Positions 1 through 64,000 of a stretch of 64,000 nucleotides of DNA are shown here, in pieces (position 1 is the stretch's first letter; each line of letters starts with the position of its first letter). The stretch is from Candidatus Obscuribacter phosphatis (GTDB lineage: Bacteria > Cyanobacteriota > Vampirovibrionia > Obscuribacterales > Obscuribacteraceae). The notes under the pieces were generated by a model. That model saw only the letters and a program-made list of their open reading frames with translations, ran no database searches and had not been told where the DNA came from. A program made the position numbers and the translations under genes. The DNA is taken from the NCBI GenBank assembly GCA_001899315.1, contig MOYA01000001.1, forward strand, positions 478,859-542,858, read 5' to 3'.

Positions 1-137
1 CAGACCGATATCGGTTGGTTGAAATCGGGGGCTGTAAAAACAGACCGATATCGGTTGGTTGAAATCTGGGGCTGTGAAAACAGACCGATATCGGTTGGTT
101 GAAATCGGGGGCTGTAAAAACAGACCGATATCGGTTC
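1..137. repeat. 40-bp tandem repeat array with palindromic core
   Basis: Three full copies of a 40-bp unit begin at 1, 41 and 81, and a fourth partial copy begins at 121. Copies 1 and 3 are identical. Copy 2 differs at two bases (T for G in the G-rich part, G for A in the A-run). Each unit starts with the 12-bp perfect palindrome ACCGATATCGGT at unit positions 4-15. ACAG at the unit junction can pair with CTGT near the unit end, and CCGAT with the later ATCGG, so an alternative hairpin is possible in copies 1 and 3. The array may continue left of the window. No spacers separate the copies, so it is not a CRISPR. It lies upstream of the LRR gene at 205. Confidence 0.95.
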
Positions 138-204
138 AAGAATACTGGTACCAAGTGCTCGTTTTCGGGTACATCTTGAAAGAGCAGGCGGCAATTTTGA
201 ACAC

Positions 205-942
205 ATGGTAACTACTATTCCCGGTGAACGATTCGTTGAATTCCCCAGTGACCGGTCACTGGGCGAGCTTTACCTTGTTGGCAAGGAAGGAGCCGCGAGC
301 CTCCTCGGCGAAGCAAAGGGGGTTGTCAATGTTCCGGGTGGATTTAGCTTATCTCTAAGCTATAGCTTTGATCCAACTTACGGCTTAGCCGATCTTGCTC
401 GATTGCAAAAGGACGCCTTGTTCGGTCTTTCTCTTCTTGGTTCCGACGTTGCCTCTTCCGAATTGCAGTTTTTACTTAGTCTTTCCGAACTGAAAGAGTT
501 GGACCTAAGTTGCACCCGTATTGGTGATGAAGCACTTCAGTTCGTCTCCGAATTAAGGCAGCTTCGCAGGCTCTCCCTAGCTTCCACTTCAGTTTCAGAT
601 AGTGGTCTGAAACTGCTTAGTCAGATAGCAGGGTTGGAAGAAATCTTGTTAGATGGCTCTCTAGTTACAGACCAAGGGCTTGATGCGCTTTCTTCTTTGA
701 GTAGATTGAAGGTTTTGTCCCTGTCCTATACCAAGGTTTCTGGTAAAGGGCTCTCTCGCTTGCGCGGTCTGACAACTCTTGAGGTCTTGCGTCTTAATTC
801 GACGCTTGTTGATGACAACGGTGTGCAGCATGTTCAGCGGCTTTCAAATCTACGCGAGCTTTGGTTGCAGGGTAACGAGATCAGCCGGCCCGCCTTGGTC
901 GAGCTTACGAAATGGCTCAGTGATTGTCAGATCATGCGTTGA
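205..942 (+). CDS. leucine-rich repeat protein
   Basis: The 245-residue product is built from about seven 23-24 residue leucine-rich repeats between residues 60 and 235, with the pattern L..L..LdLs.T.i.D.gL. This is the RI/cysteine-containing-like subclass often seen in environmental bacteria. There is no signal peptide and no membrane segment, so it is probably a cytoplasmic protein-interaction scaffold. The first 55 residues are not LRR and are not recognised. The ATG at 205 lacks a convincing Shine-Dalgarno sequence, so the start is uncertain. It is preceded by the 40-bp tandem array and followed by 15-bp repeats, so it stands alone between repeat tracts. The partner is unknown. Confidence 0.8.
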   Translation: MVTTIPGERFVEFPSDRSLGELYLVGKEGAASLLGEAKGVVNVPGGFSLSLSYSFDPTYGLADLARLQKDALFGLSLLGSDVASSELQFLLSLSELKELDLSCTRIGDEALQFVSELRQLRRLSLASTSVSDSGLKLLSQIAGLEEILLDGSLVTDQGLDALSSLSRLKVLSLSYTKVSGKGLSRLRGLTTLEVLRLNSTLVDDNGVQHVQRLSNLRELWLQGNEISRPALVELTKWLSDCQIMR

Positions 943-956
943 TTTTTAGGTCTGTT

Positions 957-1046
957 GTTTCGAAAGCCAACTTCCCTAAATTCAACTTCTCGAGATTCGA
1001 CTTTCCTAAATTCAACTTCCCGAAAGCCAAGCTTCCGCAAGTCAAC
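957..1046. repeat. 15-bp imperfect tandem repeats
   Basis: About six imperfect 15-bp units of the type TTCCCTAAATTCAAC run from 957 to 1046, with units beginning at 972, 987, 1002, 1017 and 1032. The unit length is a multiple of three, so one frame stays open and would encode a Ser/Thr/Lys-rich pentapeptide repeat. That frame has no ribosome binding site and then runs antisense into the dehydratase gene, so it is read here as non-coding minisatellite DNA. It fills the gap between the convergent genes ending at 942 and 1054. Confidence 0.8.
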
Positions 1047-1053
1047 TGTTTCG

Positions 1054-2025
1054 CTAGTTTGCCTGCTCGGTTTCGATGATGCGGCAGTAGACAGTCGGGT
1101 CTACGTTTCCGCCGCTCAAAACCAAGAGCACCGGTTTGTCCGACTGAAAGTGCTCGCGGTTCTGAATTAAGGCAGCCAGCGGCAGCGCACCGGTTGGCTC
1201 CACCTTAAGATTGGCATATTTGAAGAGCAGAAAAACTGCCTTCCTGATATTTTCTTCACTGGCTTCCAAAATTGATTTGACAGATTCTTTGATGATTTTG
1301 AAGTTGCGTTGTCCCAGGCTGAGAGTGCGTGCACCGTCTGCGAGCGTGGGCGGCTCGCTATCGTTTGCCACCAAGGCGCCGCACTTTAGAGAGCGGCAGG
1401 CGTCATTCGCCATCGCAGGCTCTGCCCCGTAAATGGTGCCTTTGTGGCCGGCTTTGGCAAGCCCAAGCGAGATGCCGCTGATTAGTCCGCCACCACCGAC
1501 GGGGACAATTATTTTTTCAAAGTCTAGTTGGGCTAACTCTTTGCCTAGACTAGAGTTGCCTGCTATTACTCTATCATCGTCATAGGCACTGATTGTCTCG
1601 ATATCAGGGTTGGCTGCGGCGATCTTGCTCAAAGCTTGGGCGCGCGTTTCTTTTGTGGTATCGACGAGAACAAGGTTGGCGCCAAACGATTTGACTGCTT
1701 CCATCTTGATTCGAGATGCCTGTTCGGGCATGACTATAGTGCAAGGTTTTCCTACTATTTGTGCGGCTTTTGCCAGAGCCTGACCAAAGTTGCCTGAAGA
1801 AGCCGCCAGAAGTTCTTTGCCCTGGCTGTTAAGCGCCGCGCAAATTGCGGCTCTGAATTTGAAGGAGCCGGTGTGTTGGAAAGTTTCGCTGGCAAGCAAA
1901 ATATCTAATGATAGATAATCGCAGAGCTGCAAAGGCTTGATTAAAGTGGTTTTGCGGCAATAACGCTCTACTTCATCAATATCTAGTGAAGTTTGATCGT
2001 TACTGCCGCAATTTTTAGATATCAA
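1054..2025 (-). CDS. PLP-dependent serine/threonine dehydratase-family protein
   Basis: This is a fold-type II PLP enzyme of 323 residues, close in length to biosynthetic-type serine/threonine ammonia-lyases without a regulatory ACT domain. The PLP lysine lies in TGSFKFRAA (about residue 57), the substrate/PLP loop is SSGNFGQALA (about 80), the phosphate-binding glycine loop is PVGGGGLISG (about 175), and SGGN is near the C-terminus. Such enzymes deaminate L-threonine or L-serine to 2-oxobutyrate or pyruvate. Threo-3-hydroxyaspartate lyase or serine racemase activity cannot be excluded. The only available start is TTG at 2025, 18 nt after the stop of the upstream gene on the same strand, so the two may be co-transcribed. 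No ACT domain suggests no allosteric control by isoleucine. Confidence 0.85.
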   Translation of the reverse strand: MISKNCGSNDQTSLDIDEVERYCRKTTLIKPLQLCDYLSLDILLASETFQHTGSFKFRAAICAALNSQGKELLAASSGNFGQALAKAAQIVGKPCTIVMPEQASRIKMEAVKSFGANLVLVDTTKETRAQALSKIAAANPDIETISAYDDDRVIAGNSSLGKELAQLDFEKIIVPVGGGGLISGISLGLAKAGHKGTIYGAEPAMANDACRSLKCGALVANDSEPPTLADGARTLSLGQRNFKIIKESVKSILEASEENIRKAVFLLFKYANLKVEPTGALPLAALIQNREHFQSDKPVLLVLSGGNVDPTVYCRIIETEQAN

Positions 2026-2043
2026 GTCAGCTGAGCTTGCAGG

Positions 2044-2943
2044 TTAAAGCGGGTTGTTAACCTTTTTGCTGGCTGTCTGCTTGTTCTTGAAGCCCCAGAT
2101 TTTGAATTTAGAAAGACCGGAGGGTCCGCTCTGTGCGCCAATCGGTGTGTTGGCGATAGGCGAGGGGGTGAGCTGATTTTCTTTCTTGGTGATGAGCGGA
2201 GCTGCGCTGCCCGAGGTAGAAAGATCAGCTGTTTGGGTGTTCATGCCAGCGGTCTTCTGCATGGGGCTCTTCTTGCCTATACCAGCCAGTTTTCCGAAAG
2301 TTGTCTGGGTCCCGTCTTTTACAGCCGAGCCCGTGCTCATGAGCTTTTCGCCGACAACGCCTGTGCCGGTCTTGAGGGCGTCACCGGTGCTCTTCATTCC
2401 TTTAGCAAGGAAGGAACCTGAAGCTTTAGCACCACCAGCGATGCCGGAGCCGACTTTCATTGTGCCGGAGACCACGCCGGATGTTGCTGCTTTGAAGGTT
2501 TTGCCGCAGCCGGTTGAGATGGTCTTTAGTCCGTCCATCATGCCGCCGCCGCCTCCGGCTTCACCGATTTTCTCTTTGGTGGTCTCGGAAACTTTGGTTG
2601 ATGGTTCGGGGGCTAGTTCTGCTACTTCGCTATGTTTGATTGTTTTGGACTTAGCGCCCGGTGTGGAAACAATGGTCTGAGTCGAATTTAGATCATTGTT
2701 CTGTGGGGCTGGTTTTTTGGTTTCTACCGGCTTTTTCTTGCCCAGCGAAACCAGAGGAAGTCCAAATTTTTTCTGTGCCTTCTTAGCCTTGGCGGCTGCC
2801 TGCGATTCGGCTGTGGGAGCCTGCACGCTGGCATATGGGTCCAGAGCGGACTGCGGGTTGGCGAAGGCTGCACCGAGGCTCAATGTATATGCTGCAACGG
2901 TGGTGACAATTATTGTCTTTTTCGCGCTGACTGCAATAACCAT
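2044..2943 (-). CDS. exported Gly/Thr/Lys-rich repeat protein
   Basis: The ATG at 2943 is chosen over the longer frame opening at 3057. It is preceded by GGGAG at a usable distance and directly begins a signal peptide (basic start, hydrophobic segment, cleavage after AAFA near residue 28). The 299-residue product has a proline/lysine-rich first half. Between about residues 130 and 235 there are degenerate 11-12 residue amphipathic repeats rich in G, K, T, S and A (for example KSTGDALKTGTGVVG), resembling LEA or apolipoprotein-like segments. The C-terminal tail is basic and low in complexity. I do not recognise a family. It is probably periplasmic or cell-surface and lies directly upstream of the dehydratase gene on the same strand. 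Confidence 0.65.
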   Translation of the reverse strand: MVIAVSAKKTIIVTTVAAYTLSLGAAFANPQSALDPYASVQAPTAESQAAAKAKKAQKKFGLPLVSLGKKKPVETKKPAPQNNDLNSTQTIVSTPGAKSKTIKHSEVAELAPEPSTKVSETTKEKIGEAGGGGGMMDGLKTISTGCGKTFKAATSGVVSGTMKVGSGIAGGAKASGSFLAKGMKSTGDALKTGTGVVGEKLMSTGSAVKDGTQTTFGKLAGIGKKSPMQKTAGMNTQTADLSTSGSAAPLITKKENQLTPSPIANTPIGAQSGPSGLSKFKIWGFKNKQTASKKVNNPL

Positions 2944-3126
2944 ATTTAGGCTATCTCCCTTTAACTGGTGTTGTCTGAATGACAAAAGCCATTTATAGCA
3001 CATTCTGGATAAGTAGTAAGGAGCCGTAAAAGGGCAACCATTCATCGAATGAGGCAAATTACAAGGGGACAGGCTTTTCTTAGAATGCTCATAACTTTCT
3101 CACAACTTTGCAATCTCTCCCTGGGG

Positions 3127-3285
3127 GAGCCGAAATACCCTAAGTACCCCAGATACTCTAAATGCCCTAGATGCCCAAAGTGCCCCGAGCGCCCTAAATG
3201 CCATAAATCCCATAAATCCCATAAATCCCATAAATCCCATAAATCCCATAAATGCCCTATGTGCTCTAAGCGCCCGCAACGCCAA
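3127..3285. repeat. 9-bp minisatellite
   Basis: Five perfect copies of CATAAATCC occupy 3202-3246 and a sixth copy with one mismatch follows at 3247-3255. Decayed 9-bp units extend outwards to about 3127 and 3285. The gene-free stretch 2944-3668 consists of this array plus unstructured sequence. Both strands have an open frame through the array because the unit is 9 bp (HKS repeats on plus, GFM repeats on minus). Neither frame has a ribosome binding site or non-repetitive protein-like sequence, so no gene is called. Confidence 0.9.
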
Positions 3286-3668
3286 AGCTCACCTCTGTGC
3301 CATGCCGACTGTCAGCCAATTTAGCTTTGGCTTGAGCTAAGGCTTGAGTGATTGCAAAATCAGAGACATATTTCAGAGACATATTAAAGAACAGTTGCTA
3401 AAGAGGGTCTGGTTTCCCGTCCAAACCTTGTCCATTTTGAGAAGACCAGCGCCAGTGCCTGCTTTGAGGCTTTCCCAAGATGTTAGTAACAGATGCTACG
3501 AAGAGCCCGGCTTCGGCGTATATCTTTTGATGTCCCTCAAGAGATCCTTCTAAGATTGCCTGGGGCGATGGGAAATTAAATAAGACCAATCTAGTTTGGT
3601 GTATATTAAAAGAGTCGATTTTTTTAGTGTCTATGTCTTGTTGACAACCGGGAGTGATTCTACAGTTT

Positions 3669-3800
3669 ATGGAAGCGACTTTTGAAACTAAACCAGAGTT
3701 ATTCGTAGCCATTGTTCTCGGGGTGAGTCTACTTGTGTTCCTGGGATTGGGCGCCAAGAAAGCTTTCTTCGAGCCCTACAGCGGACCCGATGAGTCCTGA
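3669..3800 (+). CDS. 43-residue single-TM mini-protein, PsbN-like in layout
   Basis: An ATG at 3669 opens a 43-codon frame ending in TGA at 3798-3800. The product has a short acidic N-terminus, one hydrophobic helix (residues 11-28), a KK pair at the membrane edge, then AFFEPYSGPDES. Length, topology and residue pattern (M-E-x-T start, LFVAI, LLV, G, AF, P, S, DP/DE tail) resemble PsbN, the 43-residue protein conserved in photosynthetic cyanobacteria. The similarity is from memory and single-helix proteins converge easily. GGGAG lies about 14 nt upstream of the ATG, which is long. A TATATT box occurs at about 3601. It is convergent with the membrane-protein gene at 3852. Confidence 0.5.
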   Translation: MEATFETKPELFVAIVLGVSLLVFLGLGAKKAFFEPYSGPDES

Positions 3801-3851
3801 TATCCTGATAGTCGCGTGGCTCAAATCACAGTTTGATCTGGGTCTTAAGAG

Positions 3852-4790
3852 CTAATCCTCTTTTGACTTTCTGTATTTCGCTCTTATCAGACCGCCTAGC
3901 CCCAGCATGGCTAAAATGCCGAGCAGGCGATTGCCGATGCGTGGCAAGGGTCCCAAGTCGGGAATTAAGGCAAGTAAGCTCAAAAGAGTAATTGTAATTG
4001 TCAGCGCAAAGAGCTCTGCTTTGCGGCTTGTTTTGCCGATCTTTTCGATTAGGCTGAGAGACAGTGCATTAGCACCCACTGCTATGCCGACCAGATAGGC
4101 AAGTTGCGTAAAGCCGGTCAACATCAGCCCCAATGGCGATAAGGCATCGCTATAAAATGCTGCTTTGGTCAGAGTCATCACTATGGCAGTAAATACGAAA
4201 GCGGCAGTGAGGCTGAGAAAGATACCCTCGCGACATTTTTCTGTTGCTTCCTTGAGGCTCTTGGGCGCGAAAAACCGCAGTACCAAGGTCATGAACATGA
4301 TGATGGCAAAGACAAAGCCCGGTCGCCAGGTTAAGTTCAGGGCTTTTCTCGAATAGATGAAGGGATACCTGATTTCTTTCGGAAAAGTGACGTCATTAGC
4401 TTGGGTCAGCCTTTGCCAGGCTCTTTGTTGCAGCATTGCTTCCAGTCCAGCGGGCTTCACCTGCTGCCCGGGCTTATTTAGTGCCTGTCCAGAATATGCC
4501 TGTCCAGAATGTGCCTGTCCGGAATTTGTTAGCCCAGGTTCTGCCTGCCCATTCTGTGCCTGTCCAGAATGTGCCTGTCCGGAATTTGCTAGCCCAGGTT
4601 CTGCCTGTCCAAGTTCTGTCTTTTCAGCGTGTGTGTTTTCAGTATGCGCCTGTTCGAGTTTTGCCTGTTCGGGTTGTGTCTGCCCTGGTGCCATAAACAA
4701 GCCAATTTGCAAAAGCAGAAAGACCAGCAAGCCGACCAAAACTTGCGGCAGACGTATTTTATTTGATATCGATTGATCAGGCGCCGGCAT
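3852..4790 (-). CDS. multi-pass membrane protein with GQA-type repeat domain
   Basis: The 312-residue product has an N-terminal hydrophobic helix (about 13-33), then a hydrophilic segment (about 35-108) made of pentapeptide-like repeats of the type SGQAH/EPGLA/NSGQA. Five hydrophobic helices follow (about 150-170, 190-215, 220-250, 258-278, 286-303) and a basic C-terminus. I do not recognise a family. The ATG at 4790 overlaps the anti-sigma gene by 14 nt, so it is the last gene of the Spy-like/sigma/anti-sigma cassette and probably acts with it, for instance as an envelope component. The repeat part is encoded by nested 15-bp/60-bp DNA repeats and is likely to vary in length between strains. 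Confidence 0.65.
   Translation of the reverse strand: MPAPDQSISNKIRLPQVLVGLLVFLLLQIGLFMAPGQTQPEQAKLEQAHTENTHAEKTELGQAEPGLANSGQAHSGQAQNGQAEPGLTNSGQAHSGQAYSGQALNKPGQQVKPAGLEAMLQQRAWQRLTQANDVTFPKEIRYPFIYSRKALNLTWRPGFVFAIIMFMTLVLRFFAPKSLKEATEKCREGIFLSLTAAFVFTAIVMTLTKAAFYSDALSPLGLMLTGFTQLAYLVGIAVGANALSLSLIEKIGKTSRKAELFALTITITLLSLLALIPDLGPLPRIGNRLLGILAMLGLGGLIRAKYRKSKED
4491..4690. repeat. nested 15-bp / 60-bp coding repeats
   Basis: Imperfect 15-bp units of the type GCCTGTCCAGAATGT are arranged so that a roughly 60-bp block beginning near 4506 is repeated beginning near 4566 with few differences. More diverged units continue to about 4690. All lie within the membrane-protein gene on the minus strand and keep its frame, giving the SGQAH/NSGQA/EPGLA pentapeptides. 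The near-identity of the 60-bp blocks points to recent duplication. Confidence 0.85.
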
Positions 4791-5304
4791 AGGGATATCT
4801 GTTTTGCTGCTTTTCTAGAAGAGGTTTGAACGATAATACTACCAATAGTGCAATGCACCAAGAAACAATACTCCAGTCCACCATGCCGTCGTCGAGGCAA
4901 AGCAGGGCCGTTAAGCCAATAAATGAGAGAGCCATGGCAAGGGGCGGGCTTAGTCTTGCGGCTGTTTCTTTAGCTGTGCTTTCAATTTGTCCTTTTGCAC
5001 TTGCTCCCAGAGCGGCAAAATCAGCTTCCAGCGACTGCATTATCGACAAAGTCAGTTGCTCGTCTTGAGGCGCCGGCAGTTCAGCTGCTGCTTCAATAAG
5101 GGCACTGTTTTCCAGTTTATAGTTCAAGCATTCGTCGCAGTCGTTGATGTGTTCTTGCGCCCGTCCTGAAATAGCTAGGGACGGCTTTCCTTTGGCGTCT
5201 GACTGGCGGCGTCTGTCCACCAACGCCTCCATATATTCGTCAAGCTCAAGGCGAATCTCGTCGCATTTTGAAGCTGAATTTTCTTGATTTGATTCCAGAT
5301 TCAT
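4777..5304 (-). CDS. zinc-finger anti-sigma factor
   Basis: The 175-residue protein has an H-x3-C-x2-C signature (His52, Cys56, Cys59) typical of ZAS-type anti-sigma factors, and Cys14 could be a further ligand. Two hydrophobic helices follow (about 120-140 and 143-162), so it is predicted to sit in the inner membrane with the zinc domain in the cytoplasm, where it would hold the ECF sigma factor encoded just upstream. The ATG at 5304 has AAGGTG about 6 nt upstream. The 98-nt gap to the sigma gene is small and on the same strand. Assignment rests on the ligand pattern, topology and position. The periplasmic part after the helices is very short. Confidence 0.8.
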   Translation of the reverse strand: MNLESNQENSASKCDEIRLELDEYMEALVDRRRQSDAKGKPSLAISGRAQEHINDCDECLNYKLENSALIEAAAELPAPQDEQLTLSIMQSLEADFAALGASAKGQIESTAKETAARLSPPLAMALSFIGLTALLCLDDGMVDWSIVSWCIALLVVLSFKPLLEKQQNRYPYAGA

Positions 5305-5402
5305 GTTGTCACCTTGTCCTTACTAATTTCTTCGCTTCTTCCTGTCTTCAGATCTTCGTTTTTTAGAACTCAGTTTATTCTCATCGTTGCATCTTTGCTA
5401 AT

Positions 5403-5987
5403 TTACTGTTTGCTTGACTCGCGGTCGCCGCTGATTAGTTTGCGCAGGCGCTCTTTGGCTCGAAAGAGTAGGGTGCGCACATTGTTGTCGCTTTCTTTCA
5501 TGACAGTGGCTATGTCCTCGTAAGATAAGTCGAATTGATAGCGCAAAATAAAAGCTTGACGATAGCGTAGTGGTATCAAAGACAGTGCCCAACTGAGCTT
5601 CCCTAGAAAGAGACTTAGCTCTGCCTCCTTTTCGGTTGAAAGTGGTCCGACCGGCTCCAGATGCGGTTCTTCTTCTAGGATTGCATCTAAAGAGCGATTG
5701 CGTGCGACATTGGCAGAACGCAGATGGTCTAGGGCGCAATTGTTGGCGATTGTCAAAAGCCAGGTTTTGAAGGAACGTTTGCCGTCATAGCTTGCCAGAG
5801 CGCGAAAGGCTTTGACAAAGGTATCTTGGGTCAGATCGCGGCTGGCCTCTTGATCTTCAACGGCTCTGTATATCACTGTTGAAACTAAAGGTTGATAGAG
5901 CCGCACTAGGGTCTCAAAAGCTTTTCTATCGCCTTTGAGACTCTGTACGACCAGTTCTTGGTCTCTAGCTAGTTCAGATTCTGGCAT
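5403..5987 (-). CDS. ECF-type RNA polymerase sigma factor
   Basis: The protein has a region 2 with the core-binding and -10 recognition helix (LTQDTFVKAFRALASYD, then FKTWLLTIANNCALDHLR). It also has a region 4 helix-turn-helix (LRYRQAFILRYQFDLSYEDI, then a recognition helix ending NNVRTLLFRAKERLRK). About 194 residues is normal for ECF sigma factors. The ATG at 5987 is used here. A TTG five codons upstream at 6002 is also possible and neither has a strong Shine-Dalgarno. It lies between a Spy/CpxP-like gene and a zinc anti-sigma gene, the arrangement expected for a signal-released sigma factor. It probably reads the ECF-type promoter found upstream of the cassette. Confidence 0.93.
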   Translation of the reverse strand: MPESELARDQELVVQSLKGDRKAFETLVRLYQPLVSTVIYRAVEDQEASRDLTQDTFVKAFRALASYDGKRSFKTWLLTIANNCALDHLRSANVARNRSLDAILEEEPHLEPVGPLSTEKEAELSLFLGKLSWALSLIPLRYRQAFILRYQFDLSYEDIATVMKESDNNVRTLLFRAKERLRKLISGDRESSKQ

Positions 5988-6030
5988 TTTTTCTGATATC
6001 AATTGCCTTTTAGCATTTAGAGGCGAATCT

Positions 6031-6558
6031 TTAGAGTATAGCCTTTATTCTTTTGCCCAATTTTGCTTTTTGCTCGTCATCAAGCAGGGCTCTAATAGAA
6101 AGCATGGTTTCCAGCCGATCATCCATTAGACTTTCGCGCAGTTTTCTCAGTGCCAGCGCCTTATCTCTGATTGCCTGCTCGTTTGTGCCAGGGCTTGATA
6201 TCAGGGTGGCAAAGCTTTCTAGACCCTTGCGTAACTCTTCTCTTTTGCCTTGGTTGGCTTCTACTTTCTTATCGATCAGGGCGCCGATTTTTTCCTTTTG
6301 TTCTTCAGTGGCCCCGATTCTCTTGAAGAAGCGCTTTTGCATATGCTTAATCAGGGCTTGGCGAAATTCTGGATCGCCTTGCCCCGGCGCGCCCTCCGCG
6401 CCCTCCGCGCCCTCCGCCCCTGCAATCTCTTCATCTGTGGCGGCGTAGAGCTTTTCTTTTGCCTCCGATTCTGCGGGCATAAAGAGGTAACCCATGGTCA
6501 GAGCCAAAACTAGAGCTCCTGCGATTTTTCCTTTGCTATTTCTCAATTGGGCGAGCAT
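6031..6558 (-). CDS. Spy/CpxP-like periplasmic sensor protein
   Basis: The ATG at 6558 follows a perfect AGGAGG at a spacing of 7 nt. The longer frame from 6606 would start inside the promoter and is rejected. The 175-residue product has a signal peptide or anchor (about 10-32), an Ala/Gly/Glu linker (GAEGAEGAEGAPG, from 9-bp repeats), then an all-helical domain with two LTxxQ-like motifs (GATEEQKEKI near residue 85, LDDEQKAKLGKRI at the C-terminus). This matches the Spy/CpxP/CnrX family of periplasmic chaperones or metal/stress sensors. As first gene before the sigma and anti-sigma genes it is probably the envelope sensor, as CnrX is in the CnrYXH system. The signal sensed cannot be read from the sequence. 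Confidence 0.8.
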   Translation of the reverse strand: MLAQLRNSKGKIAGALVLALTMGYLFMPAESEAKEKLYAATDEEIAGAEGAEGAEGAPGQGDPEFRQALIKHMQKRFFKRIGATEEQKEKIGALIDKKVEANQGKREELRKGLESFATLISSPGTNEQAIRDKALALRKLRESLMDDRLETMLSIRALLDDEQKAKLGKRIKAIL

Positions 6559-6605
6559 TTCAGTCCTCCTTGTGAAGTATGTTGCTTGGCGCTCACACCA
6601 ATCCA

Positions 6606-6630
6606 TACGAAACAGGCGGCGAAAAGTTGC
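6606..6630 (-). promoter_or_regulatory. ECF-type promoter of the sigma cassette
   Basis: On the minus strand GCAAC (6630-6626) is followed, 16 nt after AAC, by CGTA (6609-6606). This matches the SigW/ECF layout AAC-N16-CGTA. The predicted transcription start is near 6598, giving a leader of about 40 nt to the ATG at 6558. It suggests the sigma factor drives its own cassette. It was judged by eye. Confidence 0.6.
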
Positions 6631-6707
6631 ATCTTTCCGGAGGAGGCAAGATTAAATTGTCTGTAGAATTCTGGAATCCAGTATCTAATCTTGAAGTCTA
6701 ATTTAGC

Positions 6708-7850
6708 TCAAACCAATTTAGCCAGTTCGGTGACCGGGTAGCTGCTTTCAAAATCGACCACACCCAGCTTAGTCTGCGGCACCACTAGTTTGACTTTATC
6801 GCCCGAGCGCTTCTTGTCTGAATTCATTTGGGCTACCAGTCTCTCTTTGGTCAAGCCTTTGGGCAGATCGGTGGGCAGTTCGGCTCGCATCAAAATTTCT
6901 TTGACGCGCTCTAGAGCATCTTTATCGAGTTTTTTCTGACTGACACTATATTTGGTTATGTGGTGCAAGCCTATGGCCACTGCTTCGCCGTGACTCAATT
7001 CAAATTCGCTTTGGGCTTCGATGGCATGTCCGAGGGTGTGCCCCAAGTTGAGGCAGCGTCTCACCCCTGTTTCGTGGGGGTCGCGGTGGACAACATAAAG
7101 CTTCATTTTGATGCAGTTAGTTATTAGTCCAGCCAGGGTGGGATCATCCCATTCCACCGATTCTTTCACCATCTCTTCGATTAGCTCAAATAGCGGCTTG
7201 GGACCTTTTTCATAGTCGGTTGCTTTAGCCACAGTCTCTTCGATCATGGCGTATTTGATTATCTCGGCTAAGCCCGAGGTAATTTGCTTTTCGGGCAATG
7301 TGCTCAGTACTTCCTGGTCGGCCAGCACGGCACGGGGAAAGAAGAAAGTGCCGGCGAGATTTTTGCCGGTAGGCAAGTTGATGGCGTTTTTGCCGCCAAT
7401 CGAGGCGTCTACCTGGGCCAAAAGCGAGGTGGGAATCAAGACTAGATTGAGTCCACGCAGATAAGTCGAGCAGGCAAAGCCGGCTAGATCGAGAACCGCA
7501 CCGCCGCCAAGGGCGACTATGGTGTCTTGGCGGTCGAAACCACGGCCTTCAAGGTGTTCCCAAATTCGCAAAAGCCATTCGGTGGTCTTGCACTGTTCGC
7601 CGTCCGGTACTTCCAGGGTGGTGACTTGGAAGTCTTCGCCCGGCAAAGTATCGAGAATGTCTCTTAGCCAATGCACGGCGGTGGAAGGTTGGCAGACAAT
7701 CAGCACCCGCTTGCCGGCTCCCAACTGGGCCAAAATCGAGGAAAGTTTCTGCCTGGCGCCTGCCCCTACCGCTACCCTGGTTTTCACATCCAGGGTGGTG
7801 TTCCAGTTCATGGTGATGACTGGTCCTTTATGTCTGGCTTTGTGGCGCAT
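6708..7850 (-). CDS. aroB: 3-dehydroquinate synthase
   Basis: AroB converts DAHP to 3-dehydroquinate, the second step of the shikimate pathway, in the cytoplasm using NAD+ and a divalent metal. Visible hallmarks are the NAD-binding GGGAVLDLAGF, the substrate loop IGGKNAINLP, and the metal/active-site motifs EIIKYAMI, NLGHTLGHAIE and SHGEAVAIG. The ATG at 7850 is chosen because AAAGGAG lies 6 nt upstream. It overlaps the end of aroC by 23 nt, which implies translational coupling. The resulting 380 residues fit the family. Confidence 0.96.
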   Translation of the reverse strand: MRHKARHKGPVITMNWNTTLDVKTRVAVGAGARQKLSSILAQLGAGKRVLIVCQPSTAVHWLRDILDTLPGEDFQVTTLEVPDGEQCKTTEWLLRIWEHLEGRGFDRQDTIVALGGGAVLDLAGFACSTYLRGLNLVLIPTSLLAQVDASIGGKNAINLPTGKNLAGTFFFPRAVLADQEVLSTLPEKQITSGLAEIIKYAMIEETVAKATDYEKGPKPLFELIEEMVKESVEWDDPTLAGLITNCIKMKLYVVHRDPHETGVRRCLNLGHTLGHAIEAQSEFELSHGEAVAIGLHHITKYSVSQKKLDKDALERVKEILMRAELPTDLPKGLTKERLVAQMNSDKKRSGDKVKLVVPQTKLGVVDFESSYPVTELAKLV

Positions 7851-9084
7851 CCGCGTCTCCTTTGGTAAGGTCGAAAACATACTTTCTATATGCTTCCACC
7901 GAGTTTATTAGATCAACCATACTGTCGCAAGCAAATTTGTCAATAAAGGCATTGGCTAGGGTCAAGGATACCATCGCCGCCGCTACCACAGAAGCGGCCG
8001 GAACGGCACAGGCGTCTGACCTTTCATAGTGAGCATAGTCTTCCTGAAAGCCTGGAAAGCTCAAAGAAGGCAAGCCTTTCTTCATAGTGGGAATGGGCTT
8101 GAAATAGACCCGAACCAAAAGTCTCTCGCCATTGGTCATGCCGCCTTCCAAGCCGCCGGCACGGTTAGTCTCGCGTCTGACGTGATAGCAGGGGCTTGTT
8201 CCGCTTTCGTCCCGGCGCATACTGTCGTGCACCATTGAGCCCGGCAGGGCGGCATTCTCTACCCCCTCACCAATTTCTACTGCTTTGGCCGACTGCACAC
8301 TCATGAGGGCCTGGGCCAAAAGTCCGTCCAGTTTTCGGTCCCATTGTCCAGCCGAGCCTAGCCCCGGCGGCAAACCGTCCACCAGTACTTGCACTACGCC
8401 ACCCAGGCTGTCGCCGTCTTTGATGGCATCCCTTATATGTTCTTCAATTTCTAGGCTGAGTTTGGGGTCGGGGCAGTAAACCTGACTTTCGCGGGCCATC
8501 TCTTTGATTTTGCTTGCCGGCAGTTCTTTCAGGCTTTGTAAGAATTCTTGGCTGAGGCTATGCTTGCCGATTGCCACCACATGAGAGGCTACTTCCACCC
8601 CCAATTGGCGCAAAAGCAATTGGCAAAGGGCGCCTGCCCCAACCCGGGCGGCTGTTTCGCGAGCGCTCGACCTTTCTAGGGTGTCGCGCACGTCCTTCAA
8701 TTTATATTTGACAGTACCGGCAAAGTCGGCGTGCCCGGGTCGCAATCTGTTAATTGTTTTGTCTTTGATTTGCTTGAGGGCTGCTTCGTCCAGTTTTTCA
8801 GAAAGGGGCGTGGTTGACATGACTGTCAGCCAATTAAGATGTTCTTTGTTATTGATTTCAAAGCTAAGCGGCGCACCGGTGGTGGCGCCGTGTCTGACAC
8901 CGCCTGTGATATCAATTGCGTCTTGTTCGAGCTTTTGTCTGCCGCTGCGCCCAAAGCCGCCCTGTCTGGCTTTTAGTTCGGCTTTGATAAAGTCAAAGTC
9001 TAGGTTCAGCCCGGCGGGCATACCGTCTACGATAACGGTCAATTTGGGACCGTGTGATTCGCCTGCCGTTAGTAGTCTGAGCAT
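7828..9084 (-). CDS. aroC: chorismate synthase
   Basis: AroC removes phosphate from EPSP to give chorismate, using reduced FMN. The N-terminal signature LTAGESHGP, the middle motif RPGHADFAGTVKY, the FMN/substrate motif RSSARETAARVGAGAL and the late RSDACAVPAASVV are all present. At 418 residues it is somewhat longer than the usual 360-400, with extra length in the middle. The ATG at 9084 has GCAGGT upstream. It is the first gene of the aroC-aroB pair and is divergent from aroA across 71 bp, so the two pathway ends share a promoter region. Confidence 0.97.
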   Translation of the reverse strand: MLRLLTAGESHGPKLTVIVDGMPAGLNLDFDFIKAELKARQGGFGRSGRQKLEQDAIDITGGVRHGATTGAPLSFEINNKEHLNWLTVMSTTPLSEKLDEAALKQIKDKTINRLRPGHADFAGTVKYKLKDVRDTLERSSARETAARVGAGALCQLLLRQLGVEVASHVVAIGKHSLSQEFLQSLKELPASKIKEMARESQVYCPDPKLSLEIEEHIRDAIKDGDSLGGVVQVLVDGLPPGLGSAGQWDRKLDGLLAQALMSVQSAKAVEIGEGVENAALPGSMVHDSMRRDESGTSPCYHVRRETNRAGGLEGGMTNGERLLVRVYFKPIPTMKKGLPSLSFPGFQEDYAHYERSDACAVPAASVVAAAMVSLTLANAFIDKFACDSMVDLINSVEAYRKYVFDLTKGDADAPQSQT

Positions 9085-9155
9085 TGTTACCTGCGATAAT
9101 ATTCGGAGTATGCGTTTGATTATAAAGGGTTATCCCGAAAGGCAGAGAAATTTGT

Positions 9156-10505
9156 ATGCCGTTTCTAAGAGGTGAGATCAGTCCGCCTGGCGACAAATCA
9201 ATTACCCACAGAGCCCTGCTCTTCTCGAGTCTGGTGAAAGGGCGGGTGCATATTGAACATGCCTTGCTCTCTGGTGATACTCGCTCTACCGCCAAAGCCT
9301 TGGCTAAGCTGGGGCTATCTCTTAACATCGACGACCAGGGCGCAGCGGCGACAATCGATGTTGTTTCGCCCGGGATAGAGAAATTGAGAGAATCTATTCT
9401 GAATGAGTCTGAGATGCTTCAATCGACACCTATCAATTTTGATTGCGGTAACTCGGGCACTACAACCCGACTGCTTGCGGGATTATGTGCTGGTCTCAGT
9501 GGTGGCGTCTTTCGCTTCGATGGCGATGCTTCTCTGCGAAGCCGCGATATGAGTCGGATTCTCTCACCTCTTCAGTCTATGGGTTGCGAGGTCGAGTATC
9601 TGGGAGCTCAAGGCTATGCCCCTTTTCAAATTAAGGCTAAGGATCTTCATTCGAAGGACATTGATTTGAAAATTAGTTCATCGCAAGTGTCTTCAGCACT
9701 GCTTCTCGCCGGTCTTGTCGGTGTTGCGCAGGGGGGGGGGCGAAACTGTATGACTGTTTCGACTCCATTTACTGTGCGGGACCATACCTTTAGACTGCTA
9801 AAGTTTATGGGTGCCAATATTGAAGAGTGCGGGGTTAATTCATACAAGGTCTTTTCCCTTGCATCTGATCTGGCGCCGTGTCGAATTGTCGTGCCCGGCG
9901 ATATTTCATCTTGCGCATTCTTTTTGTCCGGGGCTGCTGTTATGCCGGGTAGCAGCCTCTTACTTAAGGGGGTTGGAGTTAATCCAGGAAGGATTCTGGT
10001 TATGGATACCCTTGCTCGTATGGGTGTTTCTATACTAAAGGAGAATAGCCGTCTTGTCTGCGGAGAGCCTGTTTGCGATTTGCATGTTCAATCAACTCTA
10101 GGTGTTCGTCTTCGTCCTTGCAATATTGAAGCTGCGTCTATACCCAGTGGAATAGATGAGATTCCAGCTATAGCTCTGGCCTTTGCTTTTGCAGATGGGC
10201 GAAGTGTTGTTAGCGGAGCCGAGGAGTTGAAGCACAAAGAGTCAAATCGTTTGCGTTTGATAATCGAAAACTTTGCCAATGCGGGAGTTCGAATTGAAGA
10301 GACTTCTGACGGTTTTTTTATAGAAGGCAGTAGAACTATTGCTGGGGGAAGTTTCTGGCGAACTAATTCTGATCACCGTTTGGCTATGCTTGGCATGGTG
10401 GCATCTCTGGCCTTTGAACGTCCGCTGATTATTGAAGAGGTTGATTCTGCTGCCGTCTCGTATCCGGGATTCTCCCGAGACCTAGCTGTCCTCGTAAACA
10501 TCTAG
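9156..10505 (+). CDS. aroA: 3-phosphoshikimate 1-carboxyvinyltransferase (EPSP synthase)
   Basis: AroA joins shikimate-3-phosphate and PEP to give EPSP. Substrate-binding motifs are intact: GDKSITHRALLFSS near the N-terminus, NSGTTTRLLAG (about residue 108), PGDISSCAFFL (about 248), SGIDEIPA (about 332), KESNRL (about 358) and SDHRLAM (about 405). The length of 449 residues is normal. The ATG at 9156 has AAAGGCAG about 12 nt upstream, which is weak. Ten consecutive G residues at 9731-9740 encode the glycines of AQGGGR. Slippage there would inactivate the enzyme. It is divergent from aroC and convergent with the small ABM gene. Confidence 0.97.
   Translation: MPFLRGEISPPGDKSITHRALLFSSLVKGRVHIEHALLSGDTRSTAKALAKLGLSLNIDDQGAAATIDVVSPGIEKLRESILNESEMLQSTPINFDCGNSGTTTRLLAGLCAGLSGGVFRFDGDASLRSRDMSRILSPLQSMGCEVEYLGAQGYAPFQIKAKDLHSKDIDLKISSSQVSSALLLAGLVGVAQGGGRNCMTVSTPFTVRDHTFRLLKFMGANIEECGVNSYKVFSLASDLAPCRIVVPGDISSCAFFLSGAAVMPGSSLLLKGVGVNPGRILVMDTLARMGVSILKENSRLVCGEPVCDLHVQSTLGVRLRPCNIEAASIPSGIDEIPAIALAFAFADGRSVVSGAEELKHKESNRLRLIIENFANAGVRIEETSDGFFIEGSRTIAGGSFWRTNSDHRLAMLGMVASLAFERPLIIEEVDSAAVSYPGFSRDLAVLVNI
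9731..9740. repeat. G(10) homopolymer inside aroA
   Basis: A run of ten G bases lies inside the aroA reading frame at about codon 195. It is read as one base of CAG plus three GGG codons. The frame is intact at this length. Confidence 0.95.
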
Positions 10506-10525
10506 CTGGCGAAAAATTGTTTTGA

Positions 10526-10834
10526 TCAACTGGCACCGGCCCCTTCGATTGTTTCGTGCAACGTGAGAAACGACTTCCCATCGAAAATACTATGGTCTGT
10601 CGGTCTGCTGTGCGATTTCTTAAAGGCTTCGCTACTGGTCCAGTTTTTGAAATCTTCTTTTGAAAGCCATCTTGTAAGAACCTGATACTCGTTCGAATCG
10701 GCTGTCGGTTTCAAAATATCGAGGCTGACAAACCCGAGTTGCTTTTCTACTAATCGATCTCTTTCTCGAAAGAGTTTCTCAAAGTCGGATTCTCTGCCTT
10801 TCTTAACCAGGATGTGATTTATTGAGATAAACAT
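10526..10834 (-). CDS. ABM-domain (antibiotic biosynthesis monooxygenase-like) protein
   Basis: A 102-residue ferredoxin-like alpha/beta protein with the ABM pattern: an N-terminal strand FISINHILVKKG, FEKLFRERDRLVEKQLGFVSLDIL, then a Y-Q-V-L-T-R-W strand followed by F-x-x-W-T-S-S-E-A-F. The family contains small quinol monooxygenases and IsdG/HmoA-like haem-degrading enzymes. FKNWTSSEAFKKSH resembles the haem-proximal helix of the latter, but function cannot be fixed. The ATG at 10834 has AAAGGAA about 8 nt upstream. It lies beside an Rrf2 regulator on the same strand and next to a haem-rich respiratory operon, which makes a haem or redox role plausible. Confidence 0.75.
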   Translation of the reverse strand: MFISINHILVKKGRESDFEKLFRERDRLVEKQLGFVSLDILKPTADSNEYQVLTRWLSKEDFKNWTSSEAFKKSHSRPTDHSIFDGKSFLTLHETIEGAGAS

Positions 10835-10900
10835 AACTTGGATTCCTTTCTTTTCTTTGATTGAGCCCAGTATAGCCGTCCGGCACGTCGCTAGTCATGG

Positions 10901-11359
10901 CTAGCACCTTTTTGCGCAAGTCTCTCTGAGTTCATTACATAGAGGCACAGAAGTGCTTGGTGTTTCTATAAGAGAGGCAAGGGTTGCCTTGGCAAGTACT
11001 GCTTCTGCATTTTCCATAACCATATCCAGCTCTTTGTGAAGAGGGCAAAGATTGACTCCATGTGTATCTAACTTGAGAGGGCAAGTTTTGATTCTCTTGA
11101 TGGGATCAACTGCGTTGATAACCTGCAGAATGTTCAGCTCATTTGGATCGATTGCCAAAGCGAAACCGCCACCTAAGCCTCTTTGTGATGTGACTATGCC
11201 AGCCCGGCTCAGCGCCTGTAGAACCTTAGCAAGATAAGCGCCTGGCACTTTAGTCGTCTCTGAAATGTCCTGACTTGTGTATGCAGTACCTTCAGCTTTA
11301 TTGATGGCAAGGAAGACTACAGCTCTTAAGGCGTATTCGGTTGTAACTGAAAAGAACAA
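10901..11359 (-). CDS. Rrf2-family transcriptional regulator
   Basis: The 152-residue protein begins FFSVTTEYALRAVVFLA, the typical Rrf2 start, followed by a winged helix with recognition segment VPGAYLAKVLQALSRAG and wing GLGGGFAL. Two cysteines in the usual cluster-binding loop (TCPLKL and LCPLHK, 13 residues apart) suggest an Fe-S cluster as in NsrR, IscR and RirA. Further cysteines occur at the C-terminus. The TTG at 11359 is chosen because AGGAGG lies 5-6 nt upstream and the frame matches the family start. It is divergent from the nitrate-respiration operon, so it is a candidate NO- or redox-responsive regulator of that operon. The target is inferred from position only. Confidence 0.88.
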   Translation of the reverse strand: MFFSVTTEYALRAVVFLAINKAEGTAYTSQDISETTKVPGAYLAKVLQALSRAGIVTSQRGLGGGFALAIDPNELNILQVINAVDPIKRIKTCPLKLDTHGVNLCPLHKELDMVMENAEAVLAKATLASLIETPSTSVPLCNELRETCAKRC

Positions 11360-11414
11360 GCGCCCTCCTAAAGCTGAAGTTGTCAGTCCAATTATAGAAC
11401 TCTGTAGTTAGAGG

Positions 11415-11427
11415 CGAATCATTCGCT
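11415..11427. promoter_or_regulatory. 13-bp palindrome in the Rrf2/nar divergent region
   Basis: GCGAATCATTCGC is a perfect inverted repeat (6-1-6), 56 bp upstream of the Rrf2 start. On the minus strand a TATAAT hexamer (11396-11391) lies between it and the gene, so it sits about where an autoregulatory operator or activator site would be. No matching protein can be named. Confidence 0.4.
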
Positions 11428-11552
11428 ACGCTTAGTTTTCCTCAGAGTGGACTCGTTTTTCGTGATTTTGCATGGTTTGCGCCGCCTGGTTGTCATCCTT
11501 TCGGCTGAATCGCCAAAGTCCTAGCCCGGTCAATAATTCTTAAGGAGTAAAA

Positions 11553-11685
11553 GATCCGGATATCCAGAATTGATTCCGGATAAGTTTGTCCTTTTGTTTG
11601 AGGCGTCTTCTTTGTTATTAAATAGGATATGTGGATCCTTATATCCGTTCAACTTTGGCGGAAAAGAAAGTATCGTTTTTTCCGC
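11553..11685 (+). promoter_or_regulatory. nar operon leader with repeated dyads
   Basis: The gene-free stretch 11360-11832 upstream of the nar operon contains TCCGGATA twice, at 11555-11562 and 11575-11582, exactly 20 bp apart. It also has an inverted pair GGATAT (11625-11630) and ATATCC (11641-11646) around GGATCC, and a perfect 8-bp stem GCGGAAAA (11658-11665) / TTTTCCGC (11678-11685). The spacing of about two helical turns suggests regulator binding, and the last stem could form in the leader RNA. No good FNR box is visible here. The operon start is not clear by eye. Confidence 0.4.
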
Positions 11686-11832
11686 TGTCACCCGTCTCCG
11701 GTTTAGGTGAATTGGGTTGATTCTTACCAATATGACGTTGCTTCATCCTTCGGAGCGATAGGAATAAAGGACATTTGGGTCCAGAATCTTAAGCACAGTA
11801 TGAGATTCGACGGGTACATCGCAGTTAGGCAT

Positions 11833-12624
11833 ATGAGAACTTCTGAGAAGAGAAGAAGTCGACTAACGACTTCATTATTTTGTCTGCTTACCGCTTGTGT
11901 CTGGCTTCCAAAGGCGGAGGCGCTGGACAAAGTTAGTGCAGTCAATTTATATAACGATAAGTGTTCAGGCTGTCATACCGTCGGTGGTGGCGCTCTTGTA
12001 GGTCCTGATTTGAAGCCTTCTACCGCTTGGGGCGAGACCGACCTGACGGCTGCGGTCAAGCGTATGGAGAAGAATGTTGGAACCCTTTCAAACGATGAAG
12101 TTCAGTCCCTAGTAAAGCTCTTGAAAGAGCCGCAGCTGGAGAAAATACTTAAGGCTGAAAGCGAGAAGGCTATCGCAGCGCAAGAGAAGTCGGCAGTTTC
12201 AGACGAGCCGGCCTCTTCCGTCAGCGGTGCCTCATTATTTTACGGGCGACAACCGCTTCTTAATGGTGGAATGGCTTGCGCTGCTTGCCACTCTTATGCA
12301 GGGCAAGGCGGAAACCTGGCCCCAGATCTTACTGCAATTTCAGAGAAACTGAGTGAACCAGCTTTGGTATCGGCTTGCCAAAATACCAGCTTTAAATTGA
12401 TGAAGCCTGCTTATGCCGATCATCCTGTCACTAGGCAGGAAGCACTGCACTTAGCCAGGTTTCTCAGGGACGAAAGTGCCAAGTCCGCGACCGGTCAATC
12501 TTTCAATAGTTATAGAGCCATGCAGTACGGCGCTATTTTTGCAGTTCTCTTCTTTATGCTGATCGCCTTTGGATATAGAGGACGAAATCACGGCGTTAGA
12601 GAAAAGCTTTCGAGGAGGAAATGA
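11833..12624 (+). CDS. membrane-anchored diheme cytochrome c (NarC-like)
   Basis: Two c-type haem motifs, CSGCH (about residue 37) and CAACH (about 155), define two cytochrome c domains. A signal peptide precedes them and a C-terminal helix (about 233-250) with a basic tail anchors the protein, so it faces the periplasm. The ATG at 11833 is preferred to the longer frame from 11707 because it starts the signal peptide directly and has TTAGG 5 nt upstream. Its stop is one base before the narG start. A diheme cytochrome c heading a nar operon recalls NarC of Thermus thermophilus. Here it could carry electrons between the b6/Rieske module and NarI or another acceptor. Confidence 0.88.
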   Translation: MRTSEKRRSRLTTSLFCLLTACVWLPKAEALDKVSAVNLYNDKCSGCHTVGGGALVGPDLKPSTAWGETDLTAAVKRMEKNVGTLSNDEVQSLVKLLKEPQLEKILKAESEKAIAAQEKSAVSDEPASSVSGASLFYGRQPLLNGGMACAACHSYAGQGGNLAPDLTAISEKLSEPALVSACQNTSFKLMKPAYADHPVTRQEALHLARFLRDESAKSATGQSFNSYRAMQYGAIFAVLFFMLIAFGYRGRNHGVREKLSRRK

Positions 12625-12625
12625 A

Positions 12626-15600
12626 ATGACTTGGATACGTGACACTTTCGCTCCTGAGAAACGCACATGGGAAGACCTTTATAGGAATCGCTGGCAGTAC
12701 GACAAGATCATTAGATCCACTCATGGTGTCAATTGTACTGGTTCCTGCAGTTGGAACGTCTATGTCAAAAATGGCATCGTTACCTGGGAATTGCAGGCTT
12801 TAGATTATCCAACGATTAGCAAAGAGATCCCGCCGCATGAGCCGCGCGGCTGTCAGCGCGGCATTTCCTGCTCTTGGTATCTTTATAGTCCAATCCGAGT
12901 CAAGTATCCATATATCAGAGGTGTCCTGCTTGACCTTTGGCGTGAGGCTCAAGAATTACATCCTGGCGATCCAATTGCTGCCTGGTCCTCAATAGTTTCT
13001 GATGATGAGAAAAGAAAACGTTTCCAGAAGGCGCGTGGAAAGGGTGGGTTGCGCCGCACCGATTGGTCTGTTGTGAATGAGTTGATGGCTGCAGCTAATT
13101 TATTCACAGTACAGAAATATGGGCCGGACCGGTTGGTGGGATTTTCCCCGATTCCTGCCATGTCTATGGTCAGTTATGCATCAGGTGCTCGTTTCTTACA
13201 ACTTATGGGTGGTGTCTGTCTTTCATTCTATGACTGGTATTGCGACTTGCCACCTGCTTCTCCCGAGATTTGGGGTGAACAAACGGATGTGGCCGAATCT
13301 GCTGATTGGTTCCACTCTCGCTATGTGGCAGTTGTTGGCTCCAATGTCCTGATGACTAGAACTCCGGATGCTCACTTTCTGGTAGAAGCAAGGCATCGGG
13401 GCTCCAAAGTTGTCGTTTTCTCGCCTGATTTCTCTCAGTCATCGAAGATAGCGGATGAATGGGTTCCAATCAATCAAGGGCAGGATGCTGCTTTTTGGCT
13501 GGCTGTCGGTCACGTTATCTTGAAGGAGTTTTACGTTGACAGGAATGTCCCTTATTTCGCTGACTATCTTAAGAAGTATGCTGATGCACCCTTCTTAGTC
13601 AAACTGGAGAAAGGTTCGAACGAAACCTACCGCCCTGGCAAATTACTTAGGGCTTCTGATCTGGGGGAATATCAGCGCTTAGAAAATTCTGAATGGAAGA
13701 CTCTTGTATTCGACCTCAAGACCAAAAGACCGGTTGTTCCTGGAGGAACAATCGGACACCGCTGGCAGAAAGAGAAAGGTGCTTGGAATCTAAGGTTGAA
13801 GGATTCTGTCACCGGCGATGAAATTGATCCTGCTTTGTTTTTCAGTAAAGAGAAAGGAGTTGATAACGATGCATCTGTGACCGTCACGATTGATGATTAT
13901 TCTGAGTCTTTTGATCAGCAGATTCTTCGCAAAGTTCCGATTCGTTATATAGACTCTGCTTCTGGTGAAAGACTTATCTGCACAACAGTTTTCGAGCTTC
14001 TGCTCGCTCAGTATGGTGTCGATAGGGGCTTTGGTGGAAACATACCTTCAGGATATGAAGACGAGTCTTCTGTATTTACTCCGGCTTGGCAGGAACGGTT
14101 TACAGGCGTTAAATCCAGCGTTGTAGTTAATTTCGCCAGAGAATGGGCAAAAACCGCAGAGAAGAGCAAGGGAAAGTGCTCGGTAATTATAGGCGCAGGA
14201 GCCAATCATTGGTATCACAATAATCTAATCTACCGGGCAGTAATTATGCCCTTGATTATGTGCGGCTGTGTTGGCGTAAACGGCGGTGGTCTCAATCACT
14301 ATGTTGGGCAGGAGAAGTTGGCCCCCCAAGCTTCTTGGGCTCCTATTGCCTTCGGTGGCGATTGGGGCGGTCCTCCTCGCTTGCAGAATGCTCCTTCTTT
14401 TCACTACGTTCATTCGGATCAATGGCGTTATGACCGACCGTTCAGTGAAATCTGTTCGGTTAATGACCGTGAGCATACAATGGCTGCTGGTCATACTATA
14501 GATAAACAAGCGCTTGCTATTAGAAATGGCTGGCTGCCTTGTTATCCTCAATTCAATGAACCCAATAGTCGAGTAATTGCTGAGGCGATTTCACAAGGGG
14601 CTAAAAGTGAGTCTGAGATTATTGCTCACGCTGTAAGCCGACTTAAGCGTCGAGACCTGCGTTTCTCTATGGAAGATCCCAATAACCCTGACTCTTATCC
14701 GCGGGTTTGGTATATCTGGCGCGGCAACGCCATTATGTCTTCTGCAAAGGGGCATGAATATTTCCTCAAGCATTATCTTGGTACTCATCATAACCAAATT
14801 GCTGAAGAGACTGCCGGGGATACAGTCAAGGAGGTAATTTGGCACGATAAGGTTGAGACCGGCAAAATGGATCTTATTGTCGATCTCAATTTTCGGATGG
14901 ATACATCCGCTCTATATAGCGACATCGTCTTGCCTGCTGCCACCCACTACGAAAAATTTGATATCGCAACTACTGACATGCACTCATTTATACATCCGCT
15001 GCAACCTGCAGTACCTCCGTGCTGGGAATCAATGTCTGATTGGGACATATTTAAGGGCATTGCTCAGAGCACGCAGAAGCTAGCTGTTAAGTACGATCTA
15101 AAGCCCATAGAAGATCTTGTTTCTTCTCCCCTTTTGCACGATACTCCTGCGGAAATAGCGCAGCCCACGGTCAAGGATTGGCTGAAGGGCGAATGTGATG
15201 CAATTCCAGGTCAGTCGATGCCCAACTTTAAGTTGGTTAGCCGTGACTATAAGACAGTCTATGAGCGCTTTATAAGGCTAGGTCCTAATTTCAGAAACAA
15301 TGGGCTCTCGGTGCATGGTACCCACTATGACGTGGATGACGTATACGATGAGTACGCCAAGCAGGGGCCAAGTCTCAAATTTGGCGAGACTTTGTTTCCT
15401 TCTTTGGAATCTGACCGCGATGTCTGTAATGCCATTCTTCATTTTGCCGCTGAGACAAATGGCGAGATGGCTTTTAGAGCTTTTCAGGCTGAGTCGCTAA
15501 AGACAGGAATTGATCATACTCATTTGGCTAGTGCCAGCCGCTCCGTGCGGATGAATATAGATGATTTGAAGGCTCAACCTAGGCGTGTTCTGACCACACC

Positions 15601-16270
15601 GTACTGGACCGGCATTACGAACGACGAGCGGACCTACTCGGCTTATTGCCAGAATATTGAGGAAGAGATTCCTTGGCGCACGCTCACAGGCAGACAGCAC
15701 ATGTATCTCGACCATGAAACTTACTTGGCTTATGGAGAGTCATTGCCGACCTATAAGCCGAGACCTGATGTACATGTGACAAGGGACCTAGAGAAGACAC
15801 CGAGAGACGGAGGTTCTTTGGTTTTGAACTATCTGACTCCGCACGGTAAGTGGCATATACATTCGACCTTCGGCGATACACTTCGCATGAAGACTCTATC
15901 GCGTGGAATTGAGCCGGTATGGTTGAATGAGAAGGATGCCGACATGATCGGCGTCGAAGATAACGACTGGGTTGAAGTCTTGAACGACCATGGCGTGGTC
16001 GTGACACGCGCCTGTGTCAGCGCGCGTATTCCCAGAGGACTGGCATATATCTATCACTCGCCGGAGCGAACCGCCACGACTCCCAAGTCGAAGGCGCGCA
16101 AGAATCGTCGAGCTGGCGGTCACAACAGCTTGACCAGAACAAGATTAAAGCCGCTTTTTATGGTTGGAGGCTATGCTCAGTTCACTTACGCATTCAATTA
16201 TTGGGGTCCTCAGGGCGTCAATCGCGACACTTATGTAGTCGTCAAGAAAGTAGAAGATCCCGAATTTTAA
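12626..16270 (+). CDS. narG: respiratory nitrate reductase alpha subunit
   Basis: NarG reduces nitrate to nitrite at a molybdenum bis-MGD centre. The FS0 cluster motif HGVNCTGSC (His33, Cys37, Cys41, with a later Cys in EPRGCQRG), the Mo-ligand region CDLPPASPEIWGEQTD and the NarG-specific GPDRLVGFSPIPAMSMVSYASG are all present. The length is 1214 residues, normal for NarG. The ATG at 12626 has GAGGAGG upstream. No twin-arginine signal is visible at the N-terminus, so the catalytic site is predicted to face the cytoplasm, as in Escherichia coli. That requires nitrate import, consistent with two NarK-type transporters nearby. Confidence 0.98.
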   Translation: MTWIRDTFAPEKRTWEDLYRNRWQYDKIIRSTHGVNCTGSCSWNVYVKNGIVTWELQALDYPTISKEIPPHEPRGCQRGISCSWYLYSPIRVKYPYIRGVLLDLWREAQELHPGDPIAAWSSIVSDDEKRKRFQKARGKGGLRRTDWSVVNELMAAANLFTVQKYGPDRLVGFSPIPAMSMVSYASGARFLQLMGGVCLSFYDWYCDLPPASPEIWGEQTDVAESADWFHSRYVAVVGSNVLMTRTPDAHFLVEARHRGSKVVVFSPDFSQSSKIADEWVPINQGQDAAFWLAVGHVILKEFYVDRNVPYFADYLKKYADAPFLVKLEKGSNETYRPGKLLRASDLGEYQRLENSEWKTLVFDLKTKRPVVPGGTIGHRWQKEKGAWNLRLKDSVTGDEIDPALFFSKEKGVDNDASVTVTIDDYSESFDQQILRKVPIRYIDSASGERLICTTVFELLLAQYGVDRGFGGNIPSGYEDESSVFTPAWQERFTGVKSSVVVNFAREWAKTAEKSKGKCSVIIGAGANHWYHNNLIYRAVIMPLIMCGCVGVNGGGLNHYVGQEKLAPQASWAPIAFGGDWGGPPRLQNAPSFHYVHSDQWRYDRPFSEICSVNDREHTMAAGHTIDKQALAIRNGWLPCYPQFNEPNSRVIAEAISQGAKSESEIIAHAVSRLKRRDLRFSMEDPNNPDSYPRVWYIWRGNAIMSSAKGHEYFLKHYLGTHHNQIAEETAGDTVKEVIWHDKVETGKMDLIVDLNFRMDTSALYSDIVLPAATHYEKFDIATTDMHSFIHPLQPAVPPCWESMSDWDIFKGIAQSTQKLAVKYDLKPIEDLVSSPLLHDTPAEIAQPTVKDWLKGECDAIPGQSMPNFKLVSRDYKTVYERFIRLGPNFRNNGLSVHGTHYDVDDVYDEYAKQGPSLKFGETLFPSLESDRDVCNAILHFAAETNGEMAFRAFQAESLKTGIDHTHLASASRSVRMNIDDLKAQPRRVLTTPYWTGITNDERTYSAYCQNIEEEIPWRTLTGRQHMYLDHETYLAYGESLPTYKPRPDVHVTRDLEKTPRDGGSLVLNYLTPHGKWHIHSTFGDTLRMKTLSRGIEPVWLNEKDADMIGVEDNDWVEVLNDHGVVVTRACVSARIPRGLAYIYHSPERTATTPKSKARKNRRAGGHNSLTRTRLKPLFMVGGYAQFTYAFNYWGPQGVNRDTYVVVKKVEDPEF

Positions 16271-16292
16271 TCGGTTTTGTTGAGGAAGTAAC

Positions 16293-17786
16293 ATGGATGT
16301 CAGAGCGCAAGTTTCAATGGTGTTTCATCTCGATAAATGTATCGGCTGTCACACTTGTTCCATCGCCTGTAAGAATGTCTGGACTGATCGAGCCGGCGCT
16401 GAGTATATGTGGTGGAATAACGTTGAGACCAAGCCGGGCACGGGATTTCCAACTCTTTGGGAGAATCAGGACCACTATAAAGGAGGCTGGAAGTGGAATG
16501 GAAACGGCAAGCTTAGCCTGAGGAGTCAGAATAAGTGGGATGCCTTCATCAAGCTTTTCTACAATCCCAATCAACCTGGATTGGAAGACTACTACGAACC
16601 ATGGACTTATAAATATCAAGACTTATTTGATGCAGCGGAAGGCGACGATCAGCCTACTGCAGTTCCTATATCTCAAATAACAGGAGAGGAAATCGAGATA
16701 AACGCCGGTCCAAATTGGGATGATGATCTATCCGGTTCTCCTCTCTATGCGGAAAACGATTTGAACTTGGATGCTCTATCGGAGGAAGAGCGGGAACAAC
16801 TGTTCGAGATTGAGCGGCTTTCTATGATGTATTTGCCGCGTATTTGCAATCACTGTGCAAACCCAAGCTGTGTGGCTTCCTGCCCTAGCGGTGCTCTTTA
16901 TAAAAGAGGCGAGGATGGAATCGTCTTGATAGATCAGGAAATCTGCCGAGGTTGGCGAGCCTGCGTGGCAGCATGTCCTTATAAGAAAATCTATTACAAC
17001 TGGAAAACCGGTAAGTCCGAAAAGTGCATTCTTTGTTATCCCAAGTTGGAGACTGGACAGATTCCAAACTGTTTTCACTCCTGCGTTGGGCGAATTAGGT
17101 ATCTTGGCGTGCTTCTCTATGACGCCGATAGAATTGATAAAGCAATGTTGGTGCCGGATCACGCTCTTGTGGAGTCGCAGCGCAGTGTATTGCTTGATCC
17201 CTTTGATTCTGAGGTGATTGCCGCAGCTAGAGCTAACGGTATCAGCAGTGAGTTTTTGTTTGCGGCACAGCACTCGCCTGTCTATAAGTACGTGAAGGAA
17301 TGGAAAGTGGCTCTGCCTCTGCATATCGAGTATCGAACCATGCCCATGCTCTTTTATGTGCCGCCGCTCTTGCCGGTCATGGGTAAGCTTGAGAACGGCA
17401 TATACGAGCACAAAAGCGATAGTTTCTTTGCCACCCTCGAAAAGTCTAGACTGCCAGTGAAGTTTCTAGCCAGGCTATTCTCCGCGGGTAACGAGGAGAT
17501 TGTAGAAGCTGCTATTCGCAAACTTATGGCCGTCCGTTATTACAGACGCTCCGTCGATCTGGACGATATCGACGTTGTCGAGATTTCTAAGGTTATGAGA
17601 GAGGGACGCACCACTCCGGAAGAGGCAGAGGCGATTTATGCTTTGACTGCTATTCCAACAATAGATCAGCGATTCGTTCTTCCTCCTATACAGAGAGAGG
17701 AGGCAATTTCAGCAACATGCAGTCCGGAGGCATGTAAAGGTTGTACAGGTCTTGGTACCTCCGTCTCTATCGAAAGGGGACCTTGA
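16293..17786 (+). CDS. narH: respiratory nitrate reductase beta subunit
   Basis: NarH carries four Fe-S clusters between NarI and NarG. The cysteine motifs are CIGCHTCSIAC (about 16-26), CNHCANPSCVASCP (about 189), CRGWRACVAACP (about 220, with the family Trp that makes one cluster a [3Fe-4S]) and CILCYPKLETGQIPNC (about 246). The 497-residue length is normal. The ATG at 16293 follows GAGGAAG. A cysteine-rich C-terminal tail (CSPEACKGCTGLG) resembles a further, unassigned metal-binding motif. It lies 22 nt after narG and 3 nt before narJ. Confidence 0.97.
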   Translation: MDVRAQVSMVFHLDKCIGCHTCSIACKNVWTDRAGAEYMWWNNVETKPGTGFPTLWENQDHYKGGWKWNGNGKLSLRSQNKWDAFIKLFYNPNQPGLEDYYEPWTYKYQDLFDAAEGDDQPTAVPISQITGEEIEINAGPNWDDDLSGSPLYAENDLNLDALSEEEREQLFEIERLSMMYLPRICNHCANPSCVASCPSGALYKRGEDGIVLIDQEICRGWRACVAACPYKKIYYNWKTGKSEKCILCYPKLETGQIPNCFHSCVGRIRYLGVLLYDADRIDKAMLVPDHALVESQRSVLLDPFDSEVIAAARANGISSEFLFAAQHSPVYKYVKEWKVALPLHIEYRTMPMLFYVPPLLPVMGKLENGIYEHKSDSFFATLEKSRLPVKFLARLFSAGNEEIVEAAIRKLMAVRYYRRSVDLDDIDVVEISKVMREGRTTPEEAEAIYALTAIPTIDQRFVLPPIQREEAISATCSPEACKGCTGLGTSVSIERGP

Positions 17787-17789
17787 GAA

Positions 17790-18356
17790 ATGAGTTCGCC
17801 GAAAGTCAACGAAGAGATAGTGCCTTTACTTGAGGACTTAGCTGTGATTGGTCGATTGTTTCAATATCCTCGTCGGAGTTTTTCTCAACTGCAGGAACTT
17901 AATTCACTCTTTTTGTCTTCTCGGGCCAGGCGCCTTTTAAGAGAAAGATCTGAGTCGATTGTCGAAGCTTTTTCTTGCCTAAGTCTTGCTCAGCTTGAGG
18001 AAAGCTATACGCGCGCTTTCGACCTAGCACCGCTGGCTGCGCCCTATTTGAGCGCATACATATATGGTGATGAGAATTTTGATCGCGGTTCTTTCCTTGC
18101 CGCGCTGACTGAGCGGTTCCGAGTCGCTGGGTATGAATTCGGTCAAGAATTGCCCGATCATCTTGCAGTGGTGCTAATAGGATTGAGATTCCTAGAGCTA
18201 GATGAAGTGCGTGATCTCATTGATTTTCTTATTCTCCCGGCTGTGCGGGAAATCAATCAGCGCCTCGACAGCAGCGAGGGTCCTTATAAACACCTAACAG
18301 CCTACTTGTTGCAACTTATAGACTTCGACCAGTTTGAGCAGTTTCCCGGGGTATGA
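17790..18356 (+). CDS. narJ: nitrate reductase assembly chaperone
   Basis: A 188-residue TorD-type helical chaperone of the NarJ branch. It has the early GRLFQYPRRSF motif, a tail of helices ending in YLLQLIDFDQFEQFPGV, and the canonical position between narH and narI. NarJ family members bind NarG for molybdenum cofactor insertion and membrane attachment and are not part of the final enzyme. It is shorter than the enterobacterial protein (about 235). The start ATG at 17790 is 3 nt after the narH stop. AGGGG upstream lies inside the narH end. Confidence 0.88.
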   Translation: MSSPKVNEEIVPLLEDLAVIGRLFQYPRRSFSQLQELNSLFLSSRARRLLRERSESIVEAFSCLSLAQLEESYTRAFDLAPLAAPYLSAYIYGDENFDRGSFLAALTERFRVAGYEFGQELPDHLAVVLIGLRFLELDEVRDLIDFLILPAVREINQRLDSSEGPYKHLTAYLLQLIDFDQFEQFPGV

Positions 18357-18359
18357 GAG

Positions 18360-19670
18360 ATGGCGTCTTTTGATAACTTCATTTTTGTTGCATTGCCGTA
18401 TTTGGCAGTAGTTGTCTGTTTGGTGGGCTCGATTTATAGAGTGAAATTTATGCCCACTACTTATTCCTCGCTTTCCTCGCAGTTTCTTGAAAGTCGTGGT
18501 TTGATGTGGGGCAGTCTTCCCTGGCACATCGGCATAATTGCCATAGTACTCGGACATTTTCTTGCCTTTCTATTTCCTGGCTTTTGGCAGCTTTTGGTGG
18601 CCCATAAGCCCCTTCTCCTAGTGATCGAAACCCTTGGTCTTGGCTTTTCTCTGCTCTGTCTCGCCGGAATTCTTGTTCTATTTGTTAGACGCACAACCAG
18701 CAGCCGAGTGCAGAGTGTCACTTCCAATATGGACCTGGTAGTTCTTGTTTTGCTTTTGGTTCAGGTAGGTCTGGGAATATATACAGCCGTTTCGCATTCG
18801 TGGGGCAGTGCTTGGTCGTTAGGTACCACATGCCCTTATCTCCTTAGTCTGTGTGCTTTCTCACCCCAGATTGATCTGGTTCAAGATCTACCGCATGCCG
18901 TCAAAGCTCATATGGTACTGGCTTGGATTCTAATCGGCTTGATCCCTTTCTCTCGGCTGATTCATATGTTTGCTGTACCAATTGAGTACTTAACTCGACC
19001 TTGGCAGAATGTAGTTTGGTTAAGCGGTCGTCGCACAGAAAGTAATCCCCAAGTCTTTCAGGAAAATGCAGCTAGACGCCATTTTATCCTAGGTGGATTG
19101 GCTTCCCTGTTTGGTATTTCTCTGCTTTCGGTAGGTGTTTTTGACAAAATTTTTCGCTTCTTTTTTGGTCCAAGACTTTCAGCCAAAGAAGAGTCTGATC
19201 TAATGTCCGTAAGGCTTGCTCGACTTGAGTCGACCACCTCACAGCGAAAACTGGAGCTTGAAAGGCAAGAGAATGAGTACATACTCATTGGTAGTCTAGC
19301 TGAATTGTCGATCGACAAAGGCAAGTATTTCATCGACTATCAGATGATGCCTGCTCTTGCTTTTCTAGGCAAGAACGACCTGCCACTCCTTATATCGGCT
19401 AAGTGTACACATCTAGGTTGTACTGTTTCTTCGGAGGCAAAAGATGGAAAGGTTCTCTGTCCTTGCCATATTAGTTACTTTGATATTGAGACCGGAGCTC
19501 CGAACGCCGATTCTCCTGCCAAAGCGCCGCTTCCTCATCTGCCTTGGGTGGTAATGGATACTCGAGGCAGAGAACTTGCCTCCTTCGATGGAAAGAGTTT
19601 GAGAGGCTCTATCGACAGTAATAAGCGGCTCAGTGCCAGGGTCTATATTCCTAAGGAGAATAAAGTATGA
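18360..19670 (+). CDS. narI: NarI-Rieske fusion: nitrate reductase cytochrome b gamma subunit with C-terminal Rieske [2Fe-2S] domain
   Basis: Residues 1-225 are a complete five-helix NarI. His56 and His66, and His184 and His202, have the same spacings (10 and 18) as the four haem b ligands of E. coli NarI. After a short basic linker a sixth hydrophobic helix (about 241-268) and a charged segment lead to a bc-type Rieske domain (about 305-436). Cluster ligands are Cys349, His351, Cys367 and His370, and the stabilising disulfide pair is Cys354/Cys369. Free NarI is about 225 residues and this protein is 436. The frame is continuous and the junction shows no stop. It starts 3 nt after narJ and overlaps the cytochrome b gene by 4 nt. 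The fusion should tether a quinol-oxidising Rieske head to nitrate reductase. Confidence 0.95.
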   Translation: MASFDNFIFVALPYLAVVVCLVGSIYRVKFMPTTYSSLSSQFLESRGLMWGSLPWHIGIIAIVLGHFLAFLFPGFWQLLVAHKPLLLVIETLGLGFSLLCLAGILVLFVRRTTSSRVQSVTSNMDLVVLVLLLVQVGLGIYTAVSHSWGSAWSLGTTCPYLLSLCAFSPQIDLVQDLPHAVKAHMVLAWILIGLIPFSRLIHMFAVPIEYLTRPWQNVVWLSGRRTESNPQVFQENAARRHFILGGLASLFGISLLSVGVFDKIFRFFFGPRLSAKEESDLMSVRLARLESTTSQRKLELERQENEYILIGSLAELSIDKGKYFIDYQMMPALAFLGKNDLPLLISAKCTHLGCTVSSEAKDGKVLCPCHISYFDIETGAPNADSPAKAPLPHLPWVVMDTRGRELASFDGKSLRGSIDSNKRLSARVYIPKENKV

Positions 19671-20782
19671 CCGTTTCAGATCGCTCCAAGCAGTCGCGTA
19701 AGATTGATTTCTTCGGCTTCTTAGTCGAAAGGTTTCCCTTAGATAAGATGAACATCAAGCATATGCTTGAGCACAAGGAAGTGCCTGTGCACAAGATGAG
19801 CTGGGGCTATTATACCGGCGGTTTGACTATGTTCTTTTTCATGATTCAGGTGGTTACTGGACTATTTTTACTCTTCTACTATCAGCCGACAGTATCAGAT
19901 GCTAATTTGTCAGTCGAGTACATAACCAAATATGTCAGTGCTGGTGCTTTGATTCGCAATATGCATGCCTGGTCTGCTTCAGGCATGATTCTCTCTGCTG
20001 TGGTTCATCTGATAACTGCATTTGCCATGAAGAGTTTTGAGAAGCCTCGAGAATTGACGTGGATCCTGGGAGTGGTTCTGCTTGTGATAACCTTCACATT
20101 CGGTTTTACTGGTTACCTTCTGCCTTGGAATCAGATTGCCGTAAATGCCACCAAGGTCGGTCTGCAGAGTGTGGAAGATGTCGGACAGTACTTACCTGGT
20201 TTATTGCACGATGTACCTCGCATTTTGCGCGAAACATTTCAAGGTGAGGCGAGTGTCGGGCAGTCTACATTAGGTCGCTTTTATGCGCTGCATGTAGTGC
20301 TTTTGCCTCTTGCTCTTGTTCTGTTGCTGGCAGGGCACTTATTGCAGGTACAGTTGCACGGTATGAGCGAAGGTGTAGATATGAAAGCTGCTAAAACTGA
20401 GAGATTCTTTCCTGTTTTTCTATTTAAGGATCTGACACTCTGGGGAGTCTTTTTCTTCATCTTGTTCACGCTTTCAATCTGTATTCCATTTGAGTCTTTT
20501 TTGCCCTATCCTCTTTTGGCGCCATATGATGCCTTAGGTGCGACCCCAGCTGGAATCAAGCCCGAATGGTACTTCTTCTTTGTCTACTATCCTCTTGAGC
20601 TATTGCCGTTTTGGGTAATCATCTTGCTTTCCGGAATGGTCGGTGCCATTTTGGTCCTTACTCCCTGGATATTCGCCGGGACAAGCCGAAAAGTTCTCGG
20701 CTTCATAGCCTCTTTAGTTAGTGTATATCTGATTGTTATGACTGTCTTCGGTGAGCAGATTTATCATTTGCTCAAACATTAA
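19667..20782 (+). CDS. cytochrome b6-like cytochrome b (fused b6 + subunit IV form)
   Basis: A 371-residue cytochrome b with about eight helices. Haem ligand pairs are His100/His114 (spacing 14) and His209/His224 (spacing 15). The longer second spacing is the b6-type signature. Other b6-like stretches are GGLTMFFFMIQVVTG, KPRELTW and GYLLPWNQ. The quinol-site motif PEWY (299-302) belongs to the subunit-IV-like half, fused here in one chain. The residue equivalent to the haem-ci cysteine of b6 appears to be Tyr49, so haem ci is probably absent. It overlaps the narI-Rieske gene by 4 nt (ATGA) and with it supplies a quinol:cytochrome c core. Confidence 0.95.
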   Translation: MTVSDRSKQSRKIDFFGFLVERFPLDKMNIKHMLEHKEVPVHKMSWGYYTGGLTMFFFMIQVVTGLFLLFYYQPTVSDANLSVEYITKYVSAGALIRNMHAWSASGMILSAVVHLITAFAMKSFEKPRELTWILGVVLLVITFTFGFTGYLLPWNQIAVNATKVGLQSVEDVGQYLPGLLHDVPRILRETFQGEASVGQSTLGRFYALHVVLLPLALVLLLAGHLLQVQLHGMSEGVDMKAAKTERFFPVFLFKDLTLWGVFFFILFTLSICIPFESFLPYPLLAPYDALGATPAGIKPEWYFFFVYYPLELLPFWVIILLSGMVGAILVLTPWIFAGTSRKVLGFIASLVSVYLIVMTVFGEQIYHLLKH

Positions 20783-20797
20783 GAAGTGATTGAAAAT

Positions 20798-21439
20798 ATG
20801 AGAACTATAAATAATCGTGCAATTCAAATAGATCTTCTGAAATCTAGACTCTCGAAGCATTTTTGGTTTGGGTCAATTTCGTCGATTTTTCTACTTTCTT
20901 GCTTTGTTTCGAAAGCCGACTCTTACCCTCAGTTCCAGGAATTCTCAGAGAAGAACTCTGGAAGAAGTGTCAATTGTGCCATGTGTCATACTTCAGGAGA
21001 CGGTCCGACCGGCGAGGGACCTGGTCAAATAGGTTCCTTGAAAGCTGAAGAGATTGCTAGGTTAAATAGTGCGCGGGCTGCGTTGGAACCGGGGTCTCAA
21101 GTAGAAAGCCCGATTCTGAATGATTTCGGCAATCTCATTATCAAATCTCTGGGTAAGAGAAAAGTTCTTGCTCTGCGAGACGAACCGGCTCAGTTGTCCA
21201 TAGCTCTTGGTAATCGATCCGACCTCGACAAGGATGGTATCTGCGATGGGCAGGAGTACTTGGATGGCACAGACCCTTTGAACGCCGAGCATGGTGATCC
21301 GCTGAAGCTTTTTAGAATCAATCTCTCGAAGTATAAGTTGCATATCTGTTTGGCACTGCTGGCGGTGGCTTCAATTAGCTTTGGCATTGTGCGCCTGCTT
21401 AAGGCTATTGAAATTTTGGCTGCAGTGAGAAGGAGTTAG
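20798..21439 (+). CDS. monoheme cytochrome c with Ca-binding-type loop and C-terminal anchor
   Basis: After an N-terminal signal/anchor helix (about 26-44) comes one haem c motif, CAMCH (about residue 62). A segment SDLDKDGICDGQEYLDGTDP follows (about 162-181), resembling a thrombospondin-type-3 or EF-hand-like calcium loop. A C-terminal helix (about 184-205) anchors the protein. The ATG at 20798 is chosen; a GTG at 20786 in the same frame has no ribosome site. A candidate Met axial ligand is not obvious. It directly follows cytochrome b, where a bc complex would have cytochrome c1 or f. It is unlike either, so it may be a functional replacement. The next gene is narK, 4 nt on. Confidence 0.85.
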   Translation: MRTINNRAIQIDLLKSRLSKHFWFGSISSIFLLSCFVSKADSYPQFQEFSEKNSGRSVNCAMCHTSGDGPTGEGPGQIGSLKAEEIARLNSARAALEPGSQVESPILNDFGNLIIKSLGKRKVLALRDEPAQLSIALGNRSDLDKDGICDGQEYLDGTDPLNAEHGDPLKLFRINLSKYKLHICLALLAVASISFGIVRLLKAIEILAAVRRS

Positions 21440-21443
21440 ATAA

Positions 21444-23099
21444 ATGACTGTTGGTGGTGCCTCTATGGAGTCGCAGATAGTGTTAGTAGACAAGCCTGAT
21501 CTTACCGGCTTCAATCCGGAAGACGAGGTGCAATGGTCTGCATGCGGTAAGAAACTGGCTGATCGAAATCTATTGATATCCATTCCCTGCCTTCTCTGCG
21601 GTTTCGCCGTTTGGATGTATTGGGGGGTGATAACTGTCCAAATGCTCAACTTGGACTTCCCTTATACGAAGGCCCAATTATTTACGCTTACTTCAATTGC
21701 TGGACTATCCGGCGCTACACTTAGAATTCCCAGCACATTTTTTATAAGAATAGCTGGTGGGCGAAACACGGTCTTCTTTACGACCATGCTTCTTATACTG
21801 CCGGCGGTTTTGACAGGCTATTTTCTTGCCGACAAGGCAACTCCCCTGTGGGTATTCCAAGTTTTGGCCTTGTTATGCGGCTTGGGTGGTGGAAACTTTG
21901 CTTCTTCAATGTCCAATATAAGCTTCTTCTATCCGAAGAAAGTGCAGGGACTCTCTTTGGGCCTCAACGCTGGCTTGGGGAACTTCGGTGTAACAGCCAT
22001 GCAGATTCTGGTGCCGTTATCGATGACCTTCGGGTTACCCGGACAGGCCAGTATGGTTTTGAAAAGCGCTAGTGGAACAATGTTCGGCAAGATAGCAGCA
22101 GGAAGTACTGCTTATATACAAAATGCCGGTTATGTTTGGTTGGTTCTGCTCATTCCATTTACCCTCCTTGCCTTGCTTAAGATGAATAATATTAAGGATG
22201 AGAACGTTTCGCCGGAGCCGGGTTCAATCTTGATAGCCTGTTCTAAGCTTGCCGGCATGCTATTAATCGGTCTATTAACCGCGTCAGTTGGGGTTTGGCT
22301 TATGCTTCCTGCTGCATCGGGTGGTCAGGGCTCCGAGTTTTCAATGTGGTTGGTAATACCAGGTGTCATCGCGGCAACAGTACTTCTGCTCAAGGCGATT
22401 CCAGGCAAAATTCGCTCAAGCCTCGACAGGCAATACAAGATCTTCGGCAATGTGCACACTTGGGTTATGACAGTTATTTACACTATGACATTTGGGTCTT
22501 TTATCGGTTATGCGGCCGCTTTGCCACTATCAATTCAGGTGATCTTCGGCTTTAGTCATGTGGCTCAATCCGATGGCTCGTTCTTGCATAATGCCGTTAA
22601 TCCTAATGCTCCAAGTGCATTAACTTATGCCTGGACAGGGGCATTCATTGGGGCGCTAATGCGACCCTTTGGCGGCTGGCTTGCAGACCGTATTGGAGGC
22701 GCCCTTGTAACTCAGTTGGTATCCGTAGTGATGATTGGCGGTGCCTTTGGGGTCTCACACTTTTTGAAGCTGGCATACAAGAGCAGCACGCCTGAAGAAT
22801 TCTTTTGGCCGACTTTTGCTGTCTTTCTAGTCTTGTTTGCTGCCTCTGGTATCGGTAATGGTTCTACATTCCGTACCATTGCTAATGTCTTTAACAAGGA
22901 ACAAACCGGCCCTGTCTTGGGTTGGACATCGGCACTGGCTGCCTATGGAGCATTCATCATCCCTATGGTGATCGGTTCGCAGGTTCAGAACGGCACTCCA
23001 GAGCTTGCCTTTTACGGTTTTGCCGTATTCTACGTTCTTTGTTTAGTCTTGAACTGGACATTTTATTTGCGACCTGGTGGTTCTCTGCGAAATCCCTAG
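21444..23099 (+). CDS. narK: nitrate/nitrite transporter, NarK family
   Basis: A major-facilitator protein of 551 residues with about 12-14 helices. It carries NarK-type hallmarks: the nitrate signature region GGGNFASSMSNISFFYPKKVQGLSLGLNAGLGNFG (about 146-180), arginines in helix 2 and helix 8 regions (LRIPSTFF, ALMRPFGGWLADRIGG), and GNGSTFRTIANVF as the second signature. It would bring nitrate in and/or export nitrite to serve the cytoplasmic NarG site. It is the last gene of the nar operon, starting 4 nt after the cytochrome c gene. A long loop between helices 6 and 7 is larger than usual. Confidence 0.95.
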   Translation: MTVGGASMESQIVLVDKPDLTGFNPEDEVQWSACGKKLADRNLLISIPCLLCGFAVWMYWGVITVQMLNLDFPYTKAQLFTLTSIAGLSGATLRIPSTFFIRIAGGRNTVFFTTMLLILPAVLTGYFLADKATPLWVFQVLALLCGLGGGNFASSMSNISFFYPKKVQGLSLGLNAGLGNFGVTAMQILVPLSMTFGLPGQASMVLKSASGTMFGKIAAGSTAYIQNAGYVWLVLLIPFTLLALLKMNNIKDENVSPEPGSILIACSKLAGMLLIGLLTASVGVWLMLPAASGGQGSEFSMWLVIPGVIAATVLLLKAIPGKIRSSLDRQYKIFGNVHTWVMTVIYTMTFGSFIGYAAALPLSIQVIFGFSHVAQSDGSFLHNAVNPNAPSALTYAWTGAFIGALMRPFGGWLADRIGGALVTQLVSVVMIGGAFGVSHFLKLAYKSSTPEEFFWPTFAVFLVLFAASGIGNGSTFRTIANVFNKEQTGPVLGWTSALAAYGAFIIPMVIGSQVQNGTPELAFYGFAVFYVLCLVLNWTFYLRPGGSLRNP

Positions 23100-23223
23100 A
23101 GCCTAGAGTTTGGAGCTGATGGCAAAGATCAGTCTTCTGGATTCAAAATATCGTCCAAAAGAAGATAAAAAGATCTAGATGTCTCTGTAATCTAGAGCAG
23201 TCAAATTGAGAGGCAGGTGTCCT

Positions 23224-24924
23224 ATGTCTTTAGAAAAAGCTACGGTAAGATTTTTTTGTTCTTTCTTGGTCGTTTGGATTGCTGCTGCCAGTTCGGTAAG
23301 TGCGCAAGTGCTTAGTTCTGATCCGTCTAGAACTGAAACGGAAACAGATAGTTTGCAAGACTTTCCTTCTCCATCTCCCTTGCAGATTCAGTCTCCTGCG
23401 TCACTTGACCAGAATGAGCCGCTTCTGCGCTCGCAGACAGTCTCTGAACCTGTACTTGATAGTGTTTTCTTAGCGCAGAATGCGTCTCCTTCATTACGCG
23501 GACTAGGTAGCGAGTCGAATAATTCTTTCCTGTTAAATGCCTCAATGAGCGATCTAGAAGAAGTGACAGTGCTTGCCGCTAAGAAAGAGCTGGAACTAAT
23601 TGGTCTTAATGCCAAATATAGAGTCGAGTCGACCAAGGTCGATAGGTATAAGACTTGGCGTAGCTTTGCCTTTAACATGGGGCAGTATGTCTTTAGTAAT
23701 ATTGGCATAGATCACGTCGCTTATGCTCGCTGGCGCACCTGGCAGCGCCCCAGTACGGCAGGAAAGTCTTTCCTCACCTTTGGTCCTTCCTTTCTTATCG
23801 TCGGCCATTCCATAGGTACAGCTGGTGCTCTCACCGAGCTTACGATTGACGCCTGGCGCGCTCGCCAGTTAAGAAAGATGAAGATGGATGAGAAGTCTTA
23901 TCGACAGAAAGTGAATGAGCTAAAGTCGGAAATTGACCGACTTCTCTTGAGAAGGCAGACCTTAATTGAGAGTAAGCAGTTTAGCGAGGAAGCTGCAAAG
24001 TTTGCCTCTAGAGAAGGTGCTCTTCTGAAAAATATGAGAGATGCCGCTCTCATCGAGTACAGGAATTTTTGCGTGAGAGGAAAAGCCTTTCGGACAGGCA
24101 GAGATGTTGCCAATCTTATGAGCTTGGGGGGCGCCACTACCGGTGGTTACCTTGGCGCTCTCTGTGGTCTGCTGGCTATCACCAATAGAAAACCAAATAT
24201 CGCTGGGCCGGCCGGAATAGGATTTATTGTTTCTGGTGGATTCATCGTGCTAGGTCCGGTGGTTTCCAAGGTTAGTTCCATTGCGGCTTCACGCCGGTTG
24301 ACCAGATCTCTCGATAAAGAGCTGGGGCAGTTAGACCTTGAGTCGGTTAAGAATCTAGAGAGTGGTTCAATTGAACTTAGCCGGCTTGCTGATAATGTTG
24401 ATTTGTCCTCTGCAGAAGGCATGAAAATTCGTCTCAAGCTGTATCAAGCCGGGGCGGCCGCTTTCCACAAGGACTCAGCAATGGCTCTGGCCGAGAAGCT
24501 GAACGCTTCCCGGGAGTTTAAAGAAAGGGTTTTGGCAAACACCTTGATAGGTGGTACGAAAATTGGTTGGGGTGTGCAGTTGGCACGGGCTGGTTTCGGT
24601 TTTCATCAGGCCCCGGCGCCGCGAACGCAGGTAATCAGTGTCAACGTTGATGGAAAGAACCTTCCAATCTACAGCTACAGACCGAAGACACCTGGCTCGG
24701 TTTTTTCGCATCGGGTAGCCATGGGTGCCACCACCTTTATCCCAGGCACCGCCATAGGCATACTCGATACTATGCAAAACCGCGCCAGGGGACAAATTAA
24801 AACAAATAAGCTGAAGAAGGAGGGCAAACTGCCAGCGATGGTGATTGCACAGAGATTGTCTGCTCTAGAGAATCTTGATAGACAGTTGGAGGAAGAGTTG
24901 CAGCGATTGCAATCTAATAGGTAA
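23224..24924 (+). CDS. exported or membrane protein with coiled coil, unknown function
   Basis: The ATG at 23224 begins a 566-residue protein; an upstream GTG-type frame start at 23206 is less likely. A signal peptide (about 8-28, ending SVSAQ) is followed by a Ser/Pro-rich region. Then come a helical part with heptad-like charged coiled coils (about 105-125 and 205-275) and several glycine-rich hydrophobic stretches (about 175-200, 290-345, 490-520). A final coiled coil ends the chain. I do not recognise a family. It follows the nar operon by about 120 bp on the same strand and stops one base before the end of the convergent CMD gene, with no room for a terminator. Confidence 0.6.
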   Translation: MSLEKATVRFFCSFLVVWIAAASSVSAQVLSSDPSRTETETDSLQDFPSPSPLQIQSPASLDQNEPLLRSQTVSEPVLDSVFLAQNASPSLRGLGSESNNSFLLNASMSDLEEVTVLAAKKELELIGLNAKYRVESTKVDRYKTWRSFAFNMGQYVFSNIGIDHVAYARWRTWQRPSTAGKSFLTFGPSFLIVGHSIGTAGALTELTIDAWRARQLRKMKMDEKSYRQKVNELKSEIDRLLLRRQTLIESKQFSEEAAKFASREGALLKNMRDAALIEYRNFCVRGKAFRTGRDVANLMSLGGATTGGYLGALCGLLAITNRKPNIAGPAGIGFIVSGGFIVLGPVVSKVSSIAASRRLTRSLDKELGQLDLESVKNLESGSIELSRLADNVDLSSAEGMKIRLKLYQAGAAAFHKDSAMALAEKLNASREFKERVLANTLIGGTKIGWGVQLARAGFGFHQAPAPRTQVISVNVDGKNLPIYSYRPKTPGSVFSHRVAMGATTFIPGTAIGILDTMQNRARGQIKTNKLKKEGKLPAMVIAQRLSALENLDRQLEEELQRLQSNR

Positions 24925-25248
24925 TTAGTCCTCTTTATGTGAGTTGAGAATGTCATCCATCCAGGAGAGTATAGCCATCATGTTAGGAAACCCTAGAGTT
25001 GTTACAGAGAGCAGCGCCACATGTCTTATCTCTTCAGGGTCTAAACCGGCTTCTAAAGCTCTGCGTGTATGCGAATGTAGAGCTCCTTCCATCTTGGCAC
25101 CGCTGGCGATGGCAAGTTTAACTAGCGCAATTTCGCGAGGGCTCAACGGTCCACCTGCTACGGCAGCCTTGCCAAGTTCTTCGTATGCCTTGAATACCTG
25201 CGGATGGGATTTTTGAAATGCTGTGAATCTTCCAGGTAGTTTTGCCAT
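24925..25248 (-). CDS. carboxymuconolactone decarboxylase (AhpD-like)-fold protein without the cysteine pair
   Basis: A 107-residue all-helical CMD-family protein (LSPREIALVKLAIASG, then SHTRRALEAGLDPEEIRHVALLSVTTLGFP). Peroxidase-type members have C-x-x-C before the conserved His, whereas here the equivalent is EGALHSH, so AhpD-like disulfide chemistry is not possible. The His is kept. The ATG at 25248 follows GGAGG. It is divergent from the second NarK-type transporter with overlapping start regions, which suggests co-regulation with nitrate or nitrite transport. Its reaction is unknown. Confidence 0.8.
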   Translation of the reverse strand: MAKLPGRFTAFQKSHPQVFKAYEELGKAAVAGGPLSPREIALVKLAIASGAKMEGALHSHTRRALEAGLDPEEIRHVALLSVTTLGFPNMMAILSWMDDILNSHKED

Positions 25249-25310
25249 ATTCGCCTCCAGTCAGTCGCCTCTTGAATGTAGAGATTTTAACAAATTTCAA
25301 TGGAGATTTT

Positions 25311-26819
25311 ATGCCTGAAAAGTATAAGTCGATATCGGTATTGACCGTAAGCACAGCTTCTTTTGTTGTCTGTTTTGCTTGTTGGGTATTGTACGGAGTG
25401 CTGGTCGCTTTTCTTGTCGACAATGGAGTTTACTCATTCGACGCCGGTCAGGTTGGTTGGCTTTTAGGTGTACCAATCTTGACCGGTTCTTTATTGAGGT
25501 TGCCTGCCGGAGTCTTAACAGATCGCTATGGCGGTCGGGTCGTCTTCGTGACAATTATGTTGATTTCTGCGGGATTTATGTACTTAGTCAGTTACTGCAC
25601 TGACTTTTGGCAATTTTTTCTCGCCGGTCTAGGTTTTGGTATTTCTGGAGCTTCCTTTGCCGTGGGTATTGCCTATACTTCTCTTTGGTTTCCCAGAGAG
25701 AAGCAAGGTACTGCTCTGGGTATCTTTGGTGCAGGAAATGCCGGTGCATCTCTTACGAGCATGGGGGCTCCACATCTTCTCAATTTTTGCACCGACAATC
25801 TGCATTTCCTGGAGGGCTGGCGTCAAGTTCCTCGGATATATGCCGCAATTCTGGTAGTGGTCTCCCTCTTATTCTGGTTCTGTTCATTCCCTCGTAAGGT
25901 CGAGAAGAAAGGCATCTCTATTCTGCAGCAACTAGCCCCTTTGAGAGAGGTTAGGGTTTGGCGATTTGGACTTTATTACTTCTTTGTCTTTGGAGGGTTT
26001 GTTGCACTTTCTCAGTGGCTGATTTCCTACTATCTCAACGTATATGCCATGTCTCTGGCAATGGCAGGCTTGATGGCCAGTATTTTTAGCTTACCTTCAG
26101 GAGTGATACGAGCAATCGGTGGTTGGTTGTCGGATAAGTTTGGGGCGCGTTCTGTAATGTATTCGGTTCTGGTTTCATGTTTGATTGCTTCCTTAGCTCT
26201 CTGTGTGCCTCGTATGGATGTCGAAACACCCGGACAAGGAGTTATGTGCACCAAGAAGGGGATAGTGGAAAGCGTTACTGCAAGTGAGATTGTTGTCGCT
26301 GGGAAATGCTATAAGCTTCGAGCGAAGCAGCAGGATGATCTACTTACGATATTTGAGGATAGAAAAGAGTTGTTGGTTTGGCCGACAACTGTATTTTGGC
26401 AAGAGCCTCTTGTTAAAGTGGGCGACAGTGTTTTGAAGAAGCAGATCTTAGCCCAAGGTGTGACTCATATTTTCTTTCAAGCCAATGTTTGGATATTTAC
26501 TTTCTTTGTGCTTGTGTTAGGGGTGATGACCGGCATAGGAAAAGCTGCGGTGTATCGCCATATACCGGACTACTTCCCCCATGATGTTGGCGTTGTTGGT
26601 GGAATAGTGGGGGTTATCGGAGGTCTTGGAGGATTTGTCGGGCCAATTGTTTTCGGCTATCTTTTGCAGGCAACGGGGATTTGGACCACTTGTTGGATGC
26701 TTTTCGCCATGCTTAGTGCCGTTTGTCTCTGGTGGATGCATGTCACAATAACTAGAATGCTCAGGCAAGAGGCTCCGCATCTCACTGAGAACATTGAGCC
26801 GTTTCCGCGTCCGACCTAG
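25311..26819 (+). CDS. NarK-family nitrate/nitrite transporter with inserted soluble domain
   Basis: A 502-residue MFS protein with early helices and nitrate-porter motifs (LPAGVLTDRYGGR, GASFAVGIAYTSLWFPREKQGTALGIFGAGNAG; later GIGKAAVYRHIPDYFP). The ATG at 25311 has GGAG 6 nt upstream and replaces a longer frame from 25242. Between helices 8 and 9 (about residues 308-386) lies an extra soluble segment with short strands, containing GIVESVTASEIVVAG and VKVGDSVLKKQILAQG. This recalls half-motifs of barrel-sandwich (biotinyl/lipoyl-like) hybrid domains. Such an insert is not part of standard NarK. It may be a docking or regulatory domain. Confidence 0.88.
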   Translation: MPEKYKSISVLTVSTASFVVCFACWVLYGVLVAFLVDNGVYSFDAGQVGWLLGVPILTGSLLRLPAGVLTDRYGGRVVFVTIMLISAGFMYLVSYCTDFWQFFLAGLGFGISGASFAVGIAYTSLWFPREKQGTALGIFGAGNAGASLTSMGAPHLLNFCTDNLHFLEGWRQVPRIYAAILVVVSLLFWFCSFPRKVEKKGISILQQLAPLREVRVWRFGLYYFFVFGGFVALSQWLISYYLNVYAMSLAMAGLMASIFSLPSGVIRAIGGWLSDKFGARSVMYSVLVSCLIASLALCVPRMDVETPGQGVMCTKKGIVESVTASEIVVAGKCYKLRAKQQDDLLTIFEDRKELLVWPTTVFWQEPLVKVGDSVLKKQILAQGVTHIFFQANVWIFTFFVLVLGVMTGIGKAAVYRHIPDYFPHDVGVVGGIVGVIGGLGGFVGPIVFGYLLQATGIWTTCWMLFAMLSAVCLWWMHVTITRMLRQEAPHLTENIEPFPRPT

Positions 26820-26955
26820 ACTTAGATTGCGTATATATTAAGTAACTGATATATCAAATGAATCAGTAATTAGATTGATACGGGCTTGTTCTGCAAGAGC
26901 TAGGCTCAAGATGGGATCTCAAGAAGTTGCTTTCTTTTCGCGCGAGGACACGGCT

Positions 26956-27855
26956 ATGGACGGTTCTTCTATTCTGCTGCCTATTGACGGTTCAATAGAA
27001 TCTCTTTGGGCTGCAAACTTTGCTTGGCGTTTGGCAAAACGGACTGATTCTTCTGTGACTGCTCAACATGTTATAGATACTGATGCCGTGTGGCAGATGT
27101 TAGCATACGATCAGCCCGGGTTAATCGGAAGTGGAATCTATTTGGAGGCGAGGGAGAAGATTCTGGAAGCTTTGCGCTGTGCGGGCGAAGCTTTGATGGT
27201 CTCATACCAGGCAAGAGCCGGAGCGTTGGATATAGAGTCACGCTTCTTTCTAGATGAGGGCTCTCCTCTTTTTGAGATTGCTGATCGAGCCTCTAATCAT
27301 GATTTGATTGTAATGGGTTTCAACAATGCTACTAAGCGAAAAGGACGCAGACGTTTTTTTGAACTGTTGGCTGCTGTGGCTCCTGTGCCAGTAATGGTTT
27401 TGCGAGATATTGCAGAGGATTGGACCTGCCTGAGGATATTGGTGACTAACAGTCGGTTTACAGCGGCTGATATGGACGGAATATATGGTTTGAGTTCTAA
27501 ACTTGGTTTGTCTGTAGAAATTGTCGTTAATTCCGGTGTTGTCTCAATCGATAATGAATGTCTCAATCTTGATGGTTGGTCCAAATCTACGGGCGTCACC
27601 AAGATTAGAGAGGCGAATATTTCTGAAACTCTTTTACATGCGAATGAGTCTGAGATCGTAGTCTTAGATGCCGATATGGTTAGGGAAAACTGCAGCTTGT
27701 CTTCGCCTATTGAGGACTACATGAATTCTTCTTCAAAGCACGCTGTGATTCTTTGGCAACACTCTTCCTTAGTTACCGACAGATGCCGTAAGCAAAATTG
27801 CGGTGAAGATGGCAAAAACGGCTGCCGTTTTCCCCATCTCTCTAAAGCTATCTAG
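26956..27855 (+). CDS. tandem universal stress protein (UspA) with Cys-rich tail
   Basis: The ATG at 26956 has GAGG 8 nt upstream and starts directly at the first Usp strand (SSILLPIDGS). The first Usp domain (about 1-150) has DLIVMGFNN and PVPVMVLRD. Its glycine-rich nucleotide loop is poorly kept, so ATP binding is uncertain. The second, weaker domain runs to about 272. The last 25 residues contain three cysteines (DRCRKQNCGEDGKNGC). This tail is encoded where the gene overlaps the convergent YwiC-like gene by 87 bp. Linkage to nitrate respiration suggests a role under low oxygen. Confidence 0.8.
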   Translation: MDGSSILLPIDGSIESLWAANFAWRLAKRTDSSVTAQHVIDTDAVWQMLAYDQPGLIGSGIYLEAREKILEALRCAGEALMVSYQARAGALDIESRFFLDEGSPLFEIADRASNHDLIVMGFNNATKRKGRRRFFELLAAVAPVPVMVLRDIAEDWTCLRILVTNSRFTAADMDGIYGLSSKLGLSVEIVVNSGVVSIDNECLNLDGWSKSTGVTKIREANISETLLHANESEIVVLDADMVRENCSLSSPIEDYMNSSSKHAVILWQHSSLVTDRCRKQNCGEDGKNGCRFPHLSKAI

Positions 27856-28497
27856 TTTAGAGAGAAAGTGAATCTGTCCAACTGTCAGCAGTTGTATAAT
27901 AATGAAATTAGCGTAGAAGCCTGAGTCTCGGCAACAGCTGAAGCAGATAAGCCACAGTAGAATACCTAGTGCGAAGAGAAGGCTGTTAGTTTGTGGAGAC
28001 TCATGCTTGTAATTTCTTTGAATGGAAAGTTTGATTGCCAACACTCCGAATATTTCGGTGCTGGCTAAGGCTGCAATACAATAGACTTTGTTGACAAGAG
28101 TGAGACCATCGCAGCATAAGATTGGGGTTGCACATGCTCCTACAATTGCCATTATCTCAAGCAGTGTTCTCTTGCTCTTCGGTAGCAATTCCAGTGTCTT
28201 CGTTCCGGCGTAGAAGAAGAGAGCGGGTAGACAGGTTGCAATTGCCGAATCGATGGAGCCGCTTAGGCTACAGAGAACCGCAAGACTGAAAAGGGTTGAG
28301 AACGCAAGAGCCTTTTGTTTTTGTAAGCTGAGAAACTGCAAGAAAAGAAGGAGCAGTTTCATTGGAACTAGTAGCTGCTGAGCTGATAGCAACAAGGCTG
28401 TCAGGCAGGAGACAGTGAATGCTACCGTAATTCCATGTTCTTTTGGAAAGGCGAGAAGACCTGAGATTCTATAGCCTGGTGCTGTTGTGCTTGCCAT
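27769..28497 (-). CDS. YwiC-like integral membrane protein
   Basis: A 242-residue protein with seven to eight hydrophobic helices. It begins shortly after the start with LLAFPKEHGITVAF, which matches the PKEHG/PREHG start typical of the YwiC-like family. ywiC lies beside the fnr and nar genes in Bacillus subtilis (established gene neighbourhood), and its molecular function is unknown. The ATG at 28497 has AGAGGA about 7 nt upstream. It overlaps the convergent Usp gene by 87 bp and is divergent from the hemerythrin gene across a 220-260 bp control region. The context fits a nitrate-respiration accessory protein. Confidence 0.75.
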   Translation of the reverse strand: MASTTAPGYRISGLLAFPKEHGITVAFTVSCLTALLLSAQQLLVPMKLLLLFLQFLSLQKQKALAFSTLFSLAVLCSLSGSIDSAIATCLPALFFYAGTKTLELLPKSKRTLLEIMAIVGACATPILCCDGLTLVNKVYCIAALASTEIFGVLAIKLSIQRNYKHESPQTNSLLFALGILLWLICFSCCRDSGFYANFIIIQLLTVGQIHFLSKLDSFREMGKTAAVFAIFTAILLTASVGN

Positions 28498-28680
28498 GTT
28501 TTATCCTCTGGCACCATAGTAATCAATCTCTAAGAGCCAATGAATCGTAAAAAAGGATGATTGTGTCCGATTTTGTAAGCGGTCAACTAGCTTACTTCTT
28601 TGGGAGGATTCCGTCTTTTGATTGGAAATGGAAAATTCTTATTGTGAACAAATCATTTTTCACCAGTATCTATGTCAGCT

Positions 28681-28694
28681 TTGATAAGAGTCAA
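28681..28694 (+). promoter_or_regulatory. FNR/Dnr-like box upstream of hemerythrin gene
   Basis: TTGATAAGAGTCAA matches the CRP/FNR-family anaerobic or NO-responsive consensus TTGAT-N4-ATCAA with one mismatch. Its centre at 28687.5 predicts activation of a start near 28729 (class II spacing of about 41.5), which would lie before the ATG at 28757. It may also serve the divergent YwiC-like gene. Confidence 0.55.
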
Positions 28695-28756
28695 ATTGTG
28701 AAGGGGGAATTCAACTCTTGTCTATCTATATCGAACTAGCAGGAACAGAATTAGTT

Positions 28757-29329
28757 ATGAATAGAGAAGATACTCCACCACAAGGAATCTCACTTTCATC
28801 GACCATCGACGAAATCATTGATAAACATAACGCCTTTTTGAAAGAGCACCTTACCGTCATTCATAAGTTGGCTATAAGAGTGGCAGCGGTGCATGGTATT
28901 GAGAATCCATCCCTAGAGAAAATGGCTTCATCAATTGGAGTGTTGAAGGCCGAACTGGAGCAGCATATGCATAAAGAAGAGAAAGTACTTTTCCCGATGA
29001 TTAGAGACTTAGATAGAGGTGTGCTGCCGTTATCTTCGGTCAGAGGACCAATCAATGTGATGTTTCTTGAGCATGAGGAATTTACTGAGAATCTTGCAAA
29101 CATTAGAATATTGAATGACCCCATGAAAGAAGCTCTCTACAGCTGTGAGGACTACCTTTTGCTAGTAGATGAGTTGACTGTCTTGGAGAAGAACCTGGGC
29201 GAACATATTGCTAAAGAAAATCAATTCTTGTTTCCATCGTCAATTGAAAGACAGAACCAAATCACAGAAGGGATCGAAATGGCTAGATTAGCTTCTGGCC
29301 AATCCGAATTTCAAGAAACCGAAGGTTAG
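28757..29329 (+). CDS. hemerythrin-like di-iron protein (RIC/YtfE/ScdA C-terminal domain type)
   Basis: The 190-residue product matches the hemerythrin domain of RIC di-iron proteins that repair Fe-S clusters after nitric oxide damage. IIDKHNAFLKEHL (His ligand) is followed by a helix with VHGIENPSL, ELEQHMHKEEKVLFPMI (H-x3-E ligands), LEHEEF and LGEHIAKENQFLFP. The N-terminal ScdA-type domain of full RIC proteins is missing. The ATG at 28757 is preferred because the FNR-like box places the transcript start near 28729. A TTG at 28718 with AAGGGGG upstream is an alternative and would add 13 residues. It overlaps the convergent gene by 42 bp. Confidence 0.85.
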   Translation: MNREDTPPQGISLSSTIDEIIDKHNAFLKEHLTVIHKLAIRVAAVHGIENPSLEKMASSIGVLKAELEQHMHKEEKVLFPMIRDLDRGVLPLSSVRGPINVMFLEHEEFTENLANIRILNDPMKEALYSCEDYLLLVDELTVLEKNLGEHIAKENQFLFPSSIERQNQITEGIEMARLASGQSEFQETEG

Positions 29330-30346
29330 TAAGGCTTCTTCCCGATTTAGTTTTTTGGTCTGCAAAAGTTGATAAAGCACAGTGGCCGATTTTATCAGTT
29401 CAGTATCTTCGCGGTAGCGGCTCAATAGCGCTTCGGTAAGACGGGCAGGGTCTTTCAGTTCAGTCTCTTCCAATTCATCAAAGAGTTGCCGACAGCGCTT
29501 GGCGTCTAAGAGCCCGGTCTGTCTGAGGAAGTCTAGCAGGCTGTTGTCTGGGCTTTCTTGGGCCGAGCCGTCCGTATATTTGTCTATATATTTGAGCAGC
29601 TTGGCTGCTTCTTTCATACTGATCAGTCCCTCTTGCACCAACGAAATGAGCTTGACCGAAGCAATGATTGTTTTGCGGTCGAGGCTATGCAATCTGGTCA
29701 GCGAGTCTATCGAACGCACATCACCATCTTTGCGGGTGGATGGTTCGGTGGCAGCGGAAAGTTCGGCGGCTTCGAGCAGTTGTTCTAATTTGGCGCCGGA
29801 GCGGTCGATGCGAGTTTTGGACTGATGCAATTCTCTGATGCGATTGAGTGTTTCTTTGCGATCCAACTGCCCCAATCGCAGCTGCTTTTGCCAGTCGAGT
29901 GACTTTGTAATCAAGGCTTCGTCAACTGTATCGAATATCGTCAGAGTCTTTCCTAGTGGATAACCGACAAAAGTGGCCGAATTGAGACAGATTTCTAATT
30001 GGCGGTCGTCCACTATACCGGCATCGAGAAAAAGTTCGCCCAGCCGTGAGCGTCTGGCAGTGAAAGCTTCAGCATCGATAGCCATAAGCGAATCGGTAAG
30101 ATTCCAACCTCTTCTTCTCACTGTTTGCATGGCCCGGCAGGCGCAGTCATGACTTATCAGTCCGTCGTCAATCATATGACGGGCTTCTAAGGCTGCTTCC
30201 AGTTCATTCAATGAGATTGAATCAAGCGAAATGAGCGATTTACCAAGGGATAGACCGCTCAGCCTGGCTAGTTTTTCTGCTCTAACTAGGGTTGCTGCTC
30301 CGACAATTGACGAGTCTTCCAGCAGTTGACGCAAATCTGTAGGCAT
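29288..30346 (-). CDS. GspE-N-like helical repeat protein, unknown function
   Basis: A 352-residue soluble, mostly helical protein. It contains repeated copies of a helical module like the N-terminal domain of type II secretion ATPases (GspE/MshE), best seen in RLGELFLDAGIVDDRQLEI followed by GYPLGKTL (about residues 99-130). Weaker copies occur near 18-60, 62-95 and 225-300. No ATPase domain is present. Related modules occur in the large protein at 42546, so it seems to be a lineage family. The ATG at 30346 lacks a clear ribosome site. It is convergent with and overlaps the hemerythrin gene end. Confidence 0.65.
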   Translation of the reverse strand: MPTDLRQLLEDSSIVGAATLVRAEKLARLSGLSLGKSLISLDSISLNELEAALEARHMIDDGLISHDCACRAMQTVRRRGWNLTDSLMAIDAEAFTARRSRLGELFLDAGIVDDRQLEICLNSATFVGYPLGKTLTIFDTVDEALITKSLDWQKQLRLGQLDRKETLNRIRELHQSKTRIDRSGAKLEQLLEAAELSAATEPSTRKDGDVRSIDSLTRLHSLDRKTIIASVKLISLVQEGLISMKEAAKLLKYIDKYTDGSAQESPDNSLLDFLRQTGLLDAKRCRQLFDELEETELKDPARLTEALLSRYREDTELIKSATVLYQLLQTKKLNREEALLTFGFLKFGLARS

Positions 30347-30547
30347 ATTTGAAACTTACCAAAAGGAAATTGTAGCGCCAGGCTTTAATTTGCGAAGTTA
30401 AAGAAGCCAGTAACTAATAAAAATACCTCGATCTGCAGAGTTTTAAACCTCTGGGGAAAGAGAGCAAAGTTTTGTTTACATAAAGTGTCTGATTTGCCCT
30501 TGCCAAACGGTCTATATGGGCTCGAAATTTGCTCTCAAGCAAGCATC

Positions 30548-30757
30548 TCAAGCAAGCATAAAAACTAGGAAGAGCGATGCCACTAATATGCCTAGGCCAG
30601 TCAGCCAAGCTAGCTTTGCCAGGCTTCTTTGTCCAATTCGACTTGTCCGATGCATGGCACCAAATACGGCGCCGGTAAGTTTGATTTCCTTGGTCCTTGG
30701 TGTGGTATTGCTGGTGGTGCAGGCTGGGTCCTCCTGGCGCTCTCTTGCTTGAGCCAC
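30548..30757 (-). CDS. small C-terminally anchored membrane protein
   Basis: A GTG at 30757 follows AGGGG at 7 nt and opens a 69-codon frame. The basic first 45 residues are followed by one hydrophobic helix (about 48-69) at the extreme C-terminus, as in tail-anchored proteins. I recognise no family. The stretch 30347-30835 otherwise holds only short overlapping frames on the opposite strand. Support is the ribosome site and a coherent helix, so the call is tentative. Confidence 0.4.
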   Translation of the reverse strand: MAQARERQEDPACTTSNTTPRTKEIKLTGAVFGAMHRTSRIGQRSLAKLAWLTGLGILVASLFLVFMLA

Positions 30758-30835
30758 TTTAGTCCCCTATTTGTCGCCGTGTGCTGAAAAGAATTCACCG
30801 GCAACTGCGTTTGATACTATATGGGGTGTCTGATT

Positions 30836-31642
30836 TTATTTTGGCTTGCGCTTTTTGTCTGTCTTTAACGATTTGTCTGCAGCACTAGATTTTGTCGACT
30901 GCTTCGACTGGCTTTGTTTTTTGCTTGCTGTAGCGCCAGTCTCTTTTGCAGAGACTTTGCCCGAATTTTTGGCGACTTTGTTCTTTTCGATCAAGACCAT
31001 TCCGGGCAGACCTTTTCTGGCGGCATGGGTGAGTAACTTCATTTTCTGCTTGGGACCTTCGGCATGCAGCTTGCCGAAATCTTCTGCCTTTACTTCCACT
31101 ATGTCTATTGGTTCTTTGCAATAGACCGAGAAATGGCAAGACGCCTCTAGGGCTAGGCGGGTGATCGTCACCCCGTCATCCACCAGGTCGAAGATGCCGT
31201 AGAGGCAACCTTTGGCAAAGTCTGAACCTGAGCCGCGGGCGGCGAAGCGATCGTATTCATTGACAGAGAGGTTTTGCGAAATTGAAAAAATGCTGTACGG
31301 GGTCGCGACTAGAAAAACGTTGTAAATCGCTGCAAAGGTATCTTTGCCTGTGTCTACCAGAGTGTAGTTTTTCTTTAATTCGGTGTAGAGGTCGAGAAAG
31401 AATTGAAAGACTTCGTTCCTGTTCTTGAAGGTGTTCTCCATCATCGGATGTTTAGTGCGGTAGAGATGCTCGATACAATTGTCTAGTAGGGTATAACCGC
31501 TTGTGGCAATATAGGCATGTTTCAGTTTGATTATTTTGGAGCCGTTCACCACATCGACGGCGTACTCACTGCCGGTGGTCATCATGCGGTCTGCTCCCAG
31601 AAAAACTCTGCCGTTCTTTTTTACCGCCACAAGTATGGTCAT
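30836..31642 (-). CDS. proteasome-beta/HslV/Anbu-like Ntn hydrolase with lysine-rich tail
   Basis: The mature protein would start at Thr2 (TILVAVKKNGRVFLGADR), like proteasome beta subunits and HslV. Counting from that Thr, Asp17 is in place and Lys35 (NGSKIIKL) aligns with the catalytic lysine. ARGSGSDFAKGCLYGI matches the GSGS motif. The core of about 200 residues is followed by a roughly 50-residue Lys/Ser/Ala-rich tail (about 218-268). The ATG at 31642 has AAAGGAG 6 nt upstream. No HslU, Mpa/ARC, pup or Anbu-operon genes lie nearby, so the unfoldase or partner is unknown. It is predicted to be a cytoplasmic threonine peptidase. Confidence 0.8.
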   Translation of the reverse strand: MTILVAVKKNGRVFLGADRMMTTGSEYAVDVVNGSKIIKLKHAYIATSGYTLLDNCIEHLYRTKHPMMENTFKNRNEVFQFFLDLYTELKKNYTLVDTGKDTFAAIYNVFLVATPYSIFSISQNLSVNEYDRFAARGSGSDFAKGCLYGIFDLVDDGVTITRLALEASCHFSVYCKEPIDIVEVKAEDFGKLHAEGPKQKMKLLTHAARKGLPGMVLIEKNKVAKNSGKVSAKETGATASKKQSQSKQSTKSSAADKSLKTDKKRKPK

Positions 31643-31763
31643 TTGGGCTCCTTTCGATAATTATGCGCTTCTATATTGCTATGCCCCAATCAAGTGCAAA
31701 CAGATACGATTATTTTTTCTTTTTTGGGAAAGAATATAGAATAGTCCTTGTCCGGAGGTAGCG

Positions 31764-32378
31764 ATGCAGGGGAGTGCCATGAAAAATTCGCTTTTGCTCT
31801 TGTCTTTGGCGCTGTTGCTTCAATGCCCAGCCCAGAGTCAGCCGCAATATCAAAATTATCAGCCGCAAGGCGGGGCACCAGCCGGTGGCGAGCAATTCTC
31901 CAATGCCCAAAGACCGGCCACAGACCCGGCGATGATCAAACGTTGGTTCGCCTCTTATGATCAGGTACGCAGGCAGGCGCAGATGACTCCCTCTGAAAGG
32001 CAGCAGGCTGATGGTCTTATGTCTCGCGGACTTTCGATGTTTGTGCCCGGGGAAGAGAAACTTGCCGGACAGAAGCTGCTCAATTCACTTGTGGCCAAAT
32101 ATAGCCTTGCCATAGATCAGATGAAGCAGTTGCCGCTCTTGCCTGAAACAGAGCAGTTGCACCGCGGGTACTACCAATATTTCAGCGATGCCCGTGCTCT
32201 TTTTTCAGACTATTTGAAAGTGCAGAACGACCCTTTGGCGAAGGACCCAAATACCGGCGAACGTTTGCTTGGTAAGGTCTTGCAGCGCAAAGTCGCTCTC
32301 ACCGAACTGGAAGGCAATGTCAAAAATCTAGACAGTGAATTGCGCAATCGTCTTGGTGTGGCGCCTTATCGCTACTGA
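31764..32378 (+). CDS. exported protein of unknown function
   Basis: A 204-residue protein with a signal peptide (about 6-25, ending PAQSQ), a Gln/Tyr/Pro-rich linker (PQYQNYQPQGG), and a helical domain (about 50-204) rich in Gln, Leu and Arg. Two starts have good ribosome sites: 31764 (GGAGG, 5 nt) and 31779 (GGGGAG). The second directly begins the signal peptide and would remove five residues. No family is recognised. It is probably a small periplasmic protein and stands between the divergent Ntn-hydrolase gene and the convergent metzincin gene. Confidence 0.7.
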   Translation: MQGSAMKNSLLLLSLALLLQCPAQSQPQYQNYQPQGGAPAGGEQFSNAQRPATDPAMIKRWFASYDQVRRQAQMTPSERQQADGLMSRGLSMFVPGEEKLAGQKLLNSLVAKYSLAIDQMKQLPLLPETEQLHRGYYQYFSDARALFSDYLKVQNDPLAKDPNTGERLLGKVLQRKVALTELEGNVKNLDSELRNRLGVAPYRY

Positions 32379-32409
32379 TCAGACTGGTTTAATGCGGCTT
32401 TAGAAGGCT

Positions 32410-33546
32410 TTAGAGGGGCACATCTACTTTGCGTTGGTAAAGTCTTTCCAGTGTGTTCAAGTCTCGTTGGCTCAGTCTTGAATGTTCGTCGGTGATGCTA
32501 AACATTAGATCGCCGCGCTCGGGGCTGTGGCCAAGCAAGCCCATGGCATGTCCCAGTTCATGGGCGATTATATTTTTGGTCAGCAAATATCTGGCTTCCG
32601 GTACCTTTGAATAGATAAGGTCGAGGTTCACCTCAATTACTTGGGGCGGCACCGTATACTTTGGTCCCAGGTTGGGAATGTAGATGGGCACAGGAATAGC
32701 GCTGATTGACATGACAGCCAGTTTGCCCGAGGGATGCTTGGTCCATTTGGTTATAGTATGGGCGCCCAGAGTGCAGTCGTTCTTGTCCGAACTGACTCCC
32801 AGCCGGCTCCAAATAACCTTGATGCGCGCCGATTGAGCATTGGTTTCGACAAATTTGACTTTAGCGCCCCGGCTCTCCCAGTCGAAGAAGCCTTCTCTAA
32901 CGGCTTTCATCAGGGACTGGTCTTGTATGGGGGTGATATAGACAGTGATGGGCATTGAGGCAAAGCGAAAAGTGCGGTTCTTGCTTGCCGCCATCACTTG
33001 TTCTAGATAATCGCTTGTCTCTTTGGTCACTTCACCGCCTTTACTGATGCGAAAGAAGTGCGGCGGCGTGGTGTTCTCTGCCGGCAAGATAGATTCGATA
33101 TGGGCGTTTGCCAGCATTTCTCTTACTTTTGCTAGTTTTTCACTGCTCAGCTTTTCAGCCGGTAAATTTTCTTGGTCGAAGGCTTCTCTTGGGCTCTCTT
33201 GGGGCTTGTTGCCGCTCTTGAGTAAGTCTGTGAGCCCATTGATGCGAGTAATGATTGAACCTGGCTGGGGGCAGCCAAAAACTGTTTTTTCTAGTCTTTC
33301 AGTGCGCACCAAAAGCGGCAGGTTGGGTTCAATTGCAAGCCCGGCTTTGACTTCCAGCTCTTGCAAAATCTCAGGGAAAGACTTTTCGCTTGCCTGAGCT
33401 AGAACTGCTGTGCAATCTGATTGCAAAAGGCAGGGCAAGACACCAAACGACAAGACAAAAAATGGCAATACTAAAAATGGCAACACAGTAAGCGGCAACA
33501 CAGAGAACGGCATAAATAGGGCTAGAGAGATAGGCAGTTTTTTCAT
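32410..33546 (-). CDS. exported metzincin-type zinc metalloprotease (matrixin-like)
   Basis: The zinc-binding motif HELGHAMGLLGH (HExxHxxGxxH) lies near residue 328, followed about 10 residues later by SPERGDLMF, which supplies the Met-turn. This places the protein in the metzincins, closest to M10-like matrixins. The catalytic domain spans about 175-375, and a propeptide-like region of about 130 residues precedes it. A Cys in PQP-type sequence near residue 75 (FGCPQPG) could act as a cysteine-switch-like residue, which is an inference. The signal peptide is unusual, made of repeats of the type VLPFxVLP. The ATG at 33546 lacks a clear Shine-Dalgarno. Confidence 0.85.
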   Translation of the reverse strand: MKKLPISLALFMPFSVLPLTVLPFLVLPFFVLSFGVLPCLLQSDCTAVLAQASEKSFPEILQELEVKAGLAIEPNLPLLVRTERLEKTVFGCPQPGSIITRINGLTDLLKSGNKPQESPREAFDQENLPAEKLSSEKLAKVREMLANAHIESILPAENTTPPHFFRISKGGEVTKETSDYLEQVMAASKNRTFRFASMPITVYITPIQDQSLMKAVREGFFDWESRGAKVKFVETNAQSARIKVIWSRLGVSSDKNDCTLGAHTITKWTKHPSGKLAVMSISAIPVPIYIPNLGPKYTVPPQVIEVNLDLIYSKVPEARYLLTKNIIAHELGHAMGLLGHSPERGDLMFSITDEHSRLSQRDLNTLERLYQRKVDVPL

Positions 33547-33668
33547 TGATGCAAGTTTCTGAATTTGCGGCTTTCGATGCCGATTTTCTATGCTAACTTT
33601 TTAAGTCAAATTTCACTAGGTAAATTATTCTGGCCCGATTTTCTAGACAGACTTTCTAAACAGATACT

Positions 33669-34232
33669 CTAGCCAAGTTCTTGCATGGCTTCGTCTATAA
33701 ACTGGCAAAGCTTGATGCGCACTGCTTCGGCTATACGGCTTAGTTCGCGGGCAAAGCAGTAAAACTCGGCGCCGGTTTCAAGGTCATGACTCATCGAAAA
33801 GAGGGCGCCTTCTTGGTCTTCCATCTCTTGCAGTTGGGCTTCCAACTGCTGCAGACCAATATTGCAAAAAATACTCTTTTCTAAGAGCTGTGGGGCTGCG
33901 ACCGTGGTTATGCCGCCGCTTTCATTGAGCTTACCCCAGGTACCCTGCAAATAACGATAGCGGGGCGAGGTTAGTTTCTCTTCTTCGTGCTGTTTGCGGG
34001 CTGGCGACCAGAGCATGACTATGCGAGGGAAGACATTTTTCTTTGGCTCAGGTGGCGAGAACTCTTCCAAGTCTTCCGGTCGATAACCCAAAAGTTCGCG
34101 ATTGAGCCAGAGAAGGCGGCTTTCGGGTAGATGCCCGCGCAGGGCTCTCAAAGTAAGCAGTAGTCCGTCCGATACTGTCAGCTCTTTTGTAGAAAGCTGA
34201 GACTTTATGCGGAACAATTGCTCAGTAGGCAT
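33669..34232 (-). CDS. AbiTii-like domain protein
   Basis: The ATG at 34232 (AGGA about 11 nt upstream) is preferred to a TTG at 34310 that has no spaced ribosome site. The 187-residue product begins with a helical segment SDGLLLTLRALRGHLPESR, then LLWLNRELLGYRPEDLEEF and a strand region. This resembles the AbiTii domain (about 90 residues, with WxxxELxGY), found in proteins linked to phage abortive infection and in many uncharacterised proteins. The second half is helical and not recognised. No defence genes surround it, so a defence role is not supported here. Confidence 0.5.
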   Translation of the reverse strand: MPTEQLFRIKSQLSTKELTVSDGLLLTLRALRGHLPESRLLWLNRELLGYRPEDLEEFSPPEPKKNVFPRIVMLWSPARKQHEEEKLTSPRYRYLQGTWGKLNESGGITTVAAPQLLEKSIFCNIGLQQLEAQLQEMEDQEGALFSMSHDLETGAEFYCFARELSRIAEAVRIKLCQFIDEAMQELG

Positions 34233-34401
34233 AAAAACTGATGTCCTGAATATTTTGCTTTGTTCACTATAGCCGACTTTTAGTGGCTTTTGCCTTAATT
34301 CTCTTCCCAACCTTCAAAAATGGCTGTTTTATGATAGTTTTGAAGAATACCCTGGCAGTTTGCTTTAAGCCGAGATTGAGTCTGACTGAGATTGCTTCCT
34401 G

Positions 34402-34701
34402 ATGGATGATCGATTACGAGAATTGGCCGAGTCCCGATACGGACAAACAGAGTATTTGAGAGTACTCTTCGAACTTGCTCTAGAAGACAATTGGTTCGAC
34501 CTGCAGCATATGATTCAGCATGACATGGCTAAGGCCATTCTGGCCGATTATTCCTATGAAAAAGGTCTGGGTTATCTCAACCAAGAAATATTCTTCGATT
34601 TTTGGGAAGAAGTAATCGAGATCGGCTGGTCTATATTCTGCAGACATACTGGTCTCGGCCGCGAAAGAGTAGACAGCGCTCTGGCGGCTTTACGGCAATA
34701 A
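34402..34701 (+). CDS. small acidic protein of unknown function
   Basis: A 99-residue soluble, probably all-helical protein (LRELAESRYGQTEYLRVLFE, then a Trp-rich helix FFDFWEEVIEIGWSIFC). There is no signal peptide. The start ATG at 34402 is preceded by GAG at an irregular distance, so the ribosome site is weak. The protein-like composition and a clean frame between two convergent genes support it. No family is recognised. Confidence 0.6.
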   Translation: MDDRLRELAESRYGQTEYLRVLFELALEDNWFDLQHMIQHDMAKAILADYSYEKGLGYLNQEIFFDFWEEVIEIGWSIFCRHTGLGRERVDSALAALRQ

Positions 34702-34720
34702 GTTAATAGGTCAACAAGTT

Positions 34721-34743
34721 AATAGGCTCGGTTTTAGCCTATT
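34721..34743. terminator. candidate bidirectional terminator hairpin
   Basis: AATAGGCT (34721-34728) and AGCCTATT (34736-34743) form a perfect 8-bp stem with a 7-nt loop between two convergent genes. The right arm overlaps the stop codon of the minus-strand gene. The T-run is short on both strands, so termination would be weak. GTTAATAGG is duplicated just before it. Confidence 0.45.
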
Positions 34744-35080
34744 TCAGAAAGAATTTTAGGCTGGGTACTTCATTGAAGAGGGGCATTTCGACATTCTTGC
34801 CCGAGCGTCCCCGCCCGTTTATTTGGTCCAGTCTTTCCATGCGCACGTCCATGACGTCTTGCAGATAGCCCTGTCTCAAATCATGAGCCAATTCCATTAT
34901 GTAAGCCTGGTCGGCACTGTCATGATGGCAGTCCTGGTTGTCTTTGTCATTTTGGCGAGCATCAGAACGATTTTTCAAAACATTCAATAGACTGCCGTAA
35001 GAAACAGCCTCGGGTATTCTCGGCTGGTTTGCTCCCGGTTTGGTGCTACCTAAGTCATCAAAATCGTTGGAATAATTCAT
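34739..35080 (-). CDS. small soluble protein of unknown function
   Basis: A 113-residue hydrophilic protein with an Asp/Asn-rich first half (NYSNDFDDLGSTKPG, then RSDARQNDKDNQDCHHD), a helix QAYIMELAHDLRQGYLQDVMDVRMERL and a short hydrophobic end. There is no signal peptide or known motif. The ATG at 35080 has GAG about 6 nt upstream. It is convergent with the acidic small protein. Confidence 0.5.
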   Translation of the reverse strand: MNYSNDFDDLGSTKPGANQPRIPEAVSYGSLLNVLKNRSDARQNDKDNQDCHHDSADQAYIMELAHDLRQGYLQDVMDVRMERLDQINGRGRSGKNVEMPLFNEVPSLKFFLK

Positions 35081-35219
35081 CTATGCTCGCCCTCGCTTCA
35101 CTACTTCAAGTAAAAGGGGCTTGAGCTTTAGAGGGAAGAGTTTCTTTCTAATGTTAAGGTCAGATGGCAGATAATTTATTAAGTAGGGCGTTCTTGAGCC
35201 AGTTATCTTTTCTAGATAT

Positions 35220-36332
35220 CTATTGAACCTTGTACTTAAAGACCACCGCTAAACCGCTGGGGAAGTTTCCTTCTTTATCGCTCACCTGGTTGGGGCGGTC
35301 GGAAGCAAGCGACCAAACACCGGGGTTATCGGCCAATATATCGACAACCACCCGGTCGGATGGATTGAGATTGACAGTGTCTCTGATAACATGCGGCTCC
35401 AGAGGGTCTGAGCCATTGCTCGCCACGACTTCTAGGCGGTGACCGCTTAGATGTAAGGGCACCGCTTGGTCGCTCAAGTTGAAAATGTGCAGCCTTAGCC
35501 TTTTGCCCGGGCTGGTTTCTATGGCTGGTATATGCGGTGCCGTCTTGCCGTTGATCACCAGCACATCTTGGGCTTTTTGCCCGCTTTCTTTGCCGGCAGC
35601 CACAGTAACTTTATTGATAAACAAAGACAGTTCTTGGTCGGGCGAGCGGCTGTTCAAGCGCGGATGGACAATAATTGCGCCATATAGCCCCAGATCGCGT
35701 TGTTTGAGATGCATCACCTGGGGATGATAATAGCCCGAAGCTTGCACCGTCGGAATAAATTGATAGGCATAGATTTCACCCGGGCGCAGATAGCGTTCCG
35801 ATTTGGGCTGGCTATCTTTAGTTGCCGCTGTGCCGGCCCTTGGTAGTCCGTCCACTGTGTGAGGCAAAACCAAACCATGGAAGTGTAGGCTGGTCGGCAC
35901 TGTCAGTTCGTTGTGTAGGACAATTCTAGTCGGCTCGCCTTCTTTTAGATGTAGTTCGGGTCCGGGTACCTGTCCGTTATAGGTGAGACAATGGGCTTTC
36001 TTGCCCCCGCCCAGGTCGATGTCTTTCTCTTTGGCAAAGAGATGCACTTCATGAACCGGCTGTCCGGCACCAGCCATGGGGCGCTCTTGCATCGTCTGGG
36101 TCAGTTCGCTCATCGAGCGCATAGCATCGTTGACTTCGCCCTTGATAGAGCGCAGTTCCTGCTTCATCTTTTCTAGTTCTTGTTTTTCTTTGGCTTGTTC
36201 TGCCGCTAAATCATCTACTTCATTAAACTGAGCCATAGCCGGGCTGCCGCCAAGCAAAATCAATAAAGAAAGCAGACCTACCAGTGCGCGGGCCACTGTT
36301 TTTGCTTGACCGAGCTTTTGCTCTTGGGACAT
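35220..36332 (-). CDS. multicopper oxidase homologue with depleted copper ligands
   Basis: After a signal peptide (about 14-34) and a coiled coil (about 38-75) come two cupredoxin domains (about 85-210 and 220-370). The first keeps YNGQVPGPELHLKEG and HFHG (H-x-H pair 1). The second canonical pair is altered: YYHPQ stands where family members have YHPH. The C-terminal H-x-x-H-x-H motif is reduced to LHLSGH, and the final HCH-x3-H region is replaced by WSLASDRPNQ. The type 1 copper and most of the trinuclear ligands are therefore missing, and laccase or nitrite reductase activity is unlikely. It starts 2 nt after the stop of the upstream Usp gene, so the two are co-transcribed. Confidence 0.8.
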   Translation of the reverse strand: MSQEQKLGQAKTVARALVGLLSLLILLGGSPAMAQFNEVDDLAAEQAKEKQELEKMKQELRSIKGEVNDAMRSMSELTQTMQERPMAGAGQPVHEVHLFAKEKDIDLGGGKKAHCLTYNGQVPGPELHLKEGEPTRIVLHNELTVPTSLHFHGLVLPHTVDGLPRAGTAATKDSQPKSERYLRPGEIYAYQFIPTVQASGYYHPQVMHLKQRDLGLYGAIIVHPRLNSRSPDQELSLFINKVTVAAGKESGQKAQDVLVINGKTAPHIPAIETSPGKRLRLHIFNLSDQAVPLHLSGHRLEVVASNGSDPLEPHVIRDTVNLNPSDRVVVDILADNPGVWSLASDRPNQVSDKEGNFPSGLAVVFKYKVQ

Positions 36333-36334
36333 GG

Positions 36335-37252
36335 TTAATGCCGTGCCACCACTGTCGATACCGGTGCCTGCGATACCACCCGCTCACAAATATGTCCCAT
36401 GAGGAAGTGCTTGATTGCTCCGCCGCCCTGGGCGCCAATAACAATCAAGTCGCTCGACTTTTCGTGGGCTAACTTTAGAATCTCGGCATCTGGGCGACCC
36501 GCCTTGAGATTGAGAGTGATTTTCTTGAAACCGGCATCGCCTAAATGTTTCTGGGCCGAGGCGAGATAAACTTCGCCTTCCATCATGAGATTTTCCTGCA
36601 TGGCCGTGACAAAAGAAAAGGGCGTCACCGAGGCGATGATTTTGGAAACGTTCACCACATAGGTGAGGTGTAGCTGTGCTTTTTCTCGGTCGAGGGCAAG
36701 TAAGTCTAAAGTTTTGCCGATGCTCTCAAGACATTGATTGGAGCCGTCTAGACCGATGGTGACTGAGCGCTCGCTTGTGGCGAAGGCCGCTTCTTTGCCC
36801 GGGCGCAAAAGCAAGACCGAGACTGGGCTGTGTCTAGCCACATGATGGCTGACCCGGCTCAGGAAAAGACTATCGTGATGTTTGCTCTGGGCTAAGACCA
36901 CCACTTGTGCCTGGTTGTCTTTGCCGACTGTTTCTATCATCTGTGCCGGCGGTCCCGAGACTATTTCACACTTGACCGTGGCGCCGAATTTTTCAAAATT
37001 TTTCTTGACGGCATCGAGAATTTTCGCTGCTCTTCTTTCCACCACATGGGAAAGATCTTCTGGAAAATCGGCTTGCGCCTTCAGGACCTGCTCAAAGGAA
37101 GGCAATTCTTCCTTGACGTAAAGTAAGGTAACCTGGCTTTGATCGAGGGGCAGGAGGGCGGCGACCTTCTCTACTTCCACAAGCTCTTTAGCGGCCTTCG
37201 CTTCATCTTTGTTGGTCGATTGGGCCACATCGATTGCTACCAAAATATTCAT
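36335..37252 (-). CDS. tandem-domain universal stress protein
   Basis: A 305-residue protein of two UspA domains (about 1-150 and 152-305). The first begins MNILVAIDVAQ. The second ends with DLIVIGAQGGGAIKHFLMGH followed by PVSTVVARH, close to the ATP-binding pattern G-x2-G-x9-G-S/T but with His in the last position. The ATG at 37252 has GGAAG 8 nt upstream and replaces a TTG two codons earlier. It is cytoplasmic and probably stress- or low-oxygen-related. It is the first gene of a pair with the degenerate multicopper oxidase homologue and is divergent from purB. Confidence 0.88.
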   Translation of the reverse strand: MNILVAIDVAQSTNKDEAKAAKELVEVEKVAALLPLDQSQVTLLYVKEELPSFEQVLKAQADFPEDLSHVVERRAAKILDAVKKNFEKFGATVKCEIVSGPPAQMIETVGKDNQAQVVVLAQSKHHDSLFLSRVSHHVARHSPVSVLLLRPGKEAAFATSERSVTIGLDGSNQCLESIGKTLDLLALDREKAQLHLTYVVNVSKIIASVTPFSFVTAMQENLMMEGEVYLASAQKHLGDAGFKKITLNLKAGRPDAEILKLAHEKSSDLIVIGAQGGGAIKHFLMGHICERVVSQAPVSTVVARH

Positions 37253-37381
37253 TGTCAACTTCCGAGTCAGTTTTAGTTTTCGCCTGCAAATAACGGGCAG
37301 ATTTTACAGGACTACTGGCATCTATATACGGTCATTAAATTAATTCATTTCTTTGCGAATTTTCTTGACGAGAGCACCCGC

Positions 37382-37409
37382 TTGAAAGCGTCACTTGAGA
37401 AAATATTCT
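37382..37409 (+). promoter_or_regulatory. candidate sigma-70-type promoter of purB-malQ
   Basis: TTGAAA (37382-37387) and TATTCT (37404-37409) are separated by 16 bp. The predicted start is near 37416, with AAGGA following and then the GTG of purB at 37433. It was judged by eye. Confidence 0.4.
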
Positions 37410-37432
37410 TTCACTGATAAGGAATTCATAGG

Positions 37433-38728
37433 GTGATAGAACGTTACACTCGCGCCGAGATGGGCGCTATTTGGTCTCTTGAAAGCAAGTTTCAGACCTT
37501 TTTAGATGTCGAGCTGGCTGTAATGGAAGCGCAGTGCGAAATGGGGCTTGTTCCAGCTGAGGCGCTGGCTGAAGTCAAGGCCAAGGCTCGCTTTGATGTC
37601 AAAAGGATCGATGAGATCGAAGCCGAGGTCAGGCATGATGTCATTGCTTTTCTAACCAATATATCCGAGAACGTCGGTGAGGCGGCTCGCTTCGTCCATA
37701 TGGGTTTGACCAGCTCGGATGTCATTGACACGGCGCTGGCTTTGCAACTTTTGCGTGCCTCCCAAATTTTGCTGCGTGAGCTTGATAGATTGACCGAAGC
37801 CGTCATCGGTCAGGCGCGCAAACATAAGCACACTGTCATGGTCGGACGCTCTCACGGCATCCATGCCGAGCCAATCACTTTCGGCTTCAAGATGGCGGTC
37901 TGGGTGGAAGAATTACGTCGTCATAAAGTACGCCTGGAACAGGCTATCGAAATGATATCTGTCGGGCAGATGAGTGGTCCGGTCGGTACCTTTTCCAATA
38001 TTTCACCGGAAGTAGAAGAGCGGGCTTTGAAGCATCTTGGCTTGAAGCCGGCCAAAGTTTCTACTCAGATTATTCAAAGAGACAGGCATGGCCAGTTTAT
38101 GAATACTTTGGCCTTGATTGCCTCCTCGCTTGAGAAGTTTTCAGTAGAGATAAGACATCTGCAGCGCACCGATGTATTGGAAGCCGAAGAGCCTTTCCAT
38201 GCCGGGCAAAAAGGTTCTTCCGCCATGCCGCATAAGCGCAATCCGGTGGCCACCGAAAATATCAGCGGCTTGGCCAGGGTGGTGCGCGCCAATGCTCTGG
38301 CGGCAATGGAAAATGTCGCCCTCTGGCATGAGCGAGACATTTCGCACAGTTCGGTAGAGCGCATAATTTTGCCTGATTCGACTATCTTGCTTGACTATAT
38401 GATGGCTCGTCTAGCTGGAGTGATCGAAGGCTTGGTGGTCTATCCCGAAAATATGCTGCGCAATATGGATGTTTTCGGCGGGGTTATTTTCTCGCAGGCG
38501 GTGCTCTTGAAGCTAGTCGATAAGGGGCTCAGCCGTGAAGATTCTTATAAGCTTGTGCAGGAAAATGCGATGAAGGCTTGGAATAAAGCCGGCGGCAATT
38601 TTAGAGATAATCTCAAAAGCGACGAGCGCGTGGTCAAGCATCTAAGCACAAGCGAGATAGAAAGCTGTTTTGACCCAGCTGCCTATTTGAAAAATATCGA
38701 TTATGTTTTTGAAAGGGCGGCGATTTGA
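37433..38728 (+). CDS. purB: adenylosuccinate lyase
   Basis: PurB splits SAICAR and adenylosuccinate, releasing fumarate, in purine synthesis. The family signature GSSAMPHKRNPV (about 261-272) holds the flexible active-site loop serine. Other markers are TSSDVIDTA, GRSHGIHAEP with the catalytic His, and RTDVLEAEEPF. The length of 431 residues is normal for the shorter bacterial class. The start is GTG at 37433 with AAGGA about 9 nt upstream. It overlaps the malQ start by 3 nt, so the two genes are translationally coupled. Confidence 0.97.
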   Translation: MIERYTRAEMGAIWSLESKFQTFLDVELAVMEAQCEMGLVPAEALAEVKAKARFDVKRIDEIEAEVRHDVIAFLTNISENVGEAARFVHMGLTSSDVIDTALALQLLRASQILLRELDRLTEAVIGQARKHKHTVMVGRSHGIHAEPITFGFKMAVWVEELRRHKVRLEQAIEMISVGQMSGPVGTFSNISPEVEERALKHLGLKPAKVSTQIIQRDRHGQFMNTLALIASSLEKFSVEIRHLQRTDVLEAEEPFHAGQKGSSAMPHKRNPVATENISGLARVVRANALAAMENVALWHERDISHSSVERIILPDSTILLDYMMARLAGVIEGLVVYPENMLRNMDVFGGVIFSQAVLLKLVDKGLSREDSYKLVQENAMKAWNKAGGNFRDNLKSDERVVKHLSTSEIESCFDPAAYLKNIDYVFERAAI

Positions 38729-40479
38729 GCAAGAATACCAAGTTTCGGGTGCAGCAAATCAACCTAGATAAGAAGCTGGCTGGTCTTTTGATTCCGGTTT
38801 TTGCCATGCGCAGCGATGAGAAAGATTACGGCATCGGTGATACCGCCTGCGTCATGCAAGCGCTAGATTTTCTCGCTTCTCTAAATATGTCGGTCTTGCA
38901 GCTTTTGCCGATAAACGAGACCGGTGCAGATAACTCTCCCTATAACGCTCTCAGTGCCAACGCCCTTGACCCGGTCTATCTGACCATGACACCAGAAATG
39001 GTGCCGGGATTGAGCCCCGCAATGTTGCATGAGCTGGCACCAGATTCGGTGCTTGAGCCGCTCAGGCAAGGCGCGGTCAATTATGAACCGGTTAAGAAGC
39101 TGAAATTGGCGCTTTTGCGTGCCGCTTATCAGGCTTATAAGGAAAAACCAGTAGAACCGGAAGAACTGGCTGCATTTAAGAAAGAGCGTGCCTGGCTGGA
39201 GGGCTACAGCCTCTTTCGCGCCTTTATGGATGAAAACGGCGGCAGTGCTGTTTGGACCGAGTGGCGGAGCGAGCACAGAAGTGCCGAAAAATGTCGCGCG
39301 CTGGCGGAAGCCCCGGCCATAAGCGAGCGTCGCCGCTTTTATGAATGGGTGCAATGGGTGGCCTATCGACAGTGGCGCCAAGTGCGGGCCTATGCCGATA
39401 AGTTGAACCTAGAGCTCATGGGTGATATTCCCTTTGGTGTCAGTCGCTACAGCGCCGATGTCTTTTGCCAGCCCCAGTTTTTTGATCTGGAAAGCTCTGG
39501 TGGTGCGCCGCCTGAGACATTCTTCCAGGGTGATAAATTTACCGAGGTTTGGGGGCAAAATTGGGGTATTCCGCTTTATGATTGGCAAACCCTCAAAAAG
39601 CATGACTATTCGTTTTGGCGTCAGCGGGTAAGATCTACTGCCGAAATTTTCCATTATTTTCGTATCGATCATGTCCTCGGCTTCTTTCGCGTCTATGCTT
39701 TTCCCTGGATTCCAGAGCGCAACGGCGAGTTTGTCGACCTGACCTTGGCCCAAGCCAAGCTGAAGACCGGCGGCAGACTGCCTGGTTTTTCACCGCGCTC
39801 AGACGAAGAGCCTGAAGATGCTGCTGCTAATTGCGAGGACGGCACGGTCTTGCTGAGCATGATTCTTGATGCCGCCGGTGATACCAAGGTCGTGGCTGAA
39901 GATCTCGGCATGGTACCCGATTATGTGCGGCCGCGCCTGCAGGAAATGGGGATTCCAGGCTTTATCATCCCCATCTTTGAGCGAGATGAAGATGACCCCG
40001 AGCGTAATTTCAGAAAACCCGAGACCTATGAGCCCCTCAGTCTGTCTACCTTGGGCACACACGACCATCAACCTCTCAAGACTTATTATGAAGAGCTGAG
40101 CAAGTGGTGGCACGGTCCAGACGGACATGAGGGTTGGTTGGAAGTTTCGCGCTTGATGCGTTTCCTCGGTTTAGAGCCGGAGGAGGCTCCGGAGCATTTC
40201 GACAGTGCTTTGCAAAAGCGTATATTCAAGGTGCTGTTTTCTTCGCCTTCTTGGTTGACTGTGCTCATGATAAGCGACCTGTTTGCAAGTGCAAAGCGCT
40301 TCAATGAGCCGGGGCTTGCCGAAGATTCCAACTGGAGCCAGCGACTCTCTAAGCCTTTTGCCGCTTATAGGCAAGATGAGAAAGGCGAGATTCTCTCTTA
40401 TGTTGCAGACCTAGTGGTCTCCAGCGGGCGTGGGCGCAGAACTGAAGGGATCTGTCTAAGCCGGACTAATCCGGACTAA
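38725..40479 (+). CDS. malQ: 4-alpha-glucanotransferase (amylomaltase)
   Basis: MalQ transfers alpha-1,4-glucan segments in glycogen and maltodextrin metabolism (GH77). Visible motifs are the N-terminal AMRSDEKDYGIGD and INETGADNSPYNALSA, LMGDIPFGV, FRIDHVLGFFR with the catalytic Asp, VAEDLGMVPDYVR with the acid/base Glu, and TLGTHDHQPL. At 584 residues it is slightly longer than the typical 500. The start is TTG at 38725, overlapping the purB stop, with AAAGGG upstream. The last codons and the stop come from the 10-bp repeat array that follows, so the C-terminus (LSRTNPD) is repeat-derived. Confidence 0.95.
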   Translation: MSKNTKFRVQQINLDKKLAGLLIPVFAMRSDEKDYGIGDTACVMQALDFLASLNMSVLQLLPINETGADNSPYNALSANALDPVYLTMTPEMVPGLSPAMLHELAPDSVLEPLRQGAVNYEPVKKLKLALLRAAYQAYKEKPVEPEELAAFKKERAWLEGYSLFRAFMDENGGSAVWTEWRSEHRSAEKCRALAEAPAISERRRFYEWVQWVAYRQWRQVRAYADKLNLELMGDIPFGVSRYSADVFCQPQFFDLESSGGAPPETFFQGDKFTEVWGQNWGIPLYDWQTLKKHDYSFWRQRVRSTAEIFHYFRIDHVLGFFRVYAFPWIPERNGEFVDLTLAQAKLKTGGRLPGFSPRSDEEPEDAAANCEDGTVLLSMILDAAGDTKVVAEDLGMVPDYVRPRLQEMGIPGFIIPIFERDEDDPERNFRKPETYEPLSLSTLGTHDHQPLKTYYEELSKWWHGPDGHEGWLEVSRLMRFLGLEPEEAPEHFDSALQKRIFKVLFSSPSWLTVLMISDLFASAKRFNEPGLAEDSNWSQRLSKPFAAYRQDEKGEILSYVADLVVSSGRGRRTEGICLSRTNPD

Positions 40480-40550
40480 TCGGGACTAAGACCGACTAAG
40501 CCAGACTAATCGGGACTAAGCCAGACTAAGTCCGACTAAGTCCGACTAAT
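40451..40550. repeat. 10-bp tandem repeat at the malQ end
   Basis: Nine 10-bp units of the type CCGGACTAAT occupy 40461-40550, preceded by a decayed unit from 40451. Each carries TAA or TAG within GACTAAT/GACTAAG. Because 10 is not a multiple of three, stops appear in every frame within three units. The malQ stop codon (40477-40479) is one of these TAA triplets. Confidence 0.92.
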
Positions 40551-40618
40551 CGAGTTCCGCCTGATTCAATAATGTATAATCCTAACCAACCTGTTGATCG
40601 TGAAAAGGGTTTTAGTGC

Positions 40619-41530
40619 ATGCTACCAGCATATTTATTTCGAGTAGGCATTGACTGGGTGCGACACCAGAAAGAGTTTGCCAATTCGAATCCCTATGCTC
40701 GTTGCGAGCACACCATCAAGGTTTTGGAGCGTCTATTCGAAGAAAATCTCTGTGGCGCCGATAGTAAGCATTTGGAAGTGGCTTCTGTCTGTGCCTATTG
40801 GGAAGAGTTCTTTCATTTGGAAGACCCTCTGCAAGATGAGAAAGAATGGAAAGAAGGTCTGACCAAGCGCTCTTCGCAATACGATAATTTTGAAAAATGG
40901 CAGGAATGGTTTAAGACCAGTTATGCCAAAGTCTTTTCTGAGAACAACATTTGGACCTCTCTGCTCATGACATCGTGGGCGACCACACACCAATATCAAC
41001 TTGTCTACACCGAAGACTCTTGGGACTTTGTGCCTTCGCGCTCTTATTTGCCGACTTCGCAGATGTGGCGCTTGAGCCGTCATCTTGATACAGTCACCGA
41101 GGTTCTGCGCGAATTTTGGATCGAAGAAAGTCGGCGCTGGGAAGAGAGCGGTTTTCTCGTGCAGGACGAGAGCAGCCATTATTTGGGGCGGGTGGAATGT
41201 TTGGGTTTTGATACCCGCCAATATACGGTCACCTGGCCGTCTCGCTCTCATATTGCCAAGAATGGCGGCATTCACAAGCAGGTGCTTGATCTCGGTTCTT
41301 TAGTGGCTGATATTGTTGCCCCGGTGGGCGATAACTGGTATAGAAGACCTGATTCGGTCATCTTTGCCCATGACCATATCGATGTCACCAGCCTGATCAA
41401 CCGGGCTACCTATGTGTTCGGCAGTAAGCGCCGTGTCTTTGAATTGGCTCTCGAAGACGACTTTGACAAGGCTAGACTGCAGGCTCAGGCTGAAGGTTGG
41501 CTGGTGGAAGAATTAGAACTGGCCGAATGA
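40619..41530 (+). CDS. soluble protein of unknown function
   Basis: A 303-residue cytoplasmic protein rich in Trp, Glu and Tyr, with no signal peptide or membrane helix. Predicted helices dominate residues 1-180 (VLERLFEENL, then WEEFFHLEDPL and WQEWFKTSYAKVF). A beta-containing part follows (YLGRVECLGFDTRQYTVTWPS) and then an acidic tail. The ATG at 40619 has AAAAGGG about 11 nt upstream. I do not recognise a family. It is between the malQ repeat array and convergent rsmG. Its 3-prime end is followed by a partial duplication of its last codons (AGAACTGGCC). Confidence 0.7.
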   Translation: MLPAYLFRVGIDWVRHQKEFANSNPYARCEHTIKVLERLFEENLCGADSKHLEVASVCAYWEEFFHLEDPLQDEKEWKEGLTKRSSQYDNFEKWQEWFKTSYAKVFSENNIWTSLLMTSWATTHQYQLVYTEDSWDFVPSRSYLPTSQMWRLSRHLDTVTEVLREFWIEESRRWEESGFLVQDESSHYLGRVECLGFDTRQYTVTWPSRSHIAKNGGIHKQVLDLGSLVADIVAPVGDNWYRRPDSVIFAHDHIDVTSLINRATYVFGSKRRVFELALEDDFDKARLQAQAEGWLVEELELAE

Positions 41531-41602
41531 GAACTAGAACTGGCCTGATAAAAATTAGCGAAGTGCCCTGAGAAGGCGCACCTATATCAAGCCCCGGCTT
41601 GC

Positions 41603-42373
41603 TCAGTCGCCGATTATTTTCTTCCAGGCTCTTGGATAATCGCTTTTGAGGGCGCCCACTTTGCGATAGTCTAGAATGACGCTTTCGGCGATAGTGTCCA
41701 GGTGCTCAAGACTTATTCGTCCAACTTGTTCAAGCTTTAATTCAGTCAAGAGCAAGGCTGCTTCCCTGCTTTCTTCCTCTTCTTTGGCTTTTGTCTTTTG
41801 GGCTAGATAATGCCCGTCAAGCTTGAGAAAAGGCGAGACCAGCTCGGCTGTCATGCGCAATGAAGCGACTGCACGGGCGGTGGCAAAATCGAATTGTTCT
41901 CTGAACCGAACTTGGTGCCCCATTTCTTCCGCTCTGCCGGTTATCACTGATATTTTGTTCTGGTCCAGACCCAGGTGCTGCGCTGCTTCTTCCAAGAACT
42001 TGCACTTTTTGCCGATGGCGTCCACCAAGGTCACTTTTAGCCAGGGCAGGCTCAAGGCCAAAATCATGCCGGGCAGACCGCCGCCCGAACCGATATCGAT
42101 AAGGGTGCCGCCGCCAAGCGCAGCCTCTTTATTGATTTTGATGGTCTTGATTGCTTTGGCTACAGTAAAGCCGTCCAAAAAGTGTCTTTGCACCAGGGAT
42201 AGTAGGTCTTTCGAGCCGACCAAGTTTACTTTCTGATTGTATTCGAAGAGAAAAGCAGCAAATTGCTCAAGAGCCGCTATCATGTCTTGCGTGAGTTCCA
42301 GTTCGGCAAGAGTGGCCATTTCGGCAATTGCGCTTGATAACTGGGAGGCTTCTAGGGATTTTAGGTTTGCCAT
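41603..42373 (-). CDS. rsmG: 16S rRNA m7G527 methyltransferase
   Basis: RsmG (GidB) methylates G527 of 16S rRNA using SAM. The SAM-binding motif IDIGSGGGLPGMILAL (about 95-110) is followed by VTLVDAIGKKCKFL and by TARAVASL, all typical. The length of 256 residues is slightly above the usual 210-240. The N-terminal helices with LFEYNQKVNLV are also characteristic. The ATG at 42373 lacks a strong ribosome site. It is divergent from the large J-like protein gene. Confidence 0.95.
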   Translation of the reverse strand: MANLKSLEASQLSSAIAEMATLAELELTQDMIAALEQFAAFLFEYNQKVNLVGSKDLLSLVQRHFLDGFTVAKAIKTIKINKEAALGGGTLIDIGSGGGLPGMILALSLPWLKVTLVDAIGKKCKFLEEAAQHLGLDQNKISVITGRAEEMGHQVRFREQFDFATARAVASLRMTAELVSPFLKLDGHYLAQKTKAKEEEESREAALLLTELKLEQVGRISLEHLDTIAESVILDYRKVGALKSDYPRAWKKIIGD

Positions 42374-42485
42374 GCTTTTGATTAGAGGTCTTGCTTTGGT
42401 GGAAAATAAGGGTACAGGCCAAGGCCTTAAATATATGAGAATCTAATGGAGTACGAACATAAGAATTACATTTTAGGCGTTACCG

Positions 42486-42501
42486 CCGCCCTTTCGGGCG
42501 G
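42486..42501. other. strong GC hairpin upstream of the J-like gene
   Basis: CCGCCC-TTTC-GGGCGG is a perfect 6-bp stem with a 4-nt loop, 45 nt before the GTG at 42546. No T-run follows, so it is not a typical terminator. It lies within a 25-codon ATG frame (42446-42523) that lacks a strong ribosome site. A leader-RNA structure or leader peptide is possible. Confidence 0.5.
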
Positions 42502-42545
42502 AACATTAACTTACCAGGCTTAAGAATGATACAGGTAATTGACAG

Positions 42546-45071
42546 GTGGTAGAGGTAGATCCGGCTTCTAGAGAGCGACTGGAACTCGAAACCCGCGTTC
42601 TGGCTGCTGCCTTGCGCCAAAGCTTGCAGCTCGGCGACATGGAAGGGTCGAACCTCGCCCACGAACAGATTTTTATATTGCTCAAGGCGCGCCAGGAACT
42701 GATGAACGGTCCCAGCGCCGTCGAACTGAGCCGCGCTCTCAGAGCCAGTGAAGCCGGCTTGGGCAATGCCAATGGGCAAGCTTTGCCGGAAAAGACAAGA
42801 CGGATCCCGGATATCGAATGGTTCGAGGAAGGGGATAAAGCCCAGAAGCCCGCCACTGAAATGCAGTCCGTCACCGCAGACCCGGCTAAATCTAGGCAAG
42901 AAGAAATTAGCCAAAACGAAATTAGAGAAGACGAAATTAGACAAGACGAATCTGATTTTGAGGAAAGTGCCCAAGAGAATTTGGCTTTGCCAGCTTCAGA
43001 GACCGATAAATCTCAACTTGCCGCAGTTGAGCGGGTAGAACAAGAATTGAAAGCCGGCGCATCACAAGAGGCAGCCGAGCCCAATTTTTATCAATTTTTC
43101 GGTCTAGAGCAAGGGGCGGATCGTCAGGATATACACCGCTCTTTTTTGGTAAGGGTGCGCTCGATTCTTAGAGGTATAAAGCAACGCAGCGAACCTTTGC
43201 GTGGTTTTGAACGGCAAGAAGTGCTTAAGGGTCTCCAGAAGGTCTGGATTAATCACGACATTTTGCAGGATGCCTCCACCCGCGGTGACTACGATCAGCG
43301 CTTGAGTGGTCATGCCGTTGCGGACGAAGCGCCCCAAGAGAGCAAAACCGGACCAACTGTGCGTATTGGTGAGTTGTTGCAGTCAAGCGGCTTACTTGAA
43401 AAAACCGAATTAGAAATCGCTGCCGACATGCACAAGGCTATGCCCGAATTGATGTTTGGATCTTTCTTGGTCAAGCAAGGATTTGTGGAGGAGCGCGACC
43501 TTGAATGTGTTCTCATCAGTCAGCAACTAATCAAAACCGGACAGATTTCGCTTGAACAGTTTCAAGAGTTGATGCCTGAAAGGGGCGATACCGGCACTAT
43601 GTTCAATTTGTTGCTTGAAAGAGGGCTGGTGACCCGCGAAGAATTAGATAAGGCTATCTCTTCTCTGCCCTCCGAAGAAGCTGGTATCGTGGCGCGCGCT
43701 CTCGCCCAGGAAACGCAAGCAGCTGCGCCTGAAGCAGAGCCAATTCAAGAAGTAAAAGAAGTAAAAGAAATACAAGAAGTTCAAGAAGCACCGGTGAAGC
43801 TGACACCTAATAATGCCGTGCCTTCTTGGAAGGATCAGCTCGATTGGTCTGAGCCGGAATCTGAAGCTGAAGCTGAAGCAGCGGCTCCGTCTAAGGTAGA
43901 GCAAGAAGTTATTGATACTGATGGCGCTAAGGAAGAGGAAGAACTGCTAAGCTTTAGCCCCGATGAAGGCGGGTCTGAGCAGAAAGTGGCAGAGCCGGTC
44001 GGAGGTGTTTTCGGTCGGGTCGTTGGTTCAGAAATAGCCAAGCCGAATCCTGGAAAAGAGTCTGCATCAATAATTGATTTGGCTCCTGAAGCAAAAATAG
44101 ATAAAGAAACGGGACAAAACTCTCAAGAGCGCGTGCGTAAACGGTCGCTGATTGATCTGATGTTCGATCTTAATCCCCAAGAGAGCTTGAAAGAGAGCAC
44201 TAAAGATAGCAACGCAGATAGCAATGCAGATAGCACATCTGAAAGGGCTGCTGAAGAAATAAATAGTATCCAGTCTGCTGAGCCTACCTCAGTTGGGGCC
44301 GCACCAGAGAGCCAGATATGCGAGCCTGCCCTTGAGGCTGATCTTGCCCTGGAAAGCAGCGCTGACAGTGCTTCTGCCGGCTCGGTTCAAGCGTCCCCTA
44401 AAGATCATAGTCTTGATGATGATAACTTTGATGGGCAGGCAGAGGCAACTGCTAAAGAGGTCAAGCGCCCCAGTCTGGATGACGTTCTTTTCGGCGGTTC
44501 TTTCAAGGCCGATGCCAGTGAAGCCGATGGCAAAAACAACAATGCCATTATTGGTGATGCGATTTTTGCCAGTGCCGATACTATCTCTCATTCTGCTGAG
44601 ACTGATGGCGGTCTTGCTGTCGAGAATAGTTTGCCAGATGATTTGCTGGAAGAAGCAAACGAAACTTTAGAAAGCGAGACTCATCAAATTAAAAATGATT
44701 CTGAAGAGCAATCGAAAGAACAATCTAAAGAACTTGCTTCTTCCCTCGATCTGTCTGAACTAGAGCCGGAACTGGACATCGAGAAGGAACTCAATGATCT
44801 GGAACGTCTGGAAGCGCTGGATGGTTTCGATGAAGATGGGGACGATCTTGAATCTGATACTTCCACTGAATTGCCGGCCTTGGAGAATGTGGAAAAAGGC
44901 AAGGCTGCCGCTAAGGACAACTGGTCTATAGTGTCGAAACCGGCTTCTTATTTAGCTTCTTTCTTGATGGATGAAATGCCTGCTCGTAAAGATAAGGGCA
45001 ACACTGGTAACACTGGTAAAAAAGACGATGACGGCGGTCGGCGAGGCTTCAAGCGCAAGAAGCGCAACTAG
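42546..45071 (+). CDS. large acidic protein with J-like and GspE-N-like domains
   Basis: An 841-residue soluble protein starting at GTG. Residues about 180-258 resemble a J domain (NFYQFFGLEQGADRQDIHRS, ending NHDILQDASTRGDYDQ), but the HPD tripeptide needed to stimulate DnaK is absent. Residues about 268-380 contain GspE-N-like helical modules (RIGELLQSSGLLEKTELEIA, FGSFLVKQGFVEERDLE, LLERGLVTREELDKA). The rest, from 390 to 841, is acidic and low in complexity, with short in-frame repeats (VKEVKEIQEVQEA, SEAEAEAEAA, SNADSNADST) and a basic C-terminus (GGRRGFKRKKRN). It is probably a lineage-specific scaffold protein of unknown function. Confidence 0.7.
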   Translation: MVEVDPASRERLELETRVLAAALRQSLQLGDMEGSNLAHEQIFILLKARQELMNGPSAVELSRALRASEAGLGNANGQALPEKTRRIPDIEWFEEGDKAQKPATEMQSVTADPAKSRQEEISQNEIREDEIRQDESDFEESAQENLALPASETDKSQLAAVERVEQELKAGASQEAAEPNFYQFFGLEQGADRQDIHRSFLVRVRSILRGIKQRSEPLRGFERQEVLKGLQKVWINHDILQDASTRGDYDQRLSGHAVADEAPQESKTGPTVRIGELLQSSGLLEKTELEIAADMHKAMPELMFGSFLVKQGFVEERDLECVLISQQLIKTGQISLEQFQELMPERGDTGTMFNLLLERGLVTREELDKAISSLPSEEAGIVARALAQETQAAAPEAEPIQEVKEVKEIQEVQEAPVKLTPNNAVPSWKDQLDWSEPESEAEAEAAAPSKVEQEVIDTDGAKEEEELLSFSPDEGGSEQKVAEPVGGVFGRVVGSEIAKPNPGKESASIIDLAPEAKIDKETGQNSQERVRKRSLIDLMFDLNPQESLKESTKDSNADSNADSTSERAAEEINSIQSAEPTSVGAAPESQICEPALEADLALESSADSASAGSVQASPKDHSLDDDNFDGQAEATAKEVKRPSLDDVLFGGSFKADASEADGKNNNAIIGDAIFASADTISHSAETDGGLAVENSLPDDLLEEANETLESETHQIKNDSEEQSKEQSKELASSLDLSELEPELDIEKELNDLERLEALDGFDEDGDDLESDTSTELPALENVEKGKAAAKDNWSIVSKPASYLASFLMDEMPARKDKGNTGNTGKKDDDGGRRGFKRKKRN

Positions 45072-45076
45072 TGAAA

Positions 45077-46015
45077 CTAGCCTTTCTTGCTCTTGCCTGC
45101 ATCTAGGTCGAGCATTCTCAGAACCGGCGAGAGTTGCTCGCCTATCAAACGAACTACCTTTTGGTCGCCGGCTTTCAAGATCTGACTGACCGGCGGAATC
45201 ACCACCAAAAGACCTAGTCGGTGCCCTTTGATATCGATTGTTTGACACATGGCATTGTCTGGCACATGGTGGGCATGTTTGCTTTGTTGTTCGTCGTGAC
45301 TGCGACTCAAGGGCGGCAAGCCAAGCTGGGCTGACAATCTGGCTATGTAAGCCGTGAGGGCTTCTTCATCTAAGCCTTCAGCTGCGTCTGTCTTTAAACT
45401 TGACTGTTTACCTTGGTTGACCACCAGACCGACAGCCTGGTAGTCGAGTATTGATGAAAGTAGCTCAAAGAGGCGCTTAGAGACTGTCTCTAGATTAAGC
45501 TCATCCTCCGCAATCTTCCGTACTTCTTCGGCGATGGTAGCCTCAAAGAGCAACCTTTCCAAAAGTTGATTGAGACGATTGTTGATATCTTCAGAACTAA
45601 GTGGGCGTGTAGGCTCGTTCAAAAGACGTAAACGTGGCTTTGTAGCCGGGTCTTCTAGAATTTCTTGAATCGATTTGATCAAACTGCGAAAGCCTGGCTC
45701 TTTGGGAATATAGCGCTCTGCGCCAGATTGATAACCCCAGAAGCGATCGACAGAACCGTCCAGCTTAGTCAGCAAGATAACCGGTATTGAAGCCAGATCA
45801 GGATCGTTCTTGACCAGTCGACATAATTGATAACCGTTGATGCCGGTCATCACTACATCTGAAATGATCAAATCCGGTGCTTCATGATAGGCTCGTGCCA
45901 GTCCCTCTGCTCCGTTTCTCGCTTCGATGACTGTATAGCCTTCTGCTTGCAGTGTTTTTGCGATGGTTAGTAGCTGGGTGGGACTATCTTCAATTAGCAA
46001 TAGTCGAAAAGACAA
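45077..46015 (-). CDS. response regulator with C-terminal GAF-like output domain
   Basis: The N-terminal receiver domain (1-120) has the acidic pair in LLIEDS, the phospho-accepting Asp in DLIISDVVMTG and the conserved Lys in ILLTKLDGS. After a helical linker with charged repeats, residues about 160-310 look like a GAF-type sensor rather than a DNA-binding domain (LSSILDYQAVGLVV, then LGLLVVIPPV). Output is therefore probably through protein contacts. The start is TTG at 46015 with AAGGA about 9 nt upstream. It ends 5 nt from the end of the convergent J-like gene. Confidence 0.85.
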   Translation of the reverse strand: MSFRLLLIEDSPTQLLTIAKTLQAEGYTVIEARNGAEGLARAYHEAPDLIISDVVMTGINGYQLCRLVKNDPDLASIPVILLTKLDGSVDRFWGYQSGAERYIPKEPGFRSLIKSIQEILEDPATKPRLRLLNEPTRPLSSEDINNRLNQLLERLLFEATIAEEVRKIAEDELNLETVSKRLFELLSSILDYQAVGLVVNQGKQSSLKTDAAEGLDEEALTAYIARLSAQLGLPPLSRSHDEQQSKHAHHVPDNAMCQTIDIKGHRLGLLVVIPPVSQILKAGDQKVVRLIGEQLSPVLRMLDLDAGKSKKG

Positions 46016-46093
46016 ACTCTAAATCCTTATTCCAAATCCATATCAAGATAGATTCCGGATTCCTTCCTCAAGAGAGGATTTTGTATTATGCCA

Positions 46094-48496
46094 TTATTCT
46101 TTCAGATTGGAAGAGGGCAATTGATCATTTACTTGAAGGTTAATGATTTGAGCATTTCGATTTGCCGCCTCGGTGGCTTTTGAATCAGGTCGCAAAAGAG
46201 AGCGATGTTGCAAAGACAGATTGTCGTCAAGTACGTCTTGACCTTTAAGGGTATAGCCCAATTTAGCCCCCAAGCCTGCCGCCTTATGCAAGCATGCCGA
46301 TAGTTCATCAAGGCTAAGATTCTCTCTTTTAAGCAGGGGCTCCAGCCGACTCAATTTCTTTTGCAAAGTAATTTGGTTCAATGCCCTTGACTGTTTGGCA
46401 CCGACCAAGATTATCTCGCTGGCACCCCTGCCTCTATAAATATAAGACCCGGGAAAAACCGCTTCAAAAGTTTTGACATAGTCGACTAGAGCTTGCGGCT
46501 CCAATCCATAAAGTTGTAGCCACTGGCAGAAAATGCCGTCGCCAGTAAGCCTTAGGCGGGCGGTTTCTAGAAACTCACGAGTAAATAAAGAAGCCGAGCC
46601 GCTTACCCAGGGTTCGGAGGGCTGACAAATGACAAGGTCGTATTCATCTTTGTGTAAGGAGAGATAGAGCCTGCCGTCGCCCCTTTTAATAGAACTCGAT
46701 AACCCCTCTATAGGAGCATTTTCTTTATCTACAGCGGCGATTTTCGCCGCTTGTGCTGCCGCCTCGATTGCTTCTGGTTCCAATTCGATAGTTTGGCAAT
46801 TACCGGCGGTAAGCACTGCTTTCGCAATATCGCCGGTGGTGGCAAGCCCGAGACCAATAATCAGTACTTGCTTTGGCTCGCTTTCGTGCAACAAGTATGG
46901 CAAAAGAAAGAGTAGTTTGTGTGTCGGTTCTGCTGAAATTATCTTCTGACCAGGCGCGGCTAGATCGCGCTTTATGGTCTTGGTTGCTTCGATATTGCCG
47001 TTTGCTTTGAGCACTAAGAGACTGGCGTCATTGCTTTTTTCTAGAGCAATTGTAGAGTAAAAGCCGTCTTCTCTGTAGATAGTCTTTAGTCCTTTTTCGC
47101 TTTGCAAAAGCTTTTCAGCTGCCGGCAAATAAAAAGGCAAATTGATTCTGCCTTCTGTTAGTCCGGCGTCACTAACAGGCAGCAAAATCGAAAGCAGCAG
47201 CATCAAGAATAGTGTTACTCGTCCCCTCAATTTGCTTATATTGGGAGCGAGGGCCAGATGAGCGATGAAGACAGCAATTAGCAGTAAGAAATGCATGGCT
47301 ATTTGCAGCCGATGTAGCCCAAGAAAAATTCCTAAATTAGGAATTGAGAAAAGACCTAGAAAAATAAGTGGGGCTAGAACTGCACCGGCGGTGTTAAAAG
47401 CCATAGTTTTTCTGAAGCCTTCAGCTTGTCCCCTAAATTCGCCATAGATGCTAGTCACCAAGAGACCGGATGCAAAAGCCGGTAGAGCGCTTATGGTCAT
47501 AGACAAGAAGATGAAAACAAAATCGAGATTGCTGCTTAGGTGTAAATAAAAACCGCAAATCTTGCTGAATTGGTCTAGGAAAAGCGATTCTCCAACTAGG
47601 CAGGCTAAATAGACACAGGCCGCCTTTGCTAAAAAGCTTTTTCCGCTTGCCACCGAGACAATGTAACCGCAAAGATTGCCCAGCGACATGAAAGTTATAT
47701 AGCCCGAAGTGGTAAGGGCTAAGGCAGTAACAGCCGAGCCGGTTAGGCAGGCGCTGGTGCGCAAGATAATCAGCTGGGACAAAAGTCCAGCTAAACCAGA
47801 AAGAAAAATGAGAAGACTTGGGGGCTGCCAAGAGGCGGCTGCTTTTTTAACGGCTGATTTTGAGTCAGCTGTGTGGTCTGAAAAATCAACCGATATCGGT
47901 TCATTTTCATTTGGCGAAACCGGCTCATTTTCATTTTCCCGCCTCAAGTTCAGCCTATTGACAAGCTGAGCGCCGAAAAGCAAAGCAATGCCAACGCCCA
48001 AGGTTGTTTTCAGACCAAAGCCAAGCAGATAGATGACGCCATAGCCGCCGAGGGCGGCGCCGGCGTTATAGCAGAGATAATGTCTGTAGTCGAAATTGGA
48101 ATTTGGTCTTTGGCTACTCAATTTGGCCAGCTGGGCGCCGCTAAGATAAGCCAGGCAATAGATAGATACCGAAGCCAAAACTGTAAGCAAGGCGCTATTG
48201 AAGGTTCCGGGCAGATGCTCGGCGATCCGGCAGAGCGTTTGAGGTGCGTTTATCGAGGCTATGCCAAAGAGTGATATTGTCAAGGCGAGGGTTGCCAGTA
48301 TTAGCCCATTAAGACTTTCATTTGGGGTTTTGAAGAAGGGTCTGGCAAAACCGAGCATATAAAAGGAAAGTGTAAGTGTTGCCGCCAGATGTTCTCCGGT
48401 GAAGCGTCCGACCAGACGGGAAGCGGCTACCTCAAGTATGATAGAGGTTGCTCCGAGAAGCAAAAGCAAGATGAGCTGTAAAAGTCGTGCCGGCAT
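46094..48496 (-). CDS. membrane-fused spermidine synthase-like protein
   Basis: The first about 460 residues contain 12 or more hydrophobic helices. The last about 330 residues form a spermidine-synthase-like Rossmann domain: a glycine-rich motif in VLIIGLGLATTGDIAKAV, an acidic residue in QTIELEPEAIEAA, DGRLYLSLHKDEYDLVICQPSEPWVSG, then LFTREFLETARLRLTGDGIFCQWLQLY. Such fusions are common but uncharacterised. Aminopropyl transfer is not established, since the polyamine-site acidic residues are not clearly kept. The ATG at 48496 faces sbcC across 32 bp. At 47889-47900 the coding sequence holds the same ACCGATATCGGT palindrome as the 40-bp repeats. Confidence 0.85.
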   Translation of the reverse strand: MPARLLQLILLLLLGATSIILEVAASRLVGRFTGEHLAATLTLSFYMLGFARPFFKTPNESLNGLILATLALTISLFGIASINAPQTLCRIAEHLPGTFNSALLTVLASVSIYCLAYLSGAQLAKLSSQRPNSNFDYRHYLCYNAGAALGGYGVIYLLGFGLKTTLGVGIALLFGAQLVNRLNLRRENENEPVSPNENEPISVDFSDHTADSKSAVKKAAASWQPPSLLIFLSGLAGLLSQLIILRTSACLTGSAVTALALTTSGYITFMSLGNLCGYIVSVASGKSFLAKAACVYLACLVGESLFLDQFSKICGFYLHLSSNLDFVFIFLSMTISALPAFASGLLVTSIYGEFRGQAEGFRKTMAFNTAGAVLAPLIFLGLFSIPNLGIFLGLHRLQIAMHFLLLIAVFIAHLALAPNISKLRGRVTLFLMLLLSILLPVSDAGLTEGRINLPFYLPAAEKLLQSEKGLKTIYREDGFYSTIALEKSNDASLLVLKANGNIEATKTIKRDLAAPGQKIISAEPTHKLLFLLPYLLHESEPKQVLIIGLGLATTGDIAKAVLTAGNCQTIELEPEAIEAAAQAAKIAAVDKENAPIEGLSSSIKRGDGRLYLSLHKDEYDLVICQPSEPWVSGSASLFTREFLETARLRLTGDGIFCQWLQLYGLEPQALVDYVKTFEAVFPGSYIYRGRGASEIILVGAKQSRALNQITLQKKLSRLEPLLKRENLSLDELSACLHKAAGLGAKLGYTLKGQDVLDDNLSLQHRSLLRPDSKATEAANRNAQIINLQVNDQLPSSNLKE

Positions 48497-48528
48497 GGCT
48501 ATTAGTATAAGAAGCGAGAAGCAATAGA

Positions 48529-51500
48529 GTGATTCTAAACCTGGTGCAGCTGCATAATTTCATGAGCTATGCCGATGCTACTTTGGATCTTAGCGGAATA
48601 CCAGTTGCCTGTTTGACCGGTCAGAACGGCGCCGGCAAATCGGCCCTCTTGGATGCAGTTACCTGGGCTATCTTTGAGGAAGCGAGGGCTTCTTCCGATG
48701 AACTAATTAGACTTGGCGAAAGTCAGATGTGGGTGGATCTTGTTTTTGCCCATGAGGGGCGGCTCTACCGGGTGCGGCGCTCCCGTCAGCGCAGTGGCAA
48801 AGCTGGAAGCCGCGGTCAAACCAAGGGAAATCTCGAGTTCATGGTGGCCGATGGCATCACCGGGGTCGATGATATTGGCAAAGAGCGCTTGGCTTCTGTT
48901 AAGTGGAACAGTTTGACCGCTGCTTCTACCAGAGAAACCGGTCGGCTTATTTTGAACCTCTTGCGTATGGACTATGACACTTTCATCAATAGCGCCTATC
49001 TCAAGCAAGGGCGCTCTGATGAGTTTACTCTCAAGCCTCCTTCAGAGCGAAAGCAGGTTTTGGGCGAGATTCTTGGACTTTCTTACTTTGACCGTTTGCG
49101 TGACGAGGCACGCGACTTGACTAAATTGACCAAAGGCAAGCTTGATTTTCTTTCGGGTTCGGTGAGCAATCTCGATAGTCTGAAAGACCTAGAGGTAGAG
49201 ATAAAAGAAAAACTGGTCGTCGAAAAAAACGAACTGAAAAATGCTGAAGGTGCCTTTCTCGATATTGAATGTCGGGTTAATGAGCTGACCGAGAAAGTAC
49301 AAAACCTCAAGATGGTCAAAGTACAAATTGATTCGAACGATAAGCGTCTTACCGATGCTTGTATTCAACTGACCAGGCTGATTCAGGAACGCGGCGAATT
49401 GATTGAGAAAGTGGGCGAATTGAAAGTCTTGCTGGCTGAAGGCGCACATTTAGAAAAGGAACTGCAAGAATTTGAGGCTACTCGCGCAAGGGTTGAGATG
49501 CTCGATACTTTGCAGTTGTCTATGCAAGAGCTGAGCGAACGCAAAATAGCGCTATCAGGCGAGCTTTCTTTTATCAGATCTAAATTAGAGATGAATTTAG
49601 AACAGCTCGAGAAAGAAGCGGAGCAACTTGAGAAACGTCGGCAGGAATTGCTGCTCGATGTTGATGGTGCCGAGAAAATCGAAGCCCAATATCTCGAGTA
49701 TAAGAAAATGGTAGAACAGGAGACGTCACTAGCTCGCAAACAAGAAGCCTTTACTCAACTCACTAGAAGGGCGCAAGAGTTGAGCGCCTTGATTCAAGAA
49801 TCGCGCATCAGATTGGAAGCCGAGGTCGGTCAGAAAGAAAATGTTGTGAAGGACCTGGAGTCGGTGAGCGGTTCTTCGCAAAATCTCAATCAAGAAGGCG
49901 AAGATCTTGATGAAGAAGCAAAAGAGCTGGATAAGCTGGAAGTGCAATTTGATCTTTGCGAGAAGCGAGGTTTGAGCATTAAGTCGCAGTTGGAGAGTTT
50001 CGACTTGAAGATTGAAGATTTGAAGCTCAGGCAGCGCGAAAATCTTGAGAAGATTCGTGAACTCAATGAACATGCCAATAGCCCGCTCTGTCCTCTTTGT
50101 TCTCATCCAATCTTAGATAGGGCTGCCGTCTGCGATCGATATTTGCAGCAGAACAAAGAGATGCATGACGAAATTGGTCGTATTGAAGTAGAGAAAGAGA
50201 GACTGGCTTTTGACCGCGACGAATTGCGCAAAGAATACACCGAATTGAAGCGTCGCCTTTTGGGGCGAAAAGAGCTAGACAAGCGCATAGGGCAGTTCAA
50301 TGAGCGTTTGAGTGCGGTTAGTCGTGCACAGGACAATCTTGCTAAACAGAAAGCCGAACTTGCCCTTTTGACTGAAAAGCTCAATGCCGAGAATTTTGCG
50401 CAACTTGAACGAGAGTCGCTGCTCAAGGTGAAGGAGCAGTTGGCGGAAATTGATTTTGACCCGGTTGTCTATAATTCGCTCTCGGCTCAAATTAGACTGA
50501 AGAGGCACATCGAAGCCCGGAAGGAGCAGTTAGAGCGAGACCAGCAGGAACTTTCTGCGCTTGAGAAGAAAAGACCGGAATTGCTCGAGTCTTTGAAGAA
50601 CTTGAAAGCCGAAATAAGTTCGGAGTCTTATGGCATTGAGGTTCGGCAGGAACTAGGACGCATACAAGAGAGTCTGAGTTTGTCTTCTTATAGCCGTGAT
50701 GAGCATGCTCGTCTCAAGCAAAGGCTATCTGAGTTGATGCATTTTGCCCAGAAGGCACGCGACGTTAAGCGTGCTGCCGAGGAACTGCCTCTTTTGAGTG
50801 GAAAGTTACAAAGTCTAGAGCAGGAAGAAAACCGCAATAGAGAAATTGTTGAAGGCTTGGAGAATGAGCAAATTGATCTGAAGAGCGCCTATCAGGAGAT
50901 GGATAGAGAGAAGGCTGCCCTTGATGGACTTCTGCCAATGCTCGCCGAACTGAGAGATAAGCGGGATGAAAGTTCGCGCAAAGTGGCGGTTTTGCTTGAT
51001 AAAGAAGAAGCAGTTGGGCGAGAGCTTAGAGCAATTGAAGACCGGCTTAAAGAAATAGAGACGCTCAAAGAAGAATTGAGTGACTATGAGTTTTTGTCCG
51101 AAGCCCTCGGCAAGAAAGGCATTCAGGCAGTAATTATTGAAAATGCCATACCTGAGATAGAGAGCGAAGCTAATCGTATCTTGTCTCGTCTGACCGAGAA
51201 TAAGATGCACGTCGCTCTCATTACCCAAGCCCGCACCAAAGCCGGTGGCATGTCCGAGACTCTTGATTTGGTCATAGGCGATGAACTAGGAACCAGGGCC
51301 TACGAACTTTATTCGGGAGGAGAGGCCTTCAAAGTCAACTTCGCTTTGCGCATCGCCCTTTCGCGTTTGCTTGCCAGACGAGCTGGTTCTAAATTGGAAA
51401 CTCTCATTATCGATGAGGGCTTCGGCTCGCAGGACGACAGCAGTCGCGAGCGGCTGGTCAAAGCCATCAAGCTCATTCAACAAGAGTTTTCGCGGGTGCT

Positions 51501-51597
51501 TATCATCACCCATATAAGCGATGTCAAAGAAATGTTTCCGGTGCAGATACAGGTCACTAAGCGGGGCGGCATCTCAAAATTGAATTTTATCGCCTGA
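48529..51597 (+). CDS. sbcC: SbcC/Rad50-type DNA repair ATPase
   Basis: SbcC with SbcD nuclease processes DNA ends and hairpins. The 1022-residue protein has Walker A GQNGAGKSALLDA (about 32-44), a Q-loop region near TFINSAYLKQGRSDEF, long coiled coils (about 180-510 and 540-860), and the zinc hook CPLC at about 524. The ABC signature is LYSGGEAFKVNFALRIALSR (about 927) and Walker B is LETLIIDEGFGSQD (about 957). The start is GTG at 48529, which begins MILNLVQLHNFMSY. No sbcD gene is adjacent, although the two are usually neighbours. Confidence 0.95.
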   Translation: MILNLVQLHNFMSYADATLDLSGIPVACLTGQNGAGKSALLDAVTWAIFEEARASSDELIRLGESQMWVDLVFAHEGRLYRVRRSRQRSGKAGSRGQTKGNLEFMVADGITGVDDIGKERLASVKWNSLTAASTRETGRLILNLLRMDYDTFINSAYLKQGRSDEFTLKPPSERKQVLGEILGLSYFDRLRDEARDLTKLTKGKLDFLSGSVSNLDSLKDLEVEIKEKLVVEKNELKNAEGAFLDIECRVNELTEKVQNLKMVKVQIDSNDKRLTDACIQLTRLIQERGELIEKVGELKVLLAEGAHLEKELQEFEATRARVEMLDTLQLSMQELSERKIALSGELSFIRSKLEMNLEQLEKEAEQLEKRRQELLLDVDGAEKIEAQYLEYKKMVEQETSLARKQEAFTQLTRRAQELSALIQESRIRLEAEVGQKENVVKDLESVSGSSQNLNQEGEDLDEEAKELDKLEVQFDLCEKRGLSIKSQLESFDLKIEDLKLRQRENLEKIRELNEHANSPLCPLCSHPILDRAAVCDRYLQQNKEMHDEIGRIEVEKERLAFDRDELRKEYTELKRRLLGRKELDKRIGQFNERLSAVSRAQDNLAKQKAELALLTEKLNAENFAQLERESLLKVKEQLAEIDFDPVVYNSLSAQIRLKRHIEARKEQLERDQQELSALEKKRPELLESLKNLKAEISSESYGIEVRQELGRIQESLSLSSYSRDEHARLKQRLSELMHFAQKARDVKRAAEELPLLSGKLQSLEQEENRNREIVEGLENEQIDLKSAYQEMDREKAALDGLLPMLAELRDKRDESSRKVAVLLDKEEAVGRELRAIEDRLKEIETLKEELSDYEFLSEALGKKGIQAVIIENAIPEIESEANRILSRLTENKMHVALITQARTKAGGMSETLDLVIGDELGTRAYELYSGGEAFKVNFALRIALSRLLARRAGSKLETLIIDEGFGSQDDSSRERLVKAIKLIQQEFSRVLIITHISDVKEMFPVQIQVTKRGGISKLNFIA

Positions 51598-51626
51598 AAA
51601 TTTATGTCTAAATTTATGTCTGAACT

Positions 51627-54155
51627 TTATCGCCTGACTGCATAACCGATTAGACCGTGGCTGGTTAGTCTGGCGGCGGCATGCCAGACCATGGCGGTCG
51701 GGGCATAAGACAGGGCCCCGAAAATAGCTTCCAAGCCAAATCTTCCATCGGCCATTCGCATTATTTCCTTGAGCAGATGCTGTTCTCTTTGCCCTGGCTC
51801 TTCGTGCCTGAAGAGCTCTTGCCAGGCTGCGTCGGAATATTGAGCGATGATGGGAGTTCTCAGATCTTTGATGATTTGTCTGGCTGCAGTCAGATTGTCT
51901 GTGGCTAGGGCTGAATCCATAAGACAGTTCATGATTGAGGGCATGGGCATTCTTTTGATCTGGAGAGCTTCTTTGTCGAGGCTCGGCTTTTCAGAAAAAA
52001 CGAAAGTACCGGTTTCGAAGGTCGATACAAATTCCATGAGAGCATCCATGCCTTGCATTTTGCCTAGTTCAGCCCCAATGGCTTTGCCGTCTTCGACAAG
52101 CAGGGTGAATTGGCGATTGGTGACCGGGTCTTCGACAGTGAGCACGCCGGTGCGTCCGCCGCTGGCCATCGACTGAATCACTTCGGCACCGTCCATGACA
52201 CCAAGCTCGCCCTTGACGGCTGTGTACTTGCGCAAGGGCTTGAAATTAGATGGTACGTTGCGGGCTTTGGCCAGGGACAAAGTCACCCTATAGCCATTTG
52301 GTGGAACGGGATTATTCTCAGGTTTGGCTAGATTTTCAGCCAGTACCATGGCTAGTTTTGCTCTAGCCAGCACATCGTCGCCTTTCATCGCGTCAAAAGG
52401 AAACACTGCCAAACCAAGGCTGACCACTAGATTGTGCGCCACTGTTCTTTCGGCGCGCAAGCCGGTCTCGAGGAGTCGGCCGAGCTCTAAGCAGCACTGC
52501 TCATAAAAGGTCTCGTTTTCACCTCTGATGATTATGGCAAACTCAAGTGGCTGGGCTCTCACTAAATCTAGTTTGCTCAGGTCGCCAAGCTTGCCGAGGT
52601 GCTTCGTTTCTTTTAGGTGCTTCATGGCTTTCGCCACTGAAAGGGCGTAATTATCTAGATTGTTGTCGCAACTGCCGCTTTCAGAGTTGAGACTAAAATA
52701 GACTATGGCATAGGTCTGCCCGCTGGTAATACCCATCGAATTATTCAGATCTGAGACCGACTCTTGCAAGTAGGCTTTGTTGCGCAATTCAGTGAGTGGG
52801 TCGTTCCAGATTTGCTCTTCTTTTTCTTCGCGCTGCAAAAGGCTGTTATAGAGACCTGCGGTTTGGTCCAGCAGTCTTTCCAACCCTCTTATCTGGTCGG
52901 GGCCAAGGGCTTCTTTTGTCAACACTAAAAGAAAACCGAGATAGCGTCGGCGGTGTCTAATCGGGGCCATGACTATATGTTGGGCGTTCAATCTGACCAT
53001 AACAGAGTCAAGACCGGTGCGCTTCATCGACATCGGACCAAGATTGATGGCTTTACCGGCGGTGCGCGCTTGTTCAAAGAGGGGCTGTAAATTAAGCGCC
53101 GCCAACTCCAAAAGTTGTCCTTCTTTTAGACCGGCAGACTTGACGATGCTCTCGGTGGTGGCTTTCCCCGCCAGCACTTCGCCCTTCATAAAGACCACCC
53201 CGGTGACCAGACCCGGGAATCTTTCAATTACTCCTTCGGTGATGTTTTCTCCGAAGGCTTCTTCGGTCTGTTTTAGGGCTTTGAGGGCGTGCACGGTAGC
53301 TTTGTGACCGGTTGATTTGACTTTTGGTAGGCTTTGATTGCTTACTTCTTGCAGTTCCTTCTCAGAAGGTTTGAGCCAGGGACCGGCTTCGCCTCCTTGT
53401 TTCTGTAAGGCTTCCCTCGCTTCTTTCTCTTTCTCGCTCAGCGCCGCTATAAAGTCATGCAGGGCTCCTTTGAGATTCCATAATTCGCTGGAAGCCATTG
53501 GTGAGAGTTGGATTTTATCGAATGCCACCGTGCTCGGTGCGGGCGATTCGGCTAGATTTTTGATTTCTTTAGAAAATTTCGCCAGAGGTTCTAGGAAAAT
53601 GCGGGCCAGGACAAGGAAGTTAAGGACCGCCGAGATGAGAAAGATAGCGATCATAGAGCCGCCTCGGAAAGGCATATTCCAGAAGAAGAGCAAGTCTTCC
53701 GGTGCCGAAAGGGGCAGCCCTGGAAAGGTGGCGTCTATGCCCACATGAATGAGATAACCGGACTGCAAGCTGCTTACCGCTTCATAATAGTTGGTTTCTC
53801 TAAGCTTGATATAACCGCTGCGCATCGGATAATCGCTTAGATAGGGGGCAAACCGAGCCGACTCAGCCGATGGTTTGGCACTGCCGTCTGTGATATAGAG
53901 CCAGGAGAGATTGTAACGCTCCAAGAGTCTGGTGATTTCCAGGGAATTTAAATCGTGCTCGCGCCCCGATCTGTTGATGAACTGCTTGACGCCGATGGCG
54001 GCGGTTTCTGCTTGCAGTGGTACCACCGCCGGTGTGACGAGGGCGACCACGGCAACCGCCAAAGGAAAGGAAAGCAAGACTGAAATGCTGTAGACAAAGA
54101 TCGTCGATCTCATCCATCTTGTCAGTTTGGCATTTAGCGGCTCTTTCATAGTCAT
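51627..54155 (-). CDS. membrane sensor with GAF-like, degenerate GGDEF and DUF4388 domains
   Basis: Two hydrophobic helices (about 22-45 and 170-190) enclose a periplasmic sensor part with YNLSWLYITDGSAKPS. A coiled linker and a GAF-like region (about 300-430) follow. Then comes a diguanylate-cyclase-like fold (about 450-620) starting NDPLTELRNKAYLQE and ending with SLGLAVFPFDAMKGDDVLARAKLAM. The GGDEF active-site motif itself is absent. A DUF4388-like domain (about 655-760) follows. It is probably a non-enzymatic or c-di-GMP-sensing signalling protein. The ATG at 54155 is used; a TTG at 54167 and an ATG at 54149 are alternatives. It is the last gene of the udk operon. Confidence 0.8.
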   Translation of the reverse strand: MTMKEPLNAKLTRWMRSTIFVYSISVLLSFPLAVAVVALVTPAVVPLQAETAAIGVKQFINRSGREHDLNSLEITRLLERYNLSWLYITDGSAKPSAESARFAPYLSDYPMRSGYIKLRETNYYEAVSSLQSGYLIHVGIDATFPGLPLSAPEDLLFFWNMPFRGGSMIAIFLISAVLNFLVLARIFLEPLAKFSKEIKNLAESPAPSTVAFDKIQLSPMASSELWNLKGALHDFIAALSEKEKEAREALQKQGGEAGPWLKPSEKELQEVSNQSLPKVKSTGHKATVHALKALKQTEEAFGENITEGVIERFPGLVTGVVFMKGEVLAGKATTESIVKSAGLKEGQLLELAALNLQPLFEQARTAGKAINLGPMSMKRTGLDSVMVRLNAQHIVMAPIRHRRRYLGFLLVLTKEALGPDQIRGLERLLDQTAGLYNSLLQREEKEEQIWNDPLTELRNKAYLQESVSDLNNSMGITSGQTYAIVYFSLNSESGSCDNNLDNYALSVAKAMKHLKETKHLGKLGDLSKLDLVRAQPLEFAIIIRGENETFYEQCCLELGRLLETGLRAERTVAHNLVVSLGLAVFPFDAMKGDDVLARAKLAMVLAENLAKPENNPVPPNGYRVTLSLAKARNVPSNFKPLRKYTAVKGELGVMDGAEVIQSMASGGRTGVLTVEDPVTNRQFTLLVEDGKAIGAELGKMQGMDALMEFVSTFETGTFVFSEKPSLDKEALQIKRMPMPSIMNCLMDSALATDNLTAARQIIKDLRTPIIAQYSDAAWQELFRHEEPGQREQHLLKEIMRMADGRFGLEAIFGALSYAPTAMVWHAAARLTSHGLIGYAVRR

Positions 54156-54179
54156 TTGCTTTCTCAATCGCTCAACCGC

Positions 54180-55520
54180 TCAATAGGTCCGACCGGCTGT
54201 CAAACCGTAGCGCGAAAGCAGATAGAAAAAGCATCCTATTGCACAGGCGGCATTGAAAATTATTAGAGAGGGGAGAAATAGTTTCTTCCATATGCCTAAG
54301 GTGTTACCCGTGAGACCCGTAATGCTTTGGTCGATAAGGCTCGGCAAACCGTTAACCATAATGCAAATAATAGGGATTTCGGATGGAAAAAGATAGCGCC
54401 CCTGTCCTCCCCCGAGATTGGTGGAGGAAGCATATACCATGGCCAGTAAGTTGGCTATAAGAGTAGCTGAAAGTACGGCCCAAATTTGTTTGAGCCTGTC
54501 CGGCAACGGTTTCTTCCACTGTCTCAAGGCAAGGCTTAGGCTGCCTGTAAGACCAAGCAGCATGTAAGAGAAATAAGTCCAATAGACCCAGCGCCACATA
54601 TAAATGTCCATGTAACCGAAGAGTCCCCAAAAGGAAAAGAGTATGGAGCGCCACCAGCGGTGCTCTTTCACCACTTGCCAAAAGCTCATATGAAAATTGA
54701 GATCGCGGTGATAGGTCACCGCCCAGGTATGGAACATGGTGCGAGTGCCCAGGGCATCACCGGGGTAGAGGCTCAAATTGCGCAGAAACCAAGGTAGGCA
54801 AAGGGCGGTGCTGCCGCCCAGCAGAGCTAGATGGGCGAGCGCTTTGGCGATTGGGGTTTTGAAACTGAAAAAGGCTAGTAAAAAAGCTAGAGCCACAGCC
54901 GGAAAGAGCGCGTAGGCCGAATATTTGGTCAGGGCTAAGAAAGCCAGGCAGAGACCAAGGGTTAGGGTGATTTTGTACTTCGGTCCATTTTTCAGGGTGC
55001 AGACCAAAAGGGCCAGCACTATGCCCGAAAGAGTGATGGCGGTGCTGTCGTTATTGATATAGGCATGCACCAAAATAAGCTGCGGATGAAAGACAACCAG
55101 CCATGGTACTGCTTCTGCCTTGATCTTTTCTCTACTAAAGACCACTCTACCGATATAACGGGCTGCAAAAACCAGAGGCAGACCGATAAGCAAACTGCCA
55201 AATCGTCCGGTGCGCGAGGGATCATTTAGATTGAAAGGGAAAGAAAGCAGTTTGGCGGCCGCCACATGGGGCAGATAGCCTAGCTGGGGAAGCGAGCCGT
55301 AGACTGCCGAGGGTCCACCCTTTGCCACTTCTGCTGCGTCAGGCAGATGCATGTTTTCCAGCATAAATTTGAAGACCCAGAAATGGGAGAATTCATCGGG
55401 CGCCCCTTGCATCGGCACCATAAAAATCCAGGGCAGTCTGGTGAGAAAGTAGGCAAAAACAAGCGCCGCTACCGGCAATAGTGGCTTCAGAGCAAGACTT
55501 TCTTTCTTAGAGGTTTCCAT
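54180..55520 (-). CDS. polytopic GT-C-like (DUF2142-type) membrane protein
   Basis: A 446-residue protein with about 11 hydrophobic helices. After the first helix comes QGAPDEFSHFWVFKFM, where the acidic pair and His fit the first loop of GT-C glycosyltransferases and DUF2142 proteins. LGGGQGRYLFPSEIP near residue 378 is also typical of these families, which transfer sugars from lipid-phosphate donors. Donor and acceptor are unknown. The ATG at 55520 is 6 nt after the udk stop, and the gene ends 25 nt before the next start, so it belongs to an operon of three. Confidence 0.75.
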   Translation of the reverse strand: METSKKESLALKPLLPVAALVFAYFLTRLPWIFMVPMQGAPDEFSHFWVFKFMLENMHLPDAAEVAKGGPSAVYGSLPQLGYLPHVAAAKLLSFPFNLNDPSRTGRFGSLLIGLPLVFAARYIGRVVFSREKIKAEAVPWLVVFHPQLILVHAYINNDSTAITLSGIVLALLVCTLKNGPKYKITLTLGLCLAFLALTKYSAYALFPAVALAFLLAFFSFKTPIAKALAHLALLGGSTALCLPWFLRNLSLYPGDALGTRTMFHTWAVTYHRDLNFHMSFWQVVKEHRWWRSILFSFWGLFGYMDIYMWRWVYWTYFSYMLLGLTGSLSLALRQWKKPLPDRLKQIWAVLSATLIANLLAMVYASSTNLGGGQGRYLFPSEIPIICIMVNGLPSLIDQSITGLTGNTLGIWKKLFLPSLIIFNAACAIGCFFYLLSRYGLTAGRTY

Positions 55521-55526
55521 AGATTT

Positions 55527-56129
55527 TTAGAGAGAGAAACTGCCGTGCATTTCTTCTCCCATCAAGACTAGATCGGCTAGTTCGCGCATTGGCTCGACAT
55601 AGCGGCTATATGATTCTTCCACCTGCAGGCTGTGTCTGATTGTATCGAGGGTGGAGCGCCCTCTCTCGACGTCGCGTCTGAGACGGCGGGCCATGCGCTG
55701 GTCTATCGGGGTATCGATGAAAATTTTCAGTGTGGCCAGCTCTCTTAAGGGTGAATGAAAGGCAAATATTCCTTCCACTACCACAATTGAACGATCCGGC
55801 GGTGGTACTATGCGCTCGCCCACTCTTTTGCAAGAACGCATGTCATAAACCGGTATGTTCACTGCCGCACCCTTAGAGAGCGCCAGACAGGCTCTGGCGC
55901 ATTCTTCCAGGTCGACAGTGGAGGGATGGTCAAAATCTATGGTGCCGTCTTCCTTGGGCACTAAATCGGAAAGGTCTTTGTAAAAATGGTCGGTGGAAAG
56001 TATCGAGGCGCCGATGAATTTTTTAGCCAAGGTAGACTTTCCCGAGCCTGAGCCGCCGCATATGGCGATAATTTGACTGATTCGTTTGCCGGCAGCCATG
56101 GTTGAGCTTACGACCTCTGCAGTTACCAT
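55527..56129 (-). CDS. udk: uridine kinase
   Basis: Udk phosphorylates uridine and cytidine for pyrimidine salvage. The P-loop GGSGSGKST (about 24-32), STDHFYKDL with the substrate Asp, DFDHPSTVD, IPVYDMRSCKR, VVVEGIFAFH and RRLRRDVERGRS are all typical, and 200 residues is close to the usual length. The start is unclear. ATG at 56129 has no Shine-Dalgarno, and a second ATG at 56099 also lies just before the conserved part. It is first of three minus-strand genes and is divergent from the hybrid kinase. Confidence 0.93.
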   Translation of the reverse strand: MVTAEVVSSTMAAGKRISQIIAICGGSGSGKSTLAKKFIGASILSTDHFYKDLSDLVPKEDGTIDFDHPSTVDLEECARACLALSKGAAVNIPVYDMRSCKRVGERIVPPPDRSIVVVEGIFAFHSPLRELATLKIFIDTPIDQRMARRLRRDVERGRSTLDTIRHSLQVEESYSRYVEPMRELADLVLMGEEMHGSFSL

Positions 56130-56180
56130 CTATACTTATGAAAGTGAGAGCATTGTACTCCTTTCAAATCAGGAATTTCC

Positions 56181-59100
56181 TTGACCGAAAATTTAAGTGA
56201 AATGAAAGACCGGGGCGTGGGCGGCTATACCGAACATGTCGAACTGGTCTTTCAAGAGCTGATTAATTCGGTTGAAGCCATTATTTGGGAAGCTGATTTC
56301 AAGACCTCCCGCATAACTTATGTCTCGCAATATGTGCAAGACCTTCTTGGCTACCCGGCGGAACGTTGGTATAACGATCCAGGCTTATTTCCATCCATAG
56401 TGCATCCCGATGATTTGGAGCTGATTTCAAGAGCTAAAGCTTCTGTCACTCCGCACAATTCCAGATATCACGTTTCTTACCGGGTCTTCAAAGCTAGCGG
56501 CGAAGTGGTGTATCTCTTGGATCGCGTTTCGGTGCAGTTTCAGGGTGATGAGCCGGTTGTTTTGCGGGGTATTAGTACCGATGTCAGCGAAAGAGTAAGA
56601 GTCGAAGAAGCTCTGGCTTTGTCTGTTGAGGTCACCAGAGCCGCCTCTGAAATGGACAGTGCCTTGGCCATTGCTCAGAGTTGTTTGACAAGAATATACG
56701 ACCTGCTCAAGCTTGATTATGGTAGGGTCTGGTTCGTAGACAAAGAAAAGTCCAGTCTCGAAAATGGTCTTAAGCCTGTTTCTCATTTCAGCAGGTTGGC
56801 TGGTCAGGGCGCCGAAGATCCCGATGCCCGTTCGGTCAATCTCGTCGACAGTGCCGCTCGTTCGGGGGCGGCTGTCTTTACCAAGCTAGAAGGCCGCTTC
56901 AAATCCGGCTTTGCTTTTCCGGTCTGTATTTCAGGCGAACTCTTTTGTGTCTTCGAGTTTCTCAGTTGCTATCTCTTTTTGCCCAATCAGTTTTTGCTTA
57001 AGGCATTGGAAGAAATCTCCGCCCATCTGGCTGTGGTTTTTGCCAAAAGAGCCGGTCAAGAACAGTTGCGTATTCAGAAAGAACACGAAAAAATTATTCT
57101 CGACTCTATGCCGGTTATGGTCTGGTTTAAAGATGCCCATGGTCGAATTTTGCGGGTCAATAAGTCGGGTGCCGCCATCAGAGGTATGGAACCACACCAG
57201 ATGGCGGGCAAAACCGATTGGGAACTTTATCCGGATGAAGCCGATGAATATTATGCCGACGACCTGGAAGTGATTAGTTCTGGACGTCCTAAATTAGGCA
57301 TTGTCGAACAGCATCTGCGCGGGGACGGCACAAAAACTTGGGTGTCGACCGATAAGATTCCTTACCGAGATCACACCGGTGAGGTGCGCGGCGTAATTGT
57401 TTTTGCCAGCGATATCTCAAAGCTAAAGGAAGCGGAAGAGGAATTGCTGGCCATTAGGCAAGACCTGGAAAGCAAGGTGGCTGAGCGCACCAAGGAACTG
57501 GAAGAAGCCAATATTTATTTTGCCCTCAGTCGTGACCTGCTCTGTATTGCCACCAAGGATGGTTACTTTCGCAGGCTTAATCCTTCTTGGCAGCAAAAGC
57601 TCGGCTATAGTTTGGAAGACTTGATGGAAAGACCGTTTCTTTCTTTAGTGCATCCCGACGACCGCGAAAGTAGTCGGGCCGCCCTGGCTCATTTGCAAGA
57701 AGGCGGCTATATTCGTAATTTCGAGAATCGTTATTTGCGCAAAGACGGTTCGATATGCTGGTTTTTGTGGAGTGCCAGTGCCCCTGCCGACAGCGAGCTT
57801 ATTTATGCTGTCGCCTATGACATAACAGATCGCAAAGAAGCAGAAAGAGAACTGCATGAGATCAGCGTCGCTCTCAAGAACGCTGTTGAAGGTATTGCCA
57901 AGATCGATGTCGAAGATTGCATGGTTAGCGTCAATGAAGCCTATGGCGCCTTGCATGATGTTGATTCAACTAGTTTAATCGGTCGTTGCATCACCGAATT
58001 CATAGCCCCTGACTGTCTTGAGAAATGGGCTAATTGCCGTGCTTCGATGTTGCAATCGGGAAAATCTGTGGTCGAGTTGACCGGCTTGAAAGAAGGTGGT
58101 GAAACCTTCCATCAGGAAGTCACTCTGGTCAGGGTCGATTCAGATAGCGGCCAGTTTTGCGGCTATTATGTCTTCAACAAAGACATCACTGCGCGAACCG
58201 ATGCCGAGCTGTCCTTGCGTCAGAGCGAAGCGCGCTTTCACCATTTGGCCAGTCATGTGCCGGGCGGCATCTATCAGTATGTCAGGCGTGAAGACGGCAG
58301 TTTCTACTTTCCCTATGTCAGTCCGGGTTGCGGTGCCATCATCGGCCGCGATCCAGCAGAGTTGATGAAGAATCCGGATCTGCTTTTTTCGATCTTGCAT
58401 CCCGAAGATGTGCCACTACTCAATCAAGCCATAGTCGGTACTCTCTCTTCTAATCGCAGCGTCACCTTTGAAGGGCGTATTATTAATGGTCGTGAACTGC
58501 GTTGGGTACATTGTGAGTCTACGCCTGAGACTCTGGCAAACGGCGATATTATTTTCAATGGACTAATTACCGATATTACAGATAAGAAGCTTTCAGAAGA
58601 GAAGATTCGCAAACTAAACGAAGATCTCTCTGAGCGGGTGAACCGTTTGGCGGCAGTCAATAAAGAATTAGAATCCCTGACTCGCAAACTTGAATTGGCT
58701 TATGACGCAGCTATGGAAGCTTCTAAAGTGAAGTCTGAGTTTGTCGCCAATATTTCGCACGAAATTCGCACACCTATTTCTGCCGTTATTGGTATGTCCG
58801 AGCTTTTGCTCGATTCCAGTCTCAGTGATGAACAAAGGCAATACGGCATAATGGTCCGTGATTCGGCGCAGTCGCTGCTCACCATCATCAACGATATCCT
58901 TGATTTCTCTAAGATGGAAGCCGGCCATCTGGAGTTGGAAGTGAATGAGATCAATCTGCTTAGTCTGGTGGAAGACAGTGTCGAATTGCTTGCTCATGCC
59001 GCCAGGAAGAAAGGTCTTTCGTTGACAACTATTGTCTCTCCCGACCTGCCTGGTTTGGTGCTGGGTGATGCCGTTAGAATCAGGCAGATCTTGCTTAACC

Positions 59101-61046
59101 TGACCAGTAATGCCGTCAAGTTTACAGCCAGCGGTAGAGTGCTCATCAGTGTTTCTAGTTCTCCCGAAAATCAAGACTTAATTCGTTTCACCGTATCTGA
59201 TACCGGAATTGGTTTATCGGCAGCGACGCGCTATAAACTCTTCAATCCCTTCTTTCAGGCCGATGGTTCCACAACCCGCAACTATGGCGGCACGGGCTTG
59301 GGTCTATCTATTTGCAAACTCTTGGTTGAACTGATGGGCGGCAGCATCGATTTTTACAGTGAAGAAGATAAAGGCACTAAGTTTTGGTTCGATTTGCCTT
59401 TGCCGATTTGTGCCGGTTCAGATTCAGTAGGCGAACTATTGGCTTGCGCCGTCAAAGAGCGCGGCATTCTTTTGCAAGACAAAGCCGCTCACTCGTCGAG
59501 CGTTCTATTGGCTGGATATTTCGCTGAAACACTTTTGAGTCTGAGCGACAATCTCAAAGTAATTGCGCCGTCGCTTCAAACTGTCGAGTGTTTGCTTGAT
59601 GATGCGGCCGGCATTGCGGAACAAGAAATCGCCGGCGTCGAGACTTTGATTTTGGATGTTTCCTCTAGGCGAGATAATGCCGCCGCCTCTATTGCCAATA
59701 CTGAGCGCGGTGCCCTAAAAGAGGTTGTCGGTGAAGCGATTTTGGAAGAGTTTTGTGCTTCGCTTGAGCAAAACTGCAAAGGCGTCTTCAGCAAGCTCAA
59801 GCAAGTCTTCCTTTTGCTTCCTTTAGAGTTACAGGTAGAATTGCAAGTAGAGGCGCAAGGTGCCGGGCCGATTGAGAAAAGAATGAGGCAGGCGGTGCGC
59901 AATTGTCTCAGCTCTTCGGCAGAAGAGAAACTGCCGACCTTTCATTTGCTTTCTAAGCCGACCAGGCTTTTTGACTTTTCTGAGTCTTTACTGACTGTTC
60001 TAAACAGACAGGGGGTTGGTGCAGCGCCTGCGGGCGAGGGCGAAGTTTTCGATAGTGACAGTGGCTCTGACAGAGCCTCTAACAGCCTGAAAGGGCAAGC
60101 CATTGCCGCTAGCCCATTGGCAAAGCCGGTTTTGCTTGGCTCTGCTCAAAATAACGCCCAAGAAAATAAGCCTCAGTTATTGGCGACAAAAGAAGAATTA
60201 GTGCTTATCGCCGAAGATAATCCGGTCATGCAGGAGCTTGCCCTCAGGCAGCTTATGCGTCTTGGTTATCGCGCCGATCTGGTCAAAAATGGTAGACAGG
60301 CTGTGGAGGCGCTTTCACAAAGGCAATATGCCCTTGTTCTTATGGATTGTCAGATGCCCGAAATGGACGGCTACGAAGCCACTCTTTTGATTCGGCGGCA
60401 AGAAAAAGGGGAACGGCATGTGCCGATTGTAGCTATGACTGCCTCGGCCATGAAAGGCGACAGGGAGAACTGTCTTGCTTCCGGTATGGACGACTATCTT
60501 TCTAAGCCGGTTTCACAGAATGACTTGATCAGAGTCTTGAACAAATGGGTGAATAAATCCGATGCTGAAAGTGAAGGATCTGGTTTGCTTAGCCCCAGTT
60601 CTGAGAAAGAAGCCAGCTTAGGACCTGGTCTAGCTCAATATAAAAAAGAGCCTCAGGCTACAGCAGAGCAACAAGCTAAGCTTTTGTCAGCCGCCCCTCA
60701 ATCTGTGTCGGATATGCCTTTGGACGTCAAAGAGCTATCTGTTCTCTACGGCGAAGAGGACATGCCTAGATTAGTGAAGAGTTTTTTAGAAGAGTGCGAG
60801 ACTTTGCTCAGAGACTTGGGAGAAGCCATCGCTCGGGTCAATTCGGAAGAAATCAGCAGGCAGGCGCATCAGCTAAAGGGCCTGGCGGTTGTCATGACAG
60901 CCTTTGATCTTTCGCAAGCTGCTTTGGCGCTGGAGCGCTCTGCCGGCAAGCACAGCGAAGAAATCTTGCCACTCTTTCGCTGCTTGCAAGAAGAGTTTGT
61001 CAGGGTGAAAGACTATCTCTTTCAAGGTAGTGTCGAGGGCTTATAG
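56181..61046 (+). CDS. multi-PAS hybrid sensor histidine kinase with receiver and HPt domains
   Basis: A 1621-residue soluble phosphorelay protein. Domains in order: PAS (about 22-135), GAF (about 150-290), PAS (about 300-420), PAS (about 445-555), PAS (about 556-672), PAS (about 682-805), coiled coil, HisKA with NISHEIRTP (His near 860), and HATPase with DTGIG and GGTGLGLSICK (about 965-1075). A degenerate, receiver-like region follows (about 1090-1290). Then a receiver (about 1340-1455) has LIAEDN and the phospho-Asp in LVLMDCQMPEMDG, and an HPt domain (about 1520-1610) has the His in AHQLKGLA. No transmembrane helix is seen, so it senses a cytoplasmic signal, possibly redox or a ligand. 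The start is TTG at 56181 with AGGA 6 nt upstream. Confidence 0.95.
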   Translation: MTENLSEMKDRGVGGYTEHVELVFQELINSVEAIIWEADFKTSRITYVSQYVQDLLGYPAERWYNDPGLFPSIVHPDDLELISRAKASVTPHNSRYHVSYRVFKASGEVVYLLDRVSVQFQGDEPVVLRGISTDVSERVRVEEALALSVEVTRAASEMDSALAIAQSCLTRIYDLLKLDYGRVWFVDKEKSSLENGLKPVSHFSRLAGQGAEDPDARSVNLVDSAARSGAAVFTKLEGRFKSGFAFPVCISGELFCVFEFLSCYLFLPNQFLLKALEEISAHLAVVFAKRAGQEQLRIQKEHEKIILDSMPVMVWFKDAHGRILRVNKSGAAIRGMEPHQMAGKTDWELYPDEADEYYADDLEVISSGRPKLGIVEQHLRGDGTKTWVSTDKIPYRDHTGEVRGVIVFASDISKLKEAEEELLAIRQDLESKVAERTKELEEANIYFALSRDLLCIATKDGYFRRLNPSWQQKLGYSLEDLMERPFLSLVHPDDRESSRAALAHLQEGGYIRNFENRYLRKDGSICWFLWSASAPADSELIYAVAYDITDRKEAERELHEISVALKNAVEGIAKIDVEDCMVSVNEAYGALHDVDSTSLIGRCITEFIAPDCLEKWANCRASMLQSGKSVVELTGLKEGGETFHQEVTLVRVDSDSGQFCGYYVFNKDITARTDAELSLRQSEARFHHLASHVPGGIYQYVRREDGSFYFPYVSPGCGAIIGRDPAELMKNPDLLFSILHPEDVPLLNQAIVGTLSSNRSVTFEGRIINGRELRWVHCESTPETLANGDIIFNGLITDITDKKLSEEKIRKLNEDLSERVNRLAAVNKELESLTRKLELAYDAAMEASKVKSEFVANISHEIRTPISAVIGMSELLLDSSLSDEQRQYGIMVRDSAQSLLTIINDILDFSKMEAGHLELEVNEINLLSLVEDSVELLAHAARKKGLSLTTIVSPDLPGLVLGDAVRIRQILLNLTSNAVKFTASGRVLISVSSSPENQDLIRFTVSDTGIGLSAATRYKLFNPFFQADGSTTRNYGGTGLGLSICKLLVELMGGSIDFYSEEDKGTKFWFDLPLPICAGSDSVGELLACAVKERGILLQDKAAHSSSVLLAGYFAETLLSLSDNLKVIAPSLQTVECLLDDAAGIAEQEIAGVETLILDVSSRRDNAAASIANTERGALKEVVGEAILEEFCASLEQNCKGVFSKLKQVFLLLPLELQVELQVEAQGAGPIEKRMRQAVRNCLSSSAEEKLPTFHLLSKPTRLFDFSESLLTVLNRQGVGAAPAGEGEVFDSDSGSDRASNSLKGQAIAASPLAKPVLLGSAQNNAQENKPQLLATKEELVLIAEDNPVMQELALRQLMRLGYRADLVKNGRQAVEALSQRQYALVLMDCQMPEMDGYEATLLIRRQEKGERHVPIVAMTASAMKGDRENCLASGMDDYLSKPVSQNDLIRVLNKWVNKSDAESEGSGLLSPSSEKEASLGPGLAQYKKEPQATAEQQAKLLSAAPQSVSDMPLDVKELSVLYGEEDMPRLVKSFLEECETLLRDLGEAIARVNSEEISRQAHQLKGLAVVMTAFDLSQAALALERSAGKHSEEILPLFRCLQEEFVRVKDYLFQGSVEGL

Positions 61047-61084
61047 CTTATAATCGAGTCTGTCGAATTTTCTGGAAAGTCCCT

Positions 61085-63616
61085 TTGTTTAGACTCATCT
61101 CACTTTTCCTCGTCGTTGTCTTGTTATTGCCGGTCGGGCTTTTGCTTTTAGCCCAGACTCGTCTGCCCATAATGGATGGAGTGCTCAATCTCTCCGAACT
61201 CTCGCGGGGGGCTGCAGTCAAGTTTGATGACCACCAGGTGCCCTATATTGAGGCTGCCAACGAGCTTGATTTGTACCGGGTGCAAGGCTATGTCACCGCT
61301 GCCCAACGTCTATTTCAAATGGATATGTCGAGGCGCACCGCCCTTGGTGAGCTATCTGAAATCTACGGCGCTCAAACTCTGGTGCAAGACAAGCTCATGC
61401 GCACTATCGGCTTGAACCGAGCTTGTGCGGCCGAACTAAAGGGTCTACCGAAAGATACTCTCACTGCCTTGGAAAGTTATGCTCAGGGTGTCAATGCCTT
61501 CATCGAAGGCAATAAAGACAAGCTGCCCATGGAATATTTTCTACTCGGCGTCAGTCCTCGTCCCTGGACGCCCCTCGATACATTGGCGATTCTCAAATAT
61601 TCGCAGTATGAACAAGATGAGTCTTGGCGTCTAGATGACTTGCGGCAAAGGGTGCTCGACAAAGGCGGCAACGCGCTGGCTTCCAAAATGTTCGAGCGAC
61701 CTTTTTCTGCACCGCCGGCGGTGGGCTTCCAGCTTGACTCTTCCGCCAAGCTCAATCTGCTTTCTTGCGGAAGTGCTGCTGCGACAAGCACAGGCAGCAG
61801 CGGTTGGATTGTCTCTAAAGACCTCTCCGACACCCGAGGCGGCTTGCTTGTTCTAGACAAGCACCATCGATTTTCCGCGCCTTGCGACTATTTTCTAATT
61901 AGCCTCCGTTCGCCATCTTCGCATCTAGCCGGGGCAAGTATTCCCGGTGTACCTGGCGTCATGCACGGGCGCAATGAAAAGGTCGGCTTTGGTCTCTTAG
62001 CCTATAAAGTCGATGTGCAAGATCTTTTTCTAGAGCAGTTCTCCAATCAATTTCCCGGTAAGTATAAAACCCCTACCGGCTGGGACACCGCCCAGGAGAT
62101 TGTGGAAGAAATTCCGGTTCGTTTTTCCGATAAGCTTTTCTTCTCTTCTAAACTCTTACACAAGGTGAATGTCACCAGACATGGTCCGCTGCTTTATCAA
62201 AGTGAAGACTCAGGGGTCAGTCTGGCTTGGGTCGGCTTAAATCAAGCTCAAAGTCAAGTTCAAAATCAAGCTCAGAGTCAAGTTCAAAGTCAAGCGCAGG
62301 GCACCCAGAGAGATAAGGCTAAAGGTGACTCTGACAAGAAAAACAAAGAAGGGCAAGGCAAAGAGACTAAACAAATTGCCGGTAAGACTTATATAGAGGC
62401 AGTTCTAGACCTCAATAAAGCCGTTGATTTCAAGTCGGCGGAAGAAGCCATCTCTACTTATTATGGTTCTCCCTTTAGTGTTTTGTTGGTTGATAAGTCA
62501 GGCAATTGCGCTTATCAGCAAGCTGGAACCATTCCACTGCGGGCCAAAGATGCTGCTTTCGGCGCCCATGAAGGCTGCTTGCTCGCCCCCGGTTGGACCG
62601 GCGGGGCCGATTGGACCTCTTATATGAACTTCAAAGACTTGATGAAAGTAATGAATCCCGCCGGTGGATATTTCGTCGCTAATTTCCAAGACTTTAAGCC
62701 CGAGATGCCGCTCAATACCAATCTCTACAGAGGGCAGAGAATCGCTTCTATTTTGCAGGCTTTCAAAGGCGGTGTCGCCAACCGACCGGGTTTGCCTGAA
62801 ATGGCTGTTTTGCAGGGTGATTGCCAGGCGCCTCTGGTCACTTTGGTGCGCTCTACTATTCATGAGGCAATGGATAAATCTGAGCTTATCGATACTTATC
62901 AGATTGCTGCTTTGTCTGCTCTAGATAAATGGGACGGTTCACTTTCGGAAAATAGCGCCGGTGCTGCTGTTTATGAATGCTTCTTGCGCACTGTTCTGCG
63001 CCGCGTCTTGGTACCTCGTCTGGGCAATATGACCTTCGAATATATTGAGCGTTATCCGAGCTGGACTAAGTTTGTTGAGTCGGTCTTGAAAGAAAAGTCG
63101 ACTGCCTGGTTGCCGTCTGAAGAGCGAACTTTCAAAAATTTCGTCATTACTTCTTTTGGTCAGGCTGTGAAAGAATTGCGTTTGAGCAGCGGCTCAGATG
63201 AGGCTTCTCGCTGGAAGTGGGGCGATTTGCATAAGGGCGACTTCCCGCATTTTGTGCAGACTGTTTATCCGGGCGTAAGCGATTTCTTAGCGCCGCTTCT
63301 TTCGATAAGCGCAGTCAAGTTAGCCGGTGACCAAGATACAGTTAATACTACTGATGGTGCGGCAGCTTCTATTGCCACTGCCAAGCGCTCGCAGTTCGTC
63401 TCTGATAGTGGTTCTACAATGCGCATGCTCATCGACATGAGTGACGATGAGAAGTTCTACCAAACCCTTATTCTCGGGCAGGGCGGCCAGATGACTTCCA
63501 ATCATCGCTTTGATTTGCTGCCGATCTGGCTCTCATTGAGACCCTACCCTCTAGCCTTCTCACCGGCTTCCGAGTCTAAAATATGTCAGCACCGCCTCCT
63601 TTTCACAGATCGCTAA
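61085..63616 (+). CDS. penicillin acylase family (S45) Ntn hydrolase
   Basis: An 843-residue exported or membrane-anchored amidase with an N-terminal helix (about 3-25). The alpha-chain part carries DDHQVPYIEAANELDLYRVQGYV and ends before the catalytic Ser in GSSGWIVS (about residue 239), where self-processing would create the Ser N-terminus. Family members hydrolyse N-acyl amides, including penicillins and acyl-homoserine lactones, and the substrate cannot be read here. A Gln-rich insert (about 385-405, units of QAQSQVQ) and a Lys-rich stretch interrupt the beta-chain. The start is TTG at 61085 with GGAAAG upstream. It overlaps the next gene by 34 nt. Confidence 0.9.
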   Translation: MFRLISLFLVVVLLLPVGLLLLAQTRLPIMDGVLNLSELSRGAAVKFDDHQVPYIEAANELDLYRVQGYVTAAQRLFQMDMSRRTALGELSEIYGAQTLVQDKLMRTIGLNRACAAELKGLPKDTLTALESYAQGVNAFIEGNKDKLPMEYFLLGVSPRPWTPLDTLAILKYSQYEQDESWRLDDLRQRVLDKGGNALASKMFERPFSAPPAVGFQLDSSAKLNLLSCGSAAATSTGSSGWIVSKDLSDTRGGLLVLDKHHRFSAPCDYFLISLRSPSSHLAGASIPGVPGVMHGRNEKVGFGLLAYKVDVQDLFLEQFSNQFPGKYKTPTGWDTAQEIVEEIPVRFSDKLFFSSKLLHKVNVTRHGPLLYQSEDSGVSLAWVGLNQAQSQVQNQAQSQVQSQAQGTQRDKAKGDSDKKNKEGQGKETKQIAGKTYIEAVLDLNKAVDFKSAEEAISTYYGSPFSVLLVDKSGNCAYQQAGTIPLRAKDAAFGAHEGCLLAPGWTGGADWTSYMNFKDLMKVMNPAGGYFVANFQDFKPEMPLNTNLYRGQRIASILQAFKGGVANRPGLPEMAVLQGDCQAPLVTLVRSTIHEAMDKSELIDTYQIAALSALDKWDGSLSENSAGAAVYECFLRTVLRRVLVPRLGNMTFEYIERYPSWTKFVESVLKEKSTAWLPSEERTFKNFVITSFGQAVKELRLSSGSDEASRWKWGDLHKGDFPHFVQTVYPGVSDFLAPLLSISAVKLAGDQDTVNTTDGAAASIATAKRSQFVSDSGSTMRMLIDMSDDEKFYQTLILGQGGQMTSNHRFDLLPIWLSLRPYPLAFSPASESKICQHRLLFTDR

Positions 63617-64000
63617 GGGTCTCTCTTGCCCTTTCGCTCATTGCCATGGTGGGCGGCATAACTGAGGCATGGGCCCAGGCTGCCGTGGAATCGCCGATGC
63701 GGGGCTTGGGTGATTCGGGTAATAGCTATCGCACCATGAGCACGATCAAGCTCAATGAAGAAGCCAGTCGCAATATAAATGCGCCTGGACCGGGCGGCAC
63801 TTTTCCCACTTTCAATCTTAACCTAACGGCTCTGCAGCCCCTTTCGCTTGCTTTGAAGGTGACCGGTCTTACTGCCGAGCAGGTCAAGCTTTTGTCTTAT
63901 TACCATATGCTCTGCTTAAGCGGCTGCCAGAGCGAGACTGGTGTATTGAGCGATAGGTTCTATCAAGTCTATAAAAGAAATCGTCTGAGCGGCAAAAGCA
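63583..64000 (+). CDS. exported protein, truncated by the window end
   Basis: An ATG at 63583 opens a frame that stays open to the window end (139 codons). It begins with a signal peptide (basic residues, then LRVSLALSLIAMVGG, cleavage near EAWAQA at about residue 32). A Ser/Asn/Gly-rich region follows, then a helical part with LTALQPLSLALKVTGLTAEQVKLLSYYHMLCLSGC. No family is recognised. It overlaps the end of the penicillin acylase gene by 34 nt in another frame, so the two are probably co-transcribed. GAG lies about 9 nt before the ATG, a weak ribosome site. Confidence 0.65.
   Translation, partial: MSAPPPFHRSLRVSLALSLIAMVGGITEAWAQAAVESPMRGLGDSGNSYRTMSTIKLNEEASRNINAPGPGGTFPTFNLNLTALQPLSLALKVTGLTAEQVKLLSYYHMLCLSGCQSETGVLSDRFYQVYKRNRLSGKS

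Follow-up and report, generated by a model that had tools for sequence, protein, structure and literature searches.

We found that Candidatus Obscuribacter phosphatis encodes NarI and a Rieske domain as one polypeptide. Within the window, by which we mean the whole 64,000-nucleotide stretch of DNA that was analyzed, this NarI-Rieske fusion protein of 436 aa is encoded on the plus strand by a single ATG-started open reading frame without an internal stop (18360..19670). We confirmed that the fusion is real, and we observed that it is conserved, which genes surround it in the operon, that the cofactor ligands are intact, and that NarI has lost the basic residue of its quinol site. The shared fusion and the seven-gene set that accompanies it suggest a nitrate reductase that obtains its electrons via a built-in, proton-translocating Q-cycle module and not straight from the quinol pool; this mechanism is inferred.

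One chain from NarI to the Rieske head

Pfam placed NarI (PF02665) at residues 5-219 of the 436-aa chain with 199 bits against a cut-off of 22.9, and Rieske (PF00355) at residues 344-394 with 26 bits against a cut-off of 20.3. The chain also passed the NCBIfam narI equivalog TIGR00351 (119.5 vs 105.6 bits). On the evidence of Pfam, alignment, AlphaFold, and Foldseek, the NarI part comprises residues 1-228 (18360..19043, plus strand, like all window features given below), with five transmembrane (TM) helices, His56, His66, His184, and His202, and neither Lys nor Arg at the position of E. coli Lys86. In the AlphaFold model it is followed by TM helix 6, which anchors the Rieske part (19053..19166; model helix 232-269), and by a helical stalk of 30 residues that the alignment also supports (residues 275-304; 19182..19271). 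The Rieske [2Fe-2S] head (19272..19667), recognized by Pfam, alignment, and Foldseek, contains Cys349, His351, Cys367, and His370 together with the disulfide Cys354/Cys369. The open reading frame, Pfam, and the model agree with the preliminary description, which had read one continuous frame from NarI through a TM helix into a Rieske domain. The residues it had named as haem ligands and as cluster and disulfide residues were also correct. The four NarI haem b ligands were identical in 57 of 57 fused proteins, as were Cys349, His351, Cys354, Cys367, Cys369, and His370, and the Rieske motifs CTHLGC and CPCH were present, with ligands and disulfide cysteines complete in all 57.

The AlphaFold model, built on the 57-sequence alignment, had a mean pLDDT of 85 and a pTM of 0.50. 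It ordered the chain as the five helices of NarI, a linker of low confidence (216-230), helix 232-269, the long helix 275-304, and a Rieske fold. At this pTM, the model does not settle where the Rieske head lies with respect to NarI. In Foldseek, the NarI part matched chains of E. coli NarI with TM-scores of 0.84-0.86 on the target, and the remainder matched Rieske domains. When the 57 fusions were compared, the linker from W220 to R239 measured 17-21 residues in every one, the 262-307 interval was always 44 residues long, and the stalk had no indels. A near-fixed linker and a fixed stalk length fit the expectation if geometry matters, and a linker this short implies that the NarI and Rieske modules must be neighbors.

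These lengths bear on whether the chain might be a polyprotein, made as one translation unit for equal subunit amounts and then cut in the cytoplasmic linker, leaving NarGHI and the bc complex as separate enzymes. The cytochrome b-c1 polyprotein of Bradyrhizobium is processed, and the linker is the least confident part of our AlphaFold model. However, across about 12 phyla the 57 sequences keep this linker at 17-21 residues, an almost constant length, and its cytoplasmic location keeps it away from signal peptidase. We consider cleavage improbable.

The C-terminus of NarI lies in the cytoplasm and Rieske anchors begin in the cytoplasm, so that the junction raises no topology conflict. In the alignment of the 57 fusions, the start of TM helix 6 carries a twin-arginine motif at residues 239-245 (19074..19094; consensus RRxFLKG). 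More broadly written, the consensus is RRxF[LIV][KR][GA], directly ahead of the last TM helix, with Arg240 conserved in 57/57, Arg239 in 54/57, and Phe242 in 55/57. Sec is the probable route of insertion for the NarI helices and Tat, by inference, for the Rieske helix. Dual Sec/Tat insertion is known for the actinobacterial Rieske protein QcrA, Sco3746, a polyferredoxin, and YkuE-like proteins (PMC5449189). Like the fusion, these polytopic proteins have an externally located folded domain, and a twin-arginine motif immediately precedes their final TM helix. NarI is unmentioned in that study, whose bioinformatic filter admitted only proteins with an even number of helices ahead of the motif; the fusion, with five, would seemingly be excluded.

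The operon and its distribution

The genes upstream of the fusion begin with a NarC-like, dihaem c-type cytochrome (11707..12624; Pfam Cytochrome_CBB3), which has two CxxCH motifs, a C-terminal membrane anchor, and a true start inside the open reading frame. NarG, the molybdenum subunit, follows at 12626..16270; it lacks a Tat signal (cytoplasmic type) and matched the narG equivalog TIGR01580 with 1507 bits against a cut-off of 1084. NarH, the iron-sulfur subunit (16293..17786), matched TIGR01660 (narH) with 632 bits against 524, and a divergent NarJ chaperone (17790..18356) was over the cut-off of PF02613 and below that of TIGR00684. Directly downstream of the fusion, Pfam and motifs identified a cytochrome b that unites b6 and subunit IV in one chain (19667..20782), with the PEWY motif at position 299 and His100/114/209/224. 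The start codon (ATG) of this gene overlaps the stop codon of the NarI-Rieske gene, which suggests translational coupling, although this is an inference. Next comes a membrane-anchored monohaem c protein with CxxCH and a DxDxDG loop (20786..21439), a probable c1 equivalent. Two NarK-type transporters, both with TIGR00886 matches below cut-off and both recurring beside fused operons, complete the region: a nitrate/nitrite transporter at 21444..23099 and a second, of uncertain start, at 25242..26819. The 572-aa open reading frame between the two narK genes (23206-24924) had no NCBIfam match; an open reading frame of similar size follows narK1 in the nearest relative (L041:7594-9396).

Open reading frames near all loci were classed by HMMs built on the first 14 loci. 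Every uncut fused operon had the order dihaem c, narG, narH, narJ, narI-Rieske, cytochrome b, and monohaem c, often with one or two narK genes after these seven. The dihaem c gene was missing only from operons truncated at their start by a contig end, and the monohaem c gene only from those truncated at their far end. PEWY and both His spacings (four haem His) were found in the cytochrome b of 56/56 fused loci. No Tat-like motif was found ahead of the FS0 motif in the 48 fused-operon NarG proteins tested, and nitrate reduction is thus expected to be cytoplasmic.

Upon analysis of the two c cytochromes, we found the dihaem protein to be 30% identical over 189 aa to the c cytochrome that heads the Thermus nar operon, where it holds the same position. 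The monohaem protein, the candidate for a c1 or f subunit, comes directly after cytochrome b. It gave no family over cut-off and, despite a model with pLDDT 95, no PDB fold match, so that its identification as cytochrome c1 by fold search is unsupported. Its 41 relatives share CxxCH, an invariant Asn112, and the DxDxDG calcium-type loop; no Met or His that could serve as the second (distal) haem ligand is conserved among them, which leaves its redox role uncertain.

The source genome (∼5.5 Mb) is one of many carriers. A match over essentially the whole fusion protein was found in 11 of the 60 relatives searched (families f1 and f7 of the class), and two further fused genomes in a phylum scan bring to 13 the other genomes of the class in which the fused frame is open. 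Scanning GTDB genomes with a single protein query returned no match, and with an alignment query it recovered at least 54 fused loci, one of them cut at a contig end. After removal of genomes seen twice, the set comprised 57 distinct full-length fusions, 42-68% identical to the window protein; the carrier count is a lower bound. Among the matches listed, carriers belong to about 12 bacterial phyla and include Cyanobacteria/Melainabacteria, Verrucomicrobia (including Akkermansiaceae), Planctomycetota, Blastocatellia, Sumerlaeota, Hydrogenedentota, FCPU426, Myxococcales, Omnitrophota, Bacteroidota, Spirochaetes, and one unplaced Proteobacteria bacterium. Every named carrier is a metagenome-assembled genome. 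Since many independent assemblies carry the same open frame, an assembly join or frameshift as the source of the fusion is excluded. Neither outcome that would have refuted the preliminary description, a break of this kind near 19050-19200 or absence of the fusion in relatives, was borne out. No fusion was found on plasmids: of the 89 plasmid records that matched, 0 reached 80% coverage of the query.

It is conceivable that such an operon works in reverse, as a nitrite oxidoreductase whose electrons pass via NarI to the c cytochromes while the bc complex runs backward to reduce quinone. NarC-NarGHI-like clusters in Nitrobacter do act as nitrite oxidoreductases (PMC7694296). However, RuBisCO was not found in the source genome, and the carriers are spread over many phyla not known for nitrite oxidation. 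NarG and NarH also pass the nitrate reductase equivalog cut-offs, which may not separate nitrite oxidoreductases. We regard a reversed enzyme as very unlikely.

Operons without the fusion provide a comparison. The nearest unfused kin (most of L127-L151, standalone Rieske loci left out) and Thermus (L152) have operons of the dihaem c-narGHJI type without bc genes. Genome G059 has a different arrangement (L061:994-9846), in which a separate Rieske gene and a cytochrome b fused to a NarC-like dihaem c (637 aa) are followed by narG, narH, narJ, and an unfused narI. The C-terminal part of this cytochrome b fusion is homologous to the dihaem c of the window, and the unfused NarI keeps a basic residue at the Lys86 position. 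Two distinct joins therefore connect bc components with Nar-associated ones, and we take this as a sign that the two are functionally linked. At a Methylococcaceae locus (L135), two nar sets lie consecutively, the second with a short narI match. Standalone Rieske-cytochrome b-monohaem c sets of the same subfamily also occur without nar genes (L054:8177-10553, L055:9061-11427, L056:5671-8073, and L060:9871-12127); their Rieske proteins are 49-56% identical, and some sets lie beside small c cytochromes and a ∼487-aa protein without a Pfam or NCBIfam match.

Fused operons clustered strongly in both the cytochrome b and NarH trees. A quick cytochrome b tree placed eight standalone Rieske-cytochrome b-cytochrome c sets of Obscuribacterales inside the fused group, and a quick NarH tree did the same for the unfused L127 and L131. 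AU tests (p 0.56 and 0.57) gave no grounds to reject a single fused clade, and the held-together tree was slightly better. As a single fused clade is left standing, we make no claim of repeated fusion or later splitting. The simplest reading is a single fusion spread by descent and transfer, with the direction of transfer unresolved.

An ordinary gene fusion without functional meaning, with the bc module and Nar independent and merely co-regulated, would need no more than the loss of a stop codon, which can fuse adjacent genes, and the unfused sisters L127 and L131 manage without a bc module in the operon. Nevertheless, the fusion is conserved in 57 diverse sequences with its linker near-fixed and its stalk fixed, and among the examined operons with this downstream bc set, none had narI and Rieske split. 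We see hardly any room for this explanation.

The NarI quinol site and the inferred electron route

Lys86 of E. coli NarI is reportedly needed for quinol binding, a result attributed to Bertero et al. in 2005. By their titles, PDB entries for E. coli nitrate reductase include a NarI-K86A mutant and a Q-site inhibitor complex. Our NarI alignment comprised 57 rows with the fusion and 34 without it, E. coli being represented twice; the four haem His and the two Arg after helix 3 were invariant in all of them. The Lys86 column, on the other hand, was always hydrophobic in the fused proteins (L, V, I, F, M, or A) and basic in 0/57, whereas in the unfused proteins it was K or R in 26/34 and neither in 8/34. 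A basic residue at this position is thus typical of NarGHI-type NarI but not strictly defining. It is also absent from the Rhodococcus and Burkholderia NarI in the alignment and from the unfused sisters L127, L131, and L134 (NarI at L127:8995-9663, L131:8995-9663, and L134:6780-7472), whose operons have no bc genes; for two of these three, a Rieske-cytochrome b set lies elsewhere in the genome. The basic/non-basic state changes only twice on the NarH tree, which implies that the loss in the fused group was about one event and not many.

We consider it probable that the product of the operon is a supercomplex acting as a quinol:nitrate oxidoreductase, with NarGHI covalently tethered to a complete Rieske/cytochrome b/c complex by the NarI-Rieske chain. 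The physical complex, the route, the stoichiometry, and Tat insertion are all inferred. Quinol would be oxidized at the Qo site of cytochrome b. One electron would travel from the Rieske cluster to the anchored monohaem c and on to the dihaem NarC-like cytochrome; from there it would cross NarI via the outer (bD) and then the inner (bP) haem b and reach NarH and finally NarG, where nitrate would be reduced in the cytoplasm; the other electron would be recycled via cytochrome b in a Q-cycle. If so, NarI may no longer be a quinol oxidase and may serve as a transmembrane wire fed from outside. The predicted release is ∼4 H+ outside per nitrate instead of 2, and the inferred charge count per nitrate is 2 from the Q-cycle plus 2 from the NarI crossing, vs 2 for direct quinol oxidation by NarI.

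The preliminary description had taken the joining of the two domains to imply a quinol:cytochrome c module physically tied to nitrate reductase. This remains the best-supported reading, with the physical association and the electron route inferred and not shown. It is favored because, beyond the fusion itself, the next two genes are a complete cytochrome b and a haem c, because a dihaem c precedes narG in every uncut operon, and because the arrangement is conserved in about 12 phyla and the Lys86 equivalent is gone. Against a supercomplex, there are no biochemical data, the named carriers are all metagenome-assembled, Lys86 is not universal in unfused NarI and its loss in the fused group counts as about one event, and the sisters lack the basic residue without having bc genes in their operon. 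The low pTM and the missing distal ligand of the monohaem c also weigh against it. A more specific proposal is that of a widespread, undescribed bc/nitrate-reductase hybrid whose NarI does not oxidize quinol, is fed only by the tethered Q-cycle module, and conserves about double the charge per nitrate of an E. coli-type Nar. We lean toward it, if only just.

The source genome encodes a second Rieske-cytochrome b-cytochrome c set that is less similar, its cytochrome b being 38% identical. In the draft genomes of 8 of 18 carriers from other phyla, a single cytochrome b was found, which we infer from the loci to be the nar-linked copy. The source genome also contains a cbb3-like oxidase, accompanied by a partner with two CxxCH motifs, as well as a second member of the COX1 family, 761 aa long (G000:C1:837102-838340, G000:C4:168337-169671); the latter has about the length of a quinol-type NO reductase and is unnamed by NCBIfam.

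NarI might instead keep its own quinol oxidation while the bc module mainly directs electrons outward, via the c cytochromes, to oxidases or to other acceptors in the periplasm (nitrite, NO), in which case the fusion would provide proximity without a series connection. Such outward flow finds candidate acceptors in the cbb3-like oxidase and the COX1-family protein of qNor-like length, and it has been proposed for Thermus that, under repression of complex III, NarC donates electrons to the reductases of nitrite and NO (PMC7694296). However, the basic quinol-site residue is missing from 57/57 fused NarI, the neighbors in most loci are genes for nitrate reductase and nitrate transport, and the source genome has a separate, less similar bc complex. 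We judge outward flow unlikely and retain the tethered supercomplex as our working interpretation.

Relation to known nitrate reductases

In the textbook membrane nitrate reductase, electrons come directly from quinol and 2 charges are conserved per nitrate. E. coli NarGHI shares with the window NarG, NarH, the four NarI haem b ligands, and the NarI fold. It differs in that NarI itself oxidizes quinol with Lys86 and in having no Rieske protein; to our knowledge, E. coli has no bc complex.

Closer systems are Thermus NarC-NarGHI and Streptomyces Nar1/bcc-aa3. The Thermus operon (narCGHJIK) has the same order of dihaem c, NarG, NarH, NarJ, NarI, and transporter, with a homologous dihaem c, and Thermus NarC contacts NarI in two-hybrid assays and is needed for enzyme maturation (PMC7694296). 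Unlike the fused operons, it has no Rieske fusion or bc genes, and its NarI has Arg at the Lys86 position. Streptomyces coelicolor Nar1 depends on the bcc-aa3 supercomplex being active, and parts of the supercomplex copurify with it; the authors propose transfer from QcrC to haem bD, 4 H+, and ∼505 mV available from menaquinol to nitrate, and cite the bcc complex-dependent reductases of Campylobacter and Wolinella as further precedents (PMC7931247). Nar1 is thus likewise a NarGHI that depends on a bc-type complex, with a proposed electron entry at haem bD (PMC7931247), but in these Actinobacteria the link is non-covalent, the loci are separate, and there is no NarI-Rieske chain.

Haloarchaeal pNar, which the preliminary description had offered as a precedent, fits only in part. 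A Rieske protein (NarB) and a cytochrome b (NarC) are indeed encoded with NarGH there, and Q-cycle coupling has been proposed (PMC7754194). The parallel ends where NarGH faces outside, the Rieske gene is separate, and NarI has no homolog. The pNar hallmark of a Tat signal on NarG without a NarI is not met by the fused operons, which have NarI and, in 48 cases, NarG without a Tat-like motif.

We found no description of a NarI-Rieske chain in the open-licence literature; this absence is not proof, as subscription papers and domain-architecture databases were outside the search. As far as can be told, each part is of a known kind, and what is new is the covalent linkage, the range of its carriers, and the change at the quinol site.

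Streptomyces Nar1, with a link that is loose and difficult to prove, poses the question of whether a bc complex can work in series with NarGHI. In the fusion, both partners are one polypeptide, and a full bc set and a dihaem c lie in the same operon across about 12 phyla, which makes the question directly testable on one expressible operon. The energy yields assumed for nitrate respiration in groundwater and sediment bacteria, among them Verrucomicrobiota, Omnitrophota, Hydrogenedentota, and Obscuribacterales, may need revision.
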